A DNA stretch of 64,000 bases from positions 310,001 through 374,000 of the forward strand of contig NZ_JALJCK010000006.1 of NCBI RefSeq assembly GCF_022899355.1, in the 5' to 3' direction. The notes beneath the pieces were generated by a model. It was not told where the DNA came from, searched no databases, and worked only from the letters and a program-made list of their open reading frames with translations. A program made the translations under genes and the position numbers. This DNA comes from Shinella yambaruensis. GTDB lineage: Bacteria > Pseudomonadota > Alphaproteobacteria > Rhizobiales > Rhizobiaceae. Every line of letters begins with the position of its first letter. The first letter of the stretch is position 1. Of the stretch, positions 1-64,000 are shown piece by piece.

Positions 1-3000
1 GATGAACGCCGACCTGCCAATCGTCGTTGGTGCAGCTTTCGAGCAGCAGGATGTCCGGTGCGAAGTCGATGACCTGTTGCAAGCCGTTGAGGCCCGTATC
101 GGTAAGCAAGCGCGCCGCCGTCCATCCGCCGATGCCGGCGTTCTGGATATGGTGCATGCGGTTCGTCGCGAAGTTGATGATCAGCTTCGGCGTCCCGCTG
201 CCACGCGGATCGAGCGCGACGATCTTGAGCCGGATCGTCCGGCTCGCCGCGCTGTCGAAATGCCAGGACTTGACGGACCGGGCATCGCTCTCACGGAAGT
301 TGAGACCGGACGACACGGCGGCCGGGATCGACGGATCGAAGGCGACGTTGCCGTCTCCGAAGGCGCTTTCGTTCGCAGAGGTGAGCGCCCGGGCCGTCTG
401 CCCGACCGTGTTGCGGACATAGGTGATGCTCTCGCCGTAGTCGTAGGTGCCGGCGATCGCCGCACCGTCTGCCGGGGCAACCGCGAACCACAGGAAGTGA
501 TGCACCTCCGGATGGCCGCTCACATTGACCAACTTGCGGATGACCATGGCGTCGGTTCCGCCAGGGATGGATGCCCCGGAGCCCTGCGTGTTCATCACGA
601 CGGTCTTCGCGTCGCCTGCGACGGTCAGCGTGTGGTTGAACGTGAAGGCGCGGCCGAGGTCGAACTGGCGCGTCGTGCCGTCTCCGGTGAAGGCGAAGGC
701 CTCGCCGGTGCCATAGGGCTCGGCGTTGAAGGTCGAGAACGTGTCGTGCAGGACATTGTCGACATACAGCTCCACGCGGGCCGCACCGACATTGCCGCGC
801 TCCCGCGCGATGCACAGGCTCAGCTCGTCACCATCCAAGGTGAAGCTGACTTCCGAATTGACGCCCTCCAACGCCCGGGCCGCCCCCTTGTAGAACAGCG
901 GGTTGCTGATGGAGGCGTTGGTCCCGGAAAACACCATGTCGGCGGGCAGTTTCGTCGTGGCGAGTACCGTGCGCAGGTAGTCCTCGATCTGCCCGACATA
1001 GGAGTTCTGCCCGAGCCAGCCCTGTCCCCATGTGATGGAGGAGCCGGCGACGGAGGCGCGCAAGGCGCGCGCCGCGATCCGCAAGACGCCGACGGCCTTT
1101 TCCTGGCGGATCGTGGCTAGGGCGGTGGCGATGTTGGCCCCCTTGTACTGATCGGACCACCGATCGCGCGGAACCCTGTGCCAGGACACCGGCCTGGAAA
1201 ACAGGAAGGCCTCGAAGCCCCCGACCTGCGCGCGAGACCCGGCCACCATCCCGCCGGTCGGAACGCCGATCCGGAGTTCACCGGCCGTCCCCGCGGGGAT
1301 GGCCATGGTGCCGGCCAGGAGGCGGAGGTTCGGCCCCAGCTGCTCGACGGTGGAGAGGGCGATGGCGCCCTGCGACACGCCGGCGAGGTAGCGATGAACC
1401 TGGACTAGCGACGGCCAGTTGCTGCCGGTCTCCGACCAGGCGTAGACGCAGATGTGCGCGACACGCGGAGCCGGGTCGGCGGCGATGTCGACCAGCTCGA
1501 AGAAGGCGACGCCGCCGGTCCCGGCTTCATAAGCCCGCTCGATGAAATGCGCAGCCAGCGGAGCCTCCGCCGCCGCGATGACCGCAGCCGACGTCAGGCG
1601 CGGCGACGGGAGAGCGGAGGCGAGGCACGGGTTCGGGACGATGTTCGGCGTGCCGGAAAGCTCGGCGATCAGGGCGGTGTCGGCCGGGGAGCGACTGTAG
1701 CACGACGGATCGATGATCCACGACCAGCCCGGCAAGGCGGCCGACGATGACGCATCGATGGGCGTCCCCGCCGCCGGCAGCTTGCCGGCATCGATGGTCA
1801 GCACGAACGCCATGTCCTGGCGGTTCGACGGGACGATGCGGATCGTCTGGATGCCGCCGAGCGGGTCGATATGCGGCTGCGGACCGTCGGACCGCACCAC
1901 GAGGTTGATCGGGGCGTTGCTCGTCGGCATCGCGGCGGCGTCGAATGCCCGGATGATCCAGTCGTCGCCGCCGAAATCGGCCTGCCCGTTGGCGTACCAC
2001 GACAACTGGTAGACCTCACCCGGAATGGCCCCTTCCACCCGCACGCCGAGGAGCGCATCCAGAAAGCCTTGCGGCGCGGAGGTGGAGGTCAAGCCATTGC
2101 GCGTGGCCTGGCGAAGAGGATAGTTCCTGCCGGCATTCATCTTCAGCGGATCGGTCACCGTCGCCGCACGGACCTGCGCGGCAAGAGCGCCGGAGAGCGC
2201 GCCGGGAGACCCGTTGTAGAGGAGGCACAGCTTGCGGCCCGCCGCGAAGTCGCCGCGCAGCAGCGACGAGGCGAAGGCCTTGACGGGCGTGTAGGGCGAG
2301 GCCGTCGTCAGATCGATGTAGATGCATTCGGTCGCCGGCAGCGTGGTTTCGGCCAGCGCTGCGACACTGACGATCTGGTTGAGGTAGATGCCGGCGGCGC
2401 TGGTCCACGACACCACCCACGACGTGCCGGACGGCCGGGCGGTCAGGCCGACCGCAGCCATCACGGTGAGCGCAGCGGCTTCGACGACCTTCATGCCGAC
2501 GATGTCAGTCGCCATGCCGGCAAGGCTCGCATTGCTTTTCTTGACGAGCGCGCCGGACTGTTTCACCCAGTAGCCGTTGTTGCTGCCGTCATCCAGGATG
2601 TTGACGCCGCCGCCCTCGTCGATGCTCGCAAGATCGGCGTTGGCGAGAAGAAGGGTGTCATAGTTCCGGGTGCCGGTGGCGACCGCCGCCGCGAGGGCGG
2701 CGAAGTCCGCGAAGTTCGGAAACGCGCCGACGTCCTGATAGGCAGCCGTGCCGAGTGCCGGCCTGTTCGTAAGGTCGACATAGCTCCCCGACGTGGCGAC
2801 GGCGGCAAGGTCCGTCGCATTCGGCTTCCCCGCCAGCCCGTCCATGATCGGATCGAGACCGGCTTCAACGCGGCGGGCAAGCTCATCGCTGATGAATGCC
2901 TGAAGGTTGCCGTTCCGCAACCGGTGCAAGAGGCCCTGGAACAACACGAACAGTTCGGTTTCTTCGAGGCTGTCCACATAAGGAGCCTCTTTCACGTCGG

Positions 3001-3022
3001 TCGGCAGATGCTGGTTCGTCAT
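1..3022 (-). CDS. Phage tail fibre/spike with SGNH-hydrolase-like module (3' end outside window)
   Basis: The frame is open from the ATG at 3022 to the window edge, about 1,007 codons with no stop. The start overlaps the gpJ stop (ATGA), so it is translationally coupled. It sits where Mu has gp48 and P2 has gpI/gpH, but I see no gpI-like section. About 110 N-terminal residues look helical; the middle is Gly/Ser/Thr-rich and beta-like. Near the C-terminus three SGNH/GDSL blocks can be read: GSSITWG with candidate nucleophile S662, NAGIGG around G963, and CTNDD with N999. Blocks I and II are about 300 residues apart instead of the usual few dozen, so another domain seems inserted. The catalytic Asp-x-x-His block would lie off the window. 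Likely role (inference): receptor binding plus de-esterification of host surface polysaccharide. Confidence 0.8.
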   Translation of the reverse strand, partial: MTNQHLPTDVKEAPYVDSLEETELFVLFQGLLHRLRNGNLQAFISDELARRVEAGLDPIMDGLAGKPNATDLAAVATSGSYVDLTNRPALGTAAYQDVGAFPNFADFAALAAAVATGTRNYDTLLLANADLASIDEGGGVNILDDGSNNGYWVKQSGALVKKSNASLAGMATDIVGMKVVEAAALTVMAAVGLTARPSGTSWVVSWTSAAGIYLNQIVSVAALAETTLPATECIYIDLTTASPYTPVKAFASSLLRGDFAAGRKLCLLYNGSPGALSGALAAQVRAATVTDPLKMNAGRNYPLRQATRNGLTSTSAPQGFLDALLGVRVEGAIPGEVYQLSWYANGQADFGGDDWIIRAFDAAAMPTSNAPINLVVRSDGPQPHIDPLGGIQTIRIVPSNRQDMAFVLTIDAGKLPAAGTPIDASSSAALPGWSWIIDPSCYSRSPADTALIAELSGTPNIVPNPCLASALPSPRLTSAAVIAAAEAPLAAHFIERAYEAGTGGVAFFELVDIAADPAPRVAHICVYAWSETGSNWPSLVQVHRYLAGVSQGAIALSTVEQLGPNLRLLAGTMAIPAGTAGELRIGVPTGGMVAGSRAQVGGFEAFLFSRPVSWHRVPRDRWSDQYKGANIATALATIRQEKAVGVLRIAARALRASVAGSSITWGQGWLGQNSYVGQIEDYLRTVLATTKLPADMVFSGTNASISNPLFYKGAARALEGVNSEVSFTLDGDELSLCIARERGNVGAARVELYVDNVLHDTFSTFNAEPYGTGEAFAFTGDGTTRQFDLGRAFTFNHTLTVAGDAKTVVMNTQGSGASIPGGTDAMVIRKLVNVSGHPEVHHFLWFAVAPADGAAIAGTYDYGESITYVRNTVGQTARALTSANESAFGDGNVAFDPSIPAAVSSGLNFRESDARSVKSWHFDSAASRTIRLKIVALDPRGSGTPKLIINFATNRMHHIQNAGIGGWTAARLLTDTGLNGLQQVIDFAPDILLLESCTNDDWQVGVH

Positions 3023-4032
3023 GTCAGGATCTCATAGGTCACGGCGACCTCGGTGCATCGGGCCAGTTGCTTCGGGCCAGGCACGACGTCGGAAACAGGA
3101 TCGCCGGCCACCGTCGCGACGATGTCGGCGTCATCGACCAGGGCGACGCCAGAGGCATCGGCGACGTGGACGGCGGCCGCTATGGCGGTGTCGGAGATGA
3201 TGCGGCCGATCTGCCGGCGCGAGGCGATGTAGGCGTCGAGGCGCTTACGGGCCTCGGCGACGACGGCTTCCGGCGCCGGGCCGTGGGCGATCTTGAGGAC
3301 GATCGAGAGCGTGTAATCCAGCGTCGAGCATGTCTCGACGATCACCTTGTCGGTCAGAGGACGGATTTTCTGCCGGCGGGTGATCGCCCGGGTCCGCTCG
3401 GCTGTCACGGCATATCTGATTGTGCGGGCGTCCAGCGTATCCGCGATGCTGTCGAGGATAACATCTGCCGGCACGCCGTCGCCCTGCGACGAGGCGATGA
3501 CGCAGAGTACCTCACCGTCCTCGCACAGGCCGCTGTGCGGATCGTAGATCGCCGCATCGAGCGCATGAGGATGCGCCGAGAGCGCGAAAAACATGTACGC
3601 GCCTTCGGGGCCAGCGGTCGAAAACGCCTCGATGACGAGCTGCCGGCGACGGCGCAGGCTTTCATCGTCTTCCATCACCGCTTCTACCGGCGGGTTGGCG
3701 GTCGGATCGGCCGGCACGATGACCTGGCGGACCACACCCATCTCGGCGGCCTTGTGCTCCAGATCCTTCTTCCTGGCAAAGGCCAGCGTGGTCGCGAGCG
3801 CCGCATCGTTCACGCGGTTCCGCAGCAGCATGTCGAATTTCGTCGCATGCCGTTCGGTGGCCACCAGCGTATCGGTCTTCAGGTCCTCGACGTTCCAGGC
3901 AATGCCCTTGTCGTTGAGGCGGGCTTTCAGCTCGGCGATGCGTTCGGCGGCGCGCGCGTCGTAGTCGATGGCTTCGACGGCATCGGGCATCGGCAGGCGG
4001 GAGAGATCGAGGTCGACAAACCGCATGGTCAT
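3019..4032 (-). CDS. Baseplate assembly protein J (Mu gp47 / P2 gpJ family)
   Basis: A 337-residue baseplate wedge protein of contractile-tailed phages. The N-terminal third carries the typical acidic helical start and a stretch on handling varied starting conditions (TDTLVATERHATKFD). The C-terminal half matches the J pattern, with a DGVPADVILDSIADTLDARTIR-like segment followed by conserved residues about how the arms fold. It lies between the gp25-like wedge protein and the tail fibre, overlapping both by 4 nt (ATGA). This is the V-W-J order shared by P2 and Mu. Family assignment is from recognised sequence and position; the exact contacts are not visible here. Confidence 0.88.
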   Translation of the reverse strand: MTMRFVDLDLSRLPMPDAVEAIDYDARAAERIAELKARLNDKGIAWNVEDLKTDTLVATERHATKFDMLLRNRVNDAALATTLAFARKKDLEHKAAEMGVVRQVIVPADPTANPPVEAVMEDDESLRRRRQLVIEAFSTAGPEGAYMFFALSAHPHALDAAIYDPHSGLCEDGEVLCVIASSQGDGVPADVILDSIADTLDARTIRYAVTAERTRAITRRQKIRPLTDKVIVETCSTLDYTLSIVLKIAHGPAPEAVVAEARKRLDAYIASRRQIGRIISDTAIAAAVHVADASGVALVDDADIVATVAGDPVSDVVPGPKQLARCTEVAVTYEILT

Positions 4033-4427
4033 GCACCTCCCCGGCCAAGCGATGTCGGCGGGACGGTCAGCGGGATCGCGATGTCGTAGTTTCCGAGCCG
4101 GCCTTCGGGATAGTAGATCCCCGCATGGCGGATGCCGAGCGTGCCGTCCTGCGTGACCTTGACGAGCTGGAGGCTCGTGATCTCGTATTCCGGCTCCCAG
4201 CGGGCCGCAGAGGCGACCATCTCATTATATATGTCGAGAGCGAGGCCCGGCTCGATGTCCTCGGCGAGGAGGCCTCGCAGGTTCGACCCGAAGTCGAGGA
4301 GCATCACCATCTCCTCGAGCCGCGTCATCCAGATCCGGCCGAGCGACTGGACGAGATGGGGCACGCCGGTGATCGGATTGCCCGTCACCGCGTCGATGCC
4401 TGCCCTGTAACGGATCGCTCCAACCAT
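4029..4427 (-). CDS. Baseplate protein W, GPW/gp25 family
   Basis: A 132-residue protein matching the GPW_gp25 baseplate wedge family: a central Leu/Arg-rich segment (MVMLLDFGSNLRGLL) followed by a hydrophilic helix and a short beta tail. In contractile phages it joins the central hub to the wedge next to J. The start at 4427 is preferred because GAAGAGG lies 8 nt upstream on the minus strand; the longer frame back to 4526 reads out-of-frame sequence. It overlaps J by 4 nt and is 13 nt from the small gene upstream. Confidence 0.85.
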   Translation of the reverse strand: MVGAIRYRAGIDAVTGNPITGVPHLVQSLGRIWMTRLEEMVMLLDFGSNLRGLLAEDIEPGLALDIYNEMVASAARWEPEYEITSLQLVKVTQDGTLGIRHAGIYYPEGRLGNYDIAIPLTVPPTSLGRGGA

Positions 4428-4440
4428 GTTCAAAGCCTCT

Positions 4441-4668
4441 TCAAGCGTCGCCTTGCCGCGGCATGCCCTTCGGCCGGATGTGCCCGGCGAGCAGCTCAGC
4501 GCGTGCCTCGTCTTCGAAGAGCGCAATCTCGGCAGCGCCGTTCAGCCGGCGGCCGGCGACATAGGGCGGTGCCTTGTCCGTGACCTCGTAGACGATGCGT
4601 TCGTCTTTGCCGTTTCGGGGCTCGGAGGTCGGAGGGGCATCCCGACCGGGCTTGGGTTGCTTCGCCAT
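4441..4668 (-). CDS. Small phage protein between V and W, unknown function
   Basis: Seventy-five residues, charged, with a Pro/Arg/Lys-rich N-terminus and a helical middle (EIALFEDEARAELLAGH). Two ATG codons lie in tandem (4671 and 4668); AAGGA is 6 nt from the second, which I chose. It sits between the V spike and W wedge genes in the baseplate block, so a minor tail or chaperone role is possible, but I recognise no family. Confidence 0.6.
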   Translation of the reverse strand: MAKQPKPGRDAPPTSEPRNGKDERIVYEVTDKAPPYVAGRRLNGAAEIALFEDEARAELLAGHIRPKGMPRQGDA

Positions 4669-4679
4669 CATCGTTCCTT

Positions 4680-5192
4680 TCAGACAGGTGGACCGGGGGG
4701 GCCGGGGGGCGCGGAAACGTGGCCGTGGTCGGACCCCACGTTCTTGTCGTTGTGGGTGAAGGCGCCGCCCTCGGCGCGAAAATTGCCGATGACCTTGATG
4801 CCGTCCGGCCCGATTTCCATTCGTCCGCCGCCGCGTTGCATGACGGTGGTATCGGAGGACTGGGACGGCGCGTCATGGTCCTGGTCGTAGGTTGCCGGCA
4901 TCGCGATCGACGCGGCGCCGACCGTGCCCGAGAAGCTCGTCAGGACCATCTGTTCGTCGATGTCGGGTTCGGAATGGATCTTGAAGCCGCCGGCGCCGGC
5001 CTCCTGCCAGCGCGACCAGGGCCCGAGGATCGGCTGGCCGTCGCTGGTCTCGCCGATCTTCAGGCGCAGCAACCGCTTCTCCGGGTCCTTCTCGGCGACC
5101 TTGCCCGGCAGATGCATCAGGGCGATGCGGCGTTCGGCCATGGCAAGGGCGTTGCGCGCGCGGCGGGCTTCGAGAGCGGCAAGGCTACGCAT
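4680..5192 (-). CDS. Baseplate assembly protein V / tail spike (Mu gp45 / P2 gpV family)
   Basis: A 170-residue protein with a helical N-terminus, a central OB-like section (RLLRLKIGETSDGQPILGPW) and then a beta-rich, Gly-rich region resembling the trimeric beta-prism of gpV-type membrane-piercing spikes (GRMEIGPDGIKVIG). The C-terminus is Pro-rich (APPGPPGPPV), and a SDHGHV segment before it resembles the His-containing metal-binding tip of gpV spikes. Function in the family: the needle under the baseplate that punctures the outer membrane. It overlaps the gp37-like gene by 8 nt. Confidence 0.85.
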   Translation of the reverse strand: MRSLAALEARRARNALAMAERRIALMHLPGKVAEKDPEKRLLRLKIGETSDGQPILGPWSRWQEAGAGGFKIHSEPDIDEQMVLTSFSGTVGAASIAMPATYDQDHDAPSQSSDTTVMQRGGGRMEIGPDGIKVIGNFRAEGGAFTHNDKNVGSDHGHVSAPPGPPGPPV

Positions 5193-5808
5193 CGTCGACC
5201 ACCTCGCCGGCCAGGAAGGGCGTGATCGCGTCGATCCATGCCGGATCGTCGTAGTTGATCGAGCCGTTCTCCGCGTCGACCGTGCCCTTGTGCTGCGGGA
5301 AATAGGTATGACCGACGTCGGGCAGGACTTGCGTCCAAGTGACGGTATAGTAGGCGGTGCCTTGTGAAGCGTCCTTCACGGTGAAGAGCGGCTTCAGCTC
5401 CGGTGCTGGCGTTTCCGAAACCGGCATCAGCGCGGCCCGCCCCCAGAAGGAGGCCTCGTTGTCGCTGAGGATGGCGAGCAGCCGCGTGCCGATCGCGATG
5501 CCGACCACTTCCTTCTCGACACGCTTCATGCCGACGACACGGGCTTCCGCGACGATATAGGCCACCCATTCGACGGCCAGGCCATAGGAGCCGTCCGCCA
5601 TCCCGGCGGTGCGGATCCGCGACCATCCGATCCCGATGCCCGGCGCCGGCACGACGGTCTTGGCGACCAGCTCCGACAGGTCGACCTTGCCGGGATGCTT
5701 GGCGACGGTGACGCCCGTGAGCAGCGTCTTGACCGTCGTGACGATCGCAGCCTGCAAGCCGGCGACCGGATCGACCGTGAGCATCTGATCGAGGGAAACC
5801 GGGATCAT
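5185..5808 (-). CDS. Tail completion protein, Mu gp37-like (DUF1834 type)
   Basis: A 207-residue protein starting inside the end of the gpG gene (ATGA at 5805-5808) and overlapping the V gene at its other end. It reads as a soluble alpha/beta protein with no signal peptide or membrane segment. Position between gpG and the baseplate genes equals Mu gp37, and the corresponding slot in P2 holds the R/S tail-completion genes. Assignment rests mainly on order; sequence similarity is judged by eye. Confidence 0.68.
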   Translation of the reverse strand: MIPVSLDQMLTVDPVAGLQAAIVTTVKTLLTGVTVAKHPGKVDLSELVAKTVVPAPGIGIGWSRIRTAGMADGSYGLAVEWVAYIVAEARVVGMKRVEKEVVGIAIGTRLLAILSDNEASFWGRAALMPVSETPAPELKPLFTVKDASQGTAYYTVTWTQVLPDVGHTYFPQHKGTVDAENGSINYDDPAWIDAITPFLAGEVVDDA

Positions 5809-6284
5809 TGCGCCACCCCGAAATGATCCGTCACGACGTCGATGATCTCGGTGATGTTCTCGGCGGACAGGCCGACGAAGGGACGCGCCGGGATGGTGAC
5901 TTCCTTGGCGAAGACCTGGATGCCGCCGACCGTGAAGGCGAGGCGCTCTTTGTTTTTCGGAATAATGGTCATGCCGTCCTGGTGGACATGGGCGTATTCC
6001 CAGGCTGCGCCCCATTCGGCTTCGTCGGCCGAGGCGGTCCACGCGCACGAGGCGAGCAGGTGCTGGCCGGTTTTCATGAGGATGGACGTGCCCTCCCGGT
6101 TTTCCTTCCAGGGCGTGCCGTCCGGAGCGGTCTTCTCTTCGGCGATGCGGCGGCGCGTCTGGCTGTCGCCGAGCGCGCCGAGCGTCGTCATCAGCTCCGC
6201 CGGCTCGAAATTGAAGATGGGCTCCAGCCGACGGAAGACGCCCCGGAAATCGCTGACATCGATCTCGATGGAGATGCCGCTCAT
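5805..6284 (-). CDS. Virion morphogenesis protein G (Phage_tail_S family)
   Basis: A 159-residue protein of the Mu gpG / P2 gpS family, needed for completing tails and joining them to heads. Diagnostic segments: RRRIAEEKTAPDGTPWK in the middle, where P-x-G-x-x-W is typical, a GQHLLASCAWTA stretch, and the C-terminal PARPFVGLSAENITEI signature of this family. It starts in a TGATG overlap with the upstream DUF1320 gene. Confidence 0.9.
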   Translation of the reverse strand: MSGISIEIDVSDFRGVFRRLEPIFNFEPAELMTTLGALGDSQTRRRIAEEKTAPDGTPWKENREGTSILMKTGQHLLASCAWTASADEAEWGAAWEYAHVHQDGMTIIPKNKERLAFTVGGIQVFAKEVTIPARPFVGLSAENITEIIDVVTDHFGVAQ

Positions 6285-6742
6285 CAGATGCGCCCCAAAC
6301 GTTCGCGCGTGAACACGCGCTCGGGCGCCACGACGATCACTTCGTTCTGGCCGACCTCGCCGCCATCGCCGGCGCCGGCACCTGCGCCGGCGATCGTCGT
6401 CAGCGCGCCCTTGCCGGCGGCGATGGCCTCCAGGCGCTTGATCGCCTGGTCGCGGCGTTCGCGGATCTCGTCCGTGAGCCGCGAGAAGGCGAGCGCGATC
6501 CGGTAGAAGGCGATGTCCATGCAATAGATGCGAAGGACGGCTAGGCTGTCGGCGTCGAGGCCGGCGAGTTCGGACGGCGCATAGCGCGCGGCGAGGATGG
6601 CGCGGATCTCGATCGAGGCGTCCGCAAGCCCGGCCGTGATCCGCACATCGTCGCGCACGCCCGTCTGCTCGTCGGCGGCGATCAGCGTGAGCTGGTCGCG
6701 GTGACGGGCCTCAAGCTCGGCGATGGTGGCGTAAACGGTCAT
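6284..6742 (-). CDS. Mu gp36-like protein (DUF1320)
   Basis: A 152-residue protein of the DUF1320 family, opening with MTVYATIAELEARH and followed by long helices containing RYAPSELAGLDADSLAVLRIYCMDIAFYRI. In Mu-like phages it lies just downstream of the capsid genes and is thought to be a head-tail joining component. The start at 6742 is chosen over 6793 because GGAGAGC lies just upstream and the extension has no family likeness. A Gly/Ala-rich linker (GAGAGAGDGG) near the C-terminus is unusual. Confidence 0.85.
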   Translation of the reverse strand: MTVYATIAELEARHRDQLTLIAADEQTGVRDDVRITAGLADASIEIRAILAARYAPSELAGLDADSLAVLRIYCMDIAFYRIALAFSRLTDEIRERRDQAIKRLEAIAAGKGALTTIAGAGAGAGDGGEVGQNEVIVVAPERVFTRERLGRI

Positions 6743-7003
6743 GCTCTCCTCGCGTGTTCTATGCCGCTGTTCGTCCGATGGCATCGCTTCCATCGGCGGG
6801 GCTTCGGGTTTGCTGACCGGCTAAAGTTGCCGGCTTCCACCACTCGCGGCGCTCCCCGCTCGGATTTCAGTCTTCGGCCGGATGCAAAAGGGTGGGAGGC
6901 GGGCTTGGCCCCTACGTTCGCAACGTCCCCTATCCGCCGGCCGGGCGGGTCGATGGGTGCTGACGGCCTCGCGAGCCGGATCAGACCTCCCCTGGGGTAT
7001 TCC
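6743..7003 (-). other. Gene-free 261-nt gap within the late operon
   Basis: No convincing ORF on either strand, in an operon where most other gaps are under 25 nt. The sequence is GC-rich with some cryptic dyads. It follows the gp35-like gene on the transcribed strand and may hold a leader or processing site; nothing specific could be identified. Confidence 0.5.
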
Positions 7004-7261
7004 TTATTCTCCCGCGTCTTCCTTCGCAGGCGCCGGCACCTCTTCCATACGGAAGTCAATCTTGAGCATCGGATCGGCGCGCCATGCGGTGACGAGCGTC
7101 TCCAACTCGTCTTCGGCAATGTCGCCTTCGTAGAACTTGGTTTCGTGCGGGCCGAAGCCATAGCCGGCGCGGCGGCGCGGGCCGGCCGGAGCGGTGACGA
7201 CGATGACGCGACGAGCGACGAGCGACATGTCTTCGGGCTTGGCGGAGGTCTTCGGGGCCAT
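7004..7261 (-). CDS. Small head-region protein at the Mu gp35 position
   Basis: Eighty-five residues with no signal peptide: a basic N-terminal half with a PRRRAGYGFG motif and an acidic C-terminal half ending EVPAPAKEDAGE. It lies between major head protein T and gp36, like Mu gp35. The middle (RAGYGFGPHETKFYEGDIAEDELETL) reads like small capsid-associated proteins that describe a short beta hairpin followed by a helix. Function is unknown. Confidence 0.68.
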   Translation of the reverse strand: MAPKTSAKPEDMSLVARRVIVVTAPAGPRRRAGYGFGPHETKFYEGDIAEDELETLVTAWRADPMLKIDFRMEEVPAPAKEDAGE

Positions 7262-7317
7262 GAGGGTCTCCTGTCGGTTCTCAGAGAAACGGCGGTGTCG
7301 CCGCTTGTCTGAAAACC

Positions 7318-7348
7318 GCCGGCGGGCGGGAGGAGGAAGCCCGCCGGC
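7318..7348 (-). terminator. Candidate intrinsic terminator after major head gene
   Basis: A perfect 10-bp stem (GCCGGCGGGC with GCCCGCCGGC), 11-nt loop, followed on the minus strand by GGTTTTC. It lies just after the stop of the major head protein gene. Partial termination here would favour abundant capsid mRNA over downstream tail mRNA. Confidence 0.6.
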
Positions 7349-7381
7349 AGTTTGCGGCCGCCGTAGCGGTCGCTCCCGGGA

Positions 7382-8278
7382 TCAGTTGAGCAGCGGCAGT
7401 TCCATGACCTGCACGAGGTTGCGGATCGTGTTCGTCGAACCGCCGATCGTCTCGGAGAGCAGGATCTCGCGCGCCTTGAACAGATTGGTGTTGCCAACGA
7501 GCAGGTGCGTCGGCTGGATCTTGAGCTTCCGGCCTTCATCGTCCGTCAAGGCTTTCATGGCCTGGTAGGCCGCCTTCAGGTTCGTGGCGTCGAGGGCTTG
7601 CGTCGACCCGTAGGCCATCTGCCAGAAGCCGCAGCCGACCGCGCCGCGCACATCCGCACCATAGACGTACTCGTCGTGCATGAAGACGTGGTCGGAGGTC
7701 TTGCCGTCCTCCTTGTTGATGAAGTTCTGTTCGCCGACCTTCTGGTAGATCCACGGCTTCAGGGGCTTGGAGAGATCGGCAAGGATCCACAGGTCGGAAC
7801 CGCCTGACGCATAGTTCGATACCGACGTCACGGCGCCCGGCCGGCCCACCGGATGGTCGGTGTCGAAGAAGTTCTGGCCGTCGAAGCAGGGAACCGATGC
7901 ACCTGCGGCGATGAGTTCCATTACCGTTTCGTCGGGATGCAGGGCGACCGAATTGCCGAGCATCTCGAAGCGTGGCCTGTAGATGCCGAGCCGGTCATAG
8001 AAGATGTCGTCGGCGGAGACCGAGACCGTCAGTTCGAATTTGCGGTTCTTGATGGAGTATGCCTTCTCCGTCAGACCGTGGATGTGACGGGCGCCGATCC
8101 ATTCGCGCATCTTAGGGATGGACCCAAGCCAGCCATACAGCTCCTCCGGCGCATCGGACGTGATGACGGTTGCCAATGACTGGTAGATGGCGGAGGTCGA
8201 CGTCAAGCCGAGTTGGAAGGCGGTCTTGAAGCCGCGCCTTGCTGCGTCGAGCTTTTCCGCCGTGAGAACGCGGGACAT
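7382..8278 (-). CDS. Major head subunit T (Mu gpT family)
   Basis: A 298-residue major capsid protein. The N-terminal helix LDAARRGFKTAFQLGL, the segment SIPKMREWIGARHI, the RFELTVSVSADDIFYDRLGIY-like stretch and FFDTDHPVG are hallmarks of the Mu-like prophage major head subunit family, which adopts the HK97 fold. Length is close to Mu gpT (about 300). AAAGGA precedes the ATG. It lies downstream of the protease/scaffold and decoration genes, the usual head order. Confidence 0.95.
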   Translation of the reverse strand: MSRVLTAEKLDAARRGFKTAFQLGLTSTSAIYQSLATVITSDAPEELYGWLGSIPKMREWIGARHIHGLTEKAYSIKNRKFELTVSVSADDIFYDRLGIYRPRFEMLGNSVALHPDETVMELIAAGASVPCFDGQNFFDTDHPVGRPGAVTSVSNYASGGSDLWILADLSKPLKPWIYQKVGEQNFINKEDGKTSDHVFMHDEYVYGADVRGAVGCGFWQMAYGSTQALDATNLKAAYQAMKALTDDEGRKLKIQPTHLLVGNTNLFKAREILLSETIGGSTNTIRNLVQVMELPLLN

Positions 8279-8301
8279 ATGCGATCCTTTCCTGAAAGGG
8301 G

Positions 8302-8706
8302 TTAGTAGCCGACGCGGACGAACACGCCGGCGCCATCGACGGCGATGACCTTGCCGGCGACCGAGCGGGTGTTGGTCCCGTTGGTCTTCGCAACCGTCTG
8401 GTCATCGACGATGTAGCAGTCCTTGCCGATATCGCCGGCCACCACCGCGTCGGCGCCGAGGTTGAAGAAGCGCGCTGTCCCGCGCTTGCAGGGCACGGTC
8501 GCCGCGCCATCGGCGCCGGCGTTCTTCACCGTCTGGCGCGCGAGGCCGATCACCGTCAGGCCGGTCGCGGTCTTACCCGGTACGGCAAGGCCGCTCTCCA
8601 TGACGACAAGGGCGCCCTGGAGAATGGTTGTGGCGCCCTTCATGGGCGGATCGGAGTAGTCCGGCACGATCTCGACGATGGTGCGCGCTTCGCTCATTGC
8701 AGTCAT
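8302..8706 (-). CDS. Probable capsid decoration/cement protein
   Basis: A 134-residue, Gly/Ala/Val-rich beta-type protein between protease/scaffold and the major capsid. Segments such as RGTARFFNLGADAVVAGDIG and the end VAGKVIAVDGAGVFVRVGY are typical of small head-stabilising proteins of Mu-like phages found at this position. The start at 8706 has AAGGAGCGATC upstream. Role is inferred from composition and place. Confidence 0.65.
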   Translation of the reverse strand: MTAMSEARTIVEIVPDYSDPPMKGATTILQGALVVMESGLAVPGKTATGLTVIGLARQTVKNAGADGAATVPCKRGTARFFNLGADAVVAGDIGKDCYIVDDQTVAKTNGTNTRSVAGKVIAVDGAGVFVRVGY

Positions 8707-8724
8707 GATCGCTCCTTGCGTCGG

Positions 8725-9180
8725 TCAGGCGGCCGTCAGGCCATTGGCTTTACGGTAGTCCTCTTCGGAGAGGCCGAGCGCGCGCATGACCGTGCGGTCC
8801 TCGGCCGAGAGGGTGGCGACGTCACCGGGCGCGCGCCTTTCGTCGAGGCCGGAAGGGGCAAGGCCCGCGCCAAGGGTCTCGATGAGCGCCGTGACCTGGG
8901 CGAGGCCCTCGGGCGTGGCGCAGAGTGCCTCGTAGCGTTCGCGCTGAGCGGGGCTAATCTTCTTTTTCTCCAGGGCGCCGCCGAGCAGCGCCTCGACCCT
9001 GGCCTTATGATCGGCGGTATTCCTCGCCTCCAGTTCGGCGGTCAGCGTCTTGACCTGGTCGAGCGCCTGGTTGTGGACGGCCGGATCGATACGGGCCTTG
9101 AGGTTGGAGATGGCGGACAGGCACGACGTCTCGGCGGCGTCCTCGGACAGGCCGAGGGCGGCGGCAATGGCTTTCAACAT
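8725..9180 (-). CDS. Scaffold protein Z, nested in-frame in the protease gene
   Basis: An in-frame ATG at codon 184 of the protease gene (MLKAIAAALGLSEDAAE) is preceded by GGAG six nt upstream, a good internal ribosome site. Translation from it would give a 151-residue protein equal to the helical C-terminal half. Mu is known to make its scaffold gpZ from a nested start in gene I, so the same arrangement is inferred here. Confidence 0.68.
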   Translation of the reverse strand: MLKAIAAALGLSEDAAETSCLSAISNLKARIDPAVHNQALDQVKTLTAELEARNTADHKARVEALLGGALEKKKISPAQRERYEALCATPEGLAQVTALIETLGAGLAPSGLDERRAPGDVATLSAEDRTVMRALGLSEEDYRKANGLTAA

Positions 9181-9729
9181 GGGTTTCTCCGGGGTTGCAG
9201 AAAGATCGGCCGAGGCGACGGCCGGCATGGAGGCGGCGGGAGCGGCGACGAGCGCGGCCGAATGCAGCCACGTCACCTTGCCGGCGTCGTCCGCCTTCCA
9301 TGTGGGGGAAATGTAGCGGTGCGTGCGGGCGGCGAGGACGCGCAGACCCTCGTCGAGCCATTCCGCCTTGCCGTAGAGGCCATCCGCGCGTCCCTCCAGC
9401 TTCGATATCCATCCGACCGCCGGTGCGCTCTCGCCGAACAGGGCCTTCTTCACGGTGGCATGGTCGATGTCGATGGGCAGGTCGATACCTTCCCTGTCGA
9501 AGCGGGATGCGAGCAGCTCGGGATCGACGTCGAAGACACGGCCGTCGCGCGCCGTGAACTTGCCGCGCGGCGCCAGCTTGATCCATTCCGGCCCGCGTTT
9601 GGCCGACGCCGCATCGGGGTCGGCCGCGAATGCATCGAGTACGGTCATACCAGTCATCGTGCTGGGAAGACCGGCCGGCTCGCCGGCAAGGCAGGAGATG
9701 CCGTCGTGGGTTGCGCTCTTCGAAATCAT
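8725..9729 (-). CDS. Head maturation protease with C-terminal scaffold (Mu gpI-like)
   Basis: A 334-residue protein with the Mu gpI layout: an N-terminal protease domain (about 1-170, with PIDIDHATVKKAL and APAVGWISKLE), and a helical, charged scaffold half (about 184-334, with coiled-coil-like TAELEARNTADHKARVEALL). The protease processes the scaffold during prohead maturation. AAGGATT lies upstream of the ATG. A perfect palindrome is only about 36 nt upstream, so this gene probably begins a separate late transcription unit. Confidence 0.88.
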   Translation of the reverse strand: MISKSATHDGISCLAGEPAGLPSTMTGMTVLDAFAADPDAASAKRGPEWIKLAPRGKFTARDGRVFDVDPELLASRFDREGIDLPIDIDHATVKKALFGESAPAVGWISKLEGRADGLYGKAEWLDEGLRVLAARTHRYISPTWKADDAGKVTWLHSAALVAAPAASMPAVASADLSATPEKPMLKAIAAALGLSEDAAETSCLSAISNLKARIDPAVHNQALDQVKTLTAELEARNTADHKARVEALLGGALEKKKISPAQRERYEALCATPEGLAQVTALIETLGAGLAPSGLDERRAPGDVATLSAEDRTVMRALGLSEEDYRKANGLTAA

Positions 9730-9764
9730 GCGGCAATCCTTGCCAGAGCCGCATGAGGCGTTGG

Positions 9765-9782
9765 GGCTGACAACTGTCAGCC
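9765..9782. promoter_or_regulatory. Candidate late-activator palindrome, copy 1
   Basis: GGCTGACAACTGTCAGCC: two perfect 8-bp arms around 2 bp, 36 nt upstream of the protease I start. The same palindrome with one central change occurs at 17689-17706, and GCGTTGGGG lies next to both. The placement suits a Mor/C-type activator bound upstream of late promoters. Not a terminator: no T-run follows on either strand. Confidence 0.62.
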
Positions 9783-9862
9783 ACGGCGGTCGAAGATCAT
9801 GGGAGCCGCTTCGGCCTCGTTTCTACGCCGACCGCACCGCTCGACGCAATCCTATCATCAAA

Positions 9863-9880
9863 TTTGAAGCCGTTTTGAAG
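9863..9880. repeat. 18-bp repeat shared with the prophage end region
   Basis: TTTGAAGCCGTTTTGAAG, two TTTGAAG cores 11 bp apart. The same arrangement with one mismatch occurs at 29110-29127 near the early end of the prophage. It lies in the non-coding stretch between head genes I and F. Confidence 0.5.
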
Positions 9881-9990
9881 CCCGTGGGCGCGCATCTGGC
9901 CTCTGCGGGATACATCGTCGCAGACGGGGTGCTTGCGCGCCTGTGTGGGGCGTCTATTTTGATCGGGCTTGAGAGGTATGGGAGACGCGT

Positions 9991-10449
9991 ATGAGGGCGG
10001 TTCTGGCGGCGATTATCGCATGTGGATGTGTGAGCCTGGTCGAGGCTGGGGAAACACCATGGAAGCCGGCGGCCGACTACCTCGCGCTCCCCTCTGACTG
10101 CACGGGAGAGAAAGACGCGCCCCTGTGCGAAGGCCTGAAGCAGGAATGGAAGCGGGATTATGACGCTGCCACGGCCGGCGACTATCAGGGACAGCGGAAC
10201 GTCGCCTATTGCCTGAGCACCGGCTGCAAGAGCCCCTTCGGCAATACGGTTCGAACGAACCCCATTCTCGGCTGTGCCTGGCGCGTCGTGATCGTCAACA
10301 GTGGCCATCTGGACGCCGACGCCGACGACGCCAACGAAATGAGTATCTATTGCGGTCCACAATTCCTCGACGACATCGGCCGCACGATGGCCGATGCCCA
10401 GGCGCGCACCCTCTTTAAGAACCTCGGCATTCAGGTTCGTTTGCCCTGA
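9991..10449 (+). CDS. Secreted cysteine-containing protein, phage cargo gene (moron)
   Basis: A 152-residue protein on the strand opposite to all surrounding late genes, with its own upstream region. The N-terminus (MRAVLAAIIACGCVSLVEAG) is a signal peptide, with cleavage after EA-G likely. The mature part has several cysteines (YCLSTGC, GCAWRVV, YCGPQF), suggesting disulfides in the periplasm. The GQRNVAYCLSTGC...CAWRVVI pattern resembles rhizobial Sel1-like secreted proteins. Head phage genes do not need such a protein, so it is probably lysogen-expressed cargo. Function unknown. Confidence 0.75.
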   Translation: MRAVLAAIIACGCVSLVEAGETPWKPAADYLALPSDCTGEKDAPLCEGLKQEWKRDYDAATAGDYQGQRNVAYCLSTGCKSPFGNTVRTNPILGCAWRVVIVNSGHLDADADDANEMSIYCGPQFLDDIGRTMADAQARTLFKNLGIQVRLP

Positions 10450-10514
10450 CGGCGGCCATAGACTATGATGTGAGGAGCGCGGCGGCGAAGTCCGTTGGCC
10501 TCGATTGCCCGTTG

Positions 10515-10549
10515 GAGGGAGCCCGGACAGGCCGGGATGCGGTCCCTCC
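10515..10549. other. Hairpin between convergent cargo and F genes
   Basis: GGAGGGA pairs with TCCCTCC and an inner CCCGG pairs with CCGGG. It lies between the stops of the plus-strand cargo gene and minus-strand gene F. There is no T-run, so terminator function is uncertain. Confidence 0.35.
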
Positions 10550-10559
10550 CTGCCGCGCC

Positions 10560-11807
10560 TCATTCTTCCCCCGGCCATGTCATGCCCGCACGCTCGACGG
10601 CGTTGCGCAATTCCTTCTCCGACTTCTGGTGCAGGCTCGTCGCCCGCAGGTAGCCGGTTTCGGACAAGGTCACGAAAGCCCGCCACCACGCCTTGCCGAT
10701 GCGCCGGATGATGGCGCGCACGTTGCTCTTGCCGCGCGGATCGGGAAGAGGAAGGCCTTCGGCCAGCAGCTCCGGGAAGACGGCGAAGTCGTCGACGGCG
10801 AGCTTGTGCCGGTCGATGCGCTCGGCGATCGTCTCCGACGTGACGGATATCACCGCGCTCTTGGCGCCCAGCTCCTGCGCCAGTTCCTTCGAAACCCCGG
10901 CCGGCAACCAGACCTTCTGCGGCAGGCGCGGCGCAAGCCGAAGATAAGCATCGTCCCAAAGCTCCTTCAGCACGCGGGTGGCGTCCGTCTCGGGCGCCGC
11001 GTCAAGCTGGGTTTCGAGATTGCGGATCAGCGTCGTCGAGCGGGCAAGGCCGGGATTTGTGTGCCAGCCGGCATCGATGCCGGGCGGCACCATCGTCACC
11101 TCGCCGGTGCGCCGGTTGCGGTGCTGGCGATCGGGGCCGAGATCCGGCGGGCTGTCCGTATAGCGGATCTTGATGTCCTCGCCTTCGGCATTCTTGCCGA
11201 TGACGCGCTCGGTCCCGAGCAGCGCCTGTGCCTCGCGCGCCGAGATCATGCGCACCTGGCACTTGCAGAGCCAGCCGTTCGGCGGCCAGTGGGTCCGCCA
11301 GAACGGATGGTCGATCGGCAGGATGAGGCCGACCCATTGGAGGTGCTCCACGCGCGGATCGCCCGACGTGGTGCGCATGTAGAGCACATACGGCAGGGCG
11401 CGCTTCGATCGCTGCGCGCGCTCCCACTGACCTGCCGACCGTGCCGAATTCATGTTCGACCAGAAGATCGTCTTCAGGCGACGGTCGGAGGAGAAGTTCA
11501 CCATCCGGTCGGGATCGATGCCGGACGGGTCGGACACCATGCGCGGCTGCCACCAGCCGAGCTTGGTCAACTCCGCCTGGATCAGCGGTTTCCAGTTGTC
11601 GAAGCCCTTGCCCTCGTCGAAGGCCTGGCCGATCGTCCGGTGAAAGGCGTTGGTGACCTCCAGCTCCGTCGTCTTGGCAACGGTCATCGTGTAGGCATGC
11701 TCTTCCGCCCACACGTCGAGATAGGAGAAGGCCGGCCTGACGGTCTTGTTCTTGAAATAGCCCGTGACCTCGGGCGGATAGGCAAATCGATTGGCCCGCT
11801 CCGCCAT
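10560..11807 (-). CDS. Head morphogenesis protein F (Mu gp30 / SPP1 gp7-like)
   Basis: A 415-residue minor head protein. The central segment HLQWVGLILPIDHPFWRTHWPPNGWLCKC is distinctive of Mu gpF-like proteins, where W-x-x-x-x-PPNG-x-x-CxC is conserved; a following SPPDLGP and GRQ-type linker are also typical. It opens 3 nt after the portal stop. Family role: minor capsid protein needed for prohead assembly and DNA packaging, located at the portal vertex. Length is close to Mu gpF (about 430). Confidence 0.9.
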   Translation of the reverse strand: MAERANRFAYPPEVTGYFKNKTVRPAFSYLDVWAEEHAYTMTVAKTTELEVTNAFHRTIGQAFDEGKGFDNWKPLIQAELTKLGWWQPRMVSDPSGIDPDRMVNFSSDRRLKTIFWSNMNSARSAGQWERAQRSKRALPYVLYMRTTSGDPRVEHLQWVGLILPIDHPFWRTHWPPNGWLCKCQVRMISAREAQALLGTERVIGKNAEGEDIKIRYTDSPPDLGPDRQHRNRRTGEVTMVPPGIDAGWHTNPGLARSTTLIRNLETQLDAAPETDATRVLKELWDDAYLRLAPRLPQKVWLPAGVSKELAQELGAKSAVISVTSETIAERIDRHKLAVDDFAVFPELLAEGLPLPDPRGKSNVRAIIRRIGKAWWRAFVTLSETGYLRATSLHQKSEKELRNAVERAGMTWPGEE

Positions 11808-11810
11808 CGG

Positions 11811-13475
11811 TCAGTCCGCGATATCGCCGATGCCGCGTGCGATGGCGGCCAGGCGCGCCAGGCGCTCGCCCATCTTCGAGGCGTCCGGCCCGGCCGCTTT
11901 AAGCATGCTCAAAGCCTCTTCGAAGGACGCGGCGTTGGCGACGATATCGGCGATCGGATTGACGATCGGCGAAACGACCTCCTCCCAATCGTCCATGGCG
12001 GCGGTGAAGAGCTGCTCGACCTGGTCGAGCGCATCCGGCTCGCCGGCCTCGGCCGCCAGCAGCGCGGTGCAGGCGCCGCACCGGCAGGCGCGCTTGTGAT
12101 CCGAAACGATCGCGGACAGCGCTGCCGTCTTCATCCTGCCCTCGTCTTCGGGCCGGGGTTCGTCATCGTTCGCCGGCGGCTGCTTCGCGGGCTTGCCGGC
12201 ATCGGCTGGTGGCGGTGGCTCGGCGGCGGGCTCGGCCTTCTTCAGGATTTCTTCGTCGGCCTTGGGGTCGGAGAGGCCCAGCTTTTCGCGGATCTCGTTT
12301 TGGCTGACGCGCAGGCCGAGCGGCACCAGAACGCCGAGGCTGTCCGAAAGGGCCTTCACGTCTTCCGGGTCAGGCACCGGCAACTCGACGAACGGATAGT
12401 GCTCCTGCGGTCCGAAATTGAGATCGACGAACGGCTTGATCAGATCGCGGTTGATCGTGATGGCAAGCTGGCGGCAATCGGCGCGCAGGATATCGAGCCG
12501 CACCTCGTTGTGGATCTTCGCCTGGCCGAGCGAGGAGCCGTCGTCGCTGGTCATGGTCTGGCCGACGACGAGCTTCGAGATCTGCTTGTCGATATATTCC
12601 AGGAGCCCGCCGAAGACGGCGGCGCCGTTCGCCCCGTTCACCTCGTGGAACTCGATGTCCATCCCGGCCGGGATAATCGCGGCGGCGTCGTTGGCAATCG
12701 ACGCAACCGCTTTCAGCAGCGTGCGCTTGTCGGCCGAGCTGGCACTGGCATTGTATTTGCCGACGCGCAGCGGCATGCCGTAGACTTCGGAAAACGCCGC
12801 CCAGTCCTGCAACGTGAACTGCTGGATGAGGTAGGCCCAGGCGGCCGGACGGGCCATGCCGCGGCGCAGGGGCAGTCCGAGCTTTGTGCGCGGCATATGG
12901 CGCAGGAACTTTGCCTCCGGCAGCTCCTCGCCCTCGATGGAGCCGTCGACGGCAAGGCGAAGCTGGCGCAAGCCCAGCCGTTCCATCTGGAAGAAGCGCG
13001 CATCGCGATCCAGGTATTCGACGGGCCGCAGGTACTTCCGCTCGTATTCCCACATCATTTCGACGCAGGCGTACCCGTTGTTGATGCCATCGGGCAGCGT
13101 GCCCTTCGCCTCTTTGAAACCGTCGTCGTCGATCAGCTCGCCCACGGCATCGGTGATTTTCGTCGGCACCTTGTCGGAGGAAAGCGTGACGTCGACGCTC
13201 TCGATGGCGAGCCGGCGCGTCTGGAGCTGCGAGGCATAGTGCAGATAACGCTCCTCCATCTCCTCGGCGAGCGTGAGATAGGCGCGGGCATTGCCCTCGG
13301 CGGCATCGCGCAGGATGGTGCCGAGGCGCTCTGGCGTGAGGCCGGAGGCGACACGGTCTTCGTGCGTGCGCCGGACGCCGGCGACGGTCGGCGTGGCGAT
13401 CTCCTCCGCCAGGACGGACACGACGATCGGCCGCCCATCCGGCCCGAGGATGGATGATGTGCGCGAGCTTACCAA
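11811..13475 (-). CDS. Portal protein (DUF935, Mu gp29 family)
   Basis: A 554-residue portal of the DUF935 family. Recognisable parts: EEMEERYLHYASQLQTRR near residue 70-90, GYACVEMMWEY, LRHMPRTKLGLPLRRGMARP and VVGQTMTSDDGSSLGQAKIHNE in the core, and a C-terminal Pro-rich linker (EPPPPADAGKPAK) leading to an accessory helical tail with CRCGACTALL. The dodecameric ring is the DNA entry channel and motor dock. It overlaps the terminase end by 7 nt and F follows after 3 nt. Confidence 0.93.
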   Translation of the reverse strand: MVSSRTSSILGPDGRPIVVSVLAEEIATPTVAGVRRTHEDRVASGLTPERLGTILRDAAEGNARAYLTLAEEMEERYLHYASQLQTRRLAIESVDVTLSSDKVPTKITDAVGELIDDDGFKEAKGTLPDGINNGYACVEMMWEYERKYLRPVEYLDRDARFFQMERLGLRQLRLAVDGSIEGEELPEAKFLRHMPRTKLGLPLRRGMARPAAWAYLIQQFTLQDWAAFSEVYGMPLRVGKYNASASSADKRTLLKAVASIANDAAAIIPAGMDIEFHEVNGANGAAVFGGLLEYIDKQISKLVVGQTMTSDDGSSLGQAKIHNEVRLDILRADCRQLAITINRDLIKPFVDLNFGPQEHYPFVELPVPDPEDVKALSDSLGVLVPLGLRVSQNEIREKLGLSDPKADEEILKKAEPAAEPPPPADAGKPAKQPPANDDEPRPEDEGRMKTAALSAIVSDHKRACRCGACTALLAAEAGEPDALDQVEQLFTAAMDDWEEVVSPIVNPIADIVANAASFEEALSMLKAAGPDASKMGERLARLAAIARGIGDIAD

Positions 13476-14806
13476 TGCCGCCTCCCGTATTCATTCTCGT
13501 CGTCATCGTCGAGCGGCGGGCCGTTGTTGTGGCCGAGGGACGATGCAGGTTGATAATCGTAGATGACCGCGCCATCGCTGGCGGCATGAATGCCGAGGAA
13601 CGCTGCCCAGGTGCGGTCGGCGTGATCGTCGTCGCGCTCGGCGACAAAGCGTGGCGCACCTGTCGCGGAGGCGACACGGCGCAGCTTGTGCAGATCGGAC
13701 CGCAGGGCGAGATTGCCCTCCGGGATCCGCACCTTGCGATCCTCGAAAGCGTCCTTGCCGGAATTGGCCATCACGAGCTTGTTCGGGCCGGTGAACAACA
13801 CGCCCTCGATGACGCTGCCGTAGCGGCGCTGGGCGTCCTCAACAACCTTCTCGCCCATGCCCGTCTGGTCGATACAGGCGCGGCCGACGCGGTACTTGCG
13901 CATGACCTCGTCGAAGGCCATGTCCATTTCGAGGAAGGTCGCGCGCTTCTGCTCGATGATCTCCCGACACCAAAGGACATCGCCGACCTTTTCCCAAACC
14001 CAGATGACATGCAGGTCGTTGCGCCGGCCGATGTCGCGGCCGACGAAGCAGACATTGCCCTGGTACAATGACGGATCGCCGGCAAGCTCGTCCTCGACCG
14101 AATTGATGAGATCGTAGGACAGCCAGGCGCTTGCCTCGTCGAGCCACTGCAACTCGAACTCCTGCGCCCAGAGTTCGTCGTCGGCAAGACCGGCGCGCAG
14201 CTCCTCGATATTGCGCGGCAGGCCATCGGCGACGGCCTGGTAGATATCGACGCTATGACGCGACCAAGTCTGGTCGCTCGCCGTCATCAGCTCGTAGAAC
14301 TTGTTGCCCTTGCCCTTCGGGGTGGACGTGACGCGGATCTTCCAGCCTTTCGAGATGACCGGGAAGAGCGCCCCCCAGATTTCGCGGCTATCCTTGTGGA
14401 TGGCGAACTCGTCGAGAAACACGTTGCGGGAAAAGCCGCGCGCCGTATCGGGGTTGGCCGGCAAGGCAAGGATGCTGTTGCCATGGGGCAGGATGACCTC
14501 CATGGCCTTGTGGGTTCCGCTCTCGCCCTGCCAGTCGTATTCGTGCTCCTCGAAGACCAGGCCGTAGGCTTTGGCATGCGGCTTGATGGCTTCGTTCATG
14601 GCCTCGCGCGCCTGGCGCTCGCCACGGGACAGGATCACCCAGGGCGAGCGCCGGCCCTGGGCGGCGGCGACATAGCCATCATCGACAATCTCCAGACCGG
14701 TCGTGAATGTCTTCCCCGTCTGGCGGGAAAACATGCCGATCTTGAAGCGCGGGCGATCAAGGAACCATTTTCGCTGGTAGCGATAGAGCGGGACGGCGGG
14801 CTTCAT
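13469..14806 (-). CDS. Terminase large subunit (Mu gp28 family)
   Basis: A 445-residue packaging motor. The ATPase has a Walker A variant SRQTGKT (residues 27-33) and Walker B NVFLDEF (128-134); coupling motif RVTSTPKGKGNKFY follows. The C-terminal RNase-H-like nuclease shows acidic positions in FVGRDIGRRNDL, CIDQTGMGE and the DDDHADRTWA segment near the end. It cuts and pumps phage plus flanking host DNA into heads, as in Mu headful packaging. ATGA overlap with the DUF3486 gene. Confidence 0.95.
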   Translation of the reverse strand: MKPAVPLYRYQRKWFLDRPRFKIGMFSRQTGKTFTTGLEIVDDGYVAAAQGRRSPWVILSRGERQAREAMNEAIKPHAKAYGLVFEEHEYDWQGESGTHKAMEVILPHGNSILALPANPDTARGFSRNVFLDEFAIHKDSREIWGALFPVISKGWKIRVTSTPKGKGNKFYELMTASDQTWSRHSVDIYQAVADGLPRNIEELRAGLADDELWAQEFELQWLDEASAWLSYDLINSVEDELAGDPSLYQGNVCFVGRDIGRRNDLHVIWVWEKVGDVLWCREIIEQKRATFLEMDMAFDEVMRKYRVGRACIDQTGMGEKVVEDAQRRYGSVIEGVLFTGPNKLVMANSGKDAFEDRKVRIPEGNLALRSDLHKLRRVASATGAPRFVAERDDDHADRTWAAFLGIHAASDGAVIYDYQPASSLGHNNGPPLDDDDENEYGRRHW

Positions 14807-15387
14807 TCATCGAAAATCCCGTAGACTTCTTCGCGGATCTTCTTGATGACGGCGAGGCCGTCCGGCTTCTCGCCCTCTACACCGGCGACACCGGCAGCAG
14901 CATCGACGGCCTTGAGCAGCTTGGTCTTCGCCTCCTCCTCGGCCTTGCGGCGGTGCTCGGCCGAATGCCGCTGGGCGACGATGGTATCCTTGTAGGCGCG
15001 CGCCAGTTCCATCGCGCTTTTGCTGTCGGCCTCCTCCCTGTCCAGGAGATCGTCGATAAGCGTTTTCAGGAATTCGCCGAGCACGACATCGTTTCGACCG
15101 ATTTCCTCCGGTGTCAGCTTTTCGGCGATGCCGGCGTAGATATAGCGCCGCTCCTCAAGCTGCATGACACGTTTGGCGAGCCGGGCCGATCGGCGGTAGA
15201 AGGCGGACTTCGAGATCGGCGCGATGCCTTTCACGTCGAGCCGGTCGTTCAGCTCGAAGAGGATGTCGGCCGTCGATCGACGGCGCTCGTTGAGCTGGCC
15301 GACCGCCCAGATCACATCGTCCTGTGCCTCCTCGGGCAGCAGCTCCAGACTGTCGAGCCGCCCACGGCCACGGCGATCCTCCGCCAT
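14803..15387 (-). CDS. Terminase small subunit candidate (DUF3486, Mu gp27 family)
   Basis: A 194-residue DUF3486 protein: basic N-terminus, an HTH-like section with LNERRRSTADILFELNDRL and ISKSAFYRRSARLAKRV, then long charged helices. In Mu-like phages it precedes the large terminase and is the DNA-recognising subunit. The start at 15387 fits the close spacing to the upstream gene stop (15389); the upstream extension to 15423 lies in the other gene. Confidence 0.85.
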   Translation of the reverse strand: MAEDRRGRGRLDSLELLPEEAQDDVIWAVGQLNERRRSTADILFELNDRLDVKGIAPISKSAFYRRSARLAKRVMQLEERRYIYAGIAEKLTPEEIGRNDVVLGEFLKTLIDDLLDREEADSKSAMELARAYKDTIVAQRHSAEHRRKAEEEAKTKLLKAVDAAAGVAGVEGEKPDGLAVIKKIREEVYGIFDE

Positions 15388-15388
15388 G

Positions 15389-15688
15389 TCACGCCCTCGC
15401 GGACGGGGACTGGACACCCGCAATGAAGGCGAGCCCCTGAAGGAAGAGGTCGCCGCGTTCCGTCAGCTGTGCGATCGCGACCGTGCCGGCCGGGATCACA
15501 TCGACGGCGCCCATATCGCGCAAGAAAAAGTACTGGCTTTCGACCCATTCGCGCGGCTTGTCGATGAGGAAGCTACGCAGTAGGTAGCGCCGCATCGCTT
15601 CGGAGGTGAGCGATCGGTTCGACTGGCGCTTCAGCTCCTTCAGGATGATGAGCCGAGCTTCTTCCTGGATTATGTTCTCGATGCTCAT
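15389..15688 (-). CDS. Mu gp26-like protein (VpaChn25_0724 family)
   Basis: A 99-residue winged-helix-like protein: MSIENIIQEEARLIILKEL, then LTSEAMRRYLL and PREWVESQYFFLRDMGAV, the pattern of the VpaChn25_0724 phage family. It occupies the Mu gp26 slot between gp25 and the small terminase. The family has no proven function; a role in late gene expression or packaging is possible. Confidence 0.82.
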   Translation of the reverse strand: MSIENIIQEEARLIILKELKRQSNRSLTSEAMRRYLLRSFLIDKPREWVESQYFFLRDMGAVDVIPAGTVAIAQLTERGDLFLQGLAFIAGVQSPSARA

Positions 15689-16017
15689 TTCTTGGCCTGC
15701 TCCAGCAGATATTCCTGCAAACGGTGATTGGTGGCAGCGATTGGGCGCAGCCGCTCGTCCATCGTGTCGAGCCGGCCGGCAATGCGTTCCATGCTGATCT
15801 GGAGACTGTGGGCGGTCTCCCGGTCGGGCAGGTGCTTCATCTCGCTCTCGACCGTCTGGACGCGACGATCATGCTCGATCAGCTTCAGCTCCACCTTGGT
15901 GACCCGCTCCTCCAGCTTTCGCTCGCCGGACGAGATAATGGCCTTGAGCTGGGTGCCGAGGGCGATGATGGACAGGGCGGCGCCGATCCACGGCATGAGT
16001 ATCGACAAGTCCATCAA
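15685..16017 (-). CDS. Membrane-anchored coiled-coil protein (DUF2730, Mu gp25 family)
   Basis: A 110-residue DUF2730 protein with one N-terminal membrane segment (ILMPWIGAALSIIALG) followed by a long heptad-rich helix (VTKVELKLIEHDRRVQTVESEMK). The family always sits between lysis and packaging genes in Mu-like phages. It overlaps the Rz1-like gene and the gp26-like gene by 4 nt each. Confidence 0.85.
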   Translation of the reverse strand: MMDLSILMPWIGAALSIIALGTQLKAIISSGERKLEERVTKVELKLIEHDRRVQTVESEMKHLPDRETAHSLQISMERIAGRLDTMDERLRPIAATNHRLQEYLLEQAKK

Positions 16018-16295
16018 CGGTCTTCTCCGGCAGCATCGACGGCCGCGACCGCAGCCGCCCGCCTGGTTTCACATGTCAAAAGCGCCGCGCGATCGGCGCC
16101 CCATTTCACGGTGACCTCGCCCGAGGTCATGTCCCGGTCGGGCAGCGCTATGGGGTGCGGACAGGCAAGGCGTGCGCTTTCGGGCAGCGTTACCTGCGCC
16201 CGCACGATGCGCACGACGGGCTTGGGCTCAGTGTGGGAGCAGGCGGACGCGATCACGGCCGAGGCCGCAAGCATCGCCATGTGGCAGGGCCGCAT
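16014..16295 (-). CDS. Rz1-like outer spanin lipoprotein
   Basis: Ninety-three residues opening MRPCHMAMLAASAVIASAC: a short signal with lipobox ASAC, giving a lipoprotein. The mature part is Pro/Arg-containing and short, as expected for the outer-membrane spanin. The first 68 nt lie out of frame inside the end of the Rz-like gene, the nested pattern typical of Rz/Rz1. An alternative start is the ATG 15 nt downstream. Confidence 0.75.
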   Translation of the reverse strand: MRPCHMAMLAASAVIASACSHTEPKPVVRIVRAQVTLPESARLACPHPIALPDRDMTSGEVTVKWGADRAALLTCETRRAAAVAAVDAAGEDR

Positions 16296-16590
16296 TCGCA
16301 GTCTCCAGGCTGGCAAGTTGGTTTTCGACGGCCCGGATACGGGCGTTGGCGTCGGTTTCGATGGCAAGCGCCGCTTTCGCCTGGTCGGCGATGCGGCGGT
16401 TGGCCTCGGCGTTTCCGCGCTCGATCTCGGCGGTCCAGTGGGCGTCCCGCTTCTCGATCGCGGCCTTCTCGGCGCGCTCGATCATCGTGTCGAGCCTATC
16501 CAGAACAAGCCAGGCGGCGAGCAGGAGGCCGACGAGCAGCGCGAGACCGATCAGGGCCTGCGCTGCCCGCCCTTGTAGTGCGGCAATCAC
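16228..16590 (-). CDS. Rz-like inner spanin
   Basis: A 120-residue protein with one N-terminal membrane segment (ALIGLALLVGLLLAAWLV) and a charged periplasmic coiled coil (IERAEKAAIEKRDAHWTAEI). This is the i-spanin layout. It pairs with the nested lipoprotein gene to fuse inner and outer membranes at lysis. ATGA overlap with the holin-like gene. Confidence 0.8.
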   Translation of the reverse strand: MIAALQGRAAQALIGLALLVGLLLAAWLVLDRLDTMIERAEKAAIEKRDAHWTAEIERGNAEANRRIADQAKAALAIETDANARIRAVENQLASLETANAALPHGDACGLGRDRVRLLPH

Positions 16591-16874
16591 TGGACCTCTC
16601 CCGTCGGTTCGTCGCGCGCGCGATACGGTGGCTCGACGCTGGCCGGGGCTCGATCCTGCATCGCCCGAAAGTCCATCGACCCCGTGTAGCGATGGATGCC
16701 GAGCATGGCCGCAATGAGCAGGATCATCGACGGGATCGTGATGCCGGCAAGATCCACCGCTTCGCGAGATCCGCGAAGCCCGCCGACGATCAGCAGGAGG
16801 ATGACCAGCCAGCCGAGGCCGAAGGAAAACCAGATCTGCCGCTTGGTGGTGTTGTAGGCCGGGCCGTCCTTCAT
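16587..16874 (-). CDS. Holin-like small membrane protein
   Basis: A 95-residue protein with two hydrophobic segments (FGLGWLVILLLIVGGL and ITIPSMILLIAAMLGI) and a charged C-terminal tail. Between an endolysin and Rz/Rz1 this is the expected holin or pinholin. The start overlaps the endolysin stop (ATGA). The family is not recognised, so the holin call is inferred from topology and place. Confidence 0.72.
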   Translation of the reverse strand: MKDGPAYNTTKRQIWFSFGLGWLVILLLIVGGLRGSREAVDLAGITIPSMILLIAAMLGIHRYTGSMDFRAMQDRAPASVEPPYRARDEPTGEVQ

Positions 16875-17602
16875 GCCTCGTCCTTCGTCACCGGCACGCC
16901 CTTTGCCGACAGGTGCACGCGCCCGCCGATCGGGTTGCCGCCGGTCTTCGGATAGCGGATCGCGACCAGGCGCGACCGCTCGATGCGCGTGATGGAGACG
17001 CTGTTGCTCTGGTTGCCGCCGAGCACATAGTAGTGCGTGGCGTCCTCGCCGACGTAGAGGCCGACATGCCCGCCACCCGGCCGCTTGAAGACGAGGATCG
17101 CGCCGACCGAGGGCGCGGGAAGCGAAATGCCGAAGGTCCGCCAGTTGAGCGCGCCGAGCGGATTTGAGGGCAGCGCCTCCTGGGGCAGCGTCACCGCGAC
17201 CCAGGCGGCGAGCGCAAGGCCGCACCACGGGATATCGTCGTCGCTGTAGAAGCTCGCCACCCATCCGCCGAGGCGTTTCGCCCAGGACATGATGGTGGAG
17301 TTCGATCCCTTCCCGACGATCTCCCGCAGGCCGAGGTAGCGGCGGGCCTCGCGCATCCAGATGGGTTCGGTCGGCGGCTCGGGCGCAATCAGCAACGTTG
17401 CGTTCGGCGCGGCCGACGAACGGCGCAGGGCGGCGACCGTGGCTTCGTTCGCCGTGCCGGTGATTTTCAGGCCCTCGGCCGCCTGGAAACGCTTGAGGCC
17501 CTCGATCATCATGCGGCCGGGCGCATCGTCCGCCTTGCCGGCATAGGCGCCATGGGCGAGCAGGCGCGTGATGACCCATTTGTCAAAGCTGATGGTGCTC
17601 AA
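16871..17602 (-). CDS. Endolysin: peptidoglycan-binding plus TIGR02594/NlpC-CHAP-type peptidase
   Basis: A 243-residue cell-wall hydrolase from a TTG start at 17602 (another TTG at 17632 is possible). Residues about 10-65 resemble a peptidoglycan-binding helical domain (MMIEGLKRFQAAEGLKITG). The catalytic domain matches the TIGR02594 group: EARRYLGLREIVG, the cysteine motif DDDIPWCGLALAAW (C127) and GGGHVGLYVG with H179, the expected Cys/His pair. No signal peptide, so release needs the holin. First gene of the lysis block, about 90 nt downstream of a regulatory palindrome. Confidence 0.88.
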   Translation of the reverse strand: MSTISFDKWVITRLLAHGAYAGKADDAPGRMMIEGLKRFQAAEGLKITGTANEATVAALRRSSAAPNATLLIAPEPPTEPIWMREARRYLGLREIVGKGSNSTIMSWAKRLGGWVASFYSDDDIPWCGLALAAWVAVTLPQEALPSNPLGALNWRTFGISLPAPSVGAILVFKRPGGGHVGLYVGEDATHYYVLGGNQSNSVSITRIERSRLVAIRYPKTGGNPIGGRVHLSAKGVPVTKDEA

Positions 17603-17688
17603 AGGAAACGCCCCCGGATCAGATGAAAACAACCGGAAATCGTTCCGGCGATCTGGTCGGACTATGGTGAGCGTTGGGGGAGTTGCAG

Positions 17689-17706
17689 GGCTGACAAATG
17701 TCAGCC
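17689..17706. promoter_or_regulatory. Candidate late-activator palindrome, copy 2
   Basis: GGCTGACAAATGTCAGCC, perfect 8-bp arms, between the Mor-like activator stop and the endolysin start. It differs from copy 1 at 9765-9782 only in one centre base. The position upstream of the lysis genes suits an activator site for the first late promoter. Confidence 0.65.
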
Positions 17707-17713
17707 AAGGCCG

Positions 17714-18112
17714 TCAGAACAATTCGCCCTGATCTTTATCCTTGGCTTTCATCCTCCAAATCGTGCGCTCGTGCAAGCCCGCTTCCCTGGCAGCGGCTCG
17801 GCCGCTGGCGCCCTGGGCAAGCGCCTCGGCGGCACGACGACGCGCAAGGCTCCTGGCCGATGCCGGGCCCAGCGGCAAGACCTCATGCCGGATGGCAGCG
17901 GGCCGGCCGTCCGCGTCGACGATCGCGAGGCCCCGGCATATGCGGTCGGCCACATCGAGGCCGACCAGCCGGGTGAGCCAATGGTTCGGCTCGGCACGCG
18001 GCGGGATCGAAACGCGTGTGCCGCCGTGACTGCGGGCGATCGTCAAGGCAACGTCGCTGCCCGCGATGTCGGCGATGTCACCGAGAAGGCCCGGAAGGCT
18101 GCTTCGGCTCAC
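17714..18112 (-). CDS. Mor/C-type late or middle transcription activator
   Basis: A 132-residue DNA-binding protein with Mor-family layout. An N-terminal dimerisation part (LPGLLGDIADIAGSDVALTIARSHGGTRVSIP) is followed by a helix and a C-terminal HTH (GASGRAAAREAGLHERTIWRM). In Mu, Mor and C switch on middle and late genes by binding dyads just upstream of their promoters. Here it is the last gene before the lysis block, the usual place. The two GGCTGACA dyads are its likely targets (inference). Confidence 0.82.
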   Translation of the reverse strand: MSRSSLPGLLGDIADIAGSDVALTIARSHGGTRVSIPPRAEPNHWLTRLVGLDVADRICRGLAIVDADGRPAAIRHEVLPLGPASARSLARRRAAEALAQGASGRAAAREAGLHERTIWRMKAKDKDQGELF

Positions 18113-18309
18113 GGGCGCCTCCCCAGGCTGAGAGCCGTCTCGATCTCGATCTGACGGGCGGTCAGCACCTTCAGGCGCTCCTCGCGCTTGATCCGCGTGT
18201 GGGCATCGACGCCGCCGCGCTGAAGACGCTTCAAAAGGTCTTCACGCTCCTCTCGAATGGCGTTCAAGGTTTCGACCTCGAAAAGGGGAAGGTGCGCGGC
18301 CGTGCCCAT
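18109..18309 (-). CDS. Small helical early protein, unknown
   Basis: Sixty-six residues, charged and coiled-coil-like (LNAIREEREDLLKRLQRGG). Translation is coupled at both ends: TGATG with the upstream gene and ATGA with the Mor-like gene. No family recognised. Confidence 0.6.
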   Translation of the reverse strand: MGTAAHLPLFEVETLNAIREEREDLLKRLQRGGVDAHTRIKREERLKVLTARQIEIETALSLGRRP

Positions 18310-18551
18310 CACGTCCGGTCCTCCGGTCTGACCGGCCATCGGGCCTTCAAGACCGTGACGACGACGGTCCCGGTTTCCCGTTCGGCCAGCACGAACTTCA
18401 CGCGCTCGACGATGACGGTCGTCGCCCGAAGCGCCGCGCCGGTGGCGCACCGGCTGGCGATGTGCCGGCGCACGGCCTCCACGTCGAGGCCATGCGCACG
18501 CTCCAGGTAGCGCAGGATGGCATGGTCGCTGACGTGGAGGGGCGTGGTCAT
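18309..18551 (-). CDS. Small early protein, unknown
   Basis: Eighty residues. The opening SDHAILRYLERAHGLDVEAVRRHIA is a common phage and toxin-like helix pattern, followed by a beta segment (TVIVERVKFVLAERETGTVVVTVL). It overlaps gemA by 4 nt. A resemblance to RelE/DUF4258-type small proteins is weak. No function assigned. Confidence 0.6.
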   Translation of the reverse strand: MTTPLHVSDHAILRYLERAHGLDVEAVRRHIASRCATGAALRATTVIVERVKFVLAERETGTVVVTVLKARWPVRPEDRT

Positions 18552-19201
18552 GGCGTGCCGGCCTTCCTGGCGGCGCGCACGCGTGGGCCGAAGGCGTTCA
18601 TCACCGTCTGCCACTGTGATGGTTTGACGTCGCCCAGCCAGACCAGCCGGATGCCGAGGATCTCGGATACAGCCTGGTCGAACCCCTTGCGCACCATGAG
18701 GCACGCATCGGGATGGAGGATGCGCCATTGCGCCCAGGCGATTTTGGCTCCGTCATGGGCGAGCCATTCGTAGCCGTTGCTGGTCCCAAACATCACGTCG
18801 GCTTCCCGCCTCAACCAGCCTTTCAGCCCCTCGACCGCCGCGCGCCCGTCATCGGCGTGATGGAGGAAACGCGTATCGTCGAGACCGGTCTGGCGCTTGA
18901 CATACGCGAGCATGGCCTGGTCGTCGCGATCGTCGACCAGGCCGAGGTTGTAGGCGGCGATCCAGAGCGCCTGGAGCTTCTTCGCGTATTTGCCGGTCAG
19001 TTGGCGCCGAGCCGTCGAACGGCCTCGCGCTGGCTGAAACCCGATCCTCCGGAATTCCCCAAGAACCTTCTGGCGCTCGGCCTCGGTCATGTCTTTGGCG
19101 GAAGATTTTCCGGTGATCGCAACAAGCTTGGCGCGATAGACGTCTTCGTCGAGGTCAAGCTGCTTGCGGGCGACGTGCATGGCGGCGATTGACGAGGTCA
19201 T
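18548..19201 (-). CDS. gemA: GemA-like regulatory protein (DUF1018, Mu gp16)
   Basis: A 217-residue member of the GemA/DUF1018 family: the opening MHVARKQLDLDEDVYRAKL, ITGKSSAKDMTEAERQKVL and the middle KLQALWIAAYNLGLV are diagnostic. In Mu, GemA changes host gene expression and DNA supercoiling in lysogens and is linked to the middle/late switch. It lies in the usual place upstream of the Mor gene. Confidence 0.92.
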   Translation of the reverse strand: MTSSIAAMHVARKQLDLDEDVYRAKLVAITGKSSAKDMTEAERQKVLGEFRRIGFQPARGRSTARRQLTGKYAKKLQALWIAAYNLGLVDDRDDQAMLAYVKRQTGLDDTRFLHHADDGRAAVEGLKGWLRREADVMFGTSNGYEWLAHDGAKIAWAQWRILHPDACLMVRKGFDQAVSEILGIRLVWLGDVKPSQWQTVMNAFGPRVRAARKAGTP

Positions 19202-19482
19202 CGGGAGTGTCCTTTGAGATATCCGGCGAGCACGAGCGTGCCGACGACCGTCTCGCCCAAGCCGCGGCCGAAGGCGATCTGTTCCGCCTCGGCCTCTGAC
19301 CGAGCGACGATCCTGCCGCCGTACTGACGCCTGTTGAGGCGGACATACGTCACGAAAACCATCTGGCGCGCGGCGAGGCGATTGACGACGTCGAGCGGCG
19401 CACCGTCGAGATCATCGAAGAGGATGCCGTCTGCGATCGGGCGCGTCGGGTGGATATGGACGGGAGCGAGACGATCACTCAT
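19198..19482 (-). CDS. Early phage protein of 94 residues, unknown
   Basis: ATGA overlap with gemA. Soluble alpha/beta composition, with VVNRLAARQMVFVTYVRLNRRQYGGRI and EAEQIAFGRGLGETVVGTL. Start at 19482 chosen because upstream in-frame sequence overlaps the neighbouring gene. No family recognised. Confidence 0.62.
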   Translation of the reverse strand: MSDRLAPVHIHPTRPIADGILFDDLDGAPLDVVNRLAARQMVFVTYVRLNRRQYGGRIVARSEAEAEQIAFGRGLGETVVGTLVLAGYLKGHSR

Positions 19483-19762
19483 GACCGGCTCCACTTGTTC
19501 CTGTGGGGACGCGGATAAGTCGGGCAACCTCAGTGCAGGCGGCTTGCTCTCCCTCGTACCGACCGATGACCAGCGAACTGGGTTGGTGCGCAATAAGTGG
19601 GCGATTGTCGCGATGTTCTTCAGCAATTCGGGCGCATCGTTCGCGCTCGGCAAGGATGGCCTTCGCGATAGCCTCAATGGCAACCTCGTACCGAAGGCCA
19701 AATCCATACTTAAAAGCCTTCTCAGCCACCTTCATGACGTCGGCGGGGATCGCGTCACTCAT
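19475..19762 (-). CDS. Early phage protein of 95 residues, unknown
   Basis: Contains a long amphipathic helix, MKVAEKAFKYGFGLRYEVAIEAIAKAILAERERCARIA, and ends with basic and Gly residues (VPTGTSGAGHE). The AILAERERCARIAEEH segment is common among small alphaproteobacterial phage and host proteins of unknown function. Overlaps both neighbours by 8 nt. Confidence 0.65.
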   Translation of the reverse strand: MSDAIPADVMKVAEKAFKYGFGLRYEVAIEAIAKAILAERERCARIAEEHRDNRPLIAHQPSSLVIGRYEGEQAACTEVARLIRVPTGTSGAGHE

Positions 19763-19991
19763 CGGTCTGACCTTTCGATGTGCTGGCGGCTTTCTTGCGC
19801 TCGGCAGCGAGAACGCGGACAGCACGGCGACGGCTGTCCTTGGCCAGCCAAATGGCCTCATCCATCTCGGCGATGATGCGCTCGGCGGCCTCGACCTTAG
19901 TCAAGAAGTCGCCGGGTTCTCGATCCGGGGCACGGCCGACACGACGGTGAAGGAGGTCGCCGTATTCGACGACATAACGACGATCAGGCAT
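19755..19991 (-). CDS. Early phage protein of 78 residues, unknown
   Basis: Starts MPDRRYVVEYGDLLHRRVG, then a charged helix (KVEAAERIIAEMDEAIWLAKDSRRRAVRVL) that could be coiled coil or DNA-contacting. Eight-nt overlaps with both neighbours. No family recognised. Confidence 0.6.
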   Translation of the reverse strand: MPDRRYVVEYGDLLHRRVGRAPDREPGDFLTKVEAAERIIAEMDEAIWLAKDSRRRAVRVLAAERKKAASTSKGQTDE

Positions 19992-20355
19992 GTTCGCTGT
20001 CGCTGTCCTTTCCCGATGATGCGGTGGCGGAACCGGGGACGAGCTGCGGATGCCTCTCGTGAAGTGCCGCAATGCGATTGGCGATCGAAGGATCGATGTT
20101 GACCTCGATGACTGACCGCAGGCGCCAGATGAGGTTCAGCGCCTCTGCAAGGTCTGCCTCCGCCCTTGAAACCTCCTGCCTGAGCGCATCGCGCCAGCCG
20201 TCGTTGTGGCCGATGATGTAGGAGCGGTCCGAGCGGAAGCGCTCCAGTTCGTCACACACGTCACTGACCGCTTCAGTGAAATCTGGGAAACGTGCGATAT
20301 CGTCATCACGCAAAGCTTCCCGGATGAGACTGGTTATCTTGCTCGGATCGTTCAC
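19984..20355 (-). CDS. Early phage protein of 123 residues, unknown
   Basis: An acidic, mostly helical protein (MNDPSKITSLIREALRDDD; RSDRSYIIGHNDGWRDALRQEV). Ends with a Ser/Asp/Glu-rich tail. Overlaps the upstream 68-residue gene by 4 nt. No family recognised. Confidence 0.6.
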   Translation of the reverse strand: MNDPSKITSLIREALRDDDIARFPDFTEAVSDVCDELERFRSDRSYIIGHNDGWRDALRQEVSRAEADLAEALNLIWRLRSVIEVNIDPSIANRIAALHERHPQLVPGSATASSGKDSDSEHA

Positions 20356-20558
20356 GACAGCCTCCTTTCGATGTCGGCCGCGAGGCGGTCTATGTTGATC
20401 TTCGCCACCAATACAGGTGCACGGGGAAGGTCGAAGGGATCGGTTTCAAAGAACAAAGCGAAGGTGACACCCTCCTGATCCACGACCTTTGCGCCCTCGG
20501 CATGGAACATCTCAGCAATGGCTTCGCGGATCGCCCGTTGATCACGGAAGTGCCTCAT
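20352..20558 (-). CDS. Early phage protein of 68 residues, unknown
   Basis: A short alpha/beta protein (MRHFRDQRAIREAIAEMFHAEG, then a beta section ending NIDRLAADIERRLS). ATGA overlaps with both neighbours. No family recognised. Confidence 0.58.
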   Translation of the reverse strand: MRHFRDQRAIREAIAEMFHAEGAKVVDQEGVTFALFFETDPFDLPRAPVLVAKINIDRLAADIERRLS

Positions 20559-20821
20559 GCTCCACCTGCCTGGCGCAGGGCATCGGCGCGCGCTTCTCTG
20601 TTCAGCCGCGCGGCCGCGCCATAGGACGCCGAGGGGCAGACGTTCATCGGAATGATCTCGCCGTTACCGTCGACCTCGAATTCGGCCGTGCAGCGGTAAA
20701 CGCAAATGGCAATCGGCGAGCGGGCGCCGCCGATTGTTTCCGTGCGGTCAGCACCACAGACCGGGCACTGCGATTGCATGAGCAGCTTTGCTGCGCGGAC
20801 AATGCCGAGGGCGCGGGTCAT
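20555..20821 (-). CDS. Zinc-ribbon-like early protein
   Basis: Eighty-eight residues with CPVCGADR near residue 19 and a later CVYRC, the spacing of a small zinc ribbon, followed by a basic helical tail. Such proteins in Mu-like early regions are thought to bind nucleic acid. The start at 20821 is chosen because the upstream frame is a shadow of the DUF3164 gene. Confidence 0.65.
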   Translation of the reverse strand: MTRALGIVRAAKLLMQSQCPVCGADRTETIGGARSPIAICVYRCTAEFEVDGNGEIIPMNVCPSASYGAAARLNREARADALRQAGGA

Positions 20822-20831
20822 GGCGGCGCCC

Positions 20832-21590
20832 TCATGCCCGGGCGAAATCAAGGGAGATGGTTTCCCATTTCGCCTTGACGTCGGCGCGGCGGCCGAACCG
20901 GATGTACTCCTTCGAGCCGATCGGCCGCATGGCATCGCGGATCGCATCCATTGCACGCTTCCAGCGTGGGTCGGCCATTTCGTATCGCAACAGGCGGTAG
21001 ATTTCCGACCGGTTGAGCGTGCCCTCCTGATCAACATTGAAAGCCCGCGTGACGAGCGCCTGAAGCTCGGCGCGACTGTCAGCGGACCAGTCGTTGATGC
21101 ATTCGTCGACAAGGCTCTTGGCGATGTGCAATTCAGGACCGAAGTCGATCAGGGTCGCGACCTGCACCTGGACGCGATAGAGGCCATCATAGCTGTAGTA
21201 CGTCGCATTGCCCTTCTCGCCGCGCTTCACCACGCCGTACTCCTGCTCCAGGAGCGCGTCGTAGGAACCGAGGTCGAACTTGGTGTGGCCGAGCAGGCGG
21301 GAGAGCGAGGCGCTGGCATCGAGGGCGAAGGCGATGCATTTGCGGACGATCTCGTCTTCGAGAACATTGGCTGGCTTGACCAGGGCGATTGGCACCCATT
21401 TCCCGGTGGCATCCATCATGCCGGGCCGGCCGTTAAGCTCGACAATCGCCGGCTCCATCTTTACCTGCGCGGTGGCGCGATACATGGCTTCCGGCACGAA
21501 ACGGCCGCGAACGTCTTCGATGTAAATGGCGCCGTCGATTTCGATCTGGCGCGGTGTGGCCGGCTTATCTGCGATAATGACTACATCCAT
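20832..21590 (-). CDS. DUF3164 family early protein
   Basis: A 252-residue DUF3164 protein, a hallmark of Mu-like early regions. Diagnostic parts: GRFVPEAM near the N-terminus, a central all-alpha region, YYSYDGLYRVQVQVA, and the C-terminal RAFNVDQEGTLNRSEIYRLLRYE with IRFGRR. Function is not established; position after B suggests replication or host takeover. Confidence 0.9.
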   Translation of the reverse strand: MDVVIIADKPATPRQIEIDGAIYIEDVRGRFVPEAMYRATAQVKMEPAIVELNGRPGMMDATGKWVPIALVKPANVLEDEIVRKCIAFALDASASLSRLLGHTKFDLGSYDALLEQEYGVVKRGEKGNATYYSYDGLYRVQVQVATLIDFGPELHIAKSLVDECINDWSADSRAELQALVTRAFNVDQEGTLNRSEIYRLLRYEMADPRWKRAMDAIRDAMRPIGSKEYIRFGRRADVKAKWETISLDFARA

Positions 21591-21602
21591 AGTGATGATC
21601 CT

Positions 21603-21896
21603 TCAGTTGTTGGGAAAGTGGGGGAGCCGGAAGGCGGTCACGTTGTCGCCGCTGGCGACATCCGTGATGTCCGCCGCCGCCTTCCGGTTTCGCAGATCGT
21701 CGCGCCCGGCCGACAGGCGATGTTCGAGGATGCGGTTTTCTTCCTCGACTTCCTGGGCGAGCGCGACGGCCGTGTTGAGCTGTTCGGTGATGAGCTGGAC
21801 CTCGCCGAGGCGAACGGTCCGGCCGTGCTGGAGGACCCCCGCGAGGGTCCTCCGAAGCTCGGTGAGATAATCGGAAAGAAGGAAGGCGGTGTTCAC
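21603..21896 (-). CDS. Early phage protein of 97 residues, unknown
   Basis: Helical, with a central heptad-like segment (QLITEQLNTAVALAQEVEEENRILEHRL) suggesting a coiled coil. ATGA overlap with the 103-residue gene upstream. No family recognised. Confidence 0.6.
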   Translation of the reverse strand: MNTAFLLSDYLTELRRTLAGVLQHGRTVRLGEVQLITEQLNTAVALAQEVEEENRILEHRLSAGRDDLRNRKAAADITDVASGDNVTAFRLPHFPNN

Positions 21897-22204
21897 GACT
21901 TCCTCCCCTTGTCGAAATCGACCTTGACGACTTTGCCGACAGGATCCCGGATCAACTGATCGAGCGCCGTTGTGGCCGCGCCCTCAAGCGATGCACGGGC
22001 GAGCATTCCGGCTTCCCCGAGCCGATGGACGGCCAGTTCCTGCTCCATGGCAGCGGCGAGCCGAAGCGCCAGGGCGAGTTCGACGACGACGTCCCGCGCC
22101 TTGTCGGCCGGCATCGTCTTTCCCTCGGCGGTGTAGGGCAGAATGCGGGCCGAGGCGTTTAGGATCGTGGCGCTCAAAGTGGCGTCATAGACGATGGGTT
22201 TCAT
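21893..22204 (-). CDS. Early phage protein of 103 residues, unknown
   Basis: Ala/Leu-rich helical protein (ARDVVVELALALRLAAAMEQELAV) ending basic (KVVKVDFDKGRKS). ATGA overlap with the MuB-like gene, so co-translated with it. No family recognised. Confidence 0.6.
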   Translation of the reverse strand: MKPIVYDATLSATILNASARILPYTAEGKTMPADKARDVVVELALALRLAAAMEQELAVHRLGEAGMLARASLEGAATTALDQLIRDPVGKVVKVDFDKGRKS

Positions 22205-23238
22205 GCCATGTCCTCGACATCACGGTTCTTCCACGCCTCGGTGATGTGGATGAGCGCCACGGTCTCGCCGCGACCGTTCGCATACATGGTGGCGAGCTTC
22301 ATGGTCTTGTCGATCTGCCGGAAGGCGCCGCCTTTCTTGCCGATGCCGATCAGGAACTTGGCGCAGTCGGGGTCCTCGATGCCCCATGATCTCACATAGG
22401 CGACGAGGTCTTCGGCATAGGGCTCCGGCCGCTGAAGGCGCTTGCCGATGCGGCTCTTGAGCTGATCGTAGGAGCGGTTTTTCTTCTTCTCCTTCGAAAA
22501 GCGGGTGTACACCTCGGCGTTGCCGACGATCGCGACCCCGCATTTGTAGACGTCGACGAAGTGGCGCAGCTGGTTGATCGCCTCGTCGTTGAGGTGCTGG
22601 CCCTCATCGACGATGAGCAGCGTGCCGTCGCCGGCCCGGCGGATCTTGTTGCCGATGGCGCGGGCGAGACGAGCGGGATTGTGCTCGCGCACGTCCAGCT
22701 CCTCGGCCAGTTCCGTCAGCATGCCGTGCACGGTCTTGGTGTTTTCCGAGACCGTCGCACGATAGACATGGCGACGGGACCGCTCGAAATGCATGCAGGT
22801 CTCGGTCTTGCCCATGCCGGCGCCGAGCGTGATCATGACGAGGTCGGGGCAGAGCTGCGCCCACATCAGCGTGTCGAGGATCTCGACCGTACCTCGCATC
22901 TTCATGAAGGGCGGCGACTGCGGGATGGTCGCGGCGATGGAGGCGTTCTCCTCGATCGCGGACAGCCACTGCAGGACGATCTTGTTGGTGCTGTCGAGGC
23001 GCCCGGAATACTTGCCGGAGAACCACTGGCTGAAGGTGCCGTCCGCCATGCCGATCCGCCGCGCGACCTCGGCCTTCGTCCAGCCGCTCGCCTTGGCCGT
23101 GTCGATCACGCCGTCGACCAGCTGCCACCACAGCTGGATATCCTCCTGCGACCTGTTGTCGAGGAGCACGGGCGGATTGACCGGACGCTCCCAGGTCGAT
23201 CCCGCCGTCATCTGGCTTGTGCCAACATGCTTGTTCAT
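22201..23238 (-). CDS. MuB-like transposition target ATPase
   Basis: A 345-residue AAA+ protein with MuB architecture. An N-terminal HTH (about 50-75: KASGWTKAEVARRIGMADGT) binds DNA; the ATPase has Walker A GAGMGKTET (139-147) and Walker B LLIVDEGQH (207-215), then sensor-like AIVGNAEV. MuB coats target DNA and delivers it to the transposase complex, and blocks insertion into the phage itself. It lies downstream of the transposase, as in Mu; gap 121 nt. Confidence 0.93.
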   Translation of the reverse strand: MNKHVGTSQMTAGSTWERPVNPPVLLDNRSQEDIQLWWQLVDGVIDTAKASGWTKAEVARRIGMADGTFSQWFSGKYSGRLDSTNKIVLQWLSAIEENASIAATIPQSPPFMKMRGTVEILDTLMWAQLCPDLVMITLGAGMGKTETCMHFERSRRHVYRATVSENTKTVHGMLTELAEELDVREHNPARLARAIGNKIRRAGDGTLLIVDEGQHLNDEAINQLRHFVDVYKCGVAIVGNAEVYTRFSKEKKKNRSYDQLKSRIGKRLQRPEPYAEDLVAYVRSWGIEDPDCAKFLIGIGKKGGAFRQIDKTMKLATMYANGRGETVALIHITEAWKNRDVEDMA

Positions 23239-23277
23239 CTAAAAGGTTCCTTGTGTATTGCCCTTTGGGGCTCTGCT

Positions 23278-23310
23278 GGGCGGGACTTCCACTCCCGCCC
23301 GTTCTTTTTT
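23278..23310 (+). terminator. Terminator-like hairpin in the A-B gap, plus-strand orientation
   Basis: GGGCGGGA pairs with TCCCGCCC over a 7-nt loop, followed on the plus strand by GTTCTTTTTT. The T-run is on the strand opposite to the phage genes, so it would stop antisense or incoming plus-strand transcription. On the minus strand it is a hairpin in the leader of the MuB-like gene. Confidence 0.55.
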
Positions 23311-23359
23311 CCGGAACCGTACGCACTACACTTCGGCTCAGTTTGAGCGACCGGACGCG

Positions 23360-25318
23360 TTACTTGCCGGCCTTATCCCCTCTCGGGAATGCGTGGACCG
23401 AGGCACCGGCGACACGGGCCATTGCCTTGGAAAATCCCTGTTCGAAATCCTCTGCGGGAACCGGCACCGCTTCGGGCGCGAGCTTGCCGGTGAAGATGCG
23501 CGTCACCTTCGGATGCACTGGCTCTGCCTTTTGGAGGTCGCGCTGGCCCTTGCGCAGGATTGCGGCGAGCTGGTTCTGGTTGAAGCGCTGCTCGGCGGCA
23601 GCGGCGGCGCGCGTTGCCTTGTCGAACTCGGCCCTGCCGCGCGCGTGGACGCGTCCCTCGTCCTGGTCCTTGAAGCCGGTATCGGCGATGCACGCTGCGT
23701 CACAGATGAACCGGTTCTTGAGGTCATACACCTTGATGGAGCCGTGCAGGTCATCGGGATCGAAGCGGATCGTCACCTGATCGCCCATGTGCTGGTTCAG
23801 CTCGCGGCTCCAGTACCGGTTGCCGGCGAAGTGCACTGCGCCGCTGCCCTTGTGGGTCTTGATCGTCTCGGAGGCGAGCAGCCAGAGGAAGCGCTGTGCC
23901 TCGGATGCACGCCGAACGATCGTCGTCGGCTGCTGCATGCTCTCCTCGAAGACGGCGTCGAAGCTGCGGCCCTTGGCGATCTGGGTTTTGCGGCCGGTTC
24001 GGGCGTTGTGCTCGGCGACCTGGTGCGCGATGAGCCGCTTCAGGTCCTCGATGTCGATAGCCGTCCTCATGTAATTGTCGGGCTTTTCGGTCGGCTTCTT
24101 GCCGGTATACGCCCCGGCGCAGACCGGATGCTTCGAGATGTCCTCGGCAAAATCGCCCCAGGCGCGTTCGATCGGCTTCGACTGGCCGGATTTCGGCAGA
24201 ACGAAATGCGGCTTGATCTTCAGGGCGACGAGCAGGCCTTCCGGGTCCTCGGGGCGGACCTTGAAGCGATAGCGTGTCTTCGCGCCGCCGGAGATTTTCT
24301 TCGAGGCGAAGGCCCGGCCGTTGTCGATGTACATGTCTTCGGGAATGCCGAAGCTCTCCACCATGTCGCCGACGACAAGGCGCACGACCTCCCATGTCTC
24401 CGCCTCGTCGAGCCGCCAGGACAGGATCTTGTTCGAATAGAGGTCCTGGATGCCGACCAGATACATGCGGATCGGCTTCTCGCGGTGCGGCACGCGGATG
24501 AAGAGGTCCAGCTGGTGCCCGTCCATGTTGACCGCTTCCATCGCGTGGAAGCAGGTGCGGTTCCGGCGCTGCGACGGATAGAGCGTCTTCGCCCGCTCGC
24601 GGCCCTCGCGGGTCACGACCTGGATCGCCTTCGGCACTTCGGCTTCCATCCGCCGGCGCAGGGACCGTTCGGAGGGGATCGGAGACCATCCCTCTATGGC
24701 GGCAGCTTCCAGGAGCCGGCGATAGCATGCGGAGAAGCCCGGCTTTTCCGGGCGCAGATAATCGGACTTCAGGAAATCCCAGGCGTCCGGATGGCATTCC
24801 GCCATCTGCGGCACGATGCCGTTGACGGCCGGGGAAGACGGAACGAGCGCGGGGAGCCAGTCTTCGGGGTCCAGGCCCTCGGTTGCCTTCCGCCACTCGT
24901 AATAGGCCGATTTCTGGATACCGGCATCATGGGTGGCAACCCCGATGGCGGCAAGGCGTGAGAGGCCGGCCTCGCGCACCAGCTGCTCGACGCGGACGAG
25001 CACCTTCAAGCGCGCCTCACAGACGTCTTTCGTCCCCTTCGGCAGTCGGTTGAAGACGGACCAGAGCAGGTTCTTTCGGGCGCGGGCCTCTTCCCAGGAG
25101 GCGCCGTCCGGCTGCTGGCGAAGCCGCCATTGCGCCGATGCGGGAAGAAGGCTGACATGGTATTCAACGACCGGACGCGTCTTTCCCTGACGCAGCTGGA
25201 CACAGCCTGCAACGCCGTTCCAATGGTCTTGGGCATGACGATAGAGGCTGCGCTCCGACGTCGGCAGGTCGGGAAGGTTGAGGGCCAAAAGTTCGGCGAG
25301 GGTGAACCACTCCTTCAT
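23360..25318 (-). CDS. MuA-like DDE transposase
   Basis: A 652-residue transposase (MuA is 663). Residues about 1-75 form the N-terminal DNA-binding domain, 80-245 the end-binding domains (CHPDAW... to SLRRRM at 175-224), then the RNase-H core with D266 (MDGH), D332 (IDNG) and E384 (KPIERAW), spacing like MuA D269/D336/E392. A beta-barrel and C-terminal B-interaction region follow. It inserts the phage DNA by replicative transposition. The start at 25318 overlaps the upstream stop (ATGA); the longer frame to 25411 is a shadow. Confidence 0.96.
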   Translation of the reverse strand: MKEWFTLAELLALNLPDLPTSERSLYRHAQDHWNGVAGCVQLRQGKTRPVVEYHVSLLPASAQWRLRQQPDGASWEEARARKNLLWSVFNRLPKGTKDVCEARLKVLVRVEQLVREAGLSRLAAIGVATHDAGIQKSAYYEWRKATEGLDPEDWLPALVPSSPAVNGIVPQMAECHPDAWDFLKSDYLRPEKPGFSACYRRLLEAAAIEGWSPIPSERSLRRRMEAEVPKAIQVVTREGRERAKTLYPSQRRNRTCFHAMEAVNMDGHQLDLFIRVPHREKPIRMYLVGIQDLYSNKILSWRLDEAETWEVVRLVVGDMVESFGIPEDMYIDNGRAFASKKISGGAKTRYRFKVRPEDPEGLLVALKIKPHFVLPKSGQSKPIERAWGDFAEDISKHPVCAGAYTGKKPTEKPDNYMRTAIDIEDLKRLIAHQVAEHNARTGRKTQIAKGRSFDAVFEESMQQPTTIVRRASEAQRFLWLLASETIKTHKGSGAVHFAGNRYWSRELNQHMGDQVTIRFDPDDLHGSIKVYDLKNRFICDAACIADTGFKDQDEGRVHARGRAEFDKATRAAAAAEQRFNQNQLAAILRKGQRDLQKAEPVHPKVTRIFTGKLAPEAVPVPAEDFEQGFSKAMARVAGASVHAFPRGDKAGK

Positions 25319-25542
25319 GCCGTGCCCGCCTTCTTCGCAGCGAGATATTCCTCGAAACCGGCCTTGTGCTGCTGGCAGAATTCGAGCGTCTTGAGGACGG
25401 CATGGATGCACACCATCAGCATCTCGGCTTCCTCGCGGCGCATCTTCCCGGCGCTCACCATCTGGTCGTATCGTTTCTCGACCTCGCCGATCAGCCGCTT
25501 GACCTCGGCGATCTGGCCGATGATGGAGACTTTCGCGGCCAT
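25315..25542 (-). CDS. Small coiled-coil early protein upstream of the transposase
   Basis: Seventy-five residues, nearly all helix (SIIGQIAEVKRLIGEVEKRYDQM, MLMVCIHAVLKTLEFCQQHK). Coupled to the transposase gene by ATGA and to the upstream gene by TGATG. No family recognised. Confidence 0.62.
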   Translation of the reverse strand: MAAKVSIIGQIAEVKRLIGEVEKRYDQMVSAGKMRREEAEMLMVCIHAVLKTLEFCQQHKAGFEEYLAAKKAGTA

Positions 25543-25763
25543 CAGCGTTCCCTCCGAATTACGATCGGAGCCGACCGCGACCGCTGTTCGGCGAGCACGC
25601 GAAGCATGCGCCGGCGCAACGAGCTTTCGGAGGGGATTGGCGACCAGCTATATTTGCGGGCCGCGTGATGCATGCGGCGATAGCAGGCGGAAAAGCTGGG
25701 TTTCTCAGGCCGTAGAAAGTCGGACATAAGGAAAGTCCAGGCAGAAGGATGACAAATGGCCAT
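25542..25763 (-). CDS. Standalone copy of the transposase end-binding domain
   Basis: Seventy-three residues. Nearly the whole protein aligns with residues 175-224 of the transposase next door: CHPSAWTFL against CHPDAWDFL, LRPEKPSFSACYRR against LRPEKPGFSACYRR, WSPIPSESSLRRRM against WSPIPSERSLRRRM. By eye about 37 of 50 positions match. That segment corresponds to a DNA-binding subdomain of MuA that contacts the phage ends. The protein lacks any catalytic part. It is coupled on both sides by TGATG overlaps, so it is made together with the transposase. A competitor or regulator of end binding is the likely role (inference). Confidence 0.85.
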   Translation of the reverse strand: MAICHPSAWTFLMSDFLRPEKPSFSACYRRMHHAARKYSWSPIPSESSLRRRMLRVLAEQRSRSAPIVIRRER

Positions 25764-26218
25764 CAGCGTTCCCTCCGGATATGCACCGGCGTGGAGCGCA
25801 GGGCGCGCAGCTCGGCCTTGATTGTCTCCTGTTCCTGCTGCAGGCGGGCGATTTCGGCGAGCCGCGCCTCGTCGCCGACGAGCAGGGTCGCGCCCTGGTC
25901 GGAGACGGCCTCGTCCCATAGCCACATGGCCCCGGTCGCATGCACGAAGGCCGCGAAGCGGGGCAGGGTGATATCGTGCCCGCCCTTGCTCTCGGCGGTA
26001 TAGGCGTCGAGCATCGCCTTGCTGATGGAGGGCAGGCCGAGATACTGCGCCATGCGGGCGGCGATCGTCGGACGATCATAGGGGCATTCGCGGATCGCGC
26101 GCGCCATTGCCCGCTTCATCTTCGAGCGGTAGCGGTCGATGTCGATGCGGGCGACGGGCGAGCGAACCGGGAACAGCGGCTGCGCGAAGAAATCGAGCTG
26201 AGAAGGGTCGCGCCTCAT
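25763..26218 (-). CDS. Conserved Mu-like early protein, 151 residues
   Basis: Start at 26218 overlaps the ParB-like stop (ATGA). The N-terminus has DPSQLDFFAQPLF. The middle, PYDRPTIAARMAQYLGLPSISKAMLDAYTAES followed by LPRFAAFVHATGAMWLWDEAV, is a helical pattern found in early regions of Mu-like phages (seen from memory, not searched). The C-terminus is a coiled coil (LAEIARLQQEQETIKAELRAL). Function unknown; DNA-binding is plausible. Confidence 0.68.
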   Translation of the reverse strand: MRRDPSQLDFFAQPLFPVRSPVARIDIDRYRSKMKRAMARAIRECPYDRPTIAARMAQYLGLPSISKAMLDAYTAESKGGHDITLPRFAAFVHATGAMWLWDEAVSDQGATLLVGDEARLAEIARLQQEQETIKAELRALRSTPVHIRRER

Positions 26219-27093
26219 TCCGCGGCCCTCGCGGCGAGCGCCGCCAGCACTTGCTCGACAAGCTCCTTCGGCAGACCGAGGTCGATCAGGAAGAAGCGGT
26301 GCGTGTGAACGTCGGCCTTGTCCCATATCGCATGCATGTCGGCCTGGATCGCGCGTTGGCGTTCCATGTCGGTGGTTGGGGTGGATGCTGTGGACGGGGC
26401 GGCCTTCGTCTTGCCGGCCCCCAACAGGGACCATGCCGCCTTCAGATCATTGGTTTTCTCGAAGGCGGAGATCAACTTCCCCTGTTCGGCAGGGCCGAGC
26501 TTCGCGACCTTGAGCAGCTCCGACTGGTTGTCGGCATAGGCCGTGCCCCGGAGGCGCTCCCGCATTTTGGGATGGAGGTTTTGAGCGATCGTGCTCAGCC
26601 GGAAGTATGCGCGACGGGAGAGCCCCATGCGGTCCGCGACGTGCTGGGAGAACCCGCCTGCCTCGGCCTCTTCCTCCAGTAATAGTGCCAAGTTGGCACT
26701 CTTCCCGGGCCGGCCGGCCTCCACCTTTCCGTGCTTCTCCTCCCAGACCTCGCGGTACTTGGCGACGAAGATCGCGCGATCGATGACGGACAGCTCGTTG
26801 CGGAAGAGGTTTTCCGTGATCTCGATGAGGTGAGCCTCGGCTTGATCGCCTTCGACGATCATCGCGTCGATTTCGCTGTCGTCGTTGATCTGGCACGCCC
26901 GGAGGCGGTGAGCCCCGGCGATAAGGGTATACTTGCCGCCCTTTCCGGCAGGTGTGAACCGAACCGTGATGGGGTTGATCTGGCCATGCTCGACCATGCT
27001 TTGCGCAATGGCCAGCGCCTCTTCATCCTCGACCGCGCGAAGACGCTCGGGCACGAAGACGTCAGAGATGGGAATGCGTTTGAACTCAGCCAT
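26215..27093 (-). CDS. ParB-like protein
   Basis: A 292-residue ParB/RepB/Spo0J-type protein. The N-terminal ParB box is clear: VRFTPAGKGGKYTLIAGAHRLRACQ and AHLIEITENLFRNELSVIDRAIF. A central HTH follows (AGGFSQHVADRMGLSRRAYFRLSTIAQNL). There is no ParA partner, so partition of a plasmid-like prophage is not implied; in Mu-like phages of alphaproteobacteria such genes sit between regulator and transposase and probably bind phage DNA. ATGA overlaps at both ends. Confidence 0.88.
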   Translation of the reverse strand: MAEFKRIPISDVFVPERLRAVEDEEALAIAQSMVEHGQINPITVRFTPAGKGGKYTLIAGAHRLRACQINDDSEIDAMIVEGDQAEAHLIEITENLFRNELSVIDRAIFVAKYREVWEEKHGKVEAGRPGKSANLALLLEEEAEAGGFSQHVADRMGLSRRAYFRLSTIAQNLHPKMRERLRGTAYADNQSELLKVAKLGPAEQGKLISAFEKTNDLKAAWSLLGAGKTKAAPSTASTPTTDMERQRAIQADMHAIWDKADVHTHRFFLIDLGLPKELVEQVLAALAARAAE

Positions 27094-27446
27094 TATGCCG
27101 CGGCCTTCTGTGCTTGCTGTAGGAAGATGTCCTTCGCGCGCGCAGCCATGCGGCCATAGGCCCTGGCGAAGACCGGGCAGGTCAGCCGGTTGTCGATGCG
27201 CTGGATCGCGAAGGAGATGGAAGTGCGCTGCCGGTCCTGCATCTTGACGATGCGCCGGCGCGGCACGTCGAACTCGACGTGCAGGATATGGATGGCGATC
27301 TGCCGGGCGAGCGCCGCATCGAACATGTCGTGCGGCGGCCAGATGATCTCGCGGACCGGAATGTGCGAGAAGTGCACCGCGACAGCCTTGAAGCAGCAGG
27401 CTAGCATCACTTCCAGCCGCTGATCCGCGTCATAGGGGTTCATCAT
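27093..27446 (-). CDS. DnaA domain IV-like HTH protein
   Basis: A 117-residue protein whose centre resembles the DNA-binding domain IV of replication initiator DnaA: ARQIAIHILHVEFDVPRRRIVKM then RQRTSISFAIQRIDNRL, equal to the helix with the signature Arg/Thr contacts. The AAA+ ATPase part is missing. It may bind DnaA-box-like sites in phage or host. ATGA overlap with the small membrane gene upstream. Confidence 0.75.
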   Translation of the reverse strand: MMNPYDADQRLEVMLACCFKAVAVHFSHIPVREIIWPPHDMFDAALARQIAIHILHVEFDVPRRRIVKMQDRQRTSISFAIQRIDNRLTCPVFARAYGRMAARAKDIFLQQAQKAAA

Positions 27447-27592
27447 GTCAACGCCCCGATAACGCCCGCGATCGCGGCGAACAGCCCCGCGGCCGCTACG
27501 CTGAAGAGCAGGATGGTATCGGCTGTGCGGCAGACCGGTGAGAGCGACGGAACGAAGGGGATGAGGTCTATATCGTCGCGCCGTTTCGTCAT
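27443..27592 (-). CDS. Small membrane protein, 49 residues
   Basis: MTKRRDDIDLIPFVPSLSP followed by one hydrophobic helix (ILLFSVAAAGLFAAIAGVIG). ATGA overlap with the DnaA-like gene. An alternative start at 27760 would overlap the Ner stop (TGATG) and give 105 residues, but the extra N-terminus is Arg/Pro-rich and looks non-coding. Confidence 0.5.
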   Translation of the reverse strand: MTKRRDDIDLIPFVPSLSPVCRTADTILLFSVAAAGLFAAIAGVIGALT

Positions 27593-27759
27593 TGCCGGCA
27601 CCCGACCTTTCGGGAAAGGTTGCGGTGTGGCGCGGCCGGCAGGACTGGACAGCCGGGGCGGCAGGCCCGTGAAGGCGGGAGGCAACTCTGCCCTGCCGGC
27701 CGACGACAGTCGGGACCGGATGCGAAAGGCTAGAACAGCAGCAAGGCCGCGCCGCACCA

Positions 27760-28092
27760 TCACGCCGCCTCCGTCTCGTCTACCGCGGCGGCCCGGCGGC
27801 CATAGCGATAGTTCTCCGGCGGTTGCGGGCTCTTGCGGCGGCCGTCCGCGAAATAGCGGGAGGGCCAGAGCAGATGGGGGAGGGTGTCCAGGGCGGCCGC
27901 GATGGCGCGTTCGCCGGCAAGGTGCGGTTCGTGGACCGCGTTGCCGGCCGTACGGGCGGGTAGATTGTAGTGCTCGTCGATCATCGCGAGCGTCAGTTTC
28001 TTTTCGATAAGCTTGCCCTTGATGCGGGCAACCTCCTTCAGACGACGGCGCTCGGTCCAGCCGAGCTTGCTCGTGACGCTGTCACTGTGCAT
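27760..28092 (-). CDS. Ner-like early regulator
   Basis: A 110-residue Nlp/Ner family protein. The HTH runs LKEVARIKGKLIEKKLTLAMIDEHYNLP and the diagnostic end is AIAAALDTLPHLLWPSRYF. In Mu, Ner turns down early and repressor promoters after lytic start. The start at 28092 has GAGGA 4 nt upstream; the longer frame to 28335 runs antisense through the operator and repressor. First gene of the leftward early operon. Confidence 0.92.
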   Translation of the reverse strand: MHSDSVTSKLGWTERRRLKEVARIKGKLIEKKLTLAMIDEHYNLPARTAGNAVHEPHLAGERAIAAALDTLPHLLWPSRYFADGRRKSPQPPENYRYGRRAAAVDETEAA

Positions 28093-28111
28093 AAAATCCT
28101 CGATCCAGAAG

Positions 28112-28137
28112 GGAGGCCCTGGCCGGCCTCCTTTTTT
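28112..28137 (+). terminator. Terminator-like hairpin in the ner leader, plus-strand orientation
   Basis: GGAGGCC pairs with GGCCTCC over a 6-nt loop and six T follow on the plus strand. The early genes run on the other strand, so this would stop plus-strand transcription coming toward the repressor; in ner mRNA it is a leader hairpin close to the ribosome site. Confidence 0.55.
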
Positions 28138-28167
28138 GGGGTGTTGAAATCTGCGAACACAGAAAGG

Positions 28168-28210
28168 GATATCACAGATTGGTAGATAGTAAATACCAAT
28201 TTGTGAGATC
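28168..28210. promoter_or_regulatory. Early operator with symmetric divergent promoters
   Basis: Two 17-bp arms (GATATCACAGATTGGTA and the inverse of TACCAATTTGTGAGATC) match at 15 of 17 positions around a 9-bp centre. Each arm holds TTGGTA, and 17 bp on from it in either direction stands a TGTGAT or TGTGAG. The palindrome thus encodes one promoter toward ner and one toward the repressor, which would be nearly leaderless. A repressor or Ner bound here would control both. Confidence 0.72.
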
Positions 28211-28219
28211 AGGGCTCGT

Positions 28220-28753
28220 TTGGGGAAGAAACCGAAGCCGTCCAAAACGCCGCTCGGAGAGCGGCTTATGCAGGTGCGTGAAAAGCTAGGCTTTTCCAGC
28301 CAGCGCGCTGTCTTTGCTGCAACCGTAGGTCTCACGGAGGCGATGCTGGGATACTATGAGCGAGGCGACAGAACGCCTGATGCGCTCGCCCTTGCGGAGT
28401 TTCGGACAAAGCATGGCATCAGTCTGTCCTGGCTGATCACCGGCGATGGCAGCATGTTCGACGACGCGTCAAAGGCCCCCGCGCCATCTGTGGGGGTAGA
28501 TCCGCAATTGCTTCGGAGGCTGTACCGCGCTGCGCGGCTTGCCTACAAGGACGCCGGGCAACTAGTGCCCGATGAGGACAGCATCGCGGTCGAGGCCGGG
28601 AAGCTCTACAACGCGCTTCTGCAGGAGGTCTCGGACATTCGGCAGGAGAGGATCGTGGACGCCGTAATCCCTGTGGTCGTCGATGATCTCAAGACCCGGT
28701 TGCGGGAGGCCAATGCCGAGCCGGGCAGCGGGAAACGCTCGGCTTCATCATAG
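28220..28753 (+). CDS. Phage repressor, XRE family
   Basis: A 177-residue repressor transcribed away from the early operon. The HTH spans about residues 12-65: GERLMQVREKLGFSSQRAVFAATVG and EAMLGYYERGDRTPDALALAEF. The rest is charged and helical without an S24 peptidase or autocleavage site, so it is not a LexA/CI-type self-cleaving repressor. The start codon is TTG at 28220, immediately after the operator. Likely maintains lysogeny. Confidence 0.88.
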   Translation: MGKKPKPSKTPLGERLMQVREKLGFSSQRAVFAATVGLTEAMLGYYERGDRTPDALALAEFRTKHGISLSWLITGDGSMFDDASKAPAPSVGVDPQLLRRLYRAARLAYKDAGQLVPDEDSIAVEAGKLYNALLQEVSDIRQERIVDAVIPVVVDDLKTRLREANAEPGSGKRSASS

Positions 28754-28894
28754 TGAAGTCGATCAGCCTATGCCTGTTCCTTAATGAGACGTTAAACCCG
28801 CGCGTGTGTTTCTCAATCTGAAACCGCAGGTATAGTAAATGGTGAAAATCAACTGCGCGCGATTGTACGGGACCGCTCAAGGGGACCACTCGAA

Positions 28895-29009
28895 AGATTT
28901 TGCCAAATGGACCATTTGGATGCGGCACCTGGCAAAATCTCAACTGCCGAGTTCCGGAGCTTAGGCTTTGAATTCTCTGCAATTTTCCGCTGTTCGGGAG
29001 ATTTTGCCA
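28895..29009. repeat. Three AGATTTTGCCA boxes and a 17-bp palindrome
   Basis: AGATTTTGCCA occurs at 28895-28905 and 28999-29009, and inverted at 28930-28940. The first box runs into a perfect palindrome, CCAAATGGACCATTTGG (28903-28919). Three identical 11-mers within 115 bp, in mixed orientation and next to the repressor, suggest transposase end sites or operators. Confidence 0.6.
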
Positions 29010-29109
29010 AGGTTGGCGATATCTAATTTGGATTTTCCCATGCTTTCGGCGCTCGCCAACGGCCTTTCGCCGCGCACGGCAAATCGCCTCAAACCCGGTT
29101 CACCGGGCT

Positions 29110-29148
29110 TTTGAAGCCGCTTTGAAGAATTTCCCGTCCGTTTTGAAG
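29110..29148. repeat. TTTGAAG boxes, related to the repeat at 9863
   Basis: TTTGAAG cores begin at 29110, 29121 and 29142. The first two, 11 bp apart, form TTTGAAGCCGCTTTGAAG, one base different from the copy in the middle of the late region (9863-9880). Confidence 0.5.
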
Positions 29149-29268
29149 CTCAGCACCAGAGCACCGCCCCGAAGCCCTTTACCAGCCGGTTTCGATCCCA
29201 TATCGTGTCAAAATGCTGAGCGTTCCACTTCCCGTTTAGCGCCGCCAAGTGCCTGAACTTTCAGGGTC

Positions 29269-29313
29269 TTCCCGTTCGTTCCCGCTTGTTCCCGGTTAAT
29301 CCCGCTATTCCGG
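29269..29313. repeat. Array of 10-bp spaced CGGGA boxes
   Basis: TCCCG recurs exactly every 10 bp at 29270, 29280, 29290 and 29300, with a degenerate fifth at 29309. One helical turn spacing puts all boxes on one DNA face, as for a cooperative DNA-binding protein. Confidence 0.6.
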
Positions 29314-29331
29314 TATCCTCTGTCAGACAAC

Positions 29332-29337
29332 ACCCCC
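29332..29337. other. Proposed prophage end (attL) and target duplication
   Basis: On the minus strand the sequence entering the phage starts TGTTGTCTGACAG at 29332, where recombinase likeness ends. Mu-type elements start with TG and duplicate 5 bp, which would be CCCCC at 29333-29337. The other end is off the window, so this is a proposal only. Confidence 0.35.
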
Positions 29338-29442
29338 CAGTTCCAGTTCTCCCGTCCTTCGCGCGGCATGACCTCAATGTTCATGACCAACGAGCGGATG
29401 ACGTTCGCCGCCTCCCGGCGCTCGCCATCGTCGGCCTGCAAG

Positions 29443-29775
29443 TGACGTGCTCCCCTGATTGTCCGCGTTTATAAGTTAGCCCTGTTCGAGTTTGGTCCTG
29501 TCTGGACCGGGTTGCGAACTCATAAGGGGGTCAAGCCGCCGAGGCTCGTATGGGGGCGGATCAGGTTGTAGTCGTTTCTCCAGTCTTCGATAATCTCTCC
29601 GGCATGGCGGTAGCTGGTGAAGAGCTGCTCGTTGAGTCATGCAGGGATACCAGTCCTGAGTGCGATCCTGTCCAGTTCACGGCCGACACGCTGGCGGGAC
29701 AGCGAGTTGTCGACTGTCTCCATCTCCGGAGAACAGACTAACCTCAAACCGAGGACATTTCAGGGGAGCACGTCA
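29443..29775 (-). mobile_element. Internally deleted IS3-family element
   Basis: Bounded by near-identical inverted repeats: TGACGTGCTCCCCTGATTGTCC at 29443 and its inverse ending at 29775 (the shared core TGACGTGCTCCCCTGA is exact). Inside is only the 3' end of a transposase. The element is about 0.33 kb against the usual 1.2-1.4 kb, so it is a non-autonomous deletion remnant. No clear target duplication flanks it. Confidence 0.75.
29520..29637 (-). pseudogene. IS3-family transposase OrfB, C-terminal fragment
   Basis: Minus strand translates to LNEQLFTSYRHAGEIIEDW followed by RNDYNLIRPHTSLGGLTPL and stop, the well-known C-terminal end of IS3-family OrfB transposases. The DDE core upstream is deleted. 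Read from the sequence directly. Confidence 0.85.
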
Positions 29776-29823
29776 GAGCCATTAGCTCGGATGTCCAAGT
29801 CCTTGCCCCATAGACAAGAAAAT

Positions 29824-29849
29824 AGCGCAGAAGCGGCCGCCTCTGCGCT
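29824..29849 (-). terminator. Intrinsic terminator of the DUF1127 gene
   Basis: AGCGCAGA pairs with TCTGCGCT with an inner GCGGCCGC, followed on the minus strand by ATTTTCTT. It lies 34 nt after the DUF1127 stop. Confidence 0.75.
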
Positions 29850-29882
29850 GTCTTCAACCGGTTGCGATAATTCTGTCCGGCC

Positions 29883-30026
29883 TTAGCGACCGTTGCCCGT
29901 GACGGCAGAGCGGATGTGGGAGCGGGAGATGCCCAGATCCTGAAGGGCGCGGTCGTCCAGGGCGCCGAGCTCATGGACGGCGCGGCGGTCAGCGGCATAT
30001 TTCTTGAGCTTTGCGAAGAGGTTCAT
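29883..30026 (-). CDS. DUF1127 small protein
   Basis: Forty-seven residues: MNLFAKLKKYAADRRAVHEL then LDDRALQDLGISRSHI, the hallmark of DUF1127 (YjiS-like) proteins. In rhizobia and Agrobacterium such short Arg-rich proteins help tune phosphate and carbon metabolism and small-RNA turnover. AAGGAG lies 7 nt upstream of the ATG. It has its own terminator. Confidence 0.88.
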   Translation of the reverse strand: MNLFAKLKKYAADRRAVHELGALDDRALQDLGISRSHIRSAVTGNGR

Positions 30027-30156
30027 GATCAACTCCTTTTGTTGAACAATATATAGACGCCTTCCTGACCGATGAACATGCACATGCCTGCAGCGTAGGC
30101 ATGCCCCAATTGCATGACACTGAAAAAGAACGCGACTCCTAAAGTTTGCTATCGCG

Positions 30157-30196
30157 AAACGCTATGGCGGCAGAATGGAGTTGTGTTGGCCAAGGC
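30157..30196. promoter_or_regulatory. 40-bp shared upstream box, copy 1
   Basis: Starts AAACGCTATGGCGGCAGA and ends TTGTGTTGGCCAAGGC. It lies about 120 bp before the ABC operon. A second copy, 36 of 40 bases identical, lies at 37611-37650 before the hydantoinase operon. It holds the palindrome TTGGCCAA. Confidence 0.65.
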
Positions 30197-30314
30197 CCCG
30201 TGCATGACCCTACTCTGACCGGAGTTGGCGACTGGCTGACCAAAAGAGCCGGGAAAACGGCCTTTGATCGTGCGGTATGGACCGGACGAGGATATCCGAA
30301 CCAGGAGTGGGAAC

Positions 30315-31508
30315 ATGACACACACGCTTACCCGCAGAATGCTTTGCCTTTCCACCGCCCTCCTCACCGTGGCCGCCCTTGCGCCGGGTCTTGCCGGCGA
30401 GGCGAAGGCCGATGAAGCGCCGATCAAGCTCGGCATCGTCGCGCCGATGAGCGGCCCGAACGCCCGCTACGGCGCCTTCTCGATGCATGGCGCGGAACTG
30501 GCGGTCAAGGAGATCAACGATGCCGGCGGCGTCAACGGCCACAAGATCGAGCTCTACAATGCCGACAGCCAGGGCACGCCCGTCGAGGGCGTCTCGGCGA
30601 CGCGCCGGCTGATTGATCAGGATGAGGTGGACTTCGTCATCGGCGACGTCTCCAGCTCCGTGACGCTCGCCATGCAGCCGGTCGCGGAAGATGCCGGTGT
30701 GCTGCTGCTGAACGCGGCCTCCTCCAACCCGAAGATCACCTACGGCGCCGGCGTCGGCGGCTTCAAGTGGACCTACCGCAACTATCCGACCGACGAGAAC
30801 CGCGCCTATGTCGTGGCGAAATACGCCGCCGAGGAGCGCGGCTTCACCAAGTTCGCCGTGCTGTCCGTCGACAGCGACTATGGCCGCTCGGCCATCGAGT
30901 TCACCAAGAAATACCTGCCCGAGTTCAAGGGCGAGATCCTCTCGGAAGACTATTACAAGGAAGGCGAGGTCGACTTCCGCAGCGTGCTGGCGAAGATCCG
31001 CGACGGCGGGGCTCAGGCGATCATCATGTACGGCCTTGCCGACACGACGCCGATCATCGCCCGCCAGATGGTCGAGCTCGGCCTTGCCGGTAAGGTGACG
31101 CTGGTCGGCAACGGCGAGTTCAACACCGAAAAGACCATCGCCTCCGCGCCGACGGCGCTTGAGGGTGCCGTCGAGGCCGCCGCCTGGCTGCCGGCCTGGG
31201 ATTCGCCGGAAAGCAAGGCCTTCGTCGAAAAGTTCACCACGACTTACAATGAAGCGCCGAACAACCATGCCTATGTGCATTGGGACACGGTGAACCTGCT
31301 CGCCGCCGCTGTGCGCGAGGCCGGCAGCGTCGAGCGCGAGGCGGTGCGTGACGCGCTGTCGAAGATCAAGTACAAGAGCCCCGTCGGCGAGGTGACCTTC
31401 GACGACCACAACCAGGCCCGCCTGCCGATGATCCTGTTGCAGATCGAGGACGGCAAGCCGAGCATCAAGGGCGCCTTCACGGCGGATATCCAGTATCCTG
31501 CCAACTGA
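30315..31508 (+). CDS. ABC transporter substrate-binding protein, branched-chain amino acid type
   Basis: A 397-residue periplasmic binding protein (Peripla_BP_6 / LivK-like). Signal peptide MTHTLTRRMLCLSTALLTVA with cleavage about AKA-DEAP. The mature start IKLGIVAPMSGPNARYG and ELAVKEINDAGGVNGHKIEL are diagnostic. Start at 30315 has AGGAG 8 nt before. Family ligands include branched-chain amino acids, amides, urea and aromatic acids, so the substrate is open. First gene of the import operon. Confidence 0.93.
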   Translation: MTHTLTRRMLCLSTALLTVAALAPGLAGEAKADEAPIKLGIVAPMSGPNARYGAFSMHGAELAVKEINDAGGVNGHKIELYNADSQGTPVEGVSATRRLIDQDEVDFVIGDVSSSVTLAMQPVAEDAGVLLLNAASSNPKITYGAGVGGFKWTYRNYPTDENRAYVVAKYAAEERGFTKFAVLSVDSDYGRSAIEFTKKYLPEFKGEILSEDYYKEGEVDFRSVLAKIRDGGAQAIIMYGLADTTPIIARQMVELGLAGKVTLVGNGEFNTEKTIASAPTALEGAVEAAAWLPAWDSPESKAFVEKFTTTYNEAPNNHAYVHWDTVNLLAAAVREAGSVEREAVRDALSKIKYKSPVGEVTFDDHNQARLPMILLQIEDGKPSIKGAFTADIQYPAN

Positions 31509-31529
31509 GCCGGTCGGGAGGACAGGCCC

Positions 31530-32402
31530 ATGGTCTCGACCCTTATCGAGCAGATCGTCAACGGCATCGTCACCGGTTCGGTCTATGCCATCGTCGCGGT
31601 CGGCATGACGATGATCTTCGGCGTGCTCAGGGCGATCAACTTCGCCCATGGCGAATATTACATGCTCGGCACCTTCGGGGCCTGGTTCGCCATCGATTAC
31701 CTTGGCCTGTCCTATGAGGCCTCGATCGTCGTCGGCATCCTCTCGACCATCGTCATCGCCTATGTGGTGGGGCAGCTCGTGATGCGCCGCATGGTGGGGG
31801 CCCCGGCGGAATCCGGGGTGCTCGCCACGCTCGGCATCGCGCTCGTCCTGCAGAACACCGTCATCCTCGTCTTCGGCGGCGGCTACAAGTTCTTCTCCGG
31901 CGGCTATATCGAGCCCGTCTCGATCCTCGGCTTCTCTCTCGCCGAGCAGCGCGTGCTCATCCTCGTCGTCTGCCTCCTGGTCTTCATCGGGCTGGAGCTG
32001 ATGGTGACGCACAGCCGCATGGGCAAGGCGATGCGGGCGGTGTCGCAGAACGTCGAATGCTGCGAGGTGGTCGGCATCGACGTGCCGCAGGTGGTGCTGA
32101 GGACCTTCATCCTCGGCGCGGCGCTGGCGGCGCTCTCGGGCGTCCTCACCGCGCCCGTCAATGTCAGCGTCTATGGTGGCATGGGCGAGCTCATCACCTT
32201 CAAGACGCTGCCGATCATCATCATGGGGGGCCTTGGCAATGTGCGCGGCACCTTCTTCGCCGCCATGATCCTCGGCATCGCCGAAAGCCTCGTCGCCACC
32301 TATGTCGGCCTGCAATACCGCGACACGGTGGGTTTTGCGACGCTGATCCTGATGCTGATGTGGCGGCCGCACGGACTGTTCTCGACGCAGGCGCGCTTCT
32401 AG
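31530..32402 (+). CDS. ABC permease, LivH family
   Basis: A 290-residue inner-membrane permease with about eight hydrophobic segments. MTMIFGVLRAINFAHGEYYMLG and the later ITFKTLPIIIMGGLGNVRGT are LivH signatures. GGGAGGA precedes the ATG; 21 nt after the binding protein. Confidence 0.94.
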   Translation: MVSTLIEQIVNGIVTGSVYAIVAVGMTMIFGVLRAINFAHGEYYMLGTFGAWFAIDYLGLSYEASIVVGILSTIVIAYVVGQLVMRRMVGAPAESGVLATLGIALVLQNTVILVFGGGYKFFSGGYIEPVSILGFSLAEQRVLILVVCLLVFIGLELMVTHSRMGKAMRAVSQNVECCEVVGIDVPQVVLRTFILGAALAALSGVLTAPVNVSVYGGMGELITFKTLPIIIMGGLGNVRGTFFAAMILGIAESLVATYVGLQYRDTVGFATLILMLMWRPHGLFSTQARF

Positions 32403-32413
32403 GGGCATTCCAG

Positions 32414-32434
32414 CCGAAGCGGAAAACGCTTCGG
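32414..32434. repeat. Short rhizobial intergenic hairpin
   Basis: CCGAAGC and GCTTCGG, a perfect 7-bp stem around GGAAAAC, between the two permease genes. The same kind of palindrome is common between genes in Rhizobiaceae. Confidence 0.55.
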
Positions 32435-32477
32435 CGCTCCGGGCGTGAAACTCCTCTCGAACTTTTGGGGACCCGAC

Positions 32478-33464
32478 ATGTCTCTCACGCAAACCAGCGA
32501 ACGGGCGCGCCGGCGCGATTATCGCATCCCGCTCGGCATCCTGCTCTTCTCCGTGGCGCTCGCCGCGCCCTTCATCGGCAGTCGCTATGTCGTCCATGCG
32601 CTGATCATCGCGCTCGTCTTCATGCTGCCGGCGCACGGGCTGAACCTGCTCGTCGGCTATACCGGGCTGCTCTCGCTCGCCCAGGCCGCCTTCTTCGGCA
32701 TCGGCGCCTATACGGCGGGGCTGCTCGCCATCGGCTACGGCACGCCCTTCTACGTCAATGCCGTGGTCGCGGGCCTTGCCGCCGGCGCGGTGGCGCTGCC
32801 GCTCGGCGTGCCTGCGCTGCGCCTGCGCTCCACCTCCTTCGTCATGTGTACGCTCGGCTTCGTCATCATCGGCCAGGCCATCGCCAAGAACTGGATCTCG
32901 GTGACGCGCGGCGACATGGGGCTTTCGGGCATCCCGAAACCCTATTTCGAACTCGGCCCGCTCTCCTTCACCGTGGGCGGCACCACCGGCTTCTACTACC
33001 TGGCGCTCGCCATCGGCATTCTCGCGACGCTCGCGGTCTTCGCCGTCGTCCGCTCGCCGGCCGGCCGCAACATGGTGGCGATCCGCGAGAACGAGACGCT
33101 GGCCGAATCCCTCGGCGTGCCGACCTGGCACTACAAGCTGATCGTCTTCATGCTGAGTGCCGTCTTCGCCGGCGTCGGCGGCAGCCTCTATGCGCATTAC
33201 CTCACGGTGGTGAGCCCGCTCACCTTCCAGATGTACTATTCCACCACCATGCTGATCATCGTGCTCGGCGGCGGAGCGGGCATGATCTCCGGCACCATCT
33301 TCGGCAGCCTGCTCTTCGTCGGCCTCACCGAGGCGCTGCGCATCACGCCGGAACTGCGCATGATCGCCTACGGCCTCTGCCTGCTGGTGCTGGTCTTCTG
33401 GTTCAAGCAGGGTTTCGCGCCGGTCATCAACCGGGTGTGGAACGCCATCGGAGGCGCGAAATGA
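32478..33464 (+). CDS. ABC permease, LivM family
   Basis: A 328-residue permease, with about nine hydrophobic segments. HGLNLLVGYTGLLSLAQAAFFGIGAY is the LivM signature. ATG at 32478 chosen (GGGGACC upstream); a GTG at 32445 would add 11 residues. ATGA overlap with the LivG-like gene. Confidence 0.92.
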   Translation: MSLTQTSERARRRDYRIPLGILLFSVALAAPFIGSRYVVHALIIALVFMLPAHGLNLLVGYTGLLSLAQAAFFGIGAYTAGLLAIGYGTPFYVNAVVAGLAAGAVALPLGVPALRLRSTSFVMCTLGFVIIGQAIAKNWISVTRGDMGLSGIPKPYFELGPLSFTVGGTTGFYYLALAIGILATLAVFAVVRSPAGRNMVAIRENETLAESLGVPTWHYKLIVFMLSAVFAGVGGSLYAHYLTVVSPLTFQMYYSTTMLIIVLGGGAGMISGTIFGSLLFVGLTEALRITPELRMIAYGLCLLVLVFWFKQGFAPVINRVWNAIGGAK

Positions 33465-34234
33465 CGACTCATCTTCCGCTTCTCGACATCCGGAACCTCA
33501 CCAAGAGCTACGGCGCGGTGAAGGCCGTCAACGATGTCAGCCTGCATATCGACCGCGGCGAGATCGCCGGGCTGATCGGGCCGAACGGCTCGGGAAAATC
33601 GACCTTCTTCGATTGCAGCACCGGCCTTGCCAGGCCCGATACCGGCACGGTCGTGCTCGACGGGCAGGACATCACCGGCTGGTCGCTGAACCGCATCGCG
33701 CGGGAGGGCCGCATGCTGCGCTCCTTCCAGAAGACCGTCACCTTCCGCTCGCTCGACGTGGAGGAAAACCTGATCATCGCCGGGCAGATGTTCACCTTCC
33801 CGTCGATCCTGTCGACCTTCAGCATCGGAAAGCTGTCGCGCCAGCGCATCGCCGGCCTTCGCGAACGCGCCCGCGAGCTCATCAGGATGGCCGGCCTCTG
33901 GGACGTGCGCCACCAGCCTGCGGGCAACCTGTCCGGAGGCCAGCAGAAGCTGATCCAGTTCGCCTCCATGCTGATGCCGGAGCCCAAGCTCATCCTGCTC
34001 GACGAGCCGATGGCCGGCATCAACCCGAAGATCATCGAGCGGGTGGTGGAGACCATCCTTTACGCCAACAAATCGCTCGGCGTCAGCTTCCTCGTCATCG
34101 AGCACAATATCGACGTGGTCACCAGCATCTGCCGGCGCGTCATCGTGCTCGACCAGGGGCAGAAGCTGGCCGAGGGACTGCCGCAGGACATCATCCAGGA
34201 CCAGCGCGTGAGGGAGGCCTATCTTGGCGGCTGA
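33461..34234 (+). CDS. ABC ATPase, LivG family
   Basis: A 257-residue ATPase. Walker A GPNGSGKST (about 40-48), signature LSGGQQKL (157-164), Walker B LILLDEPMAGI (178-188) and the switch His in IEHN. Family partner of LivF. Starts in the LivM stop (ATGA). Confidence 0.95.
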   Translation: MTTHLPLLDIRNLTKSYGAVKAVNDVSLHIDRGEIAGLIGPNGSGKSTFFDCSTGLARPDTGTVVLDGQDITGWSLNRIAREGRMLRSFQKTVTFRSLDVEENLIIAGQMFTFPSILSTFSIGKLSRQRIAGLRERARELIRMAGLWDVRHQPAGNLSGGQQKLIQFASMLMPEPKLILLDEPMAGINPKIIERVVETILYANKSLGVSFLVIEHNIDVVTSICRRVIVLDQGQKLAEGLPQDIIQDQRVREAYLGG

Positions 34235-34967
34235 GACGAACCTTTCGATCGCCGGCCTGCGCGCCGGCTACGGCAATCTCGACATCCTCAACGGCGTCGA
34301 CCTCGACGTGCCGGCCGGCCAGTTCGTCGCGCTGATGGGGCCGAATGGGGCGGGGAAATCCACCCTCCTCAAGACGCTCTACGGCATGACCACCATCAAG
34401 GGCGGCAGCATAAACTGGCGCGGCAAGGACATCGCCGGCTACAGGTCGCGCGCGATCCTTGGCGAAGGCATTTCCTTCGTGCCGCAGGGGCGCTGCAATT
34501 TCCCGGTGATGACGGTCGACGAGAACCTCCAGATGGCGGCCTACACGATCCGCGACGAGAAGGTGAAGGGCGAGCGGGATTATGTCTACGATCTCTTCCC
34601 GATCCTGAAGAAGCGCCGCACGACGCTGGCGGGCAACATGTCCGGCGGCGAGCAGCAGCTTCTCGAAGTGGCGATGGCCGTGCTCCAGCGGCCGAAGGTG
34701 CTGCTGGTGGACGAACCCTCGGTCGGCCTTTCGCCCGCCGCCATCGGCATTGTCTTCGACGAGCTTTTGCGCCTGCACGCCTCCGGCCAGACGATCCTGC
34801 TCGTCGAGCAGAACACCAAGAAGGCCATGGAGGTCGCCGAGCGGGCGGTCATCCTGCGGCTCGGCAAGGTGATCTGGGACGGGCGGCCGGCCGACATCAC
34901 CCATGACGAACTCGGCGAACTCTTCCTGACGGGCAAGATGCGCGGCGAAGCCGAGGCGCCGCACTGA
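34224..34967 (+). CDS. ABC ATPase, LivF family
   Basis: A 247-residue ATPase: Walker A GPNGAGKST, signature SGGEQQLLEVA, Walker B VLLVDEPSVGLSP, and switch EQNTKKAMEVAE. The start is TTG at 34224, inside the LivG end, with GGGAGG 6 nt upstream. Completes the importer. Confidence 0.94.
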   Translation: MAAETNLSIAGLRAGYGNLDILNGVDLDVPAGQFVALMGPNGAGKSTLLKTLYGMTTIKGGSINWRGKDIAGYRSRAILGEGISFVPQGRCNFPVMTVDENLQMAAYTIRDEKVKGERDYVYDLFPILKKRRTTLAGNMSGGEQQLLEVAMAVLQRPKVLLVDEPSVGLSPAAIGIVFDELLRLHASGQTILLVEQNTKKAMEVAERAVILRLGKVIWDGRPADITHDELGELFLTGKMRGEAEAPH

Positions 34968-34989
34968 TCCACCAATCGAGGTCATTCCC

Positions 34990-36198
34990 ATGAACACGTT
35001 CACCCCCGCCTCCCGCGTCTCGCGCATCAAGGTCTCGCCCAGCTCCGCCGCGTCGGCGCGGGCGCGAGACCTGAAGGCGGCCGGCCGCGATATCGTCGAC
35101 ATGACCGTCGGCGAGCCGGATTTCGACACGCCCGACGACGTGAAGGCCGCCGCCCATGCCGCCATAGACCGCGGCGAGACGAAATACACCGCCGTCAACG
35201 GCACGCCCGCCCTGCGCAGGGCGATCATCGGCGACTTCAAGCGCCGCCTCGGCCTCGACTATGCGGAAAACGAGATCTGCGTCGGCGGCGGGGCGAAGCA
35301 GATCCTCTTCCTCGCGCTGATGGCGAGCGTCGAGAACGGCGCGGAGGTCATCGTGCCCGCGCCCTACTGGGTGTCCTATCCGGACATGGTGATCGCCAAT
35401 GACGGCACGCCGGTCATCGTCGAATGCCCGGAGGCGCAGGGCTTCAAGCTGACGCCCGCGGCGCTGGAGGCGGCGATCACGCCGAAGACGCTCTGGCTGA
35501 TCCTCAACGCGCCCTCCAACCCGACAGGCGCCGCCTATTCGCGCGCCGAGCTGGAGGCGCTCGGCGCCGTGCTCCTCCGCCACCCCCAGGTGTTCGTCCT
35601 GTCGGACGATATCTACGACCAGGTCTGGTTCCGCGACGAGCCGATGACGACGCTCGCCGCCGCCGTCCCCGCCCTGAAGGACCGTATCCTGCTGACCAAC
35701 GGCGTCTCCAAATCCTACGCCATGACCGGCTGGCGCATCGGCTATGCCGCCGGTCCCGCGCCGCTCGTCGCCGCGATCAACAAGCTCCAGTCGCAGATGT
35801 CCTCCTGCCCGTCCTCCGTCAGCCAGGCCGCCGCGGCTTACGCGCTTTCCGCCGACCAGTCCTTCGTGCGCGACAGCGTCGCGGTCTACAAGGAGCGCCG
35901 CGACTATGCCTGCGCCCGGCTCAACGCCATACCGGGCCTCTCCTGCACCGTGCCGGACGGCGCCTTCTACCTCTTCCCCAATTGCGCCGGGGTGATCGGC
36001 AGGCGCATGCCCGAGGGCAAGGTGATCGAGACGGACCTCGATTTCGTGCTCTACCTCCTCGACGGCGTCGGCGTCGCCGCCCTGCAAGGCGCCGCCTACG
36101 GCCTCTCCCCCCATTTCCGTCTGTCGATCGCCACGTCGATGGAGGCGATCCGGGAGGCGTGCGATCGTATCGAGAGGGCTGTTGCGGCGCTCCGTTGA
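34990..36198 (+). CDS. PLP aminotransferase, aspartate aminotransferase type
   Basis: A 402-residue fold-type I aminotransferase. TVGEPDFDTP near the N-terminus, NAPSNPTGAAY (173-183), SDDIYD and the PLP lysine in SKSYAMTGWRIGY (K241) are readable. GAGG precedes the ATG, 22 nt after the importer, so it is in the same operon. It probably transfers the amino group of the imported compound or its product. Substrate open. Confidence 0.93.
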   Translation: MNTFTPASRVSRIKVSPSSAASARARDLKAAGRDIVDMTVGEPDFDTPDDVKAAAHAAIDRGETKYTAVNGTPALRRAIIGDFKRRLGLDYAENEICVGGGAKQILFLALMASVENGAEVIVPAPYWVSYPDMVIANDGTPVIVECPEAQGFKLTPAALEAAITPKTLWLILNAPSNPTGAAYSRAELEALGAVLLRHPQVFVLSDDIYDQVWFRDEPMTTLAAAVPALKDRILLTNGVSKSYAMTGWRIGYAAGPAPLVAAINKLQSQMSSCPSSVSQAAAAYALSADQSFVRDSVAVYKERRDYACARLNAIPGLSCTVPDGAFYLFPNCAGVIGRRMPEGKVIETDLDFVLYLLDGVGVAALQGAAYGLSPHFRLSIATSMEAIREACDRIERAVAALR

Positions 36199-36212
36199 GG
36201 ATCGTGCGGGGC

Positions 36213-36359
36213 AATTGCCCCTCATCCGGCCTGCCGGCCACCTTCTCCCCGTAAACGGGGAGAAGGGATATACCGCGCCGGTTTCCCTAACTCGATATCC
36301 TTGCGTGGGGCACGTCCCCTCTCCCCGCTTGCGGGGAGAGGGTTAGGGTGAGGGGCAAA
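36213..36359. repeat. Rhizobial intergenic mosaic repeat with two hairpins
   Basis: Two perfect hairpins, CCTTCTCCCCG/CGGGGAGAAGG at 36241-36266 and CCCTCTCCCCGC/GCGGGGAGAGGG at 36317-36342, sit inside an outer inverted TTGCCCCTCA/TGAGGGGCAA pair. This is the pattern of the abundant intergenic repeats of Rhizobiales. It lies between the aminotransferase and LysR genes and may terminate the operon. Confidence 0.65.
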
Positions 36360-36467
36360 ACGACCTCAAGGCCCGGCAGGGCAGAGGGGGGTGATCCCCG
36401 AGCCACAAGCAACTGGCCCTTGCGCCCCGCCCATCCGAACGCTTAGGGTCCGGCAAAGGGAGAGGCC

Positions 36468-37406
36468 ATGAGCGTCGATTTCCGCAAGCTGAAGAGTTTC
36501 GTCAAGATCGTCGACACGGGAAGCGTTTCCCGGGCGGCGGCGATCCTGCGCACGGCCCAGCCGGCGCTCTCCCAGCAGATCGCCTCGCTCGAAACCCATT
36601 TCAAGCACAAGCTGCTGATCCGCAGCAATGTCGGCATCGCGCCGACCGAGGCGGGGCTGATCCTCTATCGCCATGCCCAGCTCATGCTGAAGCAGCTCGA
36701 CCAGGCGCAGATCGACATCGACCAGGCGGCGAAATCGGTCGCCGGCCGCGTCTCCATCGGCCTTGCCACCTATTCCACCTCCAGCGCGCTTTCGCTGCCG
36801 CTGCTGAAGGAGATGCGGGCGCGCCATCCGCATATCATCCTGCATGTCAACGACAGCTTCGGCCATATCCTGTCCGAGCTGATCATGACCGGCAAGATGG
36901 ACATGGCGCTGATCTACGCCGCCAATCCCATCAAGGGCGTGACGCTCCAGCCGCTGTTTCGCGAGGAGATGTTCCTCGTCTCCCCGCCCGGCACGCAGTT
37001 CCCCGCCGAGCCCAGCCGCCCGCTGCCGCTCGCCGCGCTTCAGGACGTGCCCCTGCTGCTCCCCAGCAAGGCGCATCTCCTGCGTCGCCTCATCGACGAC
37101 GCGCTGGCCCGCGCCCGGGTCTCGCCCGAGGTCATCTCCGAGATCGAATCCGTCCCTGCGCTCAGCGCCGCCGTGCTCGACGGCCTCGGCTCGACCATCC
37201 TGCCGGCCTCCGTGGTGACCGAGACCTCGGGCTTTGCCGGCGCGGAGGTGCGGGCGCTGACCAAGCCGGTGATCGACGCCACCATATCGCTCTGCGTCTC
37301 CGACCACCTGCCGCTGTCGGAGCCGGCGATCGCCGCCCGCTCGGTGCTGCTTGAGATCGTTTCGCGGCTGATGAGCAGTCATCATCAGGGGATTCGGCCG
37401 GTTTAA
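36468..37406 (+). CDS. LysR-type regulator, Nac-like
   Basis: A 312-residue LTTR with N-terminal HTH (FVKIVDTGSVSRAAAILRTAQPALSQQIASLE) and a periplasmic-binding-like effector domain. The opening, RKLKSFVKIVDTGS, and QPALSQQ...LLIRS with the following PTEAG resemble the nitrogen assimilation control protein Nac. It lies between two catabolic operons that share an upstream box, so it probably controls both. AAGGGAGAGG lies upstream of the ATG. Confidence 0.9.
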   Translation: MSVDFRKLKSFVKIVDTGSVSRAAAILRTAQPALSQQIASLETHFKHKLLIRSNVGIAPTEAGLILYRHAQLMLKQLDQAQIDIDQAAKSVAGRVSIGLATYSTSSALSLPLLKEMRARHPHIILHVNDSFGHILSELIMTGKMDMALIYAANPIKGVTLQPLFREEMFLVSPPGTQFPAEPSRPLPLAALQDVPLLLPSKAHLLRRLIDDALARARVSPEVISEIESVPALSAAVLDGLGSTILPASVVTETSGFAGAEVRALTKPVIDATISLCVSDHLPLSEPAIAARSVLLEIVSRLMSSHHQGIRPV

Positions 37407-37411
37407 GCATC

Positions 37412-37604
37412 GGCCGTCCTGCTCCGCCACACCCCCCTCTGCCCTGCCGGGCATCTCCCCCTCAAGGGGGGAGATTGGATGGAGCGCCGTTTCGCCCATC
37501 TTTGACGTTGCTGATGGAGCAGGGTTTTCGCTTCTTGCCGATCTCCCCCCTTGAGGGGGAGATGCCCGGCAGGGCAGAGGGGGGTGTGGCGGAGCAGGAC
37601 GGCC
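37412..37604. repeat. Perfect 64-bp inverted repeat
   Basis: Positions 37412-37475 and 37541-37604 are exact inverse copies over 64 bp, with a 65-bp spacer. The arms start GGCCGTCCTGCTCCGCCACA and end GGGGGGAGAT. The CCCTGCCGGGCATCTCCCCC part is a frequent rhizobial intergenic motif; a third partial copy is at about 36372-36395. Confidence 0.88.
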
Positions 37605-37610
37605 ATAACC

Positions 37611-37650
37611 AAACCCTATGGCGGCAGACGGTAGTTGTGTTGGCCAAGGC
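37611..37650. promoter_or_regulatory. 40-bp shared upstream box, copy 2
   Basis: Starts AAACCCTATGGCGGCAGA and ends TTGTGTTGGCCAAGGC; 36 of 40 bases equal the copy at 30157-30196. About 75 bp before the hydantoinase operon start. Confidence 0.65.
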
Positions 37651-37724
37651 GCGCTTCCGTCTCCTACCCTTGGGGCAGCAACGGGTTCGAGGCTCGAACC
37701 GTCCGACCGCGCTCCGAGGGAAAC

Positions 37725-39788
37725 ATGGCAAAACTGGCTTTCGACACTGGCGGGACCTTCACCGACTTCGCCCTTCTCGACGACACGGGCGAGCTGCACC
37801 TCCACAAGGTGCTCAGCACGCCGCACAATCCGGCCGAGGCCGTGGTGCAGGGTGTCACGGAACTGCTCGACCTGCACGGCGGGTCGATCGACATTGCCGG
37901 CCTCCAGGTGCTCGGCGCGACCACGGTCGTCACCAATGCGGTGCTGGAGCGCAAGGGCGTCGAGACCGGCTTCGTCACCACCGCCGGCTTCCAGGATATG
38001 CTGCGCATCCGCAACGAGGGGCGCTACGACCTCTACGACCTCAACATCAAGTATCCCGACCCGCTGGTCGCCCGCGCCAATTGCCACGGCGCGGAGGAGC
38101 GCATCGCCGCCGACGGCGCGGTGATGACCGCGCTTTCCGAAGAGAGCGTGCGCGAGATCGCCGGCCGGCTACGCGAGGGGGGCATCCGCTCCGTCGCCGT
38201 CTGCCTGCTGCATGCCTATAAATATCCGCAGCACGAGAAGCGCGTCGCCGCCCTCCTGCGCGAGGAGGACCCGGACATCTTCGTCTCGCTCTCCTCGGAG
38301 GTCTGCCCGGAGATGCGCGAGTTCGACCGCGCCTCCACCACCGTCGTCAACGCCTATACAAGGCCGCAGATGGCCGGCCATGTCGCCCATCTCCAGCGCG
38401 AATTCGCCGAAAAGGGCATCGACCGGCAGGTGCTGTGGATGACGTCTTCCGGTGGCCTCGTCCCTAGCCGTCGCGCGGCGGAACTGCCGGTGCGGCTGAT
38501 CGAATCCGGCCCGGCGGCCGGCGCGGTGGCGGCGGCGGAGTTCGGGCGCATCGCCGGGGAGGAGAGCGTCCTCTCCTTCGACATGGGCGGCACGACGGCA
38601 AAGCTCTGCCTCATCCCGAACGGCGAGCCGACCGTCGGGACCGACCTCGAAGTGGCGCACTATCATCGCTTCCGCAAGGGCTCCGGCTATCCGCTGAAAA
38701 TCCAGTCGATCCAGATGATCGAGATCGGCGCGGGCGGCGGCTCGATCGCGGCGAAGAACCCGCTCGGCCTGCTCGATGTCGGCCCGCGCTCGGCGGGCGC
38801 CGCGCCCGGTCCGGCCGCCTACCAGCGCGGCGGCACGGAACCGACCGTCACCGATGCCGACATCCTGCTCGGCTACATGGGCACCGGCTCCTTCGTTGGC
38901 GGCTCGTTCAAGGTCTCGAAGGAGGCGGCGCAGGAGGCGATGGCCGAGCTCGCGACGGCGCTGAACGTCTCCGTGGAGCGTTGCGCCTGGGGCATCCACG
39001 ACCTCGTCAACGAATCCATGAGCAAGGCGGCGGCGATGCATGCCACCGACCTCGGCGTCGATCCGCGCTCGCTGCCCATGGTCGCCTTCGGCGGCGCGGG
39101 GCCGGTGCATGCCTACGGCATCGCCCGCAAGCTCGGCATCAGGCGGGTGATCTGCCCGACGGGGGCGGGCGTCACCTCGGCCATCGGCCTCCTCATCGCG
39201 CCGGTCGCGGTCGACCTTTCGGTCAGCCATCCGATGGCGGTCGATAGCTGGGACATGGACGCGATGAACGCCATCCTCGACGATCTCGCGGGCCAGGGCG
39301 CCGAAGTCGTCTCGGCGGCGGGCGTCGAGAAGGCGACGATCCGCAACCGCTATACCGTCGACATGCGCCATGTCGGGCAGGGGCACGAGATCACTGTCGT
39401 CCTGCCGGATCGCGGTCTGCCGCTGGAGGACTTCCGCCGCCAGCTTCTCGACAATTTCTTCAAGCTCTATCGCGAGCTGTTCGGCCGCACCGTCGCCGCG
39501 CCCGTCGAGGCGATCACCTGGCGGCTGCGCGCGAGCGGCGAGAAGGACCAGGTCACCCGGCCGCACCGCACCGAGGTGGCGGACGCAAGGAAGGGCAGCC
39601 GGCCGGTCTATTTCCCGGAGATCGGGACCTATACGGAAACGGCGGTCTACGACCATTACAAGCTGCCGGTCGGCACGGCGGTCAAGGGACCGGCCATCGT
39701 CGAGCAGCGTGAATCGACCGCGGTCGTCGGCCCGGCCGGCACCTTCCACGTGGATGCCAGCGGCAACCTCGTCATCAACATCGATTAA
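37725..39788 (+). CDS. Hydantoinase/oxoprolinase A subunit
   Basis: A 687-residue HyuA-type ATP-dependent subunit. N-terminal DTGGTFTDFALL is the phosphate-binding loop of this family; a second, FDMGGTTAKLCLI, lies near residue 285; GAGGGSIA follows. The family hydrolyses ring amides (hydantoins, 5-oxoproline) or carboxylates ketones. The start at 37725 has GAGGGAA upstream; the frame extends uselessly to 37635. Pairs with the B subunit 11 nt downstream. Confidence 0.92.
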   Translation: MAKLAFDTGGTFTDFALLDDTGELHLHKVLSTPHNPAEAVVQGVTELLDLHGGSIDIAGLQVLGATTVVTNAVLERKGVETGFVTTAGFQDMLRIRNEGRYDLYDLNIKYPDPLVARANCHGAEERIAADGAVMTALSEESVREIAGRLREGGIRSVAVCLLHAYKYPQHEKRVAALLREEDPDIFVSLSSEVCPEMREFDRASTTVVNAYTRPQMAGHVAHLQREFAEKGIDRQVLWMTSSGGLVPSRRAAELPVRLIESGPAAGAVAAAEFGRIAGEESVLSFDMGGTTAKLCLIPNGEPTVGTDLEVAHYHRFRKGSGYPLKIQSIQMIEIGAGGGSIAAKNPLGLLDVGPRSAGAAPGPAAYQRGGTEPTVTDADILLGYMGTGSFVGGSFKVSKEAAQEAMAELATALNVSVERCAWGIHDLVNESMSKAAAMHATDLGVDPRSLPMVAFGGAGPVHAYGIARKLGIRRVICPTGAGVTSAIGLLIAPVAVDLSVSHPMAVDSWDMDAMNAILDDLAGQGAEVVSAAGVEKATIRNRYTVDMRHVGQGHEITVVLPDRGLPLEDFRRQLLDNFFKLYRELFGRTVAAPVEAITWRLRASGEKDQVTRPHRTEVADARKGSRPVYFPEIGTYTETAVYDHYKLPVGTAVKGPAIVEQRESTAVVGPAGTFHVDASGNLVINID

Positions 39789-39799
39789 GGGGACGGCAG

Positions 39800-41470
39800 A
39801 TGTCGAAGACCGCTACCGATTTCAACGATCCGATCAATCTCCAGGTGATGTGGAACCGCCTGATCTTCATCGCCGACCAGGCCGATACCGTGCTCGGCAA
39901 GACGGCCTTCTCGCCCATCGTGCGCGAGAACCATGACTATGTGACCGTGCTGATGGACAGCAAGGGCAGGGCGCTCGCCCAGTGCACCTGGTCGATCCCC
40001 GTCTTCATCACCTCGCTGCCCGTCGCCGCGCAGAAATATTTCCTGCCGAAATTCCCGGTCGAGACCCTGCAGGAAGGCGACGTGCTCGCCACCAACGACC
40101 CGGAGATCGGCACGGGCCACCTGCCGGACGTGACGATGATCACGCCGATCTTCAAGAACGGCAAGGTCGTCGCCTATGCCGGTTCCATCGCACATCTCCC
40201 CGATATCGGCGGCGCGCCGCTGCATTCGGAGGCGAGCGACATTTTCGAGGAAGGCATCCGCTTCCCCATCGTCAAGCTGCTCAAGGCCGGCGTGCCGAAC
40301 GAGGATGTCTTCGACATCATCGCAGCCTCCGTGCGCCTGCCGACGGAGGTGAAGGGCGACCTCGAATCGATGATCGCCGCCAACAATGTCATGGGCCGGG
40401 AACTGGTGAAGTTCCTTGACGAATACGGGCTCGATGATGTTGACGGGCTCGCCGAGGCGATCCATTCCCGCTCCGAGGCGCAGACGCGCAAGGCGATCCG
40501 CGAATGGCCGAACGGCACCTATTCGGCCGAAGTGCTGCTCGACGGCTACGATACGGACGTGAAGCTCTGCGCCTCCGTCATCGTCAGGGACGATTCGATC
40601 CATGTCGATTATGCCGGCACGTCGGACCAGGTGCTGCATTCGATCAATTGCCGCACCAATTACCGCTATGCCCATTCGGTCTATGCGCTGAAATGCCTGC
40701 TCGATCCGGAGACGCCGAACAACGAGGGCTGCATCGTGCCGATCACCGACGAGGCGCCGCTCGGCTCGATCCTCAATCCGCAGCAGTGGACGGCCGGCAA
40801 TTCGCGCAACCTGATCGGCCACGTCATCCCCTCGCTGATCTTCAGGGCGCTGGAGAAGGTGGTGCCGGAGAAGGTGATGGGCGACAGCGGCGGCGCGCCG
40901 ATCTGGGCGGCCAATTGCGTCGGCCAGCGCGACGACGGCTCGCAATACGGCTCCGTGCAGAATTTCCACGGCGGGCAGGGTGCGCGGGCGGAATTCGACG
41001 GGCTCGACACGCTGAGCTTCCCGTCGAACTGCAAGGTGACGGCGGTGGAGATGTTCGAGATCGCCGTGCCGGTGCTGACCGAGCGCAAGGAACTGATCGC
41101 CGACTCGGGCGGGGCGGGAAAACATCGTGGCGGGCTCGGCCAGCGCGTGGTGCTGCGCAATCTCGGCCGCAACCCGATGAGCATCTACCTCGCCTCCGAG
41201 CGCGTGCGCCATCCCTGCTTCGGCGTGGTGGACGGCGAGAGCGGCGCGCCCGGCAAGGTGATGAAGGAAGGCCGGCCGCAGTTTCCCAAGGGCAAGGTCG
41301 TGCTGAAGACCGGCGAGCGGCTGGAGGTCGAGACCCCCGGCGGCGGCGGCTGGGGCCGGGCGGCCGAGCGCAGCGCCGATCTCGTCGCGCAGGATCTCGC
41401 TGAAGGGCTGGTCACGCCGGAAGCGGCGCGCGCCCGCTACGGCTATAAGGAACGGGCGGCGGCGGAATAA
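39800..41470 (+). CDS. Hydantoinase/oxoprolinase B subunit
   Basis: A 556-residue HyuB. FNDPINLQVMWNRLIFIADQ at the start, ATNDPEIGTGHLPD near residue 95 (the metal/substrate loop), and GDSGGAPIWA with the C-terminal PGGGGWG are characteristic. Works with HyuA. AGGGGA precedes the ATG. Confidence 0.93.
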   Translation: MSKTATDFNDPINLQVMWNRLIFIADQADTVLGKTAFSPIVRENHDYVTVLMDSKGRALAQCTWSIPVFITSLPVAAQKYFLPKFPVETLQEGDVLATNDPEIGTGHLPDVTMITPIFKNGKVVAYAGSIAHLPDIGGAPLHSEASDIFEEGIRFPIVKLLKAGVPNEDVFDIIAASVRLPTEVKGDLESMIAANNVMGRELVKFLDEYGLDDVDGLAEAIHSRSEAQTRKAIREWPNGTYSAEVLLDGYDTDVKLCASVIVRDDSIHVDYAGTSDQVLHSINCRTNYRYAHSVYALKCLLDPETPNNEGCIVPITDEAPLGSILNPQQWTAGNSRNLIGHVIPSLIFRALEKVVPEKVMGDSGGAPIWAANCVGQRDDGSQYGSVQNFHGGQGARAEFDGLDTLSFPSNCKVTAVEMFEIAVPVLTERKELIADSGGAGKHRGGLGQRVVLRNLGRNPMSIYLASERVRHPCFGVVDGESGAPGKVMKEGRPQFPKGKVVLKTGERLEVETPGGGGWGRAAERSADLVAQDLAEGLVTPEAARARYGYKERAAAE

Positions 41471-41471
41471 A

Positions 41472-41515
41472 GCAATTCCAGCAAAAGTGCGCAGCGGTTT
41501 TGCGTCCGGAATTGC
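41472..41515. repeat. Rhizobial palindromic intergenic repeat
   Basis: GCAATTCC and its inverse GGAATTGC at the ends, with AAAAGTGCGCAGCGGTTTT in the middle. This short imperfect palindrome recurs in Rhizobiaceae intergenic DNA. It lies inside the hyu operon between B and the SDR gene. Confidence 0.65.
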
Positions 41516-41540
41516 GCAAGAACTTCAGGAGGAGATGAAG

Positions 41541-42353
41541 ATGGGATTGCTCGACGGGAAGATTGCGCTCGTCACCGGCGCGGGAACGGGGATCGGCAAG
41601 GAGACGGCATTGCTGCTGGCCGGCGAGGGCGCCCATGTGGTGCTGACCGGCCGGCGCGCCGGGCCGCTGGAGGACGTGGCGGCCGAGATCGCCGCGCGCG
41701 GCGGCAAGGCGGCGGCGCACCCGCTCGACATCGCCTCGCGGGAGGAGATCTTCTCCGTCGTCGAATGGGTGCGCGAGACGCTCGGGCCGGTCGACATCCT
41801 CGTCAACAATGCCGGCAGCGCCAGCAAGGTGCTGAACGCCCGCTTCATCAGCGAGGCGGAGTGGAACTCGACGGTCAACATCAACCTGACCGCCGTCTTC
41901 AACCTCACCCAGGCGGTGCTGGAGGACATGATCGCCAGGGGCGGGGGAACGATCATCACCGTCTCCTCGCTCGCCGTGGTCAATCCGAACCTCCTCGGCG
42001 GGGCGGCCTATGGCGCGGCCAAGGCGGGTGTGAAGAACTTCATGACCTTCCTGCACAACACCTATCGCAACCAGGGCATCCGCGCGACGACGATCCTGCC
42101 CGGCGAGACCGACACGCCGATCATGGACAACCGCGCCCGCCCGCCGCTCGACAGCGAGCGCGCGGTGATGCTGAACCCGCACGACGTCGCCCGCGCCATT
42201 CTGCTCTGCGCCAGCCTGCAAAAGGGCGCGATGATCCCCGAGCTGCACATCTGCCCGACATTCATGCGCGACACCTCCGCCGATATCGAGACGGCGCGCT
42301 GGGTCGGCGCTCCCGCCGACACGCCGGACCTTCCGAAGGAGAAGCGCCGATGA
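41541..42353 (+). CDS. SDR-family dehydrogenase
   Basis: A 270-residue classical short-chain dehydrogenase. Cofactor motif TGAGTGIG, NNAG, catalytic Ser in VSSLAV and YGAAKAG for Tyr/Lys. Two ATG in tandem; the second (41541) has AGGAGG at good spacing. Same operon as hyuAB and overlapping the aldolase start. Likely oxidises a hydroxy-acid intermediate. Confidence 0.9.
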   Translation: MGLLDGKIALVTGAGTGIGKETALLLAGEGAHVVLTGRRAGPLEDVAAEIAARGGKAAAHPLDIASREEIFSVVEWVRETLGPVDILVNNAGSASKVLNARFISEAEWNSTVNINLTAVFNLTQAVLEDMIARGGGTIITVSSLAVVNPNLLGGAAYGAAKAGVKNFMTFLHNTYRNQGIRATTILPGETDTPIMDNRARPPLDSERAVMLNPHDVARAILLCASLQKGAMIPELHICPTFMRDTSADIETARWVGAPADTPDLPKEKRR

Positions 42354-43054
42354 ACGGCGCGAAACTGCGCGCGCGGCTTGCCGCCGGCGAGGCCGTCACC
42401 ATGGTCACCCCGCACCACGCCTCTTCGGGCCTTGCCGCCCGGCTGGTGGAGCTCGGGGCGGACAGCGTCTTTGTCGATTGCGAGCACGGCACCTGGAGTT
42501 TTGAGGACGTGCGCATGACGGCGCAGATCGTCCGCTCCGTCGGCGGCGCGGCGATCGTGCGCCCGCAGTCGCATGAGCGCCCGCTGATCATCCGCTATCT
42601 CAATGCCGGGGCGGACGGCATCATGGTGCCGATGGTCGACACGGCGGAGGAGGCCCGCGCCATCGTGGAGGCGGTGCGCTACGCCCTGCCGGCCGACCAT
42701 GAAAAGCGCCTCGTCGTCGCGATGATCGAGACGGTGCGCGCCATCGATAATCTCGAAGCCATGCTCGCCGTCGAGGGCATCGACGTCTTCTTCATCGGCC
42801 CGGGCGATCTTTCGCAGGACATGGGCTTTGCGCCCGCCCCGCCTTTCGGCGAGCCGCGCCCGGCGGTGGTGACGGAAAAGGTCGCCGAGGCGGTGCAAAA
42901 AATCCGCGCCGCCGGCAAGGTTGCCGGCACGCTTGCCACGCTCGATGAGATCCCACACTGGCGCGAGCGAGGAGTGCAGTTCTTCTACGTCCACTCCGAT
43001 CCGTTCCTGCGCCGCGGCCTGGCCGCGGTAATGAGCGCCCTTGCCAGCGCCTGA
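42350..43054 (+). CDS. HpcH/HpaI aldolase family protein
   Basis: A 234-residue class II pyruvate-type aldolase (HpcH/HpaI). FVDCEHGTWSFEDV, IVRPQSHERPLIIRYLNAGADGIMVPMV and AMIETVRAIDNLEAML, with FIGPGDLSQDMG, are family marks; Glu and Asp of the metal site are in these. ATGA overlap with SDR. Cleaves or makes a C-C bond in the last steps of the pathway. Confidence 0.92.
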   Translation: MNGAKLRARLAAGEAVTMVTPHHASSGLAARLVELGADSVFVDCEHGTWSFEDVRMTAQIVRSVGGAAIVRPQSHERPLIIRYLNAGADGIMVPMVDTAEEARAIVEAVRYALPADHEKRLVVAMIETVRAIDNLEAMLAVEGIDVFFIGPGDLSQDMGFAPAPPFGEPRPAVVTEKVAEAVQKIRAAGKVAGTLATLDEIPHWRERGVQFFYVHSDPFLRRGLAAVMSALASA

Positions 43055-43823
43055 TCCTGCGTAAACACGAAATCCGGCGACCACATTCTCTTGAGAATCC
43101 CCGTGAGCAAGATCGAGCTGTTGCAGGTTTGGCCGTACCCAGCCTGGTACGGGGAGCGCTTGAACGCCAACTTCACCATGCACCGCGTAGCCGATGGGTG
43201 TTCGCTGGTACATCAAATGGTGCTCCACGCTCTACCGTCGCGTTGAAAGTGGCACGCGAAAACGTATTGTTGGCAGCTTGGAATTTTACGAAATTCTAAT
43301 ATTTTGAAATATTTAGACGAATCGCGACTGATATGAGCGCTTCCTCCGCCACCAGCCGGCTTTCTGCTTTCCGGCAAGCGTATTCTTCTTATGCAATTTC
43401 GCGGTACGAGACATCATTCTTCGTGGACGTCGATGTGGCGACCAGCGCGAGTTCTGCCGGGGCAGTGTTACGGCGTAGCTGTTTCTTCCGATATGGCCTG
43501 AAAAGCGCGGCAGCTTCGGAGCGGTGGGTGGACATTGTGGAATGATGTGGTGGTTGTCGGCGGGGTGTCGCCGCACGGCACTTCAGGATTGGCTGGTTTC
43601 GCAATGGCGCTCGGCGAGCTTGCCGGAAAGGTGGTAGGCCTCTGTCTGAGCTTCCGCTTGCGCCGTGGTGTATGCGCCGTCAATCATGCTGGCGCGTTGC
43701 TTGATACGACAGGGTAAAAATTCCTTTTGGAAGCGGCTGCACGTCGCAAATCGCAATGGCGGTATGTGTATTTTTCGGAATGCCGCCATATATTAGCGAT
43801 GATTCAAAAAATGTATTTCCCGA
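43055..43823. other. AT-richer intergenic region, no supported gene
   Basis: About 770 nt with only short ORFs whose sequences look non-coding. A weak minus-strand frame (43583-43789) contains MIDGAYTTAQAEAQTEAYHLSGKLAERH and could be a gene remnant. GC falls to the right toward the sulfotransferase gene, suggesting acquired DNA. Confidence 0.5.
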
Positions 43824-44630
43824 TTATTTCAATAAGAATCGCAATCTTCCAAAAAATCCTCCAAGAGAGGACTTATGTTTTCTTGCCAAGTAAATAACTT
43901 TTTCAATGTCTGTCTTGTTTGAAAGAAATTTTCCGAAGACCCTGTAATCGTCCCCGTATATATCTTCCAGATTTTTTATCAGTTCTCCCGTCAATTCGCT
44001 TCTGTCTGCCGGTGGTCCTCCCATTTGCTTGCGCGGGAGCTTTTTCTGCTCGCCTGTAAGGGTCGAAAAGAAAGTCTCTATCTGTTGCGAATCGGAGATA
44101 TTAAAAATGAGGTTGTAGTATTTTTCATCTTTTCCAAGAAAGTCTGTAAGAGGGTCTGTGTGAATCGAAATGGATTTGCTTACGCTTCTGTATTCTGAAA
44201 GTCTATCAACGAATTCCTGAAGTGTTGGCGTCTTTCTGAGACCGAGGGAAGCCATCCTTTCGGCGATATTTTCGGCTTCCAACTCCTTGTGGTGCATCAC
44301 CCTGTTTCGCCAGGCGGAAACGACCCTGTCCACCGGGTCTCGGACGATCGCTATTCTGAAGAATTTCTGATAGTCGTCGGGATTGATCGTCGAAAATTTT
44401 GGCGTCTTATACTCTTTATGAATATGCCGGATAGCCCCGGTCGCCTCATCCTTGATGGTTGTAAATCCCTCTCCAGTCTTGATGCTGTGGAGGAGATGCT
44501 TCATTGAAGTATTCGCTGCCTTCGGGACGGGGAAATAAGCAACTTTTATTTTATCCACTGTAACGACCAAGGCAGTCTCCTCAAAACTCAGTATGTCGGC
44601 TCGCTCTTTCAAGCGAATGGTCAGGCGCAA
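43824..44630 (-). CDS. Sulfotransferase family protein
   Basis: A 268-residue sulfotransferase (Sulfotransfer_2 type). PAPS phosphosulfate loop YFPVPKAANTSMK and the 3'-phosphate motif RIAIVRDPVDRVVSAWRN are clear. Lower GC and Lys/Ile-rich codons differ from neighbours, so it was probably acquired. No other polysaccharide gene is near. Substrate is likely a surface saccharide or lipo-oligosaccharide (inference). Confidence 0.85.
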   Translation of the reverse strand: MRLTIRLKERADILSFEETALVVTVDKIKVAYFPVPKAANTSMKHLLHSIKTGEGFTTIKDEATGAIRHIHKEYKTPKFSTINPDDYQKFFRIAIVRDPVDRVVSAWRNRVMHHKELEAENIAERMASLGLRKTPTLQEFVDRLSEYRSVSKSISIHTDPLTDFLGKDEKYYNLIFNISDSQQIETFFSTLTGEQKKLPRKQMGGPPADRSELTGELIKNLEDIYGDDYRVFGKFLSNKTDIEKVIYLARKHKSSLGGFFGRLRFLLK

Positions 44631-44883
44631 TTTCCCGTGGCGCTTTCTTGATTCAGGAGAACTGTAGTATGAATCGTTCCCTGTATCCAGAAAGCTTGTG
44701 ATAATTTTGCGTAGTTGACTAGATTAGTAGAATATTCCTGGTGCAGACTTGGCTGGCGGTGCTGCGAGCTGGCGAGCCTTGCGGTTGCTGTCCGGGGTCC
44801 TGAGCGAGGCCGGAGCGGCGTCCTCATATCCTGCTAACCATATCTTTATGAGATCGTCGCACTGTCCGGCCAGGAGACCGGGT

Positions 44884-45525
44884 ATGGCGAAGAAGACGAG
44901 CAGGCGAAAAAAGACATCGGCACCACGGCGATCCGCGGCCACGCGGCGCGGCGGCATGGTGCACTGGTATTTGCTGGGCGCGGCGGTGATCGGCGGCATT
45001 CTCTACATGGACAACCGCCTGCCGGGGCCAGAAACGTCGGCGACGGGGATCAAGACGGCCTCGATCGAGCGCAAGGAAAAGACGGCCGAGCGCGAGGCGG
45101 TGCTGGCGCGGCCGAAGCAGCGGCCGGCCGAAAAGGCCGTGGAGCAGGCGCTGCCGATGCCGGAAAAGCTGCCGGCATTCTCGGGCAAATGGTTCATCTG
45201 CACGACGCAGACCGATTATTGCGTGCTCGACGGCAGCACCATCCTCTATGCCGGCCGCAAGGTGCGGCTTGCCGATGTCGACACGCCGGCGATCGCCGGC
45301 GCGCGCTGCGATGCGGAGCGCCTGCGCGGGGGCGATGCGAAGCTCCGGCTGCGCGAGATCCTCAACGAGGGCGATGTCACGCTGGTGGCCAAGGGCGAGG
45401 CGTCCGGCAAGGCTGGCGCGGCGCCGCATCTTGTTCTGCGCGGCGGGCAGTCGGTCGGCCAGCGGCTGGTCGCGGAAGGGCTTGCGAGGCCCTGGACGGG
45501 CAAGCATCAATCCTGGTGCGGTTGA
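44884..45525 (+). CDS. Membrane-anchored SNase-like protein
   Basis: A 213-residue protein: a very basic N-terminus (AKKTSRRKKTSAPRR), one membrane segment (MVHWYLLGAAVIGGILYM), a linker, then a staphylococcal-nuclease-like OB domain (VRLADVDTPAIAGARC...RLREIL...GLARPW). Nuclease residues are only partly kept: the RLADVDTP Asp is present, but the usual catalytic Arg/Glu are hard to place. AGGAG precedes the start. The earlier frame from 44749 is not needed. Confidence 0.75.
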   Translation: MAKKTSRRKKTSAPRRSAATRRGGMVHWYLLGAAVIGGILYMDNRLPGPETSATGIKTASIERKEKTAEREAVLARPKQRPAEKAVEQALPMPEKLPAFSGKWFICTTQTDYCVLDGSTILYAGRKVRLADVDTPAIAGARCDAERLRGGDAKLRLREILNEGDVTLVAKGEASGKAGAAPHLVLRGGQSVGQRLVAEGLARPWTGKHQSWCG

Positions 45526-45634
45526 CGGATTCGGCCTTGCGCAACCTGTGCCTTTCCGGCACAAGCCAGACGCAAGCCTGCGTCCCTATGCTTTCCGTTA
45601 ACCGGGATGGTGCCGGCTGGAAAGGGACAATGAC

Positions 45635-45796
45635 ATGTCGAACGACCTCGAGCGCTACAGCGATCCGGACAATGCAACGGTCGCGCTCTTTCTCCTCGAA
45701 AACGATGCGGATGAGCTGACGGACATCCTCGTGGCCGCGCTGGACGAAGCTTTCCGCATCCTCGGCGACGAGGCCCCGCCCGCGACGGTGCACTGA
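45635..45796 (+). CDS. Small acidic protein, 53 residues
   Basis: ATG at 45635 with AAAGGGA upstream opens MSNDLERYSDPDNATVALFL, then a strongly acidic helix (LENDADELTDILVAALDEAF). Net charge about -13. It ends 13 nt before a good terminator. No family recognised. Confidence 0.6.
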   Translation: MSNDLERYSDPDNATVALFLLENDADELTDILVAALDEAFRILGDEAPPATVH

Positions 45797-45809
45797 TCGC
45801 CGACACGAA

Positions 45810-45839
45810 AGAGGGGCCCTTGAGGCCCCTCTCGCTTTT
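45810..45839. terminator. Terminator between convergent genes
   Basis: AGAGGGGCC pairs with GGCCCCTCT over CTTGA, followed by CGCTTTT on the plus strand; it serves the small acidic gene and faces the FAH gene end. Confidence 0.75.
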
Positions 45840-45858
45840 GGGCCATCCGGTACAATAC

Positions 45859-46698
45859 TTACCCCGCGGCGGCGACCTGGCGCTGCACGCCGAGGCCGGC
45901 AATGGAGACTTCCATGCGGTCGCCGGGCTTCAGGTAACGCGGCGGCTTCATGCCCATGCCGACGCCGGGCGGCGTGCCGGTGGTGATGACGTCGCCGGGC
46001 TCCAGCGCCATGAACTGCGAGATGTAATGCACGAGGAAGGGCACCTTGAAGACCATGGTGCTCGAGGAGCCGTTCTGCACCAGTTCGCCGTTGACGCTGA
46101 GCGTCATGGCAAGATCGGCGGTATCCACCTCGTCCGTGGTGACCAGCCAGGGGCCGATCGGGCCGAAGGTCGGGCAGCCCTTGCCCTTGGTCCACTGGCC
46201 GCCGCGCTCCAGCTGGTAGGCGCGTTCGGAAATGTCGTTGCAGACGCAGTAGCCGGCGACATAGTCGAGGGCATCGGCCTCCGAGACGTAGGAGGCGCGC
46301 TCGCCGATGACGACGGCAAGCTCCACTTCCCAGTCCGTCTTTTCCGAACCGCGGGGGATGAGGATCGTGTCGTCGGGACCGACGACGCAGGAGGGGGCCT
46401 TGTTGAACAGCACCGGCTCGCTCGGCACGGCCATGCCGCTTTCGGCCGCATGGTCCGCATAGTTGAGGCCGACGGCGATGAAATTGCCGACGCGGCCGAC
46501 GCAGGCGCCGAAGCGGCTGCCTTCCGGTGCGAGCGGCAGGCTCTTCGGATCGACGGCGGCAAGGCGCTTCAGGCCCTCCCGGCGGAGCACGTCGCCGGCA
46601 ATATCCGGCACCAGGCCGGAAAGGTCGCGGACCTTGCCGTCCGCATCGATCAGTCCGGGCTTTTCCGCGCCCGCCGCGCCAAAGCGCACCAGTTTCAT
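45859..46698 (-). CDS. Fumarylacetoacetate hydrolase family protein
   Basis: A 279-residue FAH-fold protein: GLNYADHAAE, the acidic metal-binding part in DDTILIPRGSEKTDWEVELAVVIG and GPIGPWLVTTDE, and the closing GDVITTGTPPGVGMGMKPPRYLKPGD. Likely acts on 2-keto-3-deoxy acid or beta-diketo acid intermediates; annotations in this subgroup include ureidoglycolate lyase and 2,4-diketo-3-deoxy-L-fuconate hydrolase. Divergent from a GntR regulator. Confidence 0.92.
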   Translation of the reverse strand: MKLVRFGAAGAEKPGLIDADGKVRDLSGLVPDIAGDVLRREGLKRLAAVDPKSLPLAPEGSRFGACVGRVGNFIAVGLNYADHAAESGMAVPSEPVLFNKAPSCVVGPDDTILIPRGSEKTDWEVELAVVIGERASYVSEADALDYVAGYCVCNDISERAYQLERGGQWTKGKGCPTFGPIGPWLVTTDEVDTADLAMTLSVNGELVQNGSSSTMVFKVPFLVHYISQFMALEPGDVITTGTPPGVGMGMKPPRYLKPGDRMEVSIAGLGVQRQVAAAG

Positions 46699-46811
46699 GA
46701 GAACCTCCGTTGGGTGCCACCGATTTCGGTTGCGCGCACCATTCCCTTGGTTTTACATCAAGTCAATGATTTTCGAAAATCCTGCGACCTTTATAAATTC
46801 GGCGAGGCGTG

Positions 46812-47486
46812 ATGGAGCAGAAGAAGGCAGGTGGACGCACCCTGGCGGGGGACGCCTATGAGGCGATCCGGCAGGCGATCCGCACCGGCGCGGTCAAGCC
46901 CGGCGACCGGCTGCGCTTTGCCGATCTCCAGGCGCTGTGCGGCATGAGCGTGACGCCGGTGCGCGAGGCGCTGGCGCGGCTGACGGCGGAGGGGTTCACG
47001 GTGCTGGACGACCACCGCGGCTACAGCGTCGCGCGCCTGTCGCTGGAGGAGTTGCGCGACATCACGGCGACGCGGCAGCTCTGCGAGGGGGAGGCGCTGC
47101 GGCTTTCGGTGCTGCGGGGGGACGCCGACTGGGAGGGGAGGGTGATCGCCGCCCATCACCTGATGGCGCGCATCCCGCAGGCGCGCGAGGATATCCCGTC
47201 GGCGATGCGCGAGGACTGGGAGGCGCGGCATGCCGCCTTCCATGCCGCGCTCATTTCGGCCTGCGGCTCGCCGGCCCTCCTGGAAATCTGCGAGAAGCTG
47301 TTTTCGCGCGCCGACCGCTATCGGCGTCTGTCGGTCAGCCTGCTCGGCACCGCACGGGACGTTGCGGGGGAACATCGCCGGCTGATGGAACTGGCGCTTG
47401 CGCGGGATGCCGAGGGCGCGGCCGCGGCATTGCGCGACCATTACGGCAGGACCGCGGCGGCGCTCGAGGGCTTTTTTGCGGTCTAG
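46812..47486 (+). CDS. GntR-family regulator, FCD type
   Basis: A 224-residue regulator: winged helix about residues 8-70 (YEAIRQAIRTGAVKPGDRL, SVTPVREALARLTAEG) and helical FCD effector domain with His/Asp/Glu (ARHAAFHAALISACGSPALLE). The 113-bp gap to the FAH gene is shared; it probably controls FAH and itself. Confidence 0.9.
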   Translation: MEQKKAGGRTLAGDAYEAIRQAIRTGAVKPGDRLRFADLQALCGMSVTPVREALARLTAEGFTVLDDHRGYSVARLSLEELRDITATRQLCEGEALRLSVLRGDADWEGRVIAAHHLMARIPQAREDIPSAMREDWEARHAAFHAALISACGSPALLEICEKLFSRADRYRRLSVSLLGTARDVAGEHRRLMELALARDAEGAAAALRDHYGRTAAALEGFFAV

Positions 47487-47529
47487 AACCGTTCTGGTGC
47501 GGCCCCGTGTTCAGGACAGCGGAATAAAG

Positions 47530-47563
47530 ACGGGAGCGGCAGGCCTCGGCCTGCCGCTCCCGT
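47530..47563. terminator. Strong hairpin between gntR and the outer-membrane gene
   Basis: ACGGGAGCGGCAGGC pairs perfectly with its inverse around CTCG (15-bp stem). Only a weak T-run follows, but it sits between convergent genes. Confidence 0.65.
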
Positions 47564-47605
47564 TCGTGTCCGACACCGGGTAAGACCCGGATGAAGCGTT
47601 TCGCC

Positions 47606-49030
47606 TTACTTGCTGGCGACGGTCGCCGAGCCGATTTCCGCACCGCCGCCGATCGCCACGTTCAGGGCGACGTAGTCGCGGGCGAGCTGGCGGATCGCGG
47701 AGGCGAGCGACAGGCGGGCCGAGGCGACGTTGCGCTCGGCATCGAGCACGTCGAGGATGGTGCTGGCGCCGCCGCGATAGCTTTCGCGGGCAAGGTTCAG
47801 CGTCTGCTCGTAGGAATTGACGACCTTGCGCAGCGCGGCGACCGTCTGGCCGTCGCGGATCAGCGCCGTCTGTGCGTTTTCCACTTCCTCGACGGCGTTG
47901 AGGACCGTCGACTTCCAGGTCAGGTACTGCTGCTCGGCTTCCGAACGGGCGATCTTGACCCGCGCCTTCAGCGAGCCGCCGTTGAAGATCGGCAGCGACA
48001 GCGTCGGGCCGAAGGACCAGCTCGTCAGGTTGCCGGTGGCGGCGCTGGTGAAGTTGCGCGTCGCGCCGATCGAGCCGCCGAGCTCGATGCTCGGATAGAG
48101 ATCGGCCTCGGCCACGCCGATCTGCGCCGTTGCCGCCTGCAGGCGCCGCTCGGCCGCGCGGATGTCCGGACGGTTGCGGATGAGGTCCGCCGGAATGCCG
48201 GTGCGCGTCGCATAGCGCGGCATCGGCTGGGCCGCGCCCTTGATCAGGCTGGAGGTGATCGTGCTGGCCGGCAGGCCGAGCAGGGTCGCGATATGGTTCG
48301 CCGACTGGTGGAAGCCGGTTTCAAGCGCGGGCAGCTCGGCCAGCGTCTGGTTGACGAGGCCTTCGGTCTGCAGCACGTCGAGGCTCGAGGCGGCGCCCGC
48401 CTCCTTGATCTCGTTGGTCAGCTTCAGCGTCTCGCGGCGCGATTCCAGGTTCTTGCGGTTGAGCGCCAGCGCTTCCTGGTAGTAGCGCGCATTGACGTAG
48501 CTCGACACGAGGTCGGAGAGATAGGCGAGGCGCGCGACGTTGACATCGTCATAGGCGGCGTCGAGCGAGGCGTTGGCGGCTTCCTTCGAGCGGCGGTACT
48601 GGCCGAAGAAGTCGAGCAGCCAGGAGGCGCTCGCACCGGCAGTCAGCGACTTCGAGGAAGATGAATCGCGGCCCGAGGTGCGACGCAGGTAGTCGCCGTC
48701 CTGGCCGCTTGCCGAGGCTTCCGCCGAAGCGCCGATGCTCGGCAGCGCGCCGGCGCCGGCGACGATGACATTCGCCTCGGCCGCCGTGATGCGCTCCAGG
48801 GCCTGCAGCACGGTGAGGTTTTCGGCCATGCCCTGATGGACGAGATCGTTGAGGCGCTTGTCGCGGAAGGATTCCCACCACGGATTGAGCGTCACGTTCT
48901 CGCCGCTCGTGGCCTTGCTTTCGGAAAACTTGGCAGGAAGGGCGGTGTCGGGCTTCTGATAGTCGGGGCCGACGACGCAGCCGGACAGGAGAAGCATGCT
49001 CAACGGAAAAAGCGTCCTGGTGAAATTCAT
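47606..49030 (-). CDS. NodT-family efflux outer-membrane lipoprotein
   Basis: A 474-residue OprM/NodT-type channel of tripartite efflux systems. Signal peptide with lipobox (MNFTRTLFPLSMLLLSGC), DYQKPD after it, NPWWESFRDKRLNDLV, and two OEP repeats with coiled-coil stretches (ALERITAAEANV; SARLSLASAIRQL). No pump genes are adjacent; the RND operon at 56-62 kb lacks an outer-membrane part and could use it. Confidence 0.92.
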   Translation of the reverse strand: MNFTRTLFPLSMLLLSGCVVGPDYQKPDTALPAKFSESKATSGENVTLNPWWESFRDKRLNDLVHQGMAENLTVLQALERITAAEANVIVAGAGALPSIGASAEASASGQDGDYLRRTSGRDSSSSKSLTAGASASWLLDFFGQYRRSKEAANASLDAAYDDVNVARLAYLSDLVSSYVNARYYQEALALNRKNLESRRETLKLTNEIKEAGAASSLDVLQTEGLVNQTLAELPALETGFHQSANHIATLLGLPASTITSSLIKGAAQPMPRYATRTGIPADLIRNRPDIRAAERRLQAATAQIGVAEADLYPSIELGGSIGATRNFTSAATGNLTSWSFGPTLSLPIFNGGSLKARVKIARSEAEQQYLTWKSTVLNAVEEVENAQTALIRDGQTVAALRKVVNSYEQTLNLARESYRGGASTILDVLDAERNVASARLSLASAIRQLARDYVALNVAIGGGAEIGSATVASK

Positions 49031-49689
49031 GGGCCTACCCTGCCAGCGCTCGTGGCGTACTTATTAACAGAACAAAATCGAGATTCACTCTTTATTCATG
49101 TTTGGAGGGAAGATCGAGCCTTCCCCTAAAAAAAGAATGGTCCCACAGCGTTTTTTCCCCGCTTCATTCGGAGGGTGTGTCCGCCAGGCAACTGGAGCAT
49201 TTGCCCAGGGCTCCCGTCTTTGCTCGTCACGCGCAAGCGGGTGGTTGTGGCTGCGCGATCAGGTTGCGCCACGGCATTTCCCCGGAATCCTCGTCTTCGC
49301 GACATATTTTCCTGAAAAATGCTGCGAGCGCGAACATTATTTTCTGATTCGAATTGTCACACAAATCCGGCAGTAATTTATTCCAAAATTCTGCGGATTC
49401 CATTGACAAGGAAGGAAGAGCCGCTTATGTGTTGGAGCATCGCATGAGGACCGAATGCGTTTTATCCCGGTCCACTCTGACGCGTCCATTTTAGAGCGTC
49501 AGCGCCAACAAGAGGGAGTGTGTCATGTACGATATCAACTGCATCGCCTCCGTGCGTGTGGCGTACTCCTGTCGTGAAACGATTACAGGGAAAGCGCATA
49601 CGGCCCTCTGCCGAATGTGATCTGACGTCCCTCTTCGATTTTAGCGCAAGATTTGAATGAGCTGTGCCTTCGGTGCGGCAGGAGTTGTT
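49031..49689. other. Intergenic region, no supported gene
   Basis: About 660 nt, AT-richer. One short frame (49525-49620) with GAGGGAG upstream would give a 31-residue peptide and may be nothing. No tRNA or repeats seen. Confidence 0.45.
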
Positions 49690-49908
49690 ATGCAAAAGCA
49701 GGTTATCGAAATCGGTGGTGAGGCCGTCGGCGTCGTCGTTCCCGATGAGGATCGGCTGAAGTTCGTGGCTGTCAAATATTCCGTGTGGGATCTGGATTCC
49801 CAGCGCTTCTCCTCGGCAGACGAGGCGCGCGTGGCGATCCGCCGTCTCCTCAACGATCCGTCCGCCTCCACGCGGGCGATGTCGTCGGCCCGTATCGCGG
49901 CCGCCTGA
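49690..49908 (+). CDS. Small conserved-looking protein, 72 residues
   Basis: MQKQVIEIGGEAVGVVVPDEDRLKFVAVKY opens a beta-rich fold, then SSADEARVAIRRLL. AGGAG precedes the start. This kind of protein is seen in rhizobia, unnamed. A terminator follows. Confidence 0.68.
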   Translation: MQKQVIEIGGEAVGVVVPDEDRLKFVAVKYSVWDLDSQRFSSADEARVAIRRLLNDPSASTRAMSSARIAAA

Positions 49909-49948
49909 GCCCAATCCAGATGATCCGGTGTCCCTGGCACCGGGATCC

Positions 49949-49984
49949 ACCGGCCCCGCCCGCCAGCGGGGCCGGTTTCGTTTT
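49949..49984 (+). terminator. Intrinsic terminator
   Basis: ACCGGCCCCGC pairs with GCGGGGCCGGT, loop CCGCCA, then TTCGTTTT. Ends the small gene upstream. Confidence 0.8.
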
Positions 49985-50063
49985 GTGGACAGTGCATTCA
50001 CCGGGCGGCGGCTGGCGCGGGGCGCCGAATGCTGGTTGTGTAGCCCGCGAAAGGAGGTGCCCC

Positions 50064-51620
50064 ATGGTTAGTGGCATCCATCATATCACGGCGATTACCC
50101 GGAAGATCCAGGCGAACGTCGATTTCTACGTGGGCTTTCTCGGCCTGCGCCTCGTCAAGCGCACGGCGGGTTACGAGGACGCCGACCAGCTTCACCTCAT
50201 CTATGGCGATGCGGCGGCCAGCCCCGGCTCGCTGGTCACCTTCCTTGCCTGGGAGGACGGGTCGCCCGGCCGCGTCGGCCTTGGCCAGCCCGCCGAGATC
50301 GCCCTTGCCATCAAGCCGGAGGCGATCGGCTTCTGGCTGACGCGCGCGCTGACGCAGAACATCGCGACGAGCGGCCCGGCGCAGGAGTTCGGCGAACCCG
50401 TGCTCCGGCTGAAGGATCCGGACGGCATCATCGTCAAGCTCGTCGGCGAGGCCGATGTGGACGGCCCGGCGCCCCATGTCACGAAGGACATTGCGGCGGC
50501 CGACGCCGTCCAGCGCATCCGCGGCGCGACGATCTTCTCCGAGAAGCCGGCCGAGACGGCAGCCTTCATCGCCGGTCATTTCGGCTATCGGACGGTGGCG
50601 GCGGCGAATGGCATTACCCGGCTCTCGGGCGAAGCGGCCGACGTGCTCGACATTCGCGATGCGAGCGGCTTCTGGACATCCGCGCCCGGCGCCGGCACGA
50701 TCGACCATGTCGCGCTGCGCGCACCGGACCGCTCCGCCGTGGAGGCGCTCGCCGACCGGCTTGCCAGCGAAGGGGCGGGCGAGACCAACGTGCACGACCG
50801 GAAGTACTTCTATTCGCTCTATGTGCGCGAACCCGGTGGGGCGCTGCTCGAATATGCGACGGACGGCCCCGGCATGACGGTGGATGAACCGCTGGAGGCG
50901 CTTGGCGAGAAACTGTTCGTGCCCCGGCATTTTCGCGCCGAGCCGGAGGATGTCCGGGCGCGGCTTCCCCAGTTCTCCCTGCCGGGAGAAGAGCGCATGA
51001 GCGAGCGGGACCTGCCCTTCGTCCACCGGGTGCACCGGCCGGAAACCCCTGATGGCGCCGCCATCGTGCTCCTGCACGGCACCGGCGGCAACGAGGCGAG
51101 CCTTCTGCCTTTCGGAACGAAGCTCGCGCCCGATGCCGTGCTGCTCAGCCCGCGTGGCCGCAGTCTCGACGAGGGCTATCCGCGCTTCTTTCGCCGGCTG
51201 ACCGTGACGACCTTCGACCAGAGGGACATTGCGGATGAGGCGGAAGCCTTCGCGGCCTTCATGGAAGGGGCGAACGCGGCCTACGGGCTCGACCCGGACA
51301 GGACGCTGTTCGTCGGCTATTCGAACGGCGCGAACATGATCGGCGCGATCATGCTGCTGCATCCCGGCATCATCCGCAACGCGGTGCTGCTGCGCGGCAT
51401 GAACGTGCTGGAAACCGTGCCGGAGGCGGACCTTTCGGGGGCGAACGTGCTGATGCTCACCGGTCGGTCGGATCCCTACGGCGCCTATGCCGGCGAACTC
51501 GAGGCGCATCTGAAGGCGGCCGGCGCATCGGTCGAGAACCGGCTGCTTGCCGCCGGTCACGACATCGGCCCGGCGGACCTGGAAGCCGCCAGGGCCTACC
51601 GGGAACGCATCCTCGGCTGA
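50064..51620 (+). CDS. Ring-cleaving dioxygenase fused to alpha/beta hydrolase (MhqO-MhqD type)
   Basis: A 518-residue protein. Residues 1-311 are a two-module VOC dioxygenase of MhqO type (GIHHITAITRKIQANVDFY; later LEYATDGPGMTVDEPLEALG); residues 312-518 a carboxylesterase of MhqD type with LLHGTGGNE, nucleophile S420 in GYSNGA, Asp in LTGRSDPYG and His in AGHDIG. In Bacillus these are separate genes that detoxify hydroquinones. At the joint an ATG (50997) follows GGGAGAAG, so the hydrolase may also be made alone. AAGGAGG precedes the first ATG. Confidence 0.9.
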   Translation: MVSGIHHITAITRKIQANVDFYVGFLGLRLVKRTAGYEDADQLHLIYGDAAASPGSLVTFLAWEDGSPGRVGLGQPAEIALAIKPEAIGFWLTRALTQNIATSGPAQEFGEPVLRLKDPDGIIVKLVGEADVDGPAPHVTKDIAAADAVQRIRGATIFSEKPAETAAFIAGHFGYRTVAAANGITRLSGEAADVLDIRDASGFWTSAPGAGTIDHVALRAPDRSAVEALADRLASEGAGETNVHDRKYFYSLYVREPGGALLEYATDGPGMTVDEPLEALGEKLFVPRHFRAEPEDVRARLPQFSLPGEERMSERDLPFVHRVHRPETPDGAAIVLLHGTGGNEASLLPFGTKLAPDAVLLSPRGRSLDEGYPRFFRRLTVTTFDQRDIADEAEAFAAFMEGANAAYGLDPDRTLFVGYSNGANMIGAIMLLHPGIIRNAVLLRGMNVLETVPEADLSGANVLMLTGRSDPYGAYAGELEAHLKAAGASVENRLLAAGHDIGPADLEAARAYRERILG

Positions 51621-51636
51621 GGCCGGGGCAAAAAAA

Positions 51637-51665
51637 GGGGCGCGTCGCAGGACGCGCCCCTTCTT
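51637..51665. terminator. Bidirectional terminator
   Basis: GGGGCGCGTC pairs with GACGCGCCCC around GCAG, with A-run before and T-rich sequence after. Between convergent genes. Confidence 0.8.
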
Positions 51666-51666
51666 T

Positions 51667-52224
51667 CTATCGCTTGTATTCCGTCACGAAGGCCGAGAAG
51701 CCGGCGATGAAATCACCGAGCTTCTTTTGCGTTGCCTCGTCGGCGATCCGGCCGTCCTCGATGACGCTGCCGGCGCGCGAGACCAGAAGCTTGGCGCCGA
51801 ACCAGGGCACGGTGCCGAGCGTGCGCATGACGGGCAGCCAGGCCTCCTGCGACAGAATCGTGCCGAAATTGCCGGGCGAGGCGCCGGTGATGGCGAAGGG
51901 CTTGCCGCCGAAGACGCGGGCAATGTCGGAGGAGGGGCGGCTCATCCAGTCGATGGCGTTCTTGAAGACGCCGGGAATGCCGTTGTTGTATTCCGGCGTG
52001 AAGAGAACGACGCCGTCCGCCGCCGCCACGAGGTCCTTCAGCCGTGTCACCGCTTCCGGAAGGCCCGCTTCTGCCTCCACGTCGGCGTCATAAAGGGGAA
52101 TGCCGTGGATCGAGCCTTCGGTGATCGTCACACCTTCGGGCGCCATGGCGAGGGCGGCGCGCAGCAGCGCCGTGTTGTAGGAACCCTTGCGCAGGCTCCC
52201 CGAGATTGCCACCAGTTTCGTCAT
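51667..52224 (-). CDS. NADPH-dependent FMN reductase
   Basis: A 185-residue flavodoxin-like reductase: GSLRKGSYNTALL binds the FMN phosphate, TPEYNNGIPGVFKNAIDW is the family signature. Such ChrR/azoreductase-type enzymes reduce quinones by two electrons. Start 52224 has GGAGAG upstream. Its place beside the two dioxygenase genes suggests quinone protection. Confidence 0.93.
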   Translation of the reverse strand: MTKLVAISGSLRKGSYNTALLRAALAMAPEGVTITEGSIHGIPLYDADVEAEAGLPEAVTRLKDLVAAADGVVLFTPEYNNGIPGVFKNAIDWMSRPSSDIARVFGGKPFAITGASPGNFGTILSQEAWLPVMRTLGTVPWFGAKLLVSRAGSVIEDGRIADEATQKKLGDFIAGFSAFVTEYKR

Positions 52225-52259
52225 CCCGACTCTCCTTTCCAAAACATGGGCATAAAAAA

Positions 52260-52290
52260 CCCCGGCGGACGGTTTGTCACGCCGGGGTTT
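52260..52290. terminator. Terminator-like hairpin
   Basis: CCCCGGCG pairs with CGCCGGGG over a 12-nt loop with A-run before and T's after. It ends the second dioxygenase gene (minus strand). Confidence 0.65.
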
Positions 52291-52298
52291 CTTCGGTT

Positions 52299-53252
52299 TC
52301 AGACGAGGGGCTTCAGCCGGGCCTCGATCTGCGCGCGGCGCGGTTCGAGGAAGGGCGGCAGCGACAGGCTCTCGCCCAGCGTTTCAAGCGGCTCGTCCAC
52401 GGCGAAACCGGGGCCGTCCGTGGCGATCTCGAACAGGATGCCGTTCGGCTCGCGGAAATAGAGCGAGCGGAAGTAGAAGCGCTCGACCTCGCCGCTGGAG
52501 GGCAGGCGGAAGCCGCGCAGGCGCTCCGTCCAGGCATGCAGCGCTTCCTCGTCCGGCGCGCGGAAGGCGACGTGGTGCACGGCGCCGGCACCCTGGTGGG
52601 CGACCGGCAGGTCCGGTTCGACTGCGACATGCAGTTCGGCCGCCGGGCCGCCTTCGCCCATCGAGAAGACATGCACGTCGCCCGCGCCGTCCGGATTGGG
52701 ATAGGTCGCGGTTTCCCGCATGTTCATCACCTGGACCAGCACGGCTTCGGTGTTGCGGATATCCGGCACGCTGAGCGTTATGGGGCCGAGGCCCTTGAGC
52801 TGGTGCTCGGCCGGAACCGGGCTTCTAGCCCAGGGATTGGCAGGCGCGCCGGCATCGTCGGCGACAAGACGGAAACGCTGCCCCTCGCCGTCCTCGAAAT
52901 CGAGGCTGGCGCGGCCGCCGACATCACGGATCTCGCCGGCCTTGACCTTCAATTCGCCGAAGCGGGCCTTCCACCATTCGAGCGTCGCAACGCTGGCGAC
53001 GCGCAGGCCGGTGCGCGAGACGCTGTGCGTGCCGCGCCGCTCGTGGCCGACCGGCCAGTCGAAGAAGGTGAGGTCCGTGCCGGGCGAGGCGAGGCCGTCG
53101 GCGTAAAAGAGGTGATAGGCGCTGGTGTCGTCCTGGTTGACGGTCTTCTTGACGAGGCGCAGGCCGAGGACCTGCGTGTAGAAGCGCAGGTTCTCCGGCG
53201 CGTTCGCGGTGATCGCCGTCAGATGGTGGATGCCTGTGAGCTGCAGGGTCAT
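52299..53252 (-). CDS. Ring-cleaving dioxygenase, MhqO type
   Basis: A 317-residue two-module VOC dioxygenase. [36 protein letters not shown] opens it; [21 protein letters not shown] and [23 protein letters not shown] follow, with metal His/Glu visible. About as long as Bacillus MhqO. Start 53252 has GAGGAG upstream. Paralogue of the first half of the fusion gene. Confidence 0.92.
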
Positions 53253-53600
53253 GATGAAGCTCCTCTCCCCGGAGACAGTCCGGGATATCTGTGCCGCCCC
53301 GTTGCGAGGCCTTGCGTTGAGGCGAATATCGCCCTTCGCGGGCGGTGCCGGAAGATCGGGGCGGACGAACGGATCGTTCACTTATCCTGAACGGCAACCT
53401 CCATTGCCGCGCCTGCCGGCCGGCGGGCGAGGCCGGGTTCGATTGCTTCGTTCAAATTTTATCCTTTCATAAACCAGCATTCGCTTACGCTGCCGGCCTG
53501 CGAAATGACTTCGTCTCTGTTTCGCCGCGTCCGCCGGCATGTTCCGCCATTTGTGATGACTGCCGCTGCGGACTGTCCCGCGCGGATGGGAGGAGACGTC

Positions 53601-55919
53601 ATGCTGCCGAAGACTGCGACTGCCCGAAACATGTTCGCCATCGTGGCGGCCGGCGTTGCCACGACCGTTGCGACGGCGGGCGTTCTGCTCTTTCTGTCCT
53701 ATCGTGCAGTGGAGGAGCGTTCCATCTCGGAAATGGTCAACGCGGCGGAGGCGAGCGCCGGCGAGGTGGAGACCTACTTTGCGCAGGTCAAGGCGCTGAG
53801 CTGGAACATGCGCTCCGCGCTCTATGCCGTGAAGGCGACGGACGCCCCGAGCCGCGAGACGATGAACGGCATCTTCGACCGCCTGATGGCCGACAATCCC
53901 TTCGCGCTCGGCGTCAGCACCGGCTGGGAGCCGGATGCCTTCGACGGCAAGGATGCGCACTATGTGAACCAGCCCGGACATGACGCCACGGGCCGCTACA
54001 TTCCCTATTTCGTCCGCAACGAGGGCAAGGTCGACATGGTCGCGCTTGTCGACTACGACAAGCCCGGCCCCGGCGACTACTACCAGGTGCCGAAAGCCAC
54101 GGGCAAGGACCTGCTGACGGAGCCCTACAGCTATGTCATCGGCGGCAAGAACGTGCTGATGACCTCCTTCATGGTGCCGCTCGCCTTCGACGGCGTCTTC
54201 AAGGGCGTCACCGGCGTCGATATCGCGCTCGATGCGCTCGCCGCCGACATGGCGAAGCTGAAGCCGCTCGGCGAAGGCTATGTCGCGCTGCTCAGCCAGG
54301 GCGGCAGCATCGTCAGCTACCCGGACTCGGCCTTGCTCGGCAAGGCGCTTGGCGATTCCGGCCTCGACGCGGCGGCCTGGCAGGCGTTGATCGCCAATCC
54401 GGAAAAGGCCATGGAAATCACCGATGCCAACGGCCTCACCTCCGTGGCGGTCGCCGTGCCCGTGCCGCTGGTGCCGGGCACGACCTGGTACACGGTGGTC
54501 GCGGTGCCGAAATCGGTGCTCTTTGCCAATCTGTCGGCGCTTGCCGTCACCTCGATCATCGTGATCGCCATCGCGGCCGGCCTGATGATCGCCATCGGCT
54601 GGCTGCTTGCCGCCCGCTTCCGCAAGCGCCTGGAAACGGTCATCGTCGCGACGAGCGAGATCGCGCAGGGTCGCACGGATGTCGATCTCAGCGAATCCGA
54701 GCGCAAGGACGAGATCGGCGAAATGGCCCGTTCGCTTGCCGTGCTGCGCGATGCCACGCTCGCCAAGATCCGGCTCGAAGGCGAAGCGGAGCAGAACCGC
54801 GCGCTTTCGGAAGACGAGCGCCGCCAGCGTGCCGAGGAAGCGGAAGAACGCGAGCGCCAGACACGCATCGCCGTCGAGGCGCTCGCCGACGGCCTCCAGA
54901 AGCTGGCCGACGGCGACATGACGCATCGCATCGAGCATGCCTTCGCCGGCTCGCTCGATCGCGTCCGCCACGATTTCAACGTCTCGGTCGAAAAGCTGCA
55001 ATCGGCGCTGCGCTCCGTCGGCAGCAACGCCAATGCCATCCAGGCCGGTTCCGCGGAAATCCGCTCGGCCTCCGACGATCTTGCCAAGCGCACCGAGCAG
55101 CAGGCGGCTTCCGTCGAGGAGACCGCGGCGGCGCTGGAGGAGATCACGACCTCGCTCAAGGACGCCACGAAGCGGGCGGAGGATGCCGGCCAGCTCGTCG
55201 AGCGGACCCGCCTCGGCGCCGAAAAATCGGGCGAAGTGGTGCAGCGCGCCGTGAATGCGATGAGCGGCATCGAGAATTCCTCGCGGGAAATCTCCAACAT
55301 CATCGGCGTGATCGACGAGATCGCCTTCCAGACGAACCTGCTGGCGCTGAATGCCGGCGTCGAGGCGGCGCGGGCGGGCGAGGCGGGCAAGGGCTTTGCG
55401 GTCGTCGCGCAGGAAGTGCGCGAGCTCGCCCAGCGCTCCGCCAACGCCGCCAAGGAGATCAAGGCGCTCATCACCAAGTCGGGCGAACAGGTGCATCTCG
55501 GCGTGGCGCTGGTCGGCGAGACGGGCTCGGCGCTGACGGAGATCGTCGACCAGGTGCAGGAGATCGACCAGAACGTCGCGGCGATCGTGCGCTCGGCGCG
55601 CGAGCAGTCGACGGGCCTCAACGAGATCAGCGCGGCGGTGAATTCCATCGACCAGGGCACGCAGAAGAACGCGGCCATGGTGGAGGAGCAGACGGCGGCG
55701 AGCCATGCGCTGGCGACCGAGGCCGCCGCGCTCAACAGCCTGATCGCGCAATTCCGCCTCGGCACCGGCACGACCGTTCGCCCGGTGGTTGCCTCTGCTC
55801 CCGAGCATCGCCCGGCTGCCTCCGGCGCGCGGGCGCTCGGCAACACGCTGGCCCGCGCCTTCGGCGGCGGACAGGCGGCTTCGGCCAATGCGGCGGCGCA
55901 GGACTGGGAAGAGTTCTGA
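53601..55919 (+). CDS. Methyl-accepting chemotaxis protein
   Basis: A 772-residue receptor: TM1 (about 14-35), a periplasmic double-Cache sensor (about 40-310), TM2 (about 315-340), HAMP (about 340-400), an unusual charged second HAMP-like segment, and a signalling domain with hairpin EIAFQTNLLALNAGVEAARAGEAGKGFAVVA. The last residues, DWEEF, are a CheR/CheB-tethering pentapeptide. Start 53601 has GGAGGAG. Cache sensors often bind amino acids or organic acids. Confidence 0.94.
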   Translation: MLPKTATARNMFAIVAAGVATTVATAGVLLFLSYRAVEERSISEMVNAAEASAGEVETYFAQVKALSWNMRSALYAVKATDAPSRETMNGIFDRLMADNPFALGVSTGWEPDAFDGKDAHYVNQPGHDATGRYIPYFVRNEGKVDMVALVDYDKPGPGDYYQVPKATGKDLLTEPYSYVIGGKNVLMTSFMVPLAFDGVFKGVTGVDIALDALAADMAKLKPLGEGYVALLSQGGSIVSYPDSALLGKALGDSGLDAAAWQALIANPEKAMEITDANGLTSVAVAVPVPLVPGTTWYTVVAVPKSVLFANLSALAVTSIIVIAIAAGLMIAIGWLLAARFRKRLETVIVATSEIAQGRTDVDLSESERKDEIGEMARSLAVLRDATLAKIRLEGEAEQNRALSEDERRQRAEEAEERERQTRIAVEALADGLQKLADGDMTHRIEHAFAGSLDRVRHDFNVSVEKLQSALRSVGSNANAIQAGSAEIRSASDDLAKRTEQQAASVEETAAALEEITTSLKDATKRAEDAGQLVERTRLGAEKSGEVVQRAVNAMSGIENSSREISNIIGVIDEIAFQTNLLALNAGVEAARAGEAGKGFAVVAQEVRELAQRSANAAKEIKALITKSGEQVHLGVALVGETGSALTEIVDQVQEIDQNVAAIVRSAREQSTGLNEISAAVNSIDQGTQKNAAMVEEQTAASHALATEAAALNSLIAQFRLGTGTTVRPVVASAPEHRPAASGARALGNTLARAFGGGQAASANAAAQDWEEF

Positions 55920-55942
55920 GCCTTCCCGATGCACCATCCCGA

Positions 55943-55973
55943 AAGGCGGCCCGGTAGGATGGGCCGCCTTTTT
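55943..55973 (+). terminator. Intrinsic terminator
   Basis: AAGGCGGCCC pairs with GGGCCGCCTT around GGTAGGAT, followed by TTT. Ends the chemoreceptor gene. Confidence 0.85.
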
Positions 55974-55974
55974 G

Positions 55975-56464
55975 TTGGATGAAAAAGGCGCACAACGTTT
56001 GTGCGTTGCACACAAATTGGCCATGCCGGCATGGCTGCGCGCCCTGAATTTTAATTAGGTATATCTTTAGTAATATGAAATCATTTTTGTATTTCTTGCG
56101 CCTGTCGATCTGGCACGCTTTCTGCTTTCTCTTCTGCAGGTCCAGAGGGGGCCGAAAGAGAAGCGTCCAACGAATGACGCTCCGATAAAGCCGCCGTGCA
56201 GCCCAGTGGGAACCGGAAAGGTTTCGCGGCCGCCGGCGGCTTTCTTGTCTGCGCGGGGACGGCCGCTGCCGTTAGTGCGCTGAAAAATATGATTTATCAT
56301 ATTCCTCTATCAAGTAATCTTCCCGGGTTGGCTTTTTTGCCGGACTCCGCCACACTCGCCCGCGGCAAGATCGCGTCTCGCAAAGGACGCGGCTTGCCAG
56401 TCAGATCTTCGCGATATAATGAGGACCCACACTAAATGGGTTTTCTGCAACGGTGGAGACGGCA
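55975..56464. other. Intergenic region upstream of the RND operon
   Basis: About 490 nt without a convincing ORF; AT-rich middle. Imperfect dyads around CACAACGTTTGTGCG may be operator sites. No TetR gene is here, unlike many RND operons. Confidence 0.45.
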
Positions 56465-57550
56465 ATGAGCTCAGCGGGAAACAGGGCAGGCGGGGTTCTG
56501 CTGGCGGCGTTGGCGTTTTCTGCCGCCGCCTGGCCGGCTTGGGCCGACAGCGCGGCGCGGCCGGTGCACACCGCCGCCGTGCATTTCGAAGAGCGCGAGC
56601 AGACGGTCACCATAACCGGGGAAGTGGTCGCACGGGTGGAGACGGATCTTTCCTTCCGCGTCGGGGGCCGCATCACCGGCTGGTTCGTCGATGTCGGCGG
56701 CGCGGTCAAGGAAGGCCAGGTGCTGGCGCGGCTCGATCCGGAGGAACAGAACGCCGATGTCGAGGCGGCGGAAGCCGGGGTGCGCGCGGCGGAAGCGCAG
56801 CTCAAGCTCGCCCGCGCCAATTTCGACCGCCAGAAATCCCTGCTGAGCGATGGCATCAGCACTCGCCGCGATTTCGACGACGCCGAAACGGCGCTGCGCA
56901 CGGCGGAAAGCGCCCGCGAAGCGGCGATCGCCCAGCGCGACACGGCGAAGGAGGTGCTGTCCTATACCGAACTGCGCGCGCCCGCCGATGGCATCGTCAC
57001 CGCGCGCCTTGCCGAGACGGGGCAGGTGGCACAGGCGGCGCAGACCATGTTCACCATTGCCGATACCGGCCCGCGCGACGCGGTCTTCGATGTCTACGAA
57101 TCGCTGTTCTTCGCCCAGCCGGCGGAGGACGGCGTGGTCGTCACCCTGCTCAGCGACGACAGGGTGCGCACGACCGGCAATGTGCGCGAGGTCTCGCCGA
57201 CGATCGATGCGCAGACCGGCACGGTGCGCGTCAAGATCGCCATGGACCGCACGCCGCCGGAAATGACGCTCGGCTCCTCGGTCGTCGGCGTCGGTGCGCT
57301 GGCGCCGCGCCGGGTGGCGGTGGTGCCCTGGCAGGCGCTGTCGGCGGGCCTTGACGGCAAGCCGGCGCTGTGGATCGTCGACAAGGCGAACAGCACGGTG
57401 GATCTGCGCCCGGTCGAGGTGCTCTCCTTCGAGACGGGCGCCGCGCTGCTTTCGGGCGGCATCGAGGAGGGGGAGACCTACGTCGCCGACGGCACGAAGC
57501 TGCTCCGGCCCGGCCAGACCGTCAGCGCGATCGAAGGAACCGCCCGATGA
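56465..57550 (+). CDS. RND efflux membrane-fusion protein 1
   Basis: A 361-residue periplasmic adaptor: signal peptide (LLAALAFSAAAWPAWADS), lipoyl half-motif SFRVGGRITGWFVDVGGAVKEGQVLARLD, coiled coil, second lipoyl and beta-barrel (GIVTARLAETGQVAQAAQTMF). ATG with GGAG before. ATGA overlap with the next gene. Confidence 0.93.
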   Translation: MSSAGNRAGGVLLAALAFSAAAWPAWADSAARPVHTAAVHFEEREQTVTITGEVVARVETDLSFRVGGRITGWFVDVGGAVKEGQVLARLDPEEQNADVEAAEAGVRAAEAQLKLARANFDRQKSLLSDGISTRRDFDDAETALRTAESAREAAIAQRDTAKEVLSYTELRAPADGIVTARLAETGQVAQAAQTMFTIADTGPRDAVFDVYESLFFAQPAEDGVVVTLLSDDRVRTTGNVREVSPTIDAQTGTVRVKIAMDRTPPEMTLGSSVVGVGALAPRRVAVVPWQALSAGLDGKPALWIVDKANSTVDLRPVEVLSFETGAALLSGGIEEGETYVADGTKLLRPGQTVSAIEGTAR

Positions 57551-58620
57551 GAAGACCCGTCCTGTTCGCAACGGTCGCCATCGCCGCCGCGGCGCTGGCC
57601 GGCTGCAAGAAGGAAGAGGAAGCCGCCGCGCCGCCGCGCCCGGTCCTCTCCATTGTGGTCGCCCCGACGGCGCTGCCCGGCACGCGCTTTGCCGGCACGG
57701 TGCAGGCGAAGGTGCAGGCCGCGCTCGGCTCGCGCGTTTCCGGCCGCCTCGTCTCGCGCACCGTCCATGTCGGTGATCTCGTGAAGAAGGGCGACGAACT
57801 CGCCGTGCTCGATGCGACGGCCTATGAGCTGGCCGTGCGCTCGGCCCGGGCCGAGCTTTCCAGCGCCGAGGCGACGCTTTCGAGCGCGATCGCCACCGAG
57901 GAGCGGCAGAAGACGCTGCTCCAGTCGAACGCCGCGGCGAGGGCCGCCGTCGAGAGCGCCGAACAGTCGCGCGAGGCGGCCGATGCCGGCCTGACGCGGG
58001 CGAAGACGGCGCTCGTCAAGGCGGAGGAACAGCTTTCCTATACCCGCATCCTCGCCGAATTCGACGGTGTCGTCGTGGCCACCGGCGCCGAGGTGGGACA
58101 GACCGTCTCGCCCGGCGAGGCGATCGTCACGGTGGCGAGGCCCGACGAGCGCGATGCCGTGGTCGACATTCCGGAGACGGCGGAGACCATCGCGCTCGGC
58201 AGCCGCTTCACCGTGTCCCTGCAGATCAATCCCGACGTCACGGTGAAGGGCGCGGTGCGCGAGGTCGCGCCGTCGGCCGATGCCGCCACGCGCACGCGGC
58301 GGGTGAAGATCGCGCTGGAAAACCCGCCGGATACGGTCCGCCTCGGCACGACCATCACCGCCGAGCTCGAGGGGCCGGACCTCACCGCCATCATGATCCC
58401 GCAGACCGCCGTGCTTCAGAAGGACGGCAAGCCGCATGTCTGGCGGGTCGATGGGGAGAAGGGCGAGGTGCATCTAGTGCCGATCGAGACCGGTCCTGCC
58501 GTGGGCCGCGCCCTTCAGGTCGCGGGTGGGCTGAAAGCCGGCGACCGCATCGCCACCGCCGGGGTGAACAGCCTCGAAGAGGGCCAGAAGATCAAGGTTG
58601 AAGACGAGGCAGGCCTATGA
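57547..58620 (+). CDS. RND efflux membrane-fusion protein 2 (lipoprotein)
   Basis: A 357-residue adaptor with lipobox LAGC. Same domain order: ALGSRVSGRLVSRTVHVGDLVKKGDELAVLD, coiled coil, EFDGVVVATGAEVGQTVSPGE. Two adaptors in tandem before one pump are typical of a few alphaproteobacterial systems, maybe as mixed hexamers. Overlaps both neighbours. Confidence 0.93.
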   Translation: MRRPVLFATVAIAAAALAGCKKEEEAAAPPRPVLSIVVAPTALPGTRFAGTVQAKVQAALGSRVSGRLVSRTVHVGDLVKKGDELAVLDATAYELAVRSARAELSSAEATLSSAIATEERQKTLLQSNAAARAAVESAEQSREAADAGLTRAKTALVKAEEQLSYTRILAEFDGVVVATGAEVGQTVSPGEAIVTVARPDERDAVVDIPETAETIALGSRFTVSLQINPDVTVKGAVREVAPSADAATRTRRVKIALENPPDTVRLGTTITAELEGPDLTAIMIPQTAVLQKDGKPHVWRVDGEKGEVHLVPIETGPAVGRALQVAGGLKAGDRIATAGVNSLEEGQKIKVEDEAGL

Positions 58621-61600
58621 AGAAGTTCAACCTTTCGGACTGGGCGCTCGATCACGCATCGCTCGTCTGGTACTTCATGATCGTCTTCGCGCTGCTCGGT
58701 TTCTTCACCTACCAGAACCTCGGCCGCGAGGAGGATCCCTCCTTCACCATCAAGACGATGACGATCAGCGCCGCCTGGCCCGGTGCCTCCGTGGAGGAGA
58801 CGACGCTGCAGGTGACCGAGCGCATCGAGCGCAAGCTGGAGGAGCTGGAATCGCTCGATTTCACCCGCAGCATCACGACGCCCGGCCAGACGCTGATCTT
58901 CGTCAACTTGAAGCCGACGACCCGCGCGCGCGACGTCGCCCCCACCTGGGTGACCGTGCGCAACATGATCAACGACATCAGAGGCGAGTTCCCGTCCGGC
59001 GTCGTCGGCCCGGCCTTCAACGATCGTTTCGGCGACGTCTTCGGCAATATCTACGCCTTTACCGCCGATGGCCTCTCGCCGCGCCAGCTGCGCGATTATG
59101 TCGAGGATGCCCGCCGGCGCATCCTTACCGTGCCCAATATCGGCAAGGTCGACCTCGTCGGCGCGCAGGACGAGGTGATCTATCTCGAATTCTCGACGCG
59201 CCAGCTTGCCGCGCTCGGCATTTCCACCCAGCAGGTGGTGTCCACGCTGCAGGCGCAGAATGCCGTGGCGCCCTCCGGCGTGGTGCAGGCCGGCGGCGAG
59301 CGCGTCAGCGTGCGTGTCGGCGGGCAGTTCAGCTCGGAGGCGAGCCTGCGCGACGTCAACCTGCGCGTCAACAACCGCTTCTTCCGCCTCAGCGATATCG
59401 CCACGATCACCCGCGGCTACGAGGACCCGCCATCGGCGCTCTTCCGCTTCAACGGCGAACAGGCCATAGGCCTTGCCATCGGCATGAAGCAGGGCTCGAA
59501 CCTTCTCGAATTCGGCGCGGCGGTGGAAAGGGAGATCGAGCTGCTTTCCCATGAACTGCCGGTCGGCGTCGATGTGCACCTCGTCTCCGACCAGCCGAAG
59601 GTGGTCGAGGAGGCGGTGTCGGGCTTCACGCGGGCGCTGTTCGAGGCCGTCGTCATCGTGCTCGCGGTCAGTTTCGTCAGTCTCGGAATCCGCGCCGGCC
59701 TCGTCGTGGCGCTGTCGATCCCGCTGACGCTCGCGATCACCTTCGTCTTCATGTATTACGACGGCATATCGCTGCAGCGCATCTCGCTCGGCGCGCTCAT
59801 CATCGCGCTCGGCCTGCTCGTCGACGATGCGATGATCGCCGTCGAGATGATGGTGGCGCGGCTGGAAATGGGCGATTCGCTCAGGAAAGCGGCGACCTAT
59901 GTCTATACGTCCACCGCCTTCCCCATGCTCACCGGCACGCTGGTAACGGTGGCGGGTTTCATCCCGATCGGCCTCAACAACAGCGCGGCCGGCGAGTTCA
60001 CCTTCAGCCTCTTCGTCGTCATCGCCATCTCGCTCGTCGTCTCGTGGGTCGTCGCGGTCATCTTCGCGCCGCTGCTCGGCGTGACGATCCTGCCGAAGAC
60101 GATGAAGAAGCATCACGAGGAAAAGGGCTGGTTCGCCCGCAGCTTCGCGCGCCTGCTCGATGTCTGCATGCATTGGAAATGGACGACCATCGTCGCGACC
60201 GTGCTGGTCTTCGGCGTATCGGTCTTCGCCATGCGCTTCGTGCAGGAACAGTTCTTCCCGTCTTCGGACCGACCGGAGCTCATCATCGACTGGTCGCTGC
60301 CGCAGAATGCCTCGATCGCCGAGACCAATGCGCAGATCGCCAGGCTGGAAGAGGAGAAGCTCAAGGGCAACCCGGATATCGAGCGCTGGTCCTCCTATGT
60401 CGGGCAGGGCGCGGTGCGCTTCCTCCTGTCCTTCGACGTGCAGCCGCCGTCGCCCGCCTTCGGCCAGACCGTCATCGTCAGCAAGGACCTGGAGGCGCGC
60501 GACCGCCTCAGGGCCGATCTCCAGGCCTATCTGCGCGAGACCTTCGTCGGCACGGATGCGCTGGTGAAGCTGCTCGACATCGGCCCGCCGGTCGGCCGGC
60601 CGATCCAGTACCGCGTCAGCGGCCCGGATATCCAGGAGGTGCGCAAGCAGGCGCTCGCCTTCGGCGAACTCATCGGCAAGGACACCCGGCTCGGGGATGT
60701 CGTCTACGACTGGAACGAGCCGGCTCGCGTGGTGAAAGTCGACGTGCTGCAGGACAAGGCCCGCCAGCTCGGCGTCACCTCGCAGGACATCGCCTCCGCC
60801 CTGAACGGCGTCGTCGGCGGCACGACCGTCACCCAGATCCGCGACGACGTCTACCTGATCGACGTCATCGGCCGGGCGCGGGCCGCCGAGCGCGAATCCA
60901 TCGAGACGCTGCGCCAGCTCCAGCTGCCGACGGCCAACGGCACCTCCGTGCCGCTCGCCGCGGTGGCGAACTTCCGCTACGAGATGGAACAGCCGGTCGT
61001 CTGGCGCCGCTCGCGCCAGCCGACCATCACCGTCAAGGCCAGCATCACCGGCGGCGTGCAGCCGGCGACGATCGTCTCGCAGCTGGAAAAGGACGTTGCC
61101 GCCTTCCAGGCGCAGATGCCTTCCGGCTACGAGGTCGCGGTCGGCGGAACGGTGGAGGAAAGCGCCGACAGCCAGGCGCCGATCGTCGCGGTCGTGCCGC
61201 TCATGCTGTTTGCCATGGCGACGATCCTGATGCTCCAGCTCCAGAGTTTCTCGCGGCTCTTCCTGGTCTTCGCCGTGGCGCCGCTGGCGCTCATCGGGGT
61301 GGTCATCGCGTTGCTCGGCAGCGGGGCGCCGCTCGGCTTCGTCGCCATTCTCGGCGTGCTGGCGCTGATCGGCATCCTCATCCGCAACTCGGTCATTCTC
61401 GTCGTGCAGATCGAGGACCTGAGGCGCGAGGGCATGCATGCCTGGACGGCCGTGCGCGAGGCGACGGAACACCGCATGCGGCCGATCATGCTGACGGCGG
61501 CGGCGGCCAGCCTCGCGCTCATCCCCATTTCGCGCGAGGTGTTCTGGGGGCCGATGGCCTATGCCATGATGGGCGGTATCATCGTCGGCACGGTGCTGAC

Positions 61601-61700
61601 CCTGCTCTTCCTGCCGGCGCTCTATATCGCCTGGTTCCGCATCAAGCCGGAAGAAGCGGAAGAGGCGGCGCCGGCGCCCGAGCCGATCGAGGCGGCGTGA
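58617..61700 (+). CDS. RND efflux permease
   Basis: A 1,027-residue pump of the HAE1/AcrB group: DHASLVWYFMIVFALLGFFTY as TM1, the proton-relay pair in GLLVDDAMIAVE (near residue 400), large periplasmic loops, and a C-terminal TM7-12 set (LIGILIRNSVILVVQIED). Length equals the family. The pump exports drugs, dyes or bile-like compounds; no outer-membrane gene follows. Confidence 0.96.
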   Translation: MKKFNLSDWALDHASLVWYFMIVFALLGFFTYQNLGREEDPSFTIKTMTISAAWPGASVEETTLQVTERIERKLEELESLDFTRSITTPGQTLIFVNLKPTTRARDVAPTWVTVRNMINDIRGEFPSGVVGPAFNDRFGDVFGNIYAFTADGLSPRQLRDYVEDARRRILTVPNIGKVDLVGAQDEVIYLEFSTRQLAALGISTQQVVSTLQAQNAVAPSGVVQAGGERVSVRVGGQFSSEASLRDVNLRVNNRFFRLSDIATITRGYEDPPSALFRFNGEQAIGLAIGMKQGSNLLEFGAAVEREIELLSHELPVGVDVHLVSDQPKVVEEAVSGFTRALFEAVVIVLAVSFVSLGIRAGLVVALSIPLTLAITFVFMYYDGISLQRISLGALIIALGLLVDDAMIAVEMMVARLEMGDSLRKAATYVYTSTAFPMLTGTLVTVAGFIPIGLNNSAAGEFTFSLFVVIAISLVVSWVVAVIFAPLLGVTILPKTMKKHHEEKGWFARSFARLLDVCMHWKWTTIVATVLVFGVSVFAMRFVQEQFFPSSDRPELIIDWSLPQNASIAETNAQIARLEEEKLKGNPDIERWSSYVGQGAVRFLLSFDVQPPSPAFGQTVIVSKDLEARDRLRADLQAYLRETFVGTDALVKLLDIGPPVGRPIQYRVSGPDIQEVRKQALAFGELIGKDTRLGDVVYDWNEPARVVKVDVLQDKARQLGVTSQDIASALNGVVGGTTVTQIRDDVYLIDVIGRARAAERESIETLRQLQLPTANGTSVPLAAVANFRYEMEQPVVWRRSRQPTITVKASITGGVQPATIVSQLEKDVAAFQAQMPSGYEVAVGGTVEESADSQAPIVAVVPLMLFAMATILMLQLQSFSRLFLVFAVAPLALIGVVIALLGSGAPLGFVAILGVLALIGILIRNSVILVVQIEDLRREGMHAWTAVREATEHRMRPIMLTAAAASLALIPISREVFWGPMAYAMMGGIIVGTVLTLLFLPALYIAWFRIKPEEAEEAAPAPEPIEAA

Positions 61701-62160
61701 CGCCGGCCGCGTCTGCGCGGCGGGACCGCCCCGCGCAGGCGCAGGGAAAGGGCTCATATTTTTGCCCGTCTCACCCGCCGCCGCTTTGAGCGACAGGCCG
61801 CTTCCGAAGGGCTGGAGCCTTGGCAAGGCGTAGGCAGGCTGGGCGATCGCAGGCCCGTTCGTTGCGGGGCGGATGGAGGAAAGTTGCGTTCTTTTTGCCG
61901 CACCCTCCCTGAAAAAAGCTGGTGGAAAAAGTTGATTTTCAACGCCAAAGCGCCAGCCGGCTTTTCAGAGCGTAACGAATGTGCAAGGAACTTGCTCCAT
62001 GGTGTCGGCGAGGGCCGCAGGGGTGTGCCGGTTTGGGACAAGGTTTGGTCATGGGACTTGACGAGACATTGGAACTGCATGCCTATGGCGCCTTGTCGCA
62101 GCAGGCGACCGGCTTTTGCCCCATGCCTTGTGCGGCATGGTCGAAGGGAAATGCTACGTG
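61701..62160. other. Intergenic region
   Basis: About 460 nt. A hairpin just after the pump stop (CTGCGCGG with CCGCGCAG, about 61715-61745) may terminate it. No supported gene; short frames look non-coding. Confidence 0.45.
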
Positions 62161-63378
62161 ATGATCGCAATTGAAGATGGGGACAGGCCGCGCAGGCTTT
62201 CGAGCGCATGGGCGCGGGTTCTTGCGGCGGGCACCCTGTTGACGCTGGCCGGCTGCATGGTTCCGAGCGACGGGCCGCTGACCCACGAGGTCCTTTCGGC
62301 CGGCGCGGACGGCAGGTCCTACGACATTCCCCAGACCAGGCTGGTCTTCGACGTCGTGAGCATCGACCAGCGCGTCGCCGGCCGCGTCAGCGCGGGCAAG
62401 CGCCCCGGTCTTTCCAGCACCTTCGGCTTCGGCGGTGGGGGCGGCACGCCGGTCATCGGCGTCGGCGACCGACTGGAGGTCACGATCTTCGAGGCGGGCC
62501 CGGATGGCCTGTTCTCCACCACCGAGCGCAAGTCGACGTCGATCCCCGTCGTCGTGCAGCCGGACGGCCATGGCCAGATCCCCTATGTCGGCTCCGTGCG
62601 TTTTGCCGGCATGACGATCGATTCGGCCCGCGCGACGATCGTCGATGCGCTGAAGGCCAAGGCGGTGGAGCCGGACGTCATCGTCTCGCTTGCGACCAAT
62701 GCCTCGCGCACGGTGTCGATCCAGGGCGACGTGAACCGGTCTGGCATCCTGCCGCTCGGGCTGAGCGGGCAGCATCTCAGCGAGGTGATCGCCCTTGCCG
62801 GCGGCGCGTCCAAGCCGCCCTACGACACCTATGTGAGCCTGAAGCGCGGCGGCCGGACGCGCAGCGTGCTGCTGCAGTCGCTGATCGACAATCCGAAGGA
62901 CGACATCTACGTCAAGCCGGACGACCAGATCTATGTGAGCTACGACCCGCAGACCTTCGCGGCGCTCGGCCAGACGGGCAAGACGGGCAAGATCCCGTTC
63001 AACGCGGCCAGGCTGAGCCTGGTGGAGGCGGCGGCGCTGGCCGGCGGCGGCAATGTGGCGACGGCGGACCCGAAGGGCTATTTCGTCTTCCGCTACGAGG
63101 ACGAGGGCGTCTACCGCAGCGTCGTCGGCGACGACCGGTTCCGCGACCTGATCGCGCGCGGCATGATGCCGGACGGGGAGGGACGCTATCCGATCGTCTA
63201 CCGGCTCGATCTGGCGGCGACGCAGAGCTATATCGTGGCGCAGACTTTCCCGGTGCGGAACAAGGACGTGGTCTACCTGGCGCGTCACATGGCGACGGAC
63301 CTTGCGAAGTTCCTGACGATCGTTTCCAGCGGGGCGAGCGCGGCCTACAACATCCAGCGCACCGCGGACCTGCTCTGA
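62161..63378 (+). CDS. Polysaccharide export lipoprotein (Wza/KpsD-like)
   Basis: A 405-residue outer-membrane export channel protein. Lipobox LLTLAGC in the N-terminus; Poly_export domain with IGVGDRLEVTIFEAG and PYVGSVRFAGMTIDSA; SLBB-like segments (TVSIQGDVNRSGILPLG, AALAGGGNVATADPKGYF). Start at 62161 (ATGATC); an ATG at 62137 would add 8 residues. First gene of a capsule locus continuing to the right. Confidence 0.9.
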   Translation: MIAIEDGDRPRRLSSAWARVLAAGTLLTLAGCMVPSDGPLTHEVLSAGADGRSYDIPQTRLVFDVVSIDQRVAGRVSAGKRPGLSSTFGFGGGGGTPVIGVGDRLEVTIFEAGPDGLFSTTERKSTSIPVVVQPDGHGQIPYVGSVRFAGMTIDSARATIVDALKAKAVEPDVIVSLATNASRTVSIQGDVNRSGILPLGLSGQHLSEVIALAGGASKPPYDTYVSLKRGGRTRSVLLQSLIDNPKDDIYVKPDDQIYVSYDPQTFAALGQTGKTGKIPFNAARLSLVEAAALAGGGNVATADPKGYFVFRYEDEGVYRSVVGDDRFRDLIARGMMPDGEGRYPIVYRLDLAATQSYIVAQTFPVRNKDVVYLARHMATDLAKFLTIVSSGASAAYNIQRTADLL

Positions 63379-63481
63379 CAGGTCCCTGGTCCGCTTGACG
63401 CGGTGATGCCGGCGCCATTTGCGGCCGGTCTGCCGGCGGCAGACGGCGCGCGGGCCTGCCGAAATTGCTCTCGAGGACTGC

Positions 63482-64000
63482 ATGGCCGGCCAGGCACGCA
63501 AAACCTATGCGCTTCTTTCCTTCGGTCTCTGGCAGCAACGGGCGGATATCGCGCGTCTGCTCGATGCCGAGATCGTCGCCTGGCCCTTCGCGCTGCCCGG
63601 CCGGATCGACGGGTTCATCGGCTGGGGGCGCCGGTCGTCCGGCCGTCGCGCTGTGCGCCTTGCGGCGCGCAGCGGCAAGGAGGCCATCACCCTTGAGGAT
63701 GGGTTCCTGCGCGGCTTTGCGGCGGGGCGGGGGGAACCGAGCCATTCCTATGTGATCGACCGGGAGGGCATCTATTTCGATGCGCTCCAGCCGAGCGATC
63801 TCGACCGGCTGCTGTCGCAACCGGTGACCGATGCCGTCGCGCTCGGCCGCGCCGGCCGGCTGATGGCGCAACTGCGCGGCGCGCGCCTGTCGAAGTACAA
63901 CAACAGCCCGGTGATGACGCCGACGGCGGCTGGCGTGCCGCACGGCCGGCCTTTCGTCCTGCTCGTCGATCAGGTGGCCGGCGATGCCTCCATTGCCGGG
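63482..64000 (+). CDS. KpsC-like capsule glycosyltransferase, N-terminal part
   Basis: Starts MAGQARKTYALLSFGLWQQR at 63482 and runs off the right edge (173 codons). GFIGWGRRSSGRRAVR, LEDGFLRG, and LLVDQVAGDASI are signatures of KpsC/LipA beta-Kdo transferases that build the capsule anchor linker. A complete KpsC has about 600-700 residues. Confidence 0.88.
   Translation, partial: MAGQARKTYALLSFGLWQQRADIARLLDAEIVAWPFALPGRIDGFIGWGRRSSGRRAVRLAARSGKEAITLEDGFLRGFAAGRGEPSHSYVIDREGIYFDALQPSDLDRLLSQPVTDAVALGRAGRLMAQLRGARLSKYNNSPVMTPTAAGVPHGRPFVLLVDQVAGDASIAG

Follow-up and report, generated by a model that had tools for sequence, protein, structure and literature searches.

The early operon and its prophage

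The window, which is the whole 64,000-nucleotide stretch of Shinella yambaruensis DNA that was analysed, carries a set of prophage early genes on the minus strand in the order ParB-like, R151, I73, S75, A and B (Table 1). Residues D266, D332 and E384 of transposase A occupy invariant columns of a 12-row alignment. At each of the junctions R151/I73, I73/S75 and S75/A, all on one strand, a stop codon overlaps a start codon. I73 starts at a TGATG motif placed at the R151 stop and preceded by CGGAGGG, and it ends at a second TGATG behind an identical CGGAGGG. The gene overlaps suggest that I73 is translated together with A. The original prediction placed the gene just upstream of the transposase, but S75 intervenes before A.

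Table 1. Features of the early operon and of the prophage that contains it
Feature	Position	Strand	Remarks
I73, separate I-gamma protein, 73 aa	25542..25763	-	residues 1-53 I-gamma, 54-73 tail
I-gamma stretch inside A, counterpart of I73	24647..24805	-	A residues 172-224
ParB-like early gene	26215..27093	-	
R151, phrog_2345 transcriptional regulator	25763..26218	-	3′ end contains the ribosome-site-like sequence preceding I73
S75, 75-aa gene between I73 and A	25315..25542	-	no family over cut-off
Transposase A, 652 aa, intact frame	23360..25318	-	HTH_Tnp_Mu_2, DDE_2 and Mu-transpos_C over cut-off; HTH_Tnp_Mu_1 weak
Transposition protein B, MuB-like AAA ATPase	22201..23238	-	
Direct repeat copy 1, 20 nt exact	25758..25777	-	ribosome site, R151 stop, I73 start
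Direct repeat copy 2, 20 nt exact	25537..25556	-	ribosome site, I73 stop, S75 start
Tentative left prophage end	29331..29332	.	..ACA then CCCCC; partner TGT.. at L431:7090 after CCCCC

The prophage extends beyond the window start and includes frames that resemble capsid, portal and tail genes, an assignment made from the translations alone. A search for the phage ends gave four TG/CA candidates with 5 bp, about the number estimated to arise by chance. The favoured pair was picked for a common ATTTTGACACG motif and is tentative, an equally good motif having appeared in 2 of 60 shuffles. Several copies of AGATTTTGCCAA, with 0-2 mismatches and in both orientations, are present at 28895-29030, downstream of a repressor-like gene. 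These repeats were rejected as end sites, as a scan of the right-end region found none there. A frame at L431:7640-8551, close to where the right end of this prophage is presumed to be, resembles a DNA cytosine methyltransferase in its translation.

A separately encoded I-gamma subdomain

I73 displays an intact frame of 73 codons with an ATG start. Its residues 1-53 are identical to residues 172-224 of A at 39 of 53 positions (BLASTP E 8e-26), and the predicted identity of 37 in 50 with A residues 175-224 was exact on recount; the 50-residue segment, when shuffled 2000 times, gave at most 14 matches anywhere in A. At the DNA level the gene provides one member of a 164-nt repeat pair of 71% identity. 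The family profile PF09039, 'Mu DNA binding, I gamma subdomain', matches I73 over profile positions 32-87 of 109 (E 3e-15, 56.7 bits, against a curated cut-off of 20.5 bits). The predicted absence of a catalytic part also holds with family profiles, as neither DDE_2 nor rve matches the protein. Among solved structures, the I73 sequence matches at E up to 1 only the MuA entries 2EZH/2EZI and 4FCY. Of the 17 alignment columns common to at least 90% of 67 transposase rows, 16 are retained by I73, and the sole change is in the tail.

The homology stops at about residue 53-60, so that the subdomain is incomplete (the full one comprises about residues 174-245 of MuA). The BLASTP match to A does not extend to the last 20 residues, which resemble the C-terminus of R151 (RSAPIVIRRER vs RSTPVHIRRER), the likeness being exact only across the final 20 nt. 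The GC content at third codon positions (GC3) of I73 is 0.66, compared with 0.80-0.89 in the early genes of the window, but the I-gamma stretch of A is itself low (0.74 vs 0.83 across A), and values as low as that of I73 occur in 2% of the 53-codon windows taken from the early genes.

An AlphaFold2 model of I73, made with a 70-row alignment (pLDDT 86.2, pTM 0.71), has predicted helices at residues 6-16, 24-38, 46-62 and 66-72, with the last two ten-residue blocks weaker (62 and 54). With this model, the top four Foldseek hits are two MuA chains of 4FCY together with 2EZH and 2EZI. TM scores against MuA I-gamma are 0.70 (query) and 0.78 (target) for 2EZH and 0.71-0.73 (query) for 4FCY. By sequence and predicted fold, I73 is a separately encoded I-gamma, the subdomain with which Mu-type transposases bind ends. 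It differs from I-gamma of MuA in having its own gene and in being devoid of I-alpha, I-beta, the catalytic parts and the last part of the subdomain.

Separate I-gamma proteins in other elements

Neither viral contigs nor genome contigs gave a match in single-sequence searches with I73. No other clear separate copy was found with I73 in 297 genomes of the family (30 with any match) or 385 of the class (10 with a match), or with PF09039 in 21 genomes of the same genus (7 with a match), the genome of origin being included in each count. Weak matches in one genome of the family (G014) and one of the class (G659) fall within short frames that are interrupted by an in-frame stop. Matching phage records number 31, with one place each, and are annotated as transposase or transposition protein in 20 cases, as integrase in one and otherwise in 10; five plasmid records have one match each, all annotated as transposase-type. 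An orthologue of I73 proper was not found across the viral, family, class, same-genus, phage and plasmid searches.

The same type of protein is nevertheless encoded elsewhere. Scans with I-gamma and A profiles, with the best 80 loci taken for each, gave the loci L192, L296 and L390, and further profile scans of loci found no case beyond these three. L390 (Rhizobium sp. SL86) and L296 (a viral contig) contain orthologous I-gamma genes of 85 amino acids situated exactly at the R151 junction. L192 encodes a 232-amino-acid separate domain I, matched by both the I-alpha and the I-gamma profile, and its gene directly precedes that of a full A. The model of the L390 protein is weaker than that of I73 (pLDDT 73.6, pTM 0.58) and shows four helices followed by a tail of low confidence; of the 17 columns above, the L390 protein keeps 16 and the L296 protein 15, whereas a typical transposase row retains every one (median 1.00, minimum 0.68).

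When 398 genomes of the phylum were searched with PF09039, 18 had a match, and two further separate I-gamma frames were revealed beside a full transposase, in genomes G940 and G1009. The G940 protein (L091:7472-8068) consists of 198 amino acids and combines I-gamma with a weak match to a CI-repressor HTH (E 0.008, below cut-off); its gene is between a ParB-like frame and a frame judged R151-like by eye. In G1009 (L092:5941-6312), a separate end-binding domain of 123 amino acids directly precedes a TniA-like transposase accompanied by TniB and TniQ, and it aligns with the domain of that transposase over 85 residues, with close similarity. Among 198 relatives of G1009 (32 with a match), no separate case was found in the inspected frames, a set that leaves out short or middling frames in G1339 and G1316 (contig edges), G1424 and G1292. 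Among 199 relatives of G940 (16 with a match), genome G1192 encodes a fusion of I-gamma with a DNA methyltransferase (phrog_799, E 1.2e-44). The fusion gene, at L139:4067-5116 (the same as L111:1465-2514), belongs to the early operon of a Mu-like prophage and follows a ParB-like gene and precedes a 127-aa gene and a frame that is R151-like by eye. The fusion may represent an enzyme aimed at phage ends.

All of these proteins resemble I73 in that they contain I-gamma, are without a DDE domain, and are encoded upstream of a full transposase on the same strand. They differ from it in length, in origin and in their partners, which are the weakly CI-like HTH, the DNA methyltransferase or the whole of domain I. 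A search of other Mu-like phages, as the original prediction proposed, shows that separate I-gamma recurs and is rare: it was found in 6 of 286 A clusters (the window, L390, L296, L192, G940 and G1192), and an earlier count on fewer loci gave 6 of 213. Clusters were formed at 95% identity with at least 500 bases upstream, and the G1009 transposase is outside the set. The sample is non-random, as the domain itself was the query that brought in G940 and G1192, and the L390 and L296 genes are orthologues. Given its repeated occurrence in other Mu-like phages, the separate form is not a single accident.

Several candidate hits were dropped from the count. In L169 the A gene is cut short and has no DDE; L277/L367 (E 0.04) represents another protein; the L482 match (E 0.005) is by eye the end of a ParB-like frame; and L432 carries a TniA-like transposase that was missed by the DDE profile.

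The L390 and L296 separate genes differ at 20 nucleotides, 13 of them at third positions. The six resulting amino acid changes compare with 13.0 expected under neutrality (simulation P=0.0005, or 0.0016 without the junction), and the gene is thus under purifying selection. For the same pair, dN/dS is 0.19 for the separate gene, 0.16 for A (stop-to-stop frame), 0.06 for the small gene that follows and 0.006 for R151. The DNA identity of the separate gene, 92%, is similar to that of neighbouring genes (90-91%), and therefore the gene was inherited with its neighbours. The dN/dS between I73 and A is 0.14, but their divergence may predate the separation of the two, and the value is hence uninformative on present function.

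Flanking repeats and empty sites

The 20-nt repeat that flanks I73, CGGAGGGAACGCTGATGGCC, is present at both junctions. The closest A found among the best 80 loci, that of L244 (87% identical), is in an operon that lacks an I73-type gene; there R151 passes directly into an S75-type gene via the identical 20 nt. In 22 relatives in which the gap between R151 and A was read, the gap contains an S75-type gene in seven, another small gene in seven and nothing in eight, and a separate I-gamma in none. In L390 the separate gene is flanked by an exact 21-nt repeat that holds the ribosome site and start of that phage and differs in sequence from the repeat in the window; L296 has the equivalent with two differences. 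An empty site of this lineage is found in L295, whose A groups closely with theirs.

A functionless I73 is one possible explanation of these data, and is put at somewhat less than an even chance. I73 would then be a transient product of mosaic recombination, with a frame that is open and translatable by chance and that is lost via the flanking repeats. The exactness of these repeats, the absence of the gene from L244 and from all 22 relatives, its rarity among A clusters, the truncation of I-gamma with an R151-like tail as a cap, and the low GC3 are all consistent with such a history. It is less easily reconciled with the intact frame, start and ribosome site of I73, its conserved residues and confidently predicted fold, or with the purifying selection on the equivalent L390/L296 gene and the repeated occurrence beside A. 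The original prediction had named a rare decayed duplication, not kept in relatives, as the outcome that would count against it. The gene is indeed rare and is absent from its nearest relatives, but decay is not evident in I73, and in the L390/L296 lineage the same kind of gene has been inherited at the same junction under selection.

The gap between R151 and A, which is at 25315-25763 in the window, is a variable spot among the relatives.

Origin of the domain

A tree of 96 I-gamma segments (68 columns) is weakly resolved, with bootstrap values not settled and some long branches. Its starred branches require a minimum of four transitions between the separate and the built-in form. For G1192, G940 and L192, the separate protein is paired with its own A, whereas the proteins of L390 and L296 pair together (100/100) and away from theirs. 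The position of I73 is unsettled; it is outside the starred pair formed by its own A and that of L244. In-situ duplication as a simple source of I73 is disfavoured, since I73 does not pair with its own A, allowing for this unsettled place, and since its tail is R151-like. Modules at the R151 junction appear to have been gained more than once and were probably also lost more than once, as indicated by the tree, the repeats and the empty sites in L244 and L295, with the direction of change being the likely one rather than observed.

Identity to their own A is 46-48% for the L390 and L296 proteins, but to the A of other phages it is up to 64% and 61%, respectively. When 265 A segments and six separate proteins are ranked by score, the own A is at about place 119 for L390 and 135 for L296. 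GC3 of the two separate genes is 0.62-0.64, compared with 0.80-0.81 in their A. The domain in L390/L296 is thus apparently of foreign origin. I73 is 74% identical to its own A and 74% to another A, and its domain may also derive from another phage's transposase. By identity the G940 protein is slightly closer to a second A encoded in its genome (60%) than to its own (57%).

Because of the apparently foreign origin in L390/L296, a role against rival phages is worth considering, although it is judged improbable. The free domain would read the ends of the donor Mu-like phages and block their transposition in the lysogen. This is a special case of competition with the transposase, and the likelihoods of the two overlap. 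Such a role is suggested by the identities of the L390 and L296 proteins and their separation from their own A in the tree, by the equal distance of I73 from its own and another A, and by the low GC3 of the separate genes. Counter to it, three of the separate proteins, those of L192, G940 and G1192, are placed in the tree beside their own A, a 68-column tree resolves such relationships weakly, and low GC3 is partly a property of the I-gamma stretch of A as well. The original prediction missed both the possible source in another phage's transposase and the joining of I-gamma to other proteins in related operons.

Possible roles of separate I-gamma

MuA uses I-beta together with I-gamma to recognise the phage ends, and within the transpososome I-gamma is in extensive contact with protein, according to the portion of the report cited (PMC3362531). 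In the insertion sequence IS1, InsA is the end-binding part of the transposase, competes with InsAB′ at both IS1 ends and, when overproduced, nearly abolishes IS1 transposition, as the cited part of PMC12428005 describes. As with I73, InsA represents a transposase end-binding part without a catalytic part, and it is made with its transposase; the counterpart in I73 is the run of overlapping same-strand genes that leads to A. In the cited text, however, translation from the beginning of the transposase frame itself yields InsA if there is no frameshift, and InsA is also a repressor of the promoter (PMC12428005), whereas I73 is a separate and divergent copy.

These contacts of MuA I-gamma (PMC3362531) and the InsA precedent (PMC12428005), within the cited parts of both sources, are the reason why competition in trans is favoured. 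I73 is hypothesized to be an accessory end-binding module that acts in trans as a competitor of the transposase, a reading whose probability is only slightly under one half. We infer that recombination at the junction of R151 and the next gene of the early operon would have led to the gain of I73. I73 and A would be expressed from one message, and I73 would occupy the I-gamma half-sites in the ends of its phage or of another, related transposable phage. An alternative target would be the I-gamma contact surface in the transpososome. Occupancy by I73 would lower or tune transposition, as InsA does for IS1.

Competition is supported by the I-gamma identity and fold, the conserved columns, the CGGAGGG/TGATG junctions, an A with conserved D266, D332 and E384 two genes on, the recurrence, the selection in L390/L296, and L192. 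The failure to find an I73 orthologue, the lack of the gene in L244, and the weaker constraint on the L390/L296 gene (0.19) than on R151 and the small gene argue against it, and the 20-nt repeats would permit clean loss of I73. In addition, I-gamma alone may bind weakly because end recognition by MuA, in the portion of the study cited, uses I-beta and I-gamma (PMC3362531), and I73 is without I-beta and without the C-terminal part of I-gamma. In the case of I73, a functionless recombination product is nearly as likely as a competitor, since its I-gamma stands alone without an I-beta partner and the distribution is very patchy. For Mu-like phages more widely, a separate I-gamma may be an add-on brake on transposition rather than debris.

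That the free domain instead assists synapsis or protects the ends seems very unlikely. I73 is in the same operon as A, and the protein contacts of I-gamma in the Mu transpososome, as the cited portion of PMC3362531 presents them, would be in keeping with a helper. A separate I-gamma is evidently not needed, however, since 280 of the 286 related A clusters are without one, and competition is the more natural expectation for a free domain devoid of the remainder of A.

Truncated transposase products that limit transposition are known in the KP repressor of the P element and in Tn5 Inh, the latter of which acts by binding its partner. To our knowledge, neither is a phage-operon module. The original prediction knew of no described Mu counterpart, and this agrees with a search of the open-access literature, largely at the abstract level, in which no account was found of a Mu-type phage that encodes an end-binding subdomain as a separate protein. 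While transposase-derived inhibitors are already known, separately encoded I-gamma in Mu-type phages represents a new form with a putative function.

A broader and rather doubtful proposal is that I-gamma is a portable end-reader that has been repeatedly released, either alone, as the whole of domain I or joined to an HTH region or a DNA methyltransferase, and exchanged between phages at one operon junction, where it would control transposition of its own or rival Mu-like phages in trans. The repeated occurrence, the purifying selection in one lineage and the apparently foreign source of the domain make self-tuning, or conflict between phages via pieces of transposase, directly testable in Mu-like phages.

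Another transposase piece was seen in a search of 151 genomes with phrog_13142, which is like MuA I-alpha. Among the matches listed, 26 of 27 are in frames of at least 642 amino acids, and one, at G092:C8:150715-150885, is in an open frame of 204 amino acids and is possibly another separate piece of a transposase N-terminus.
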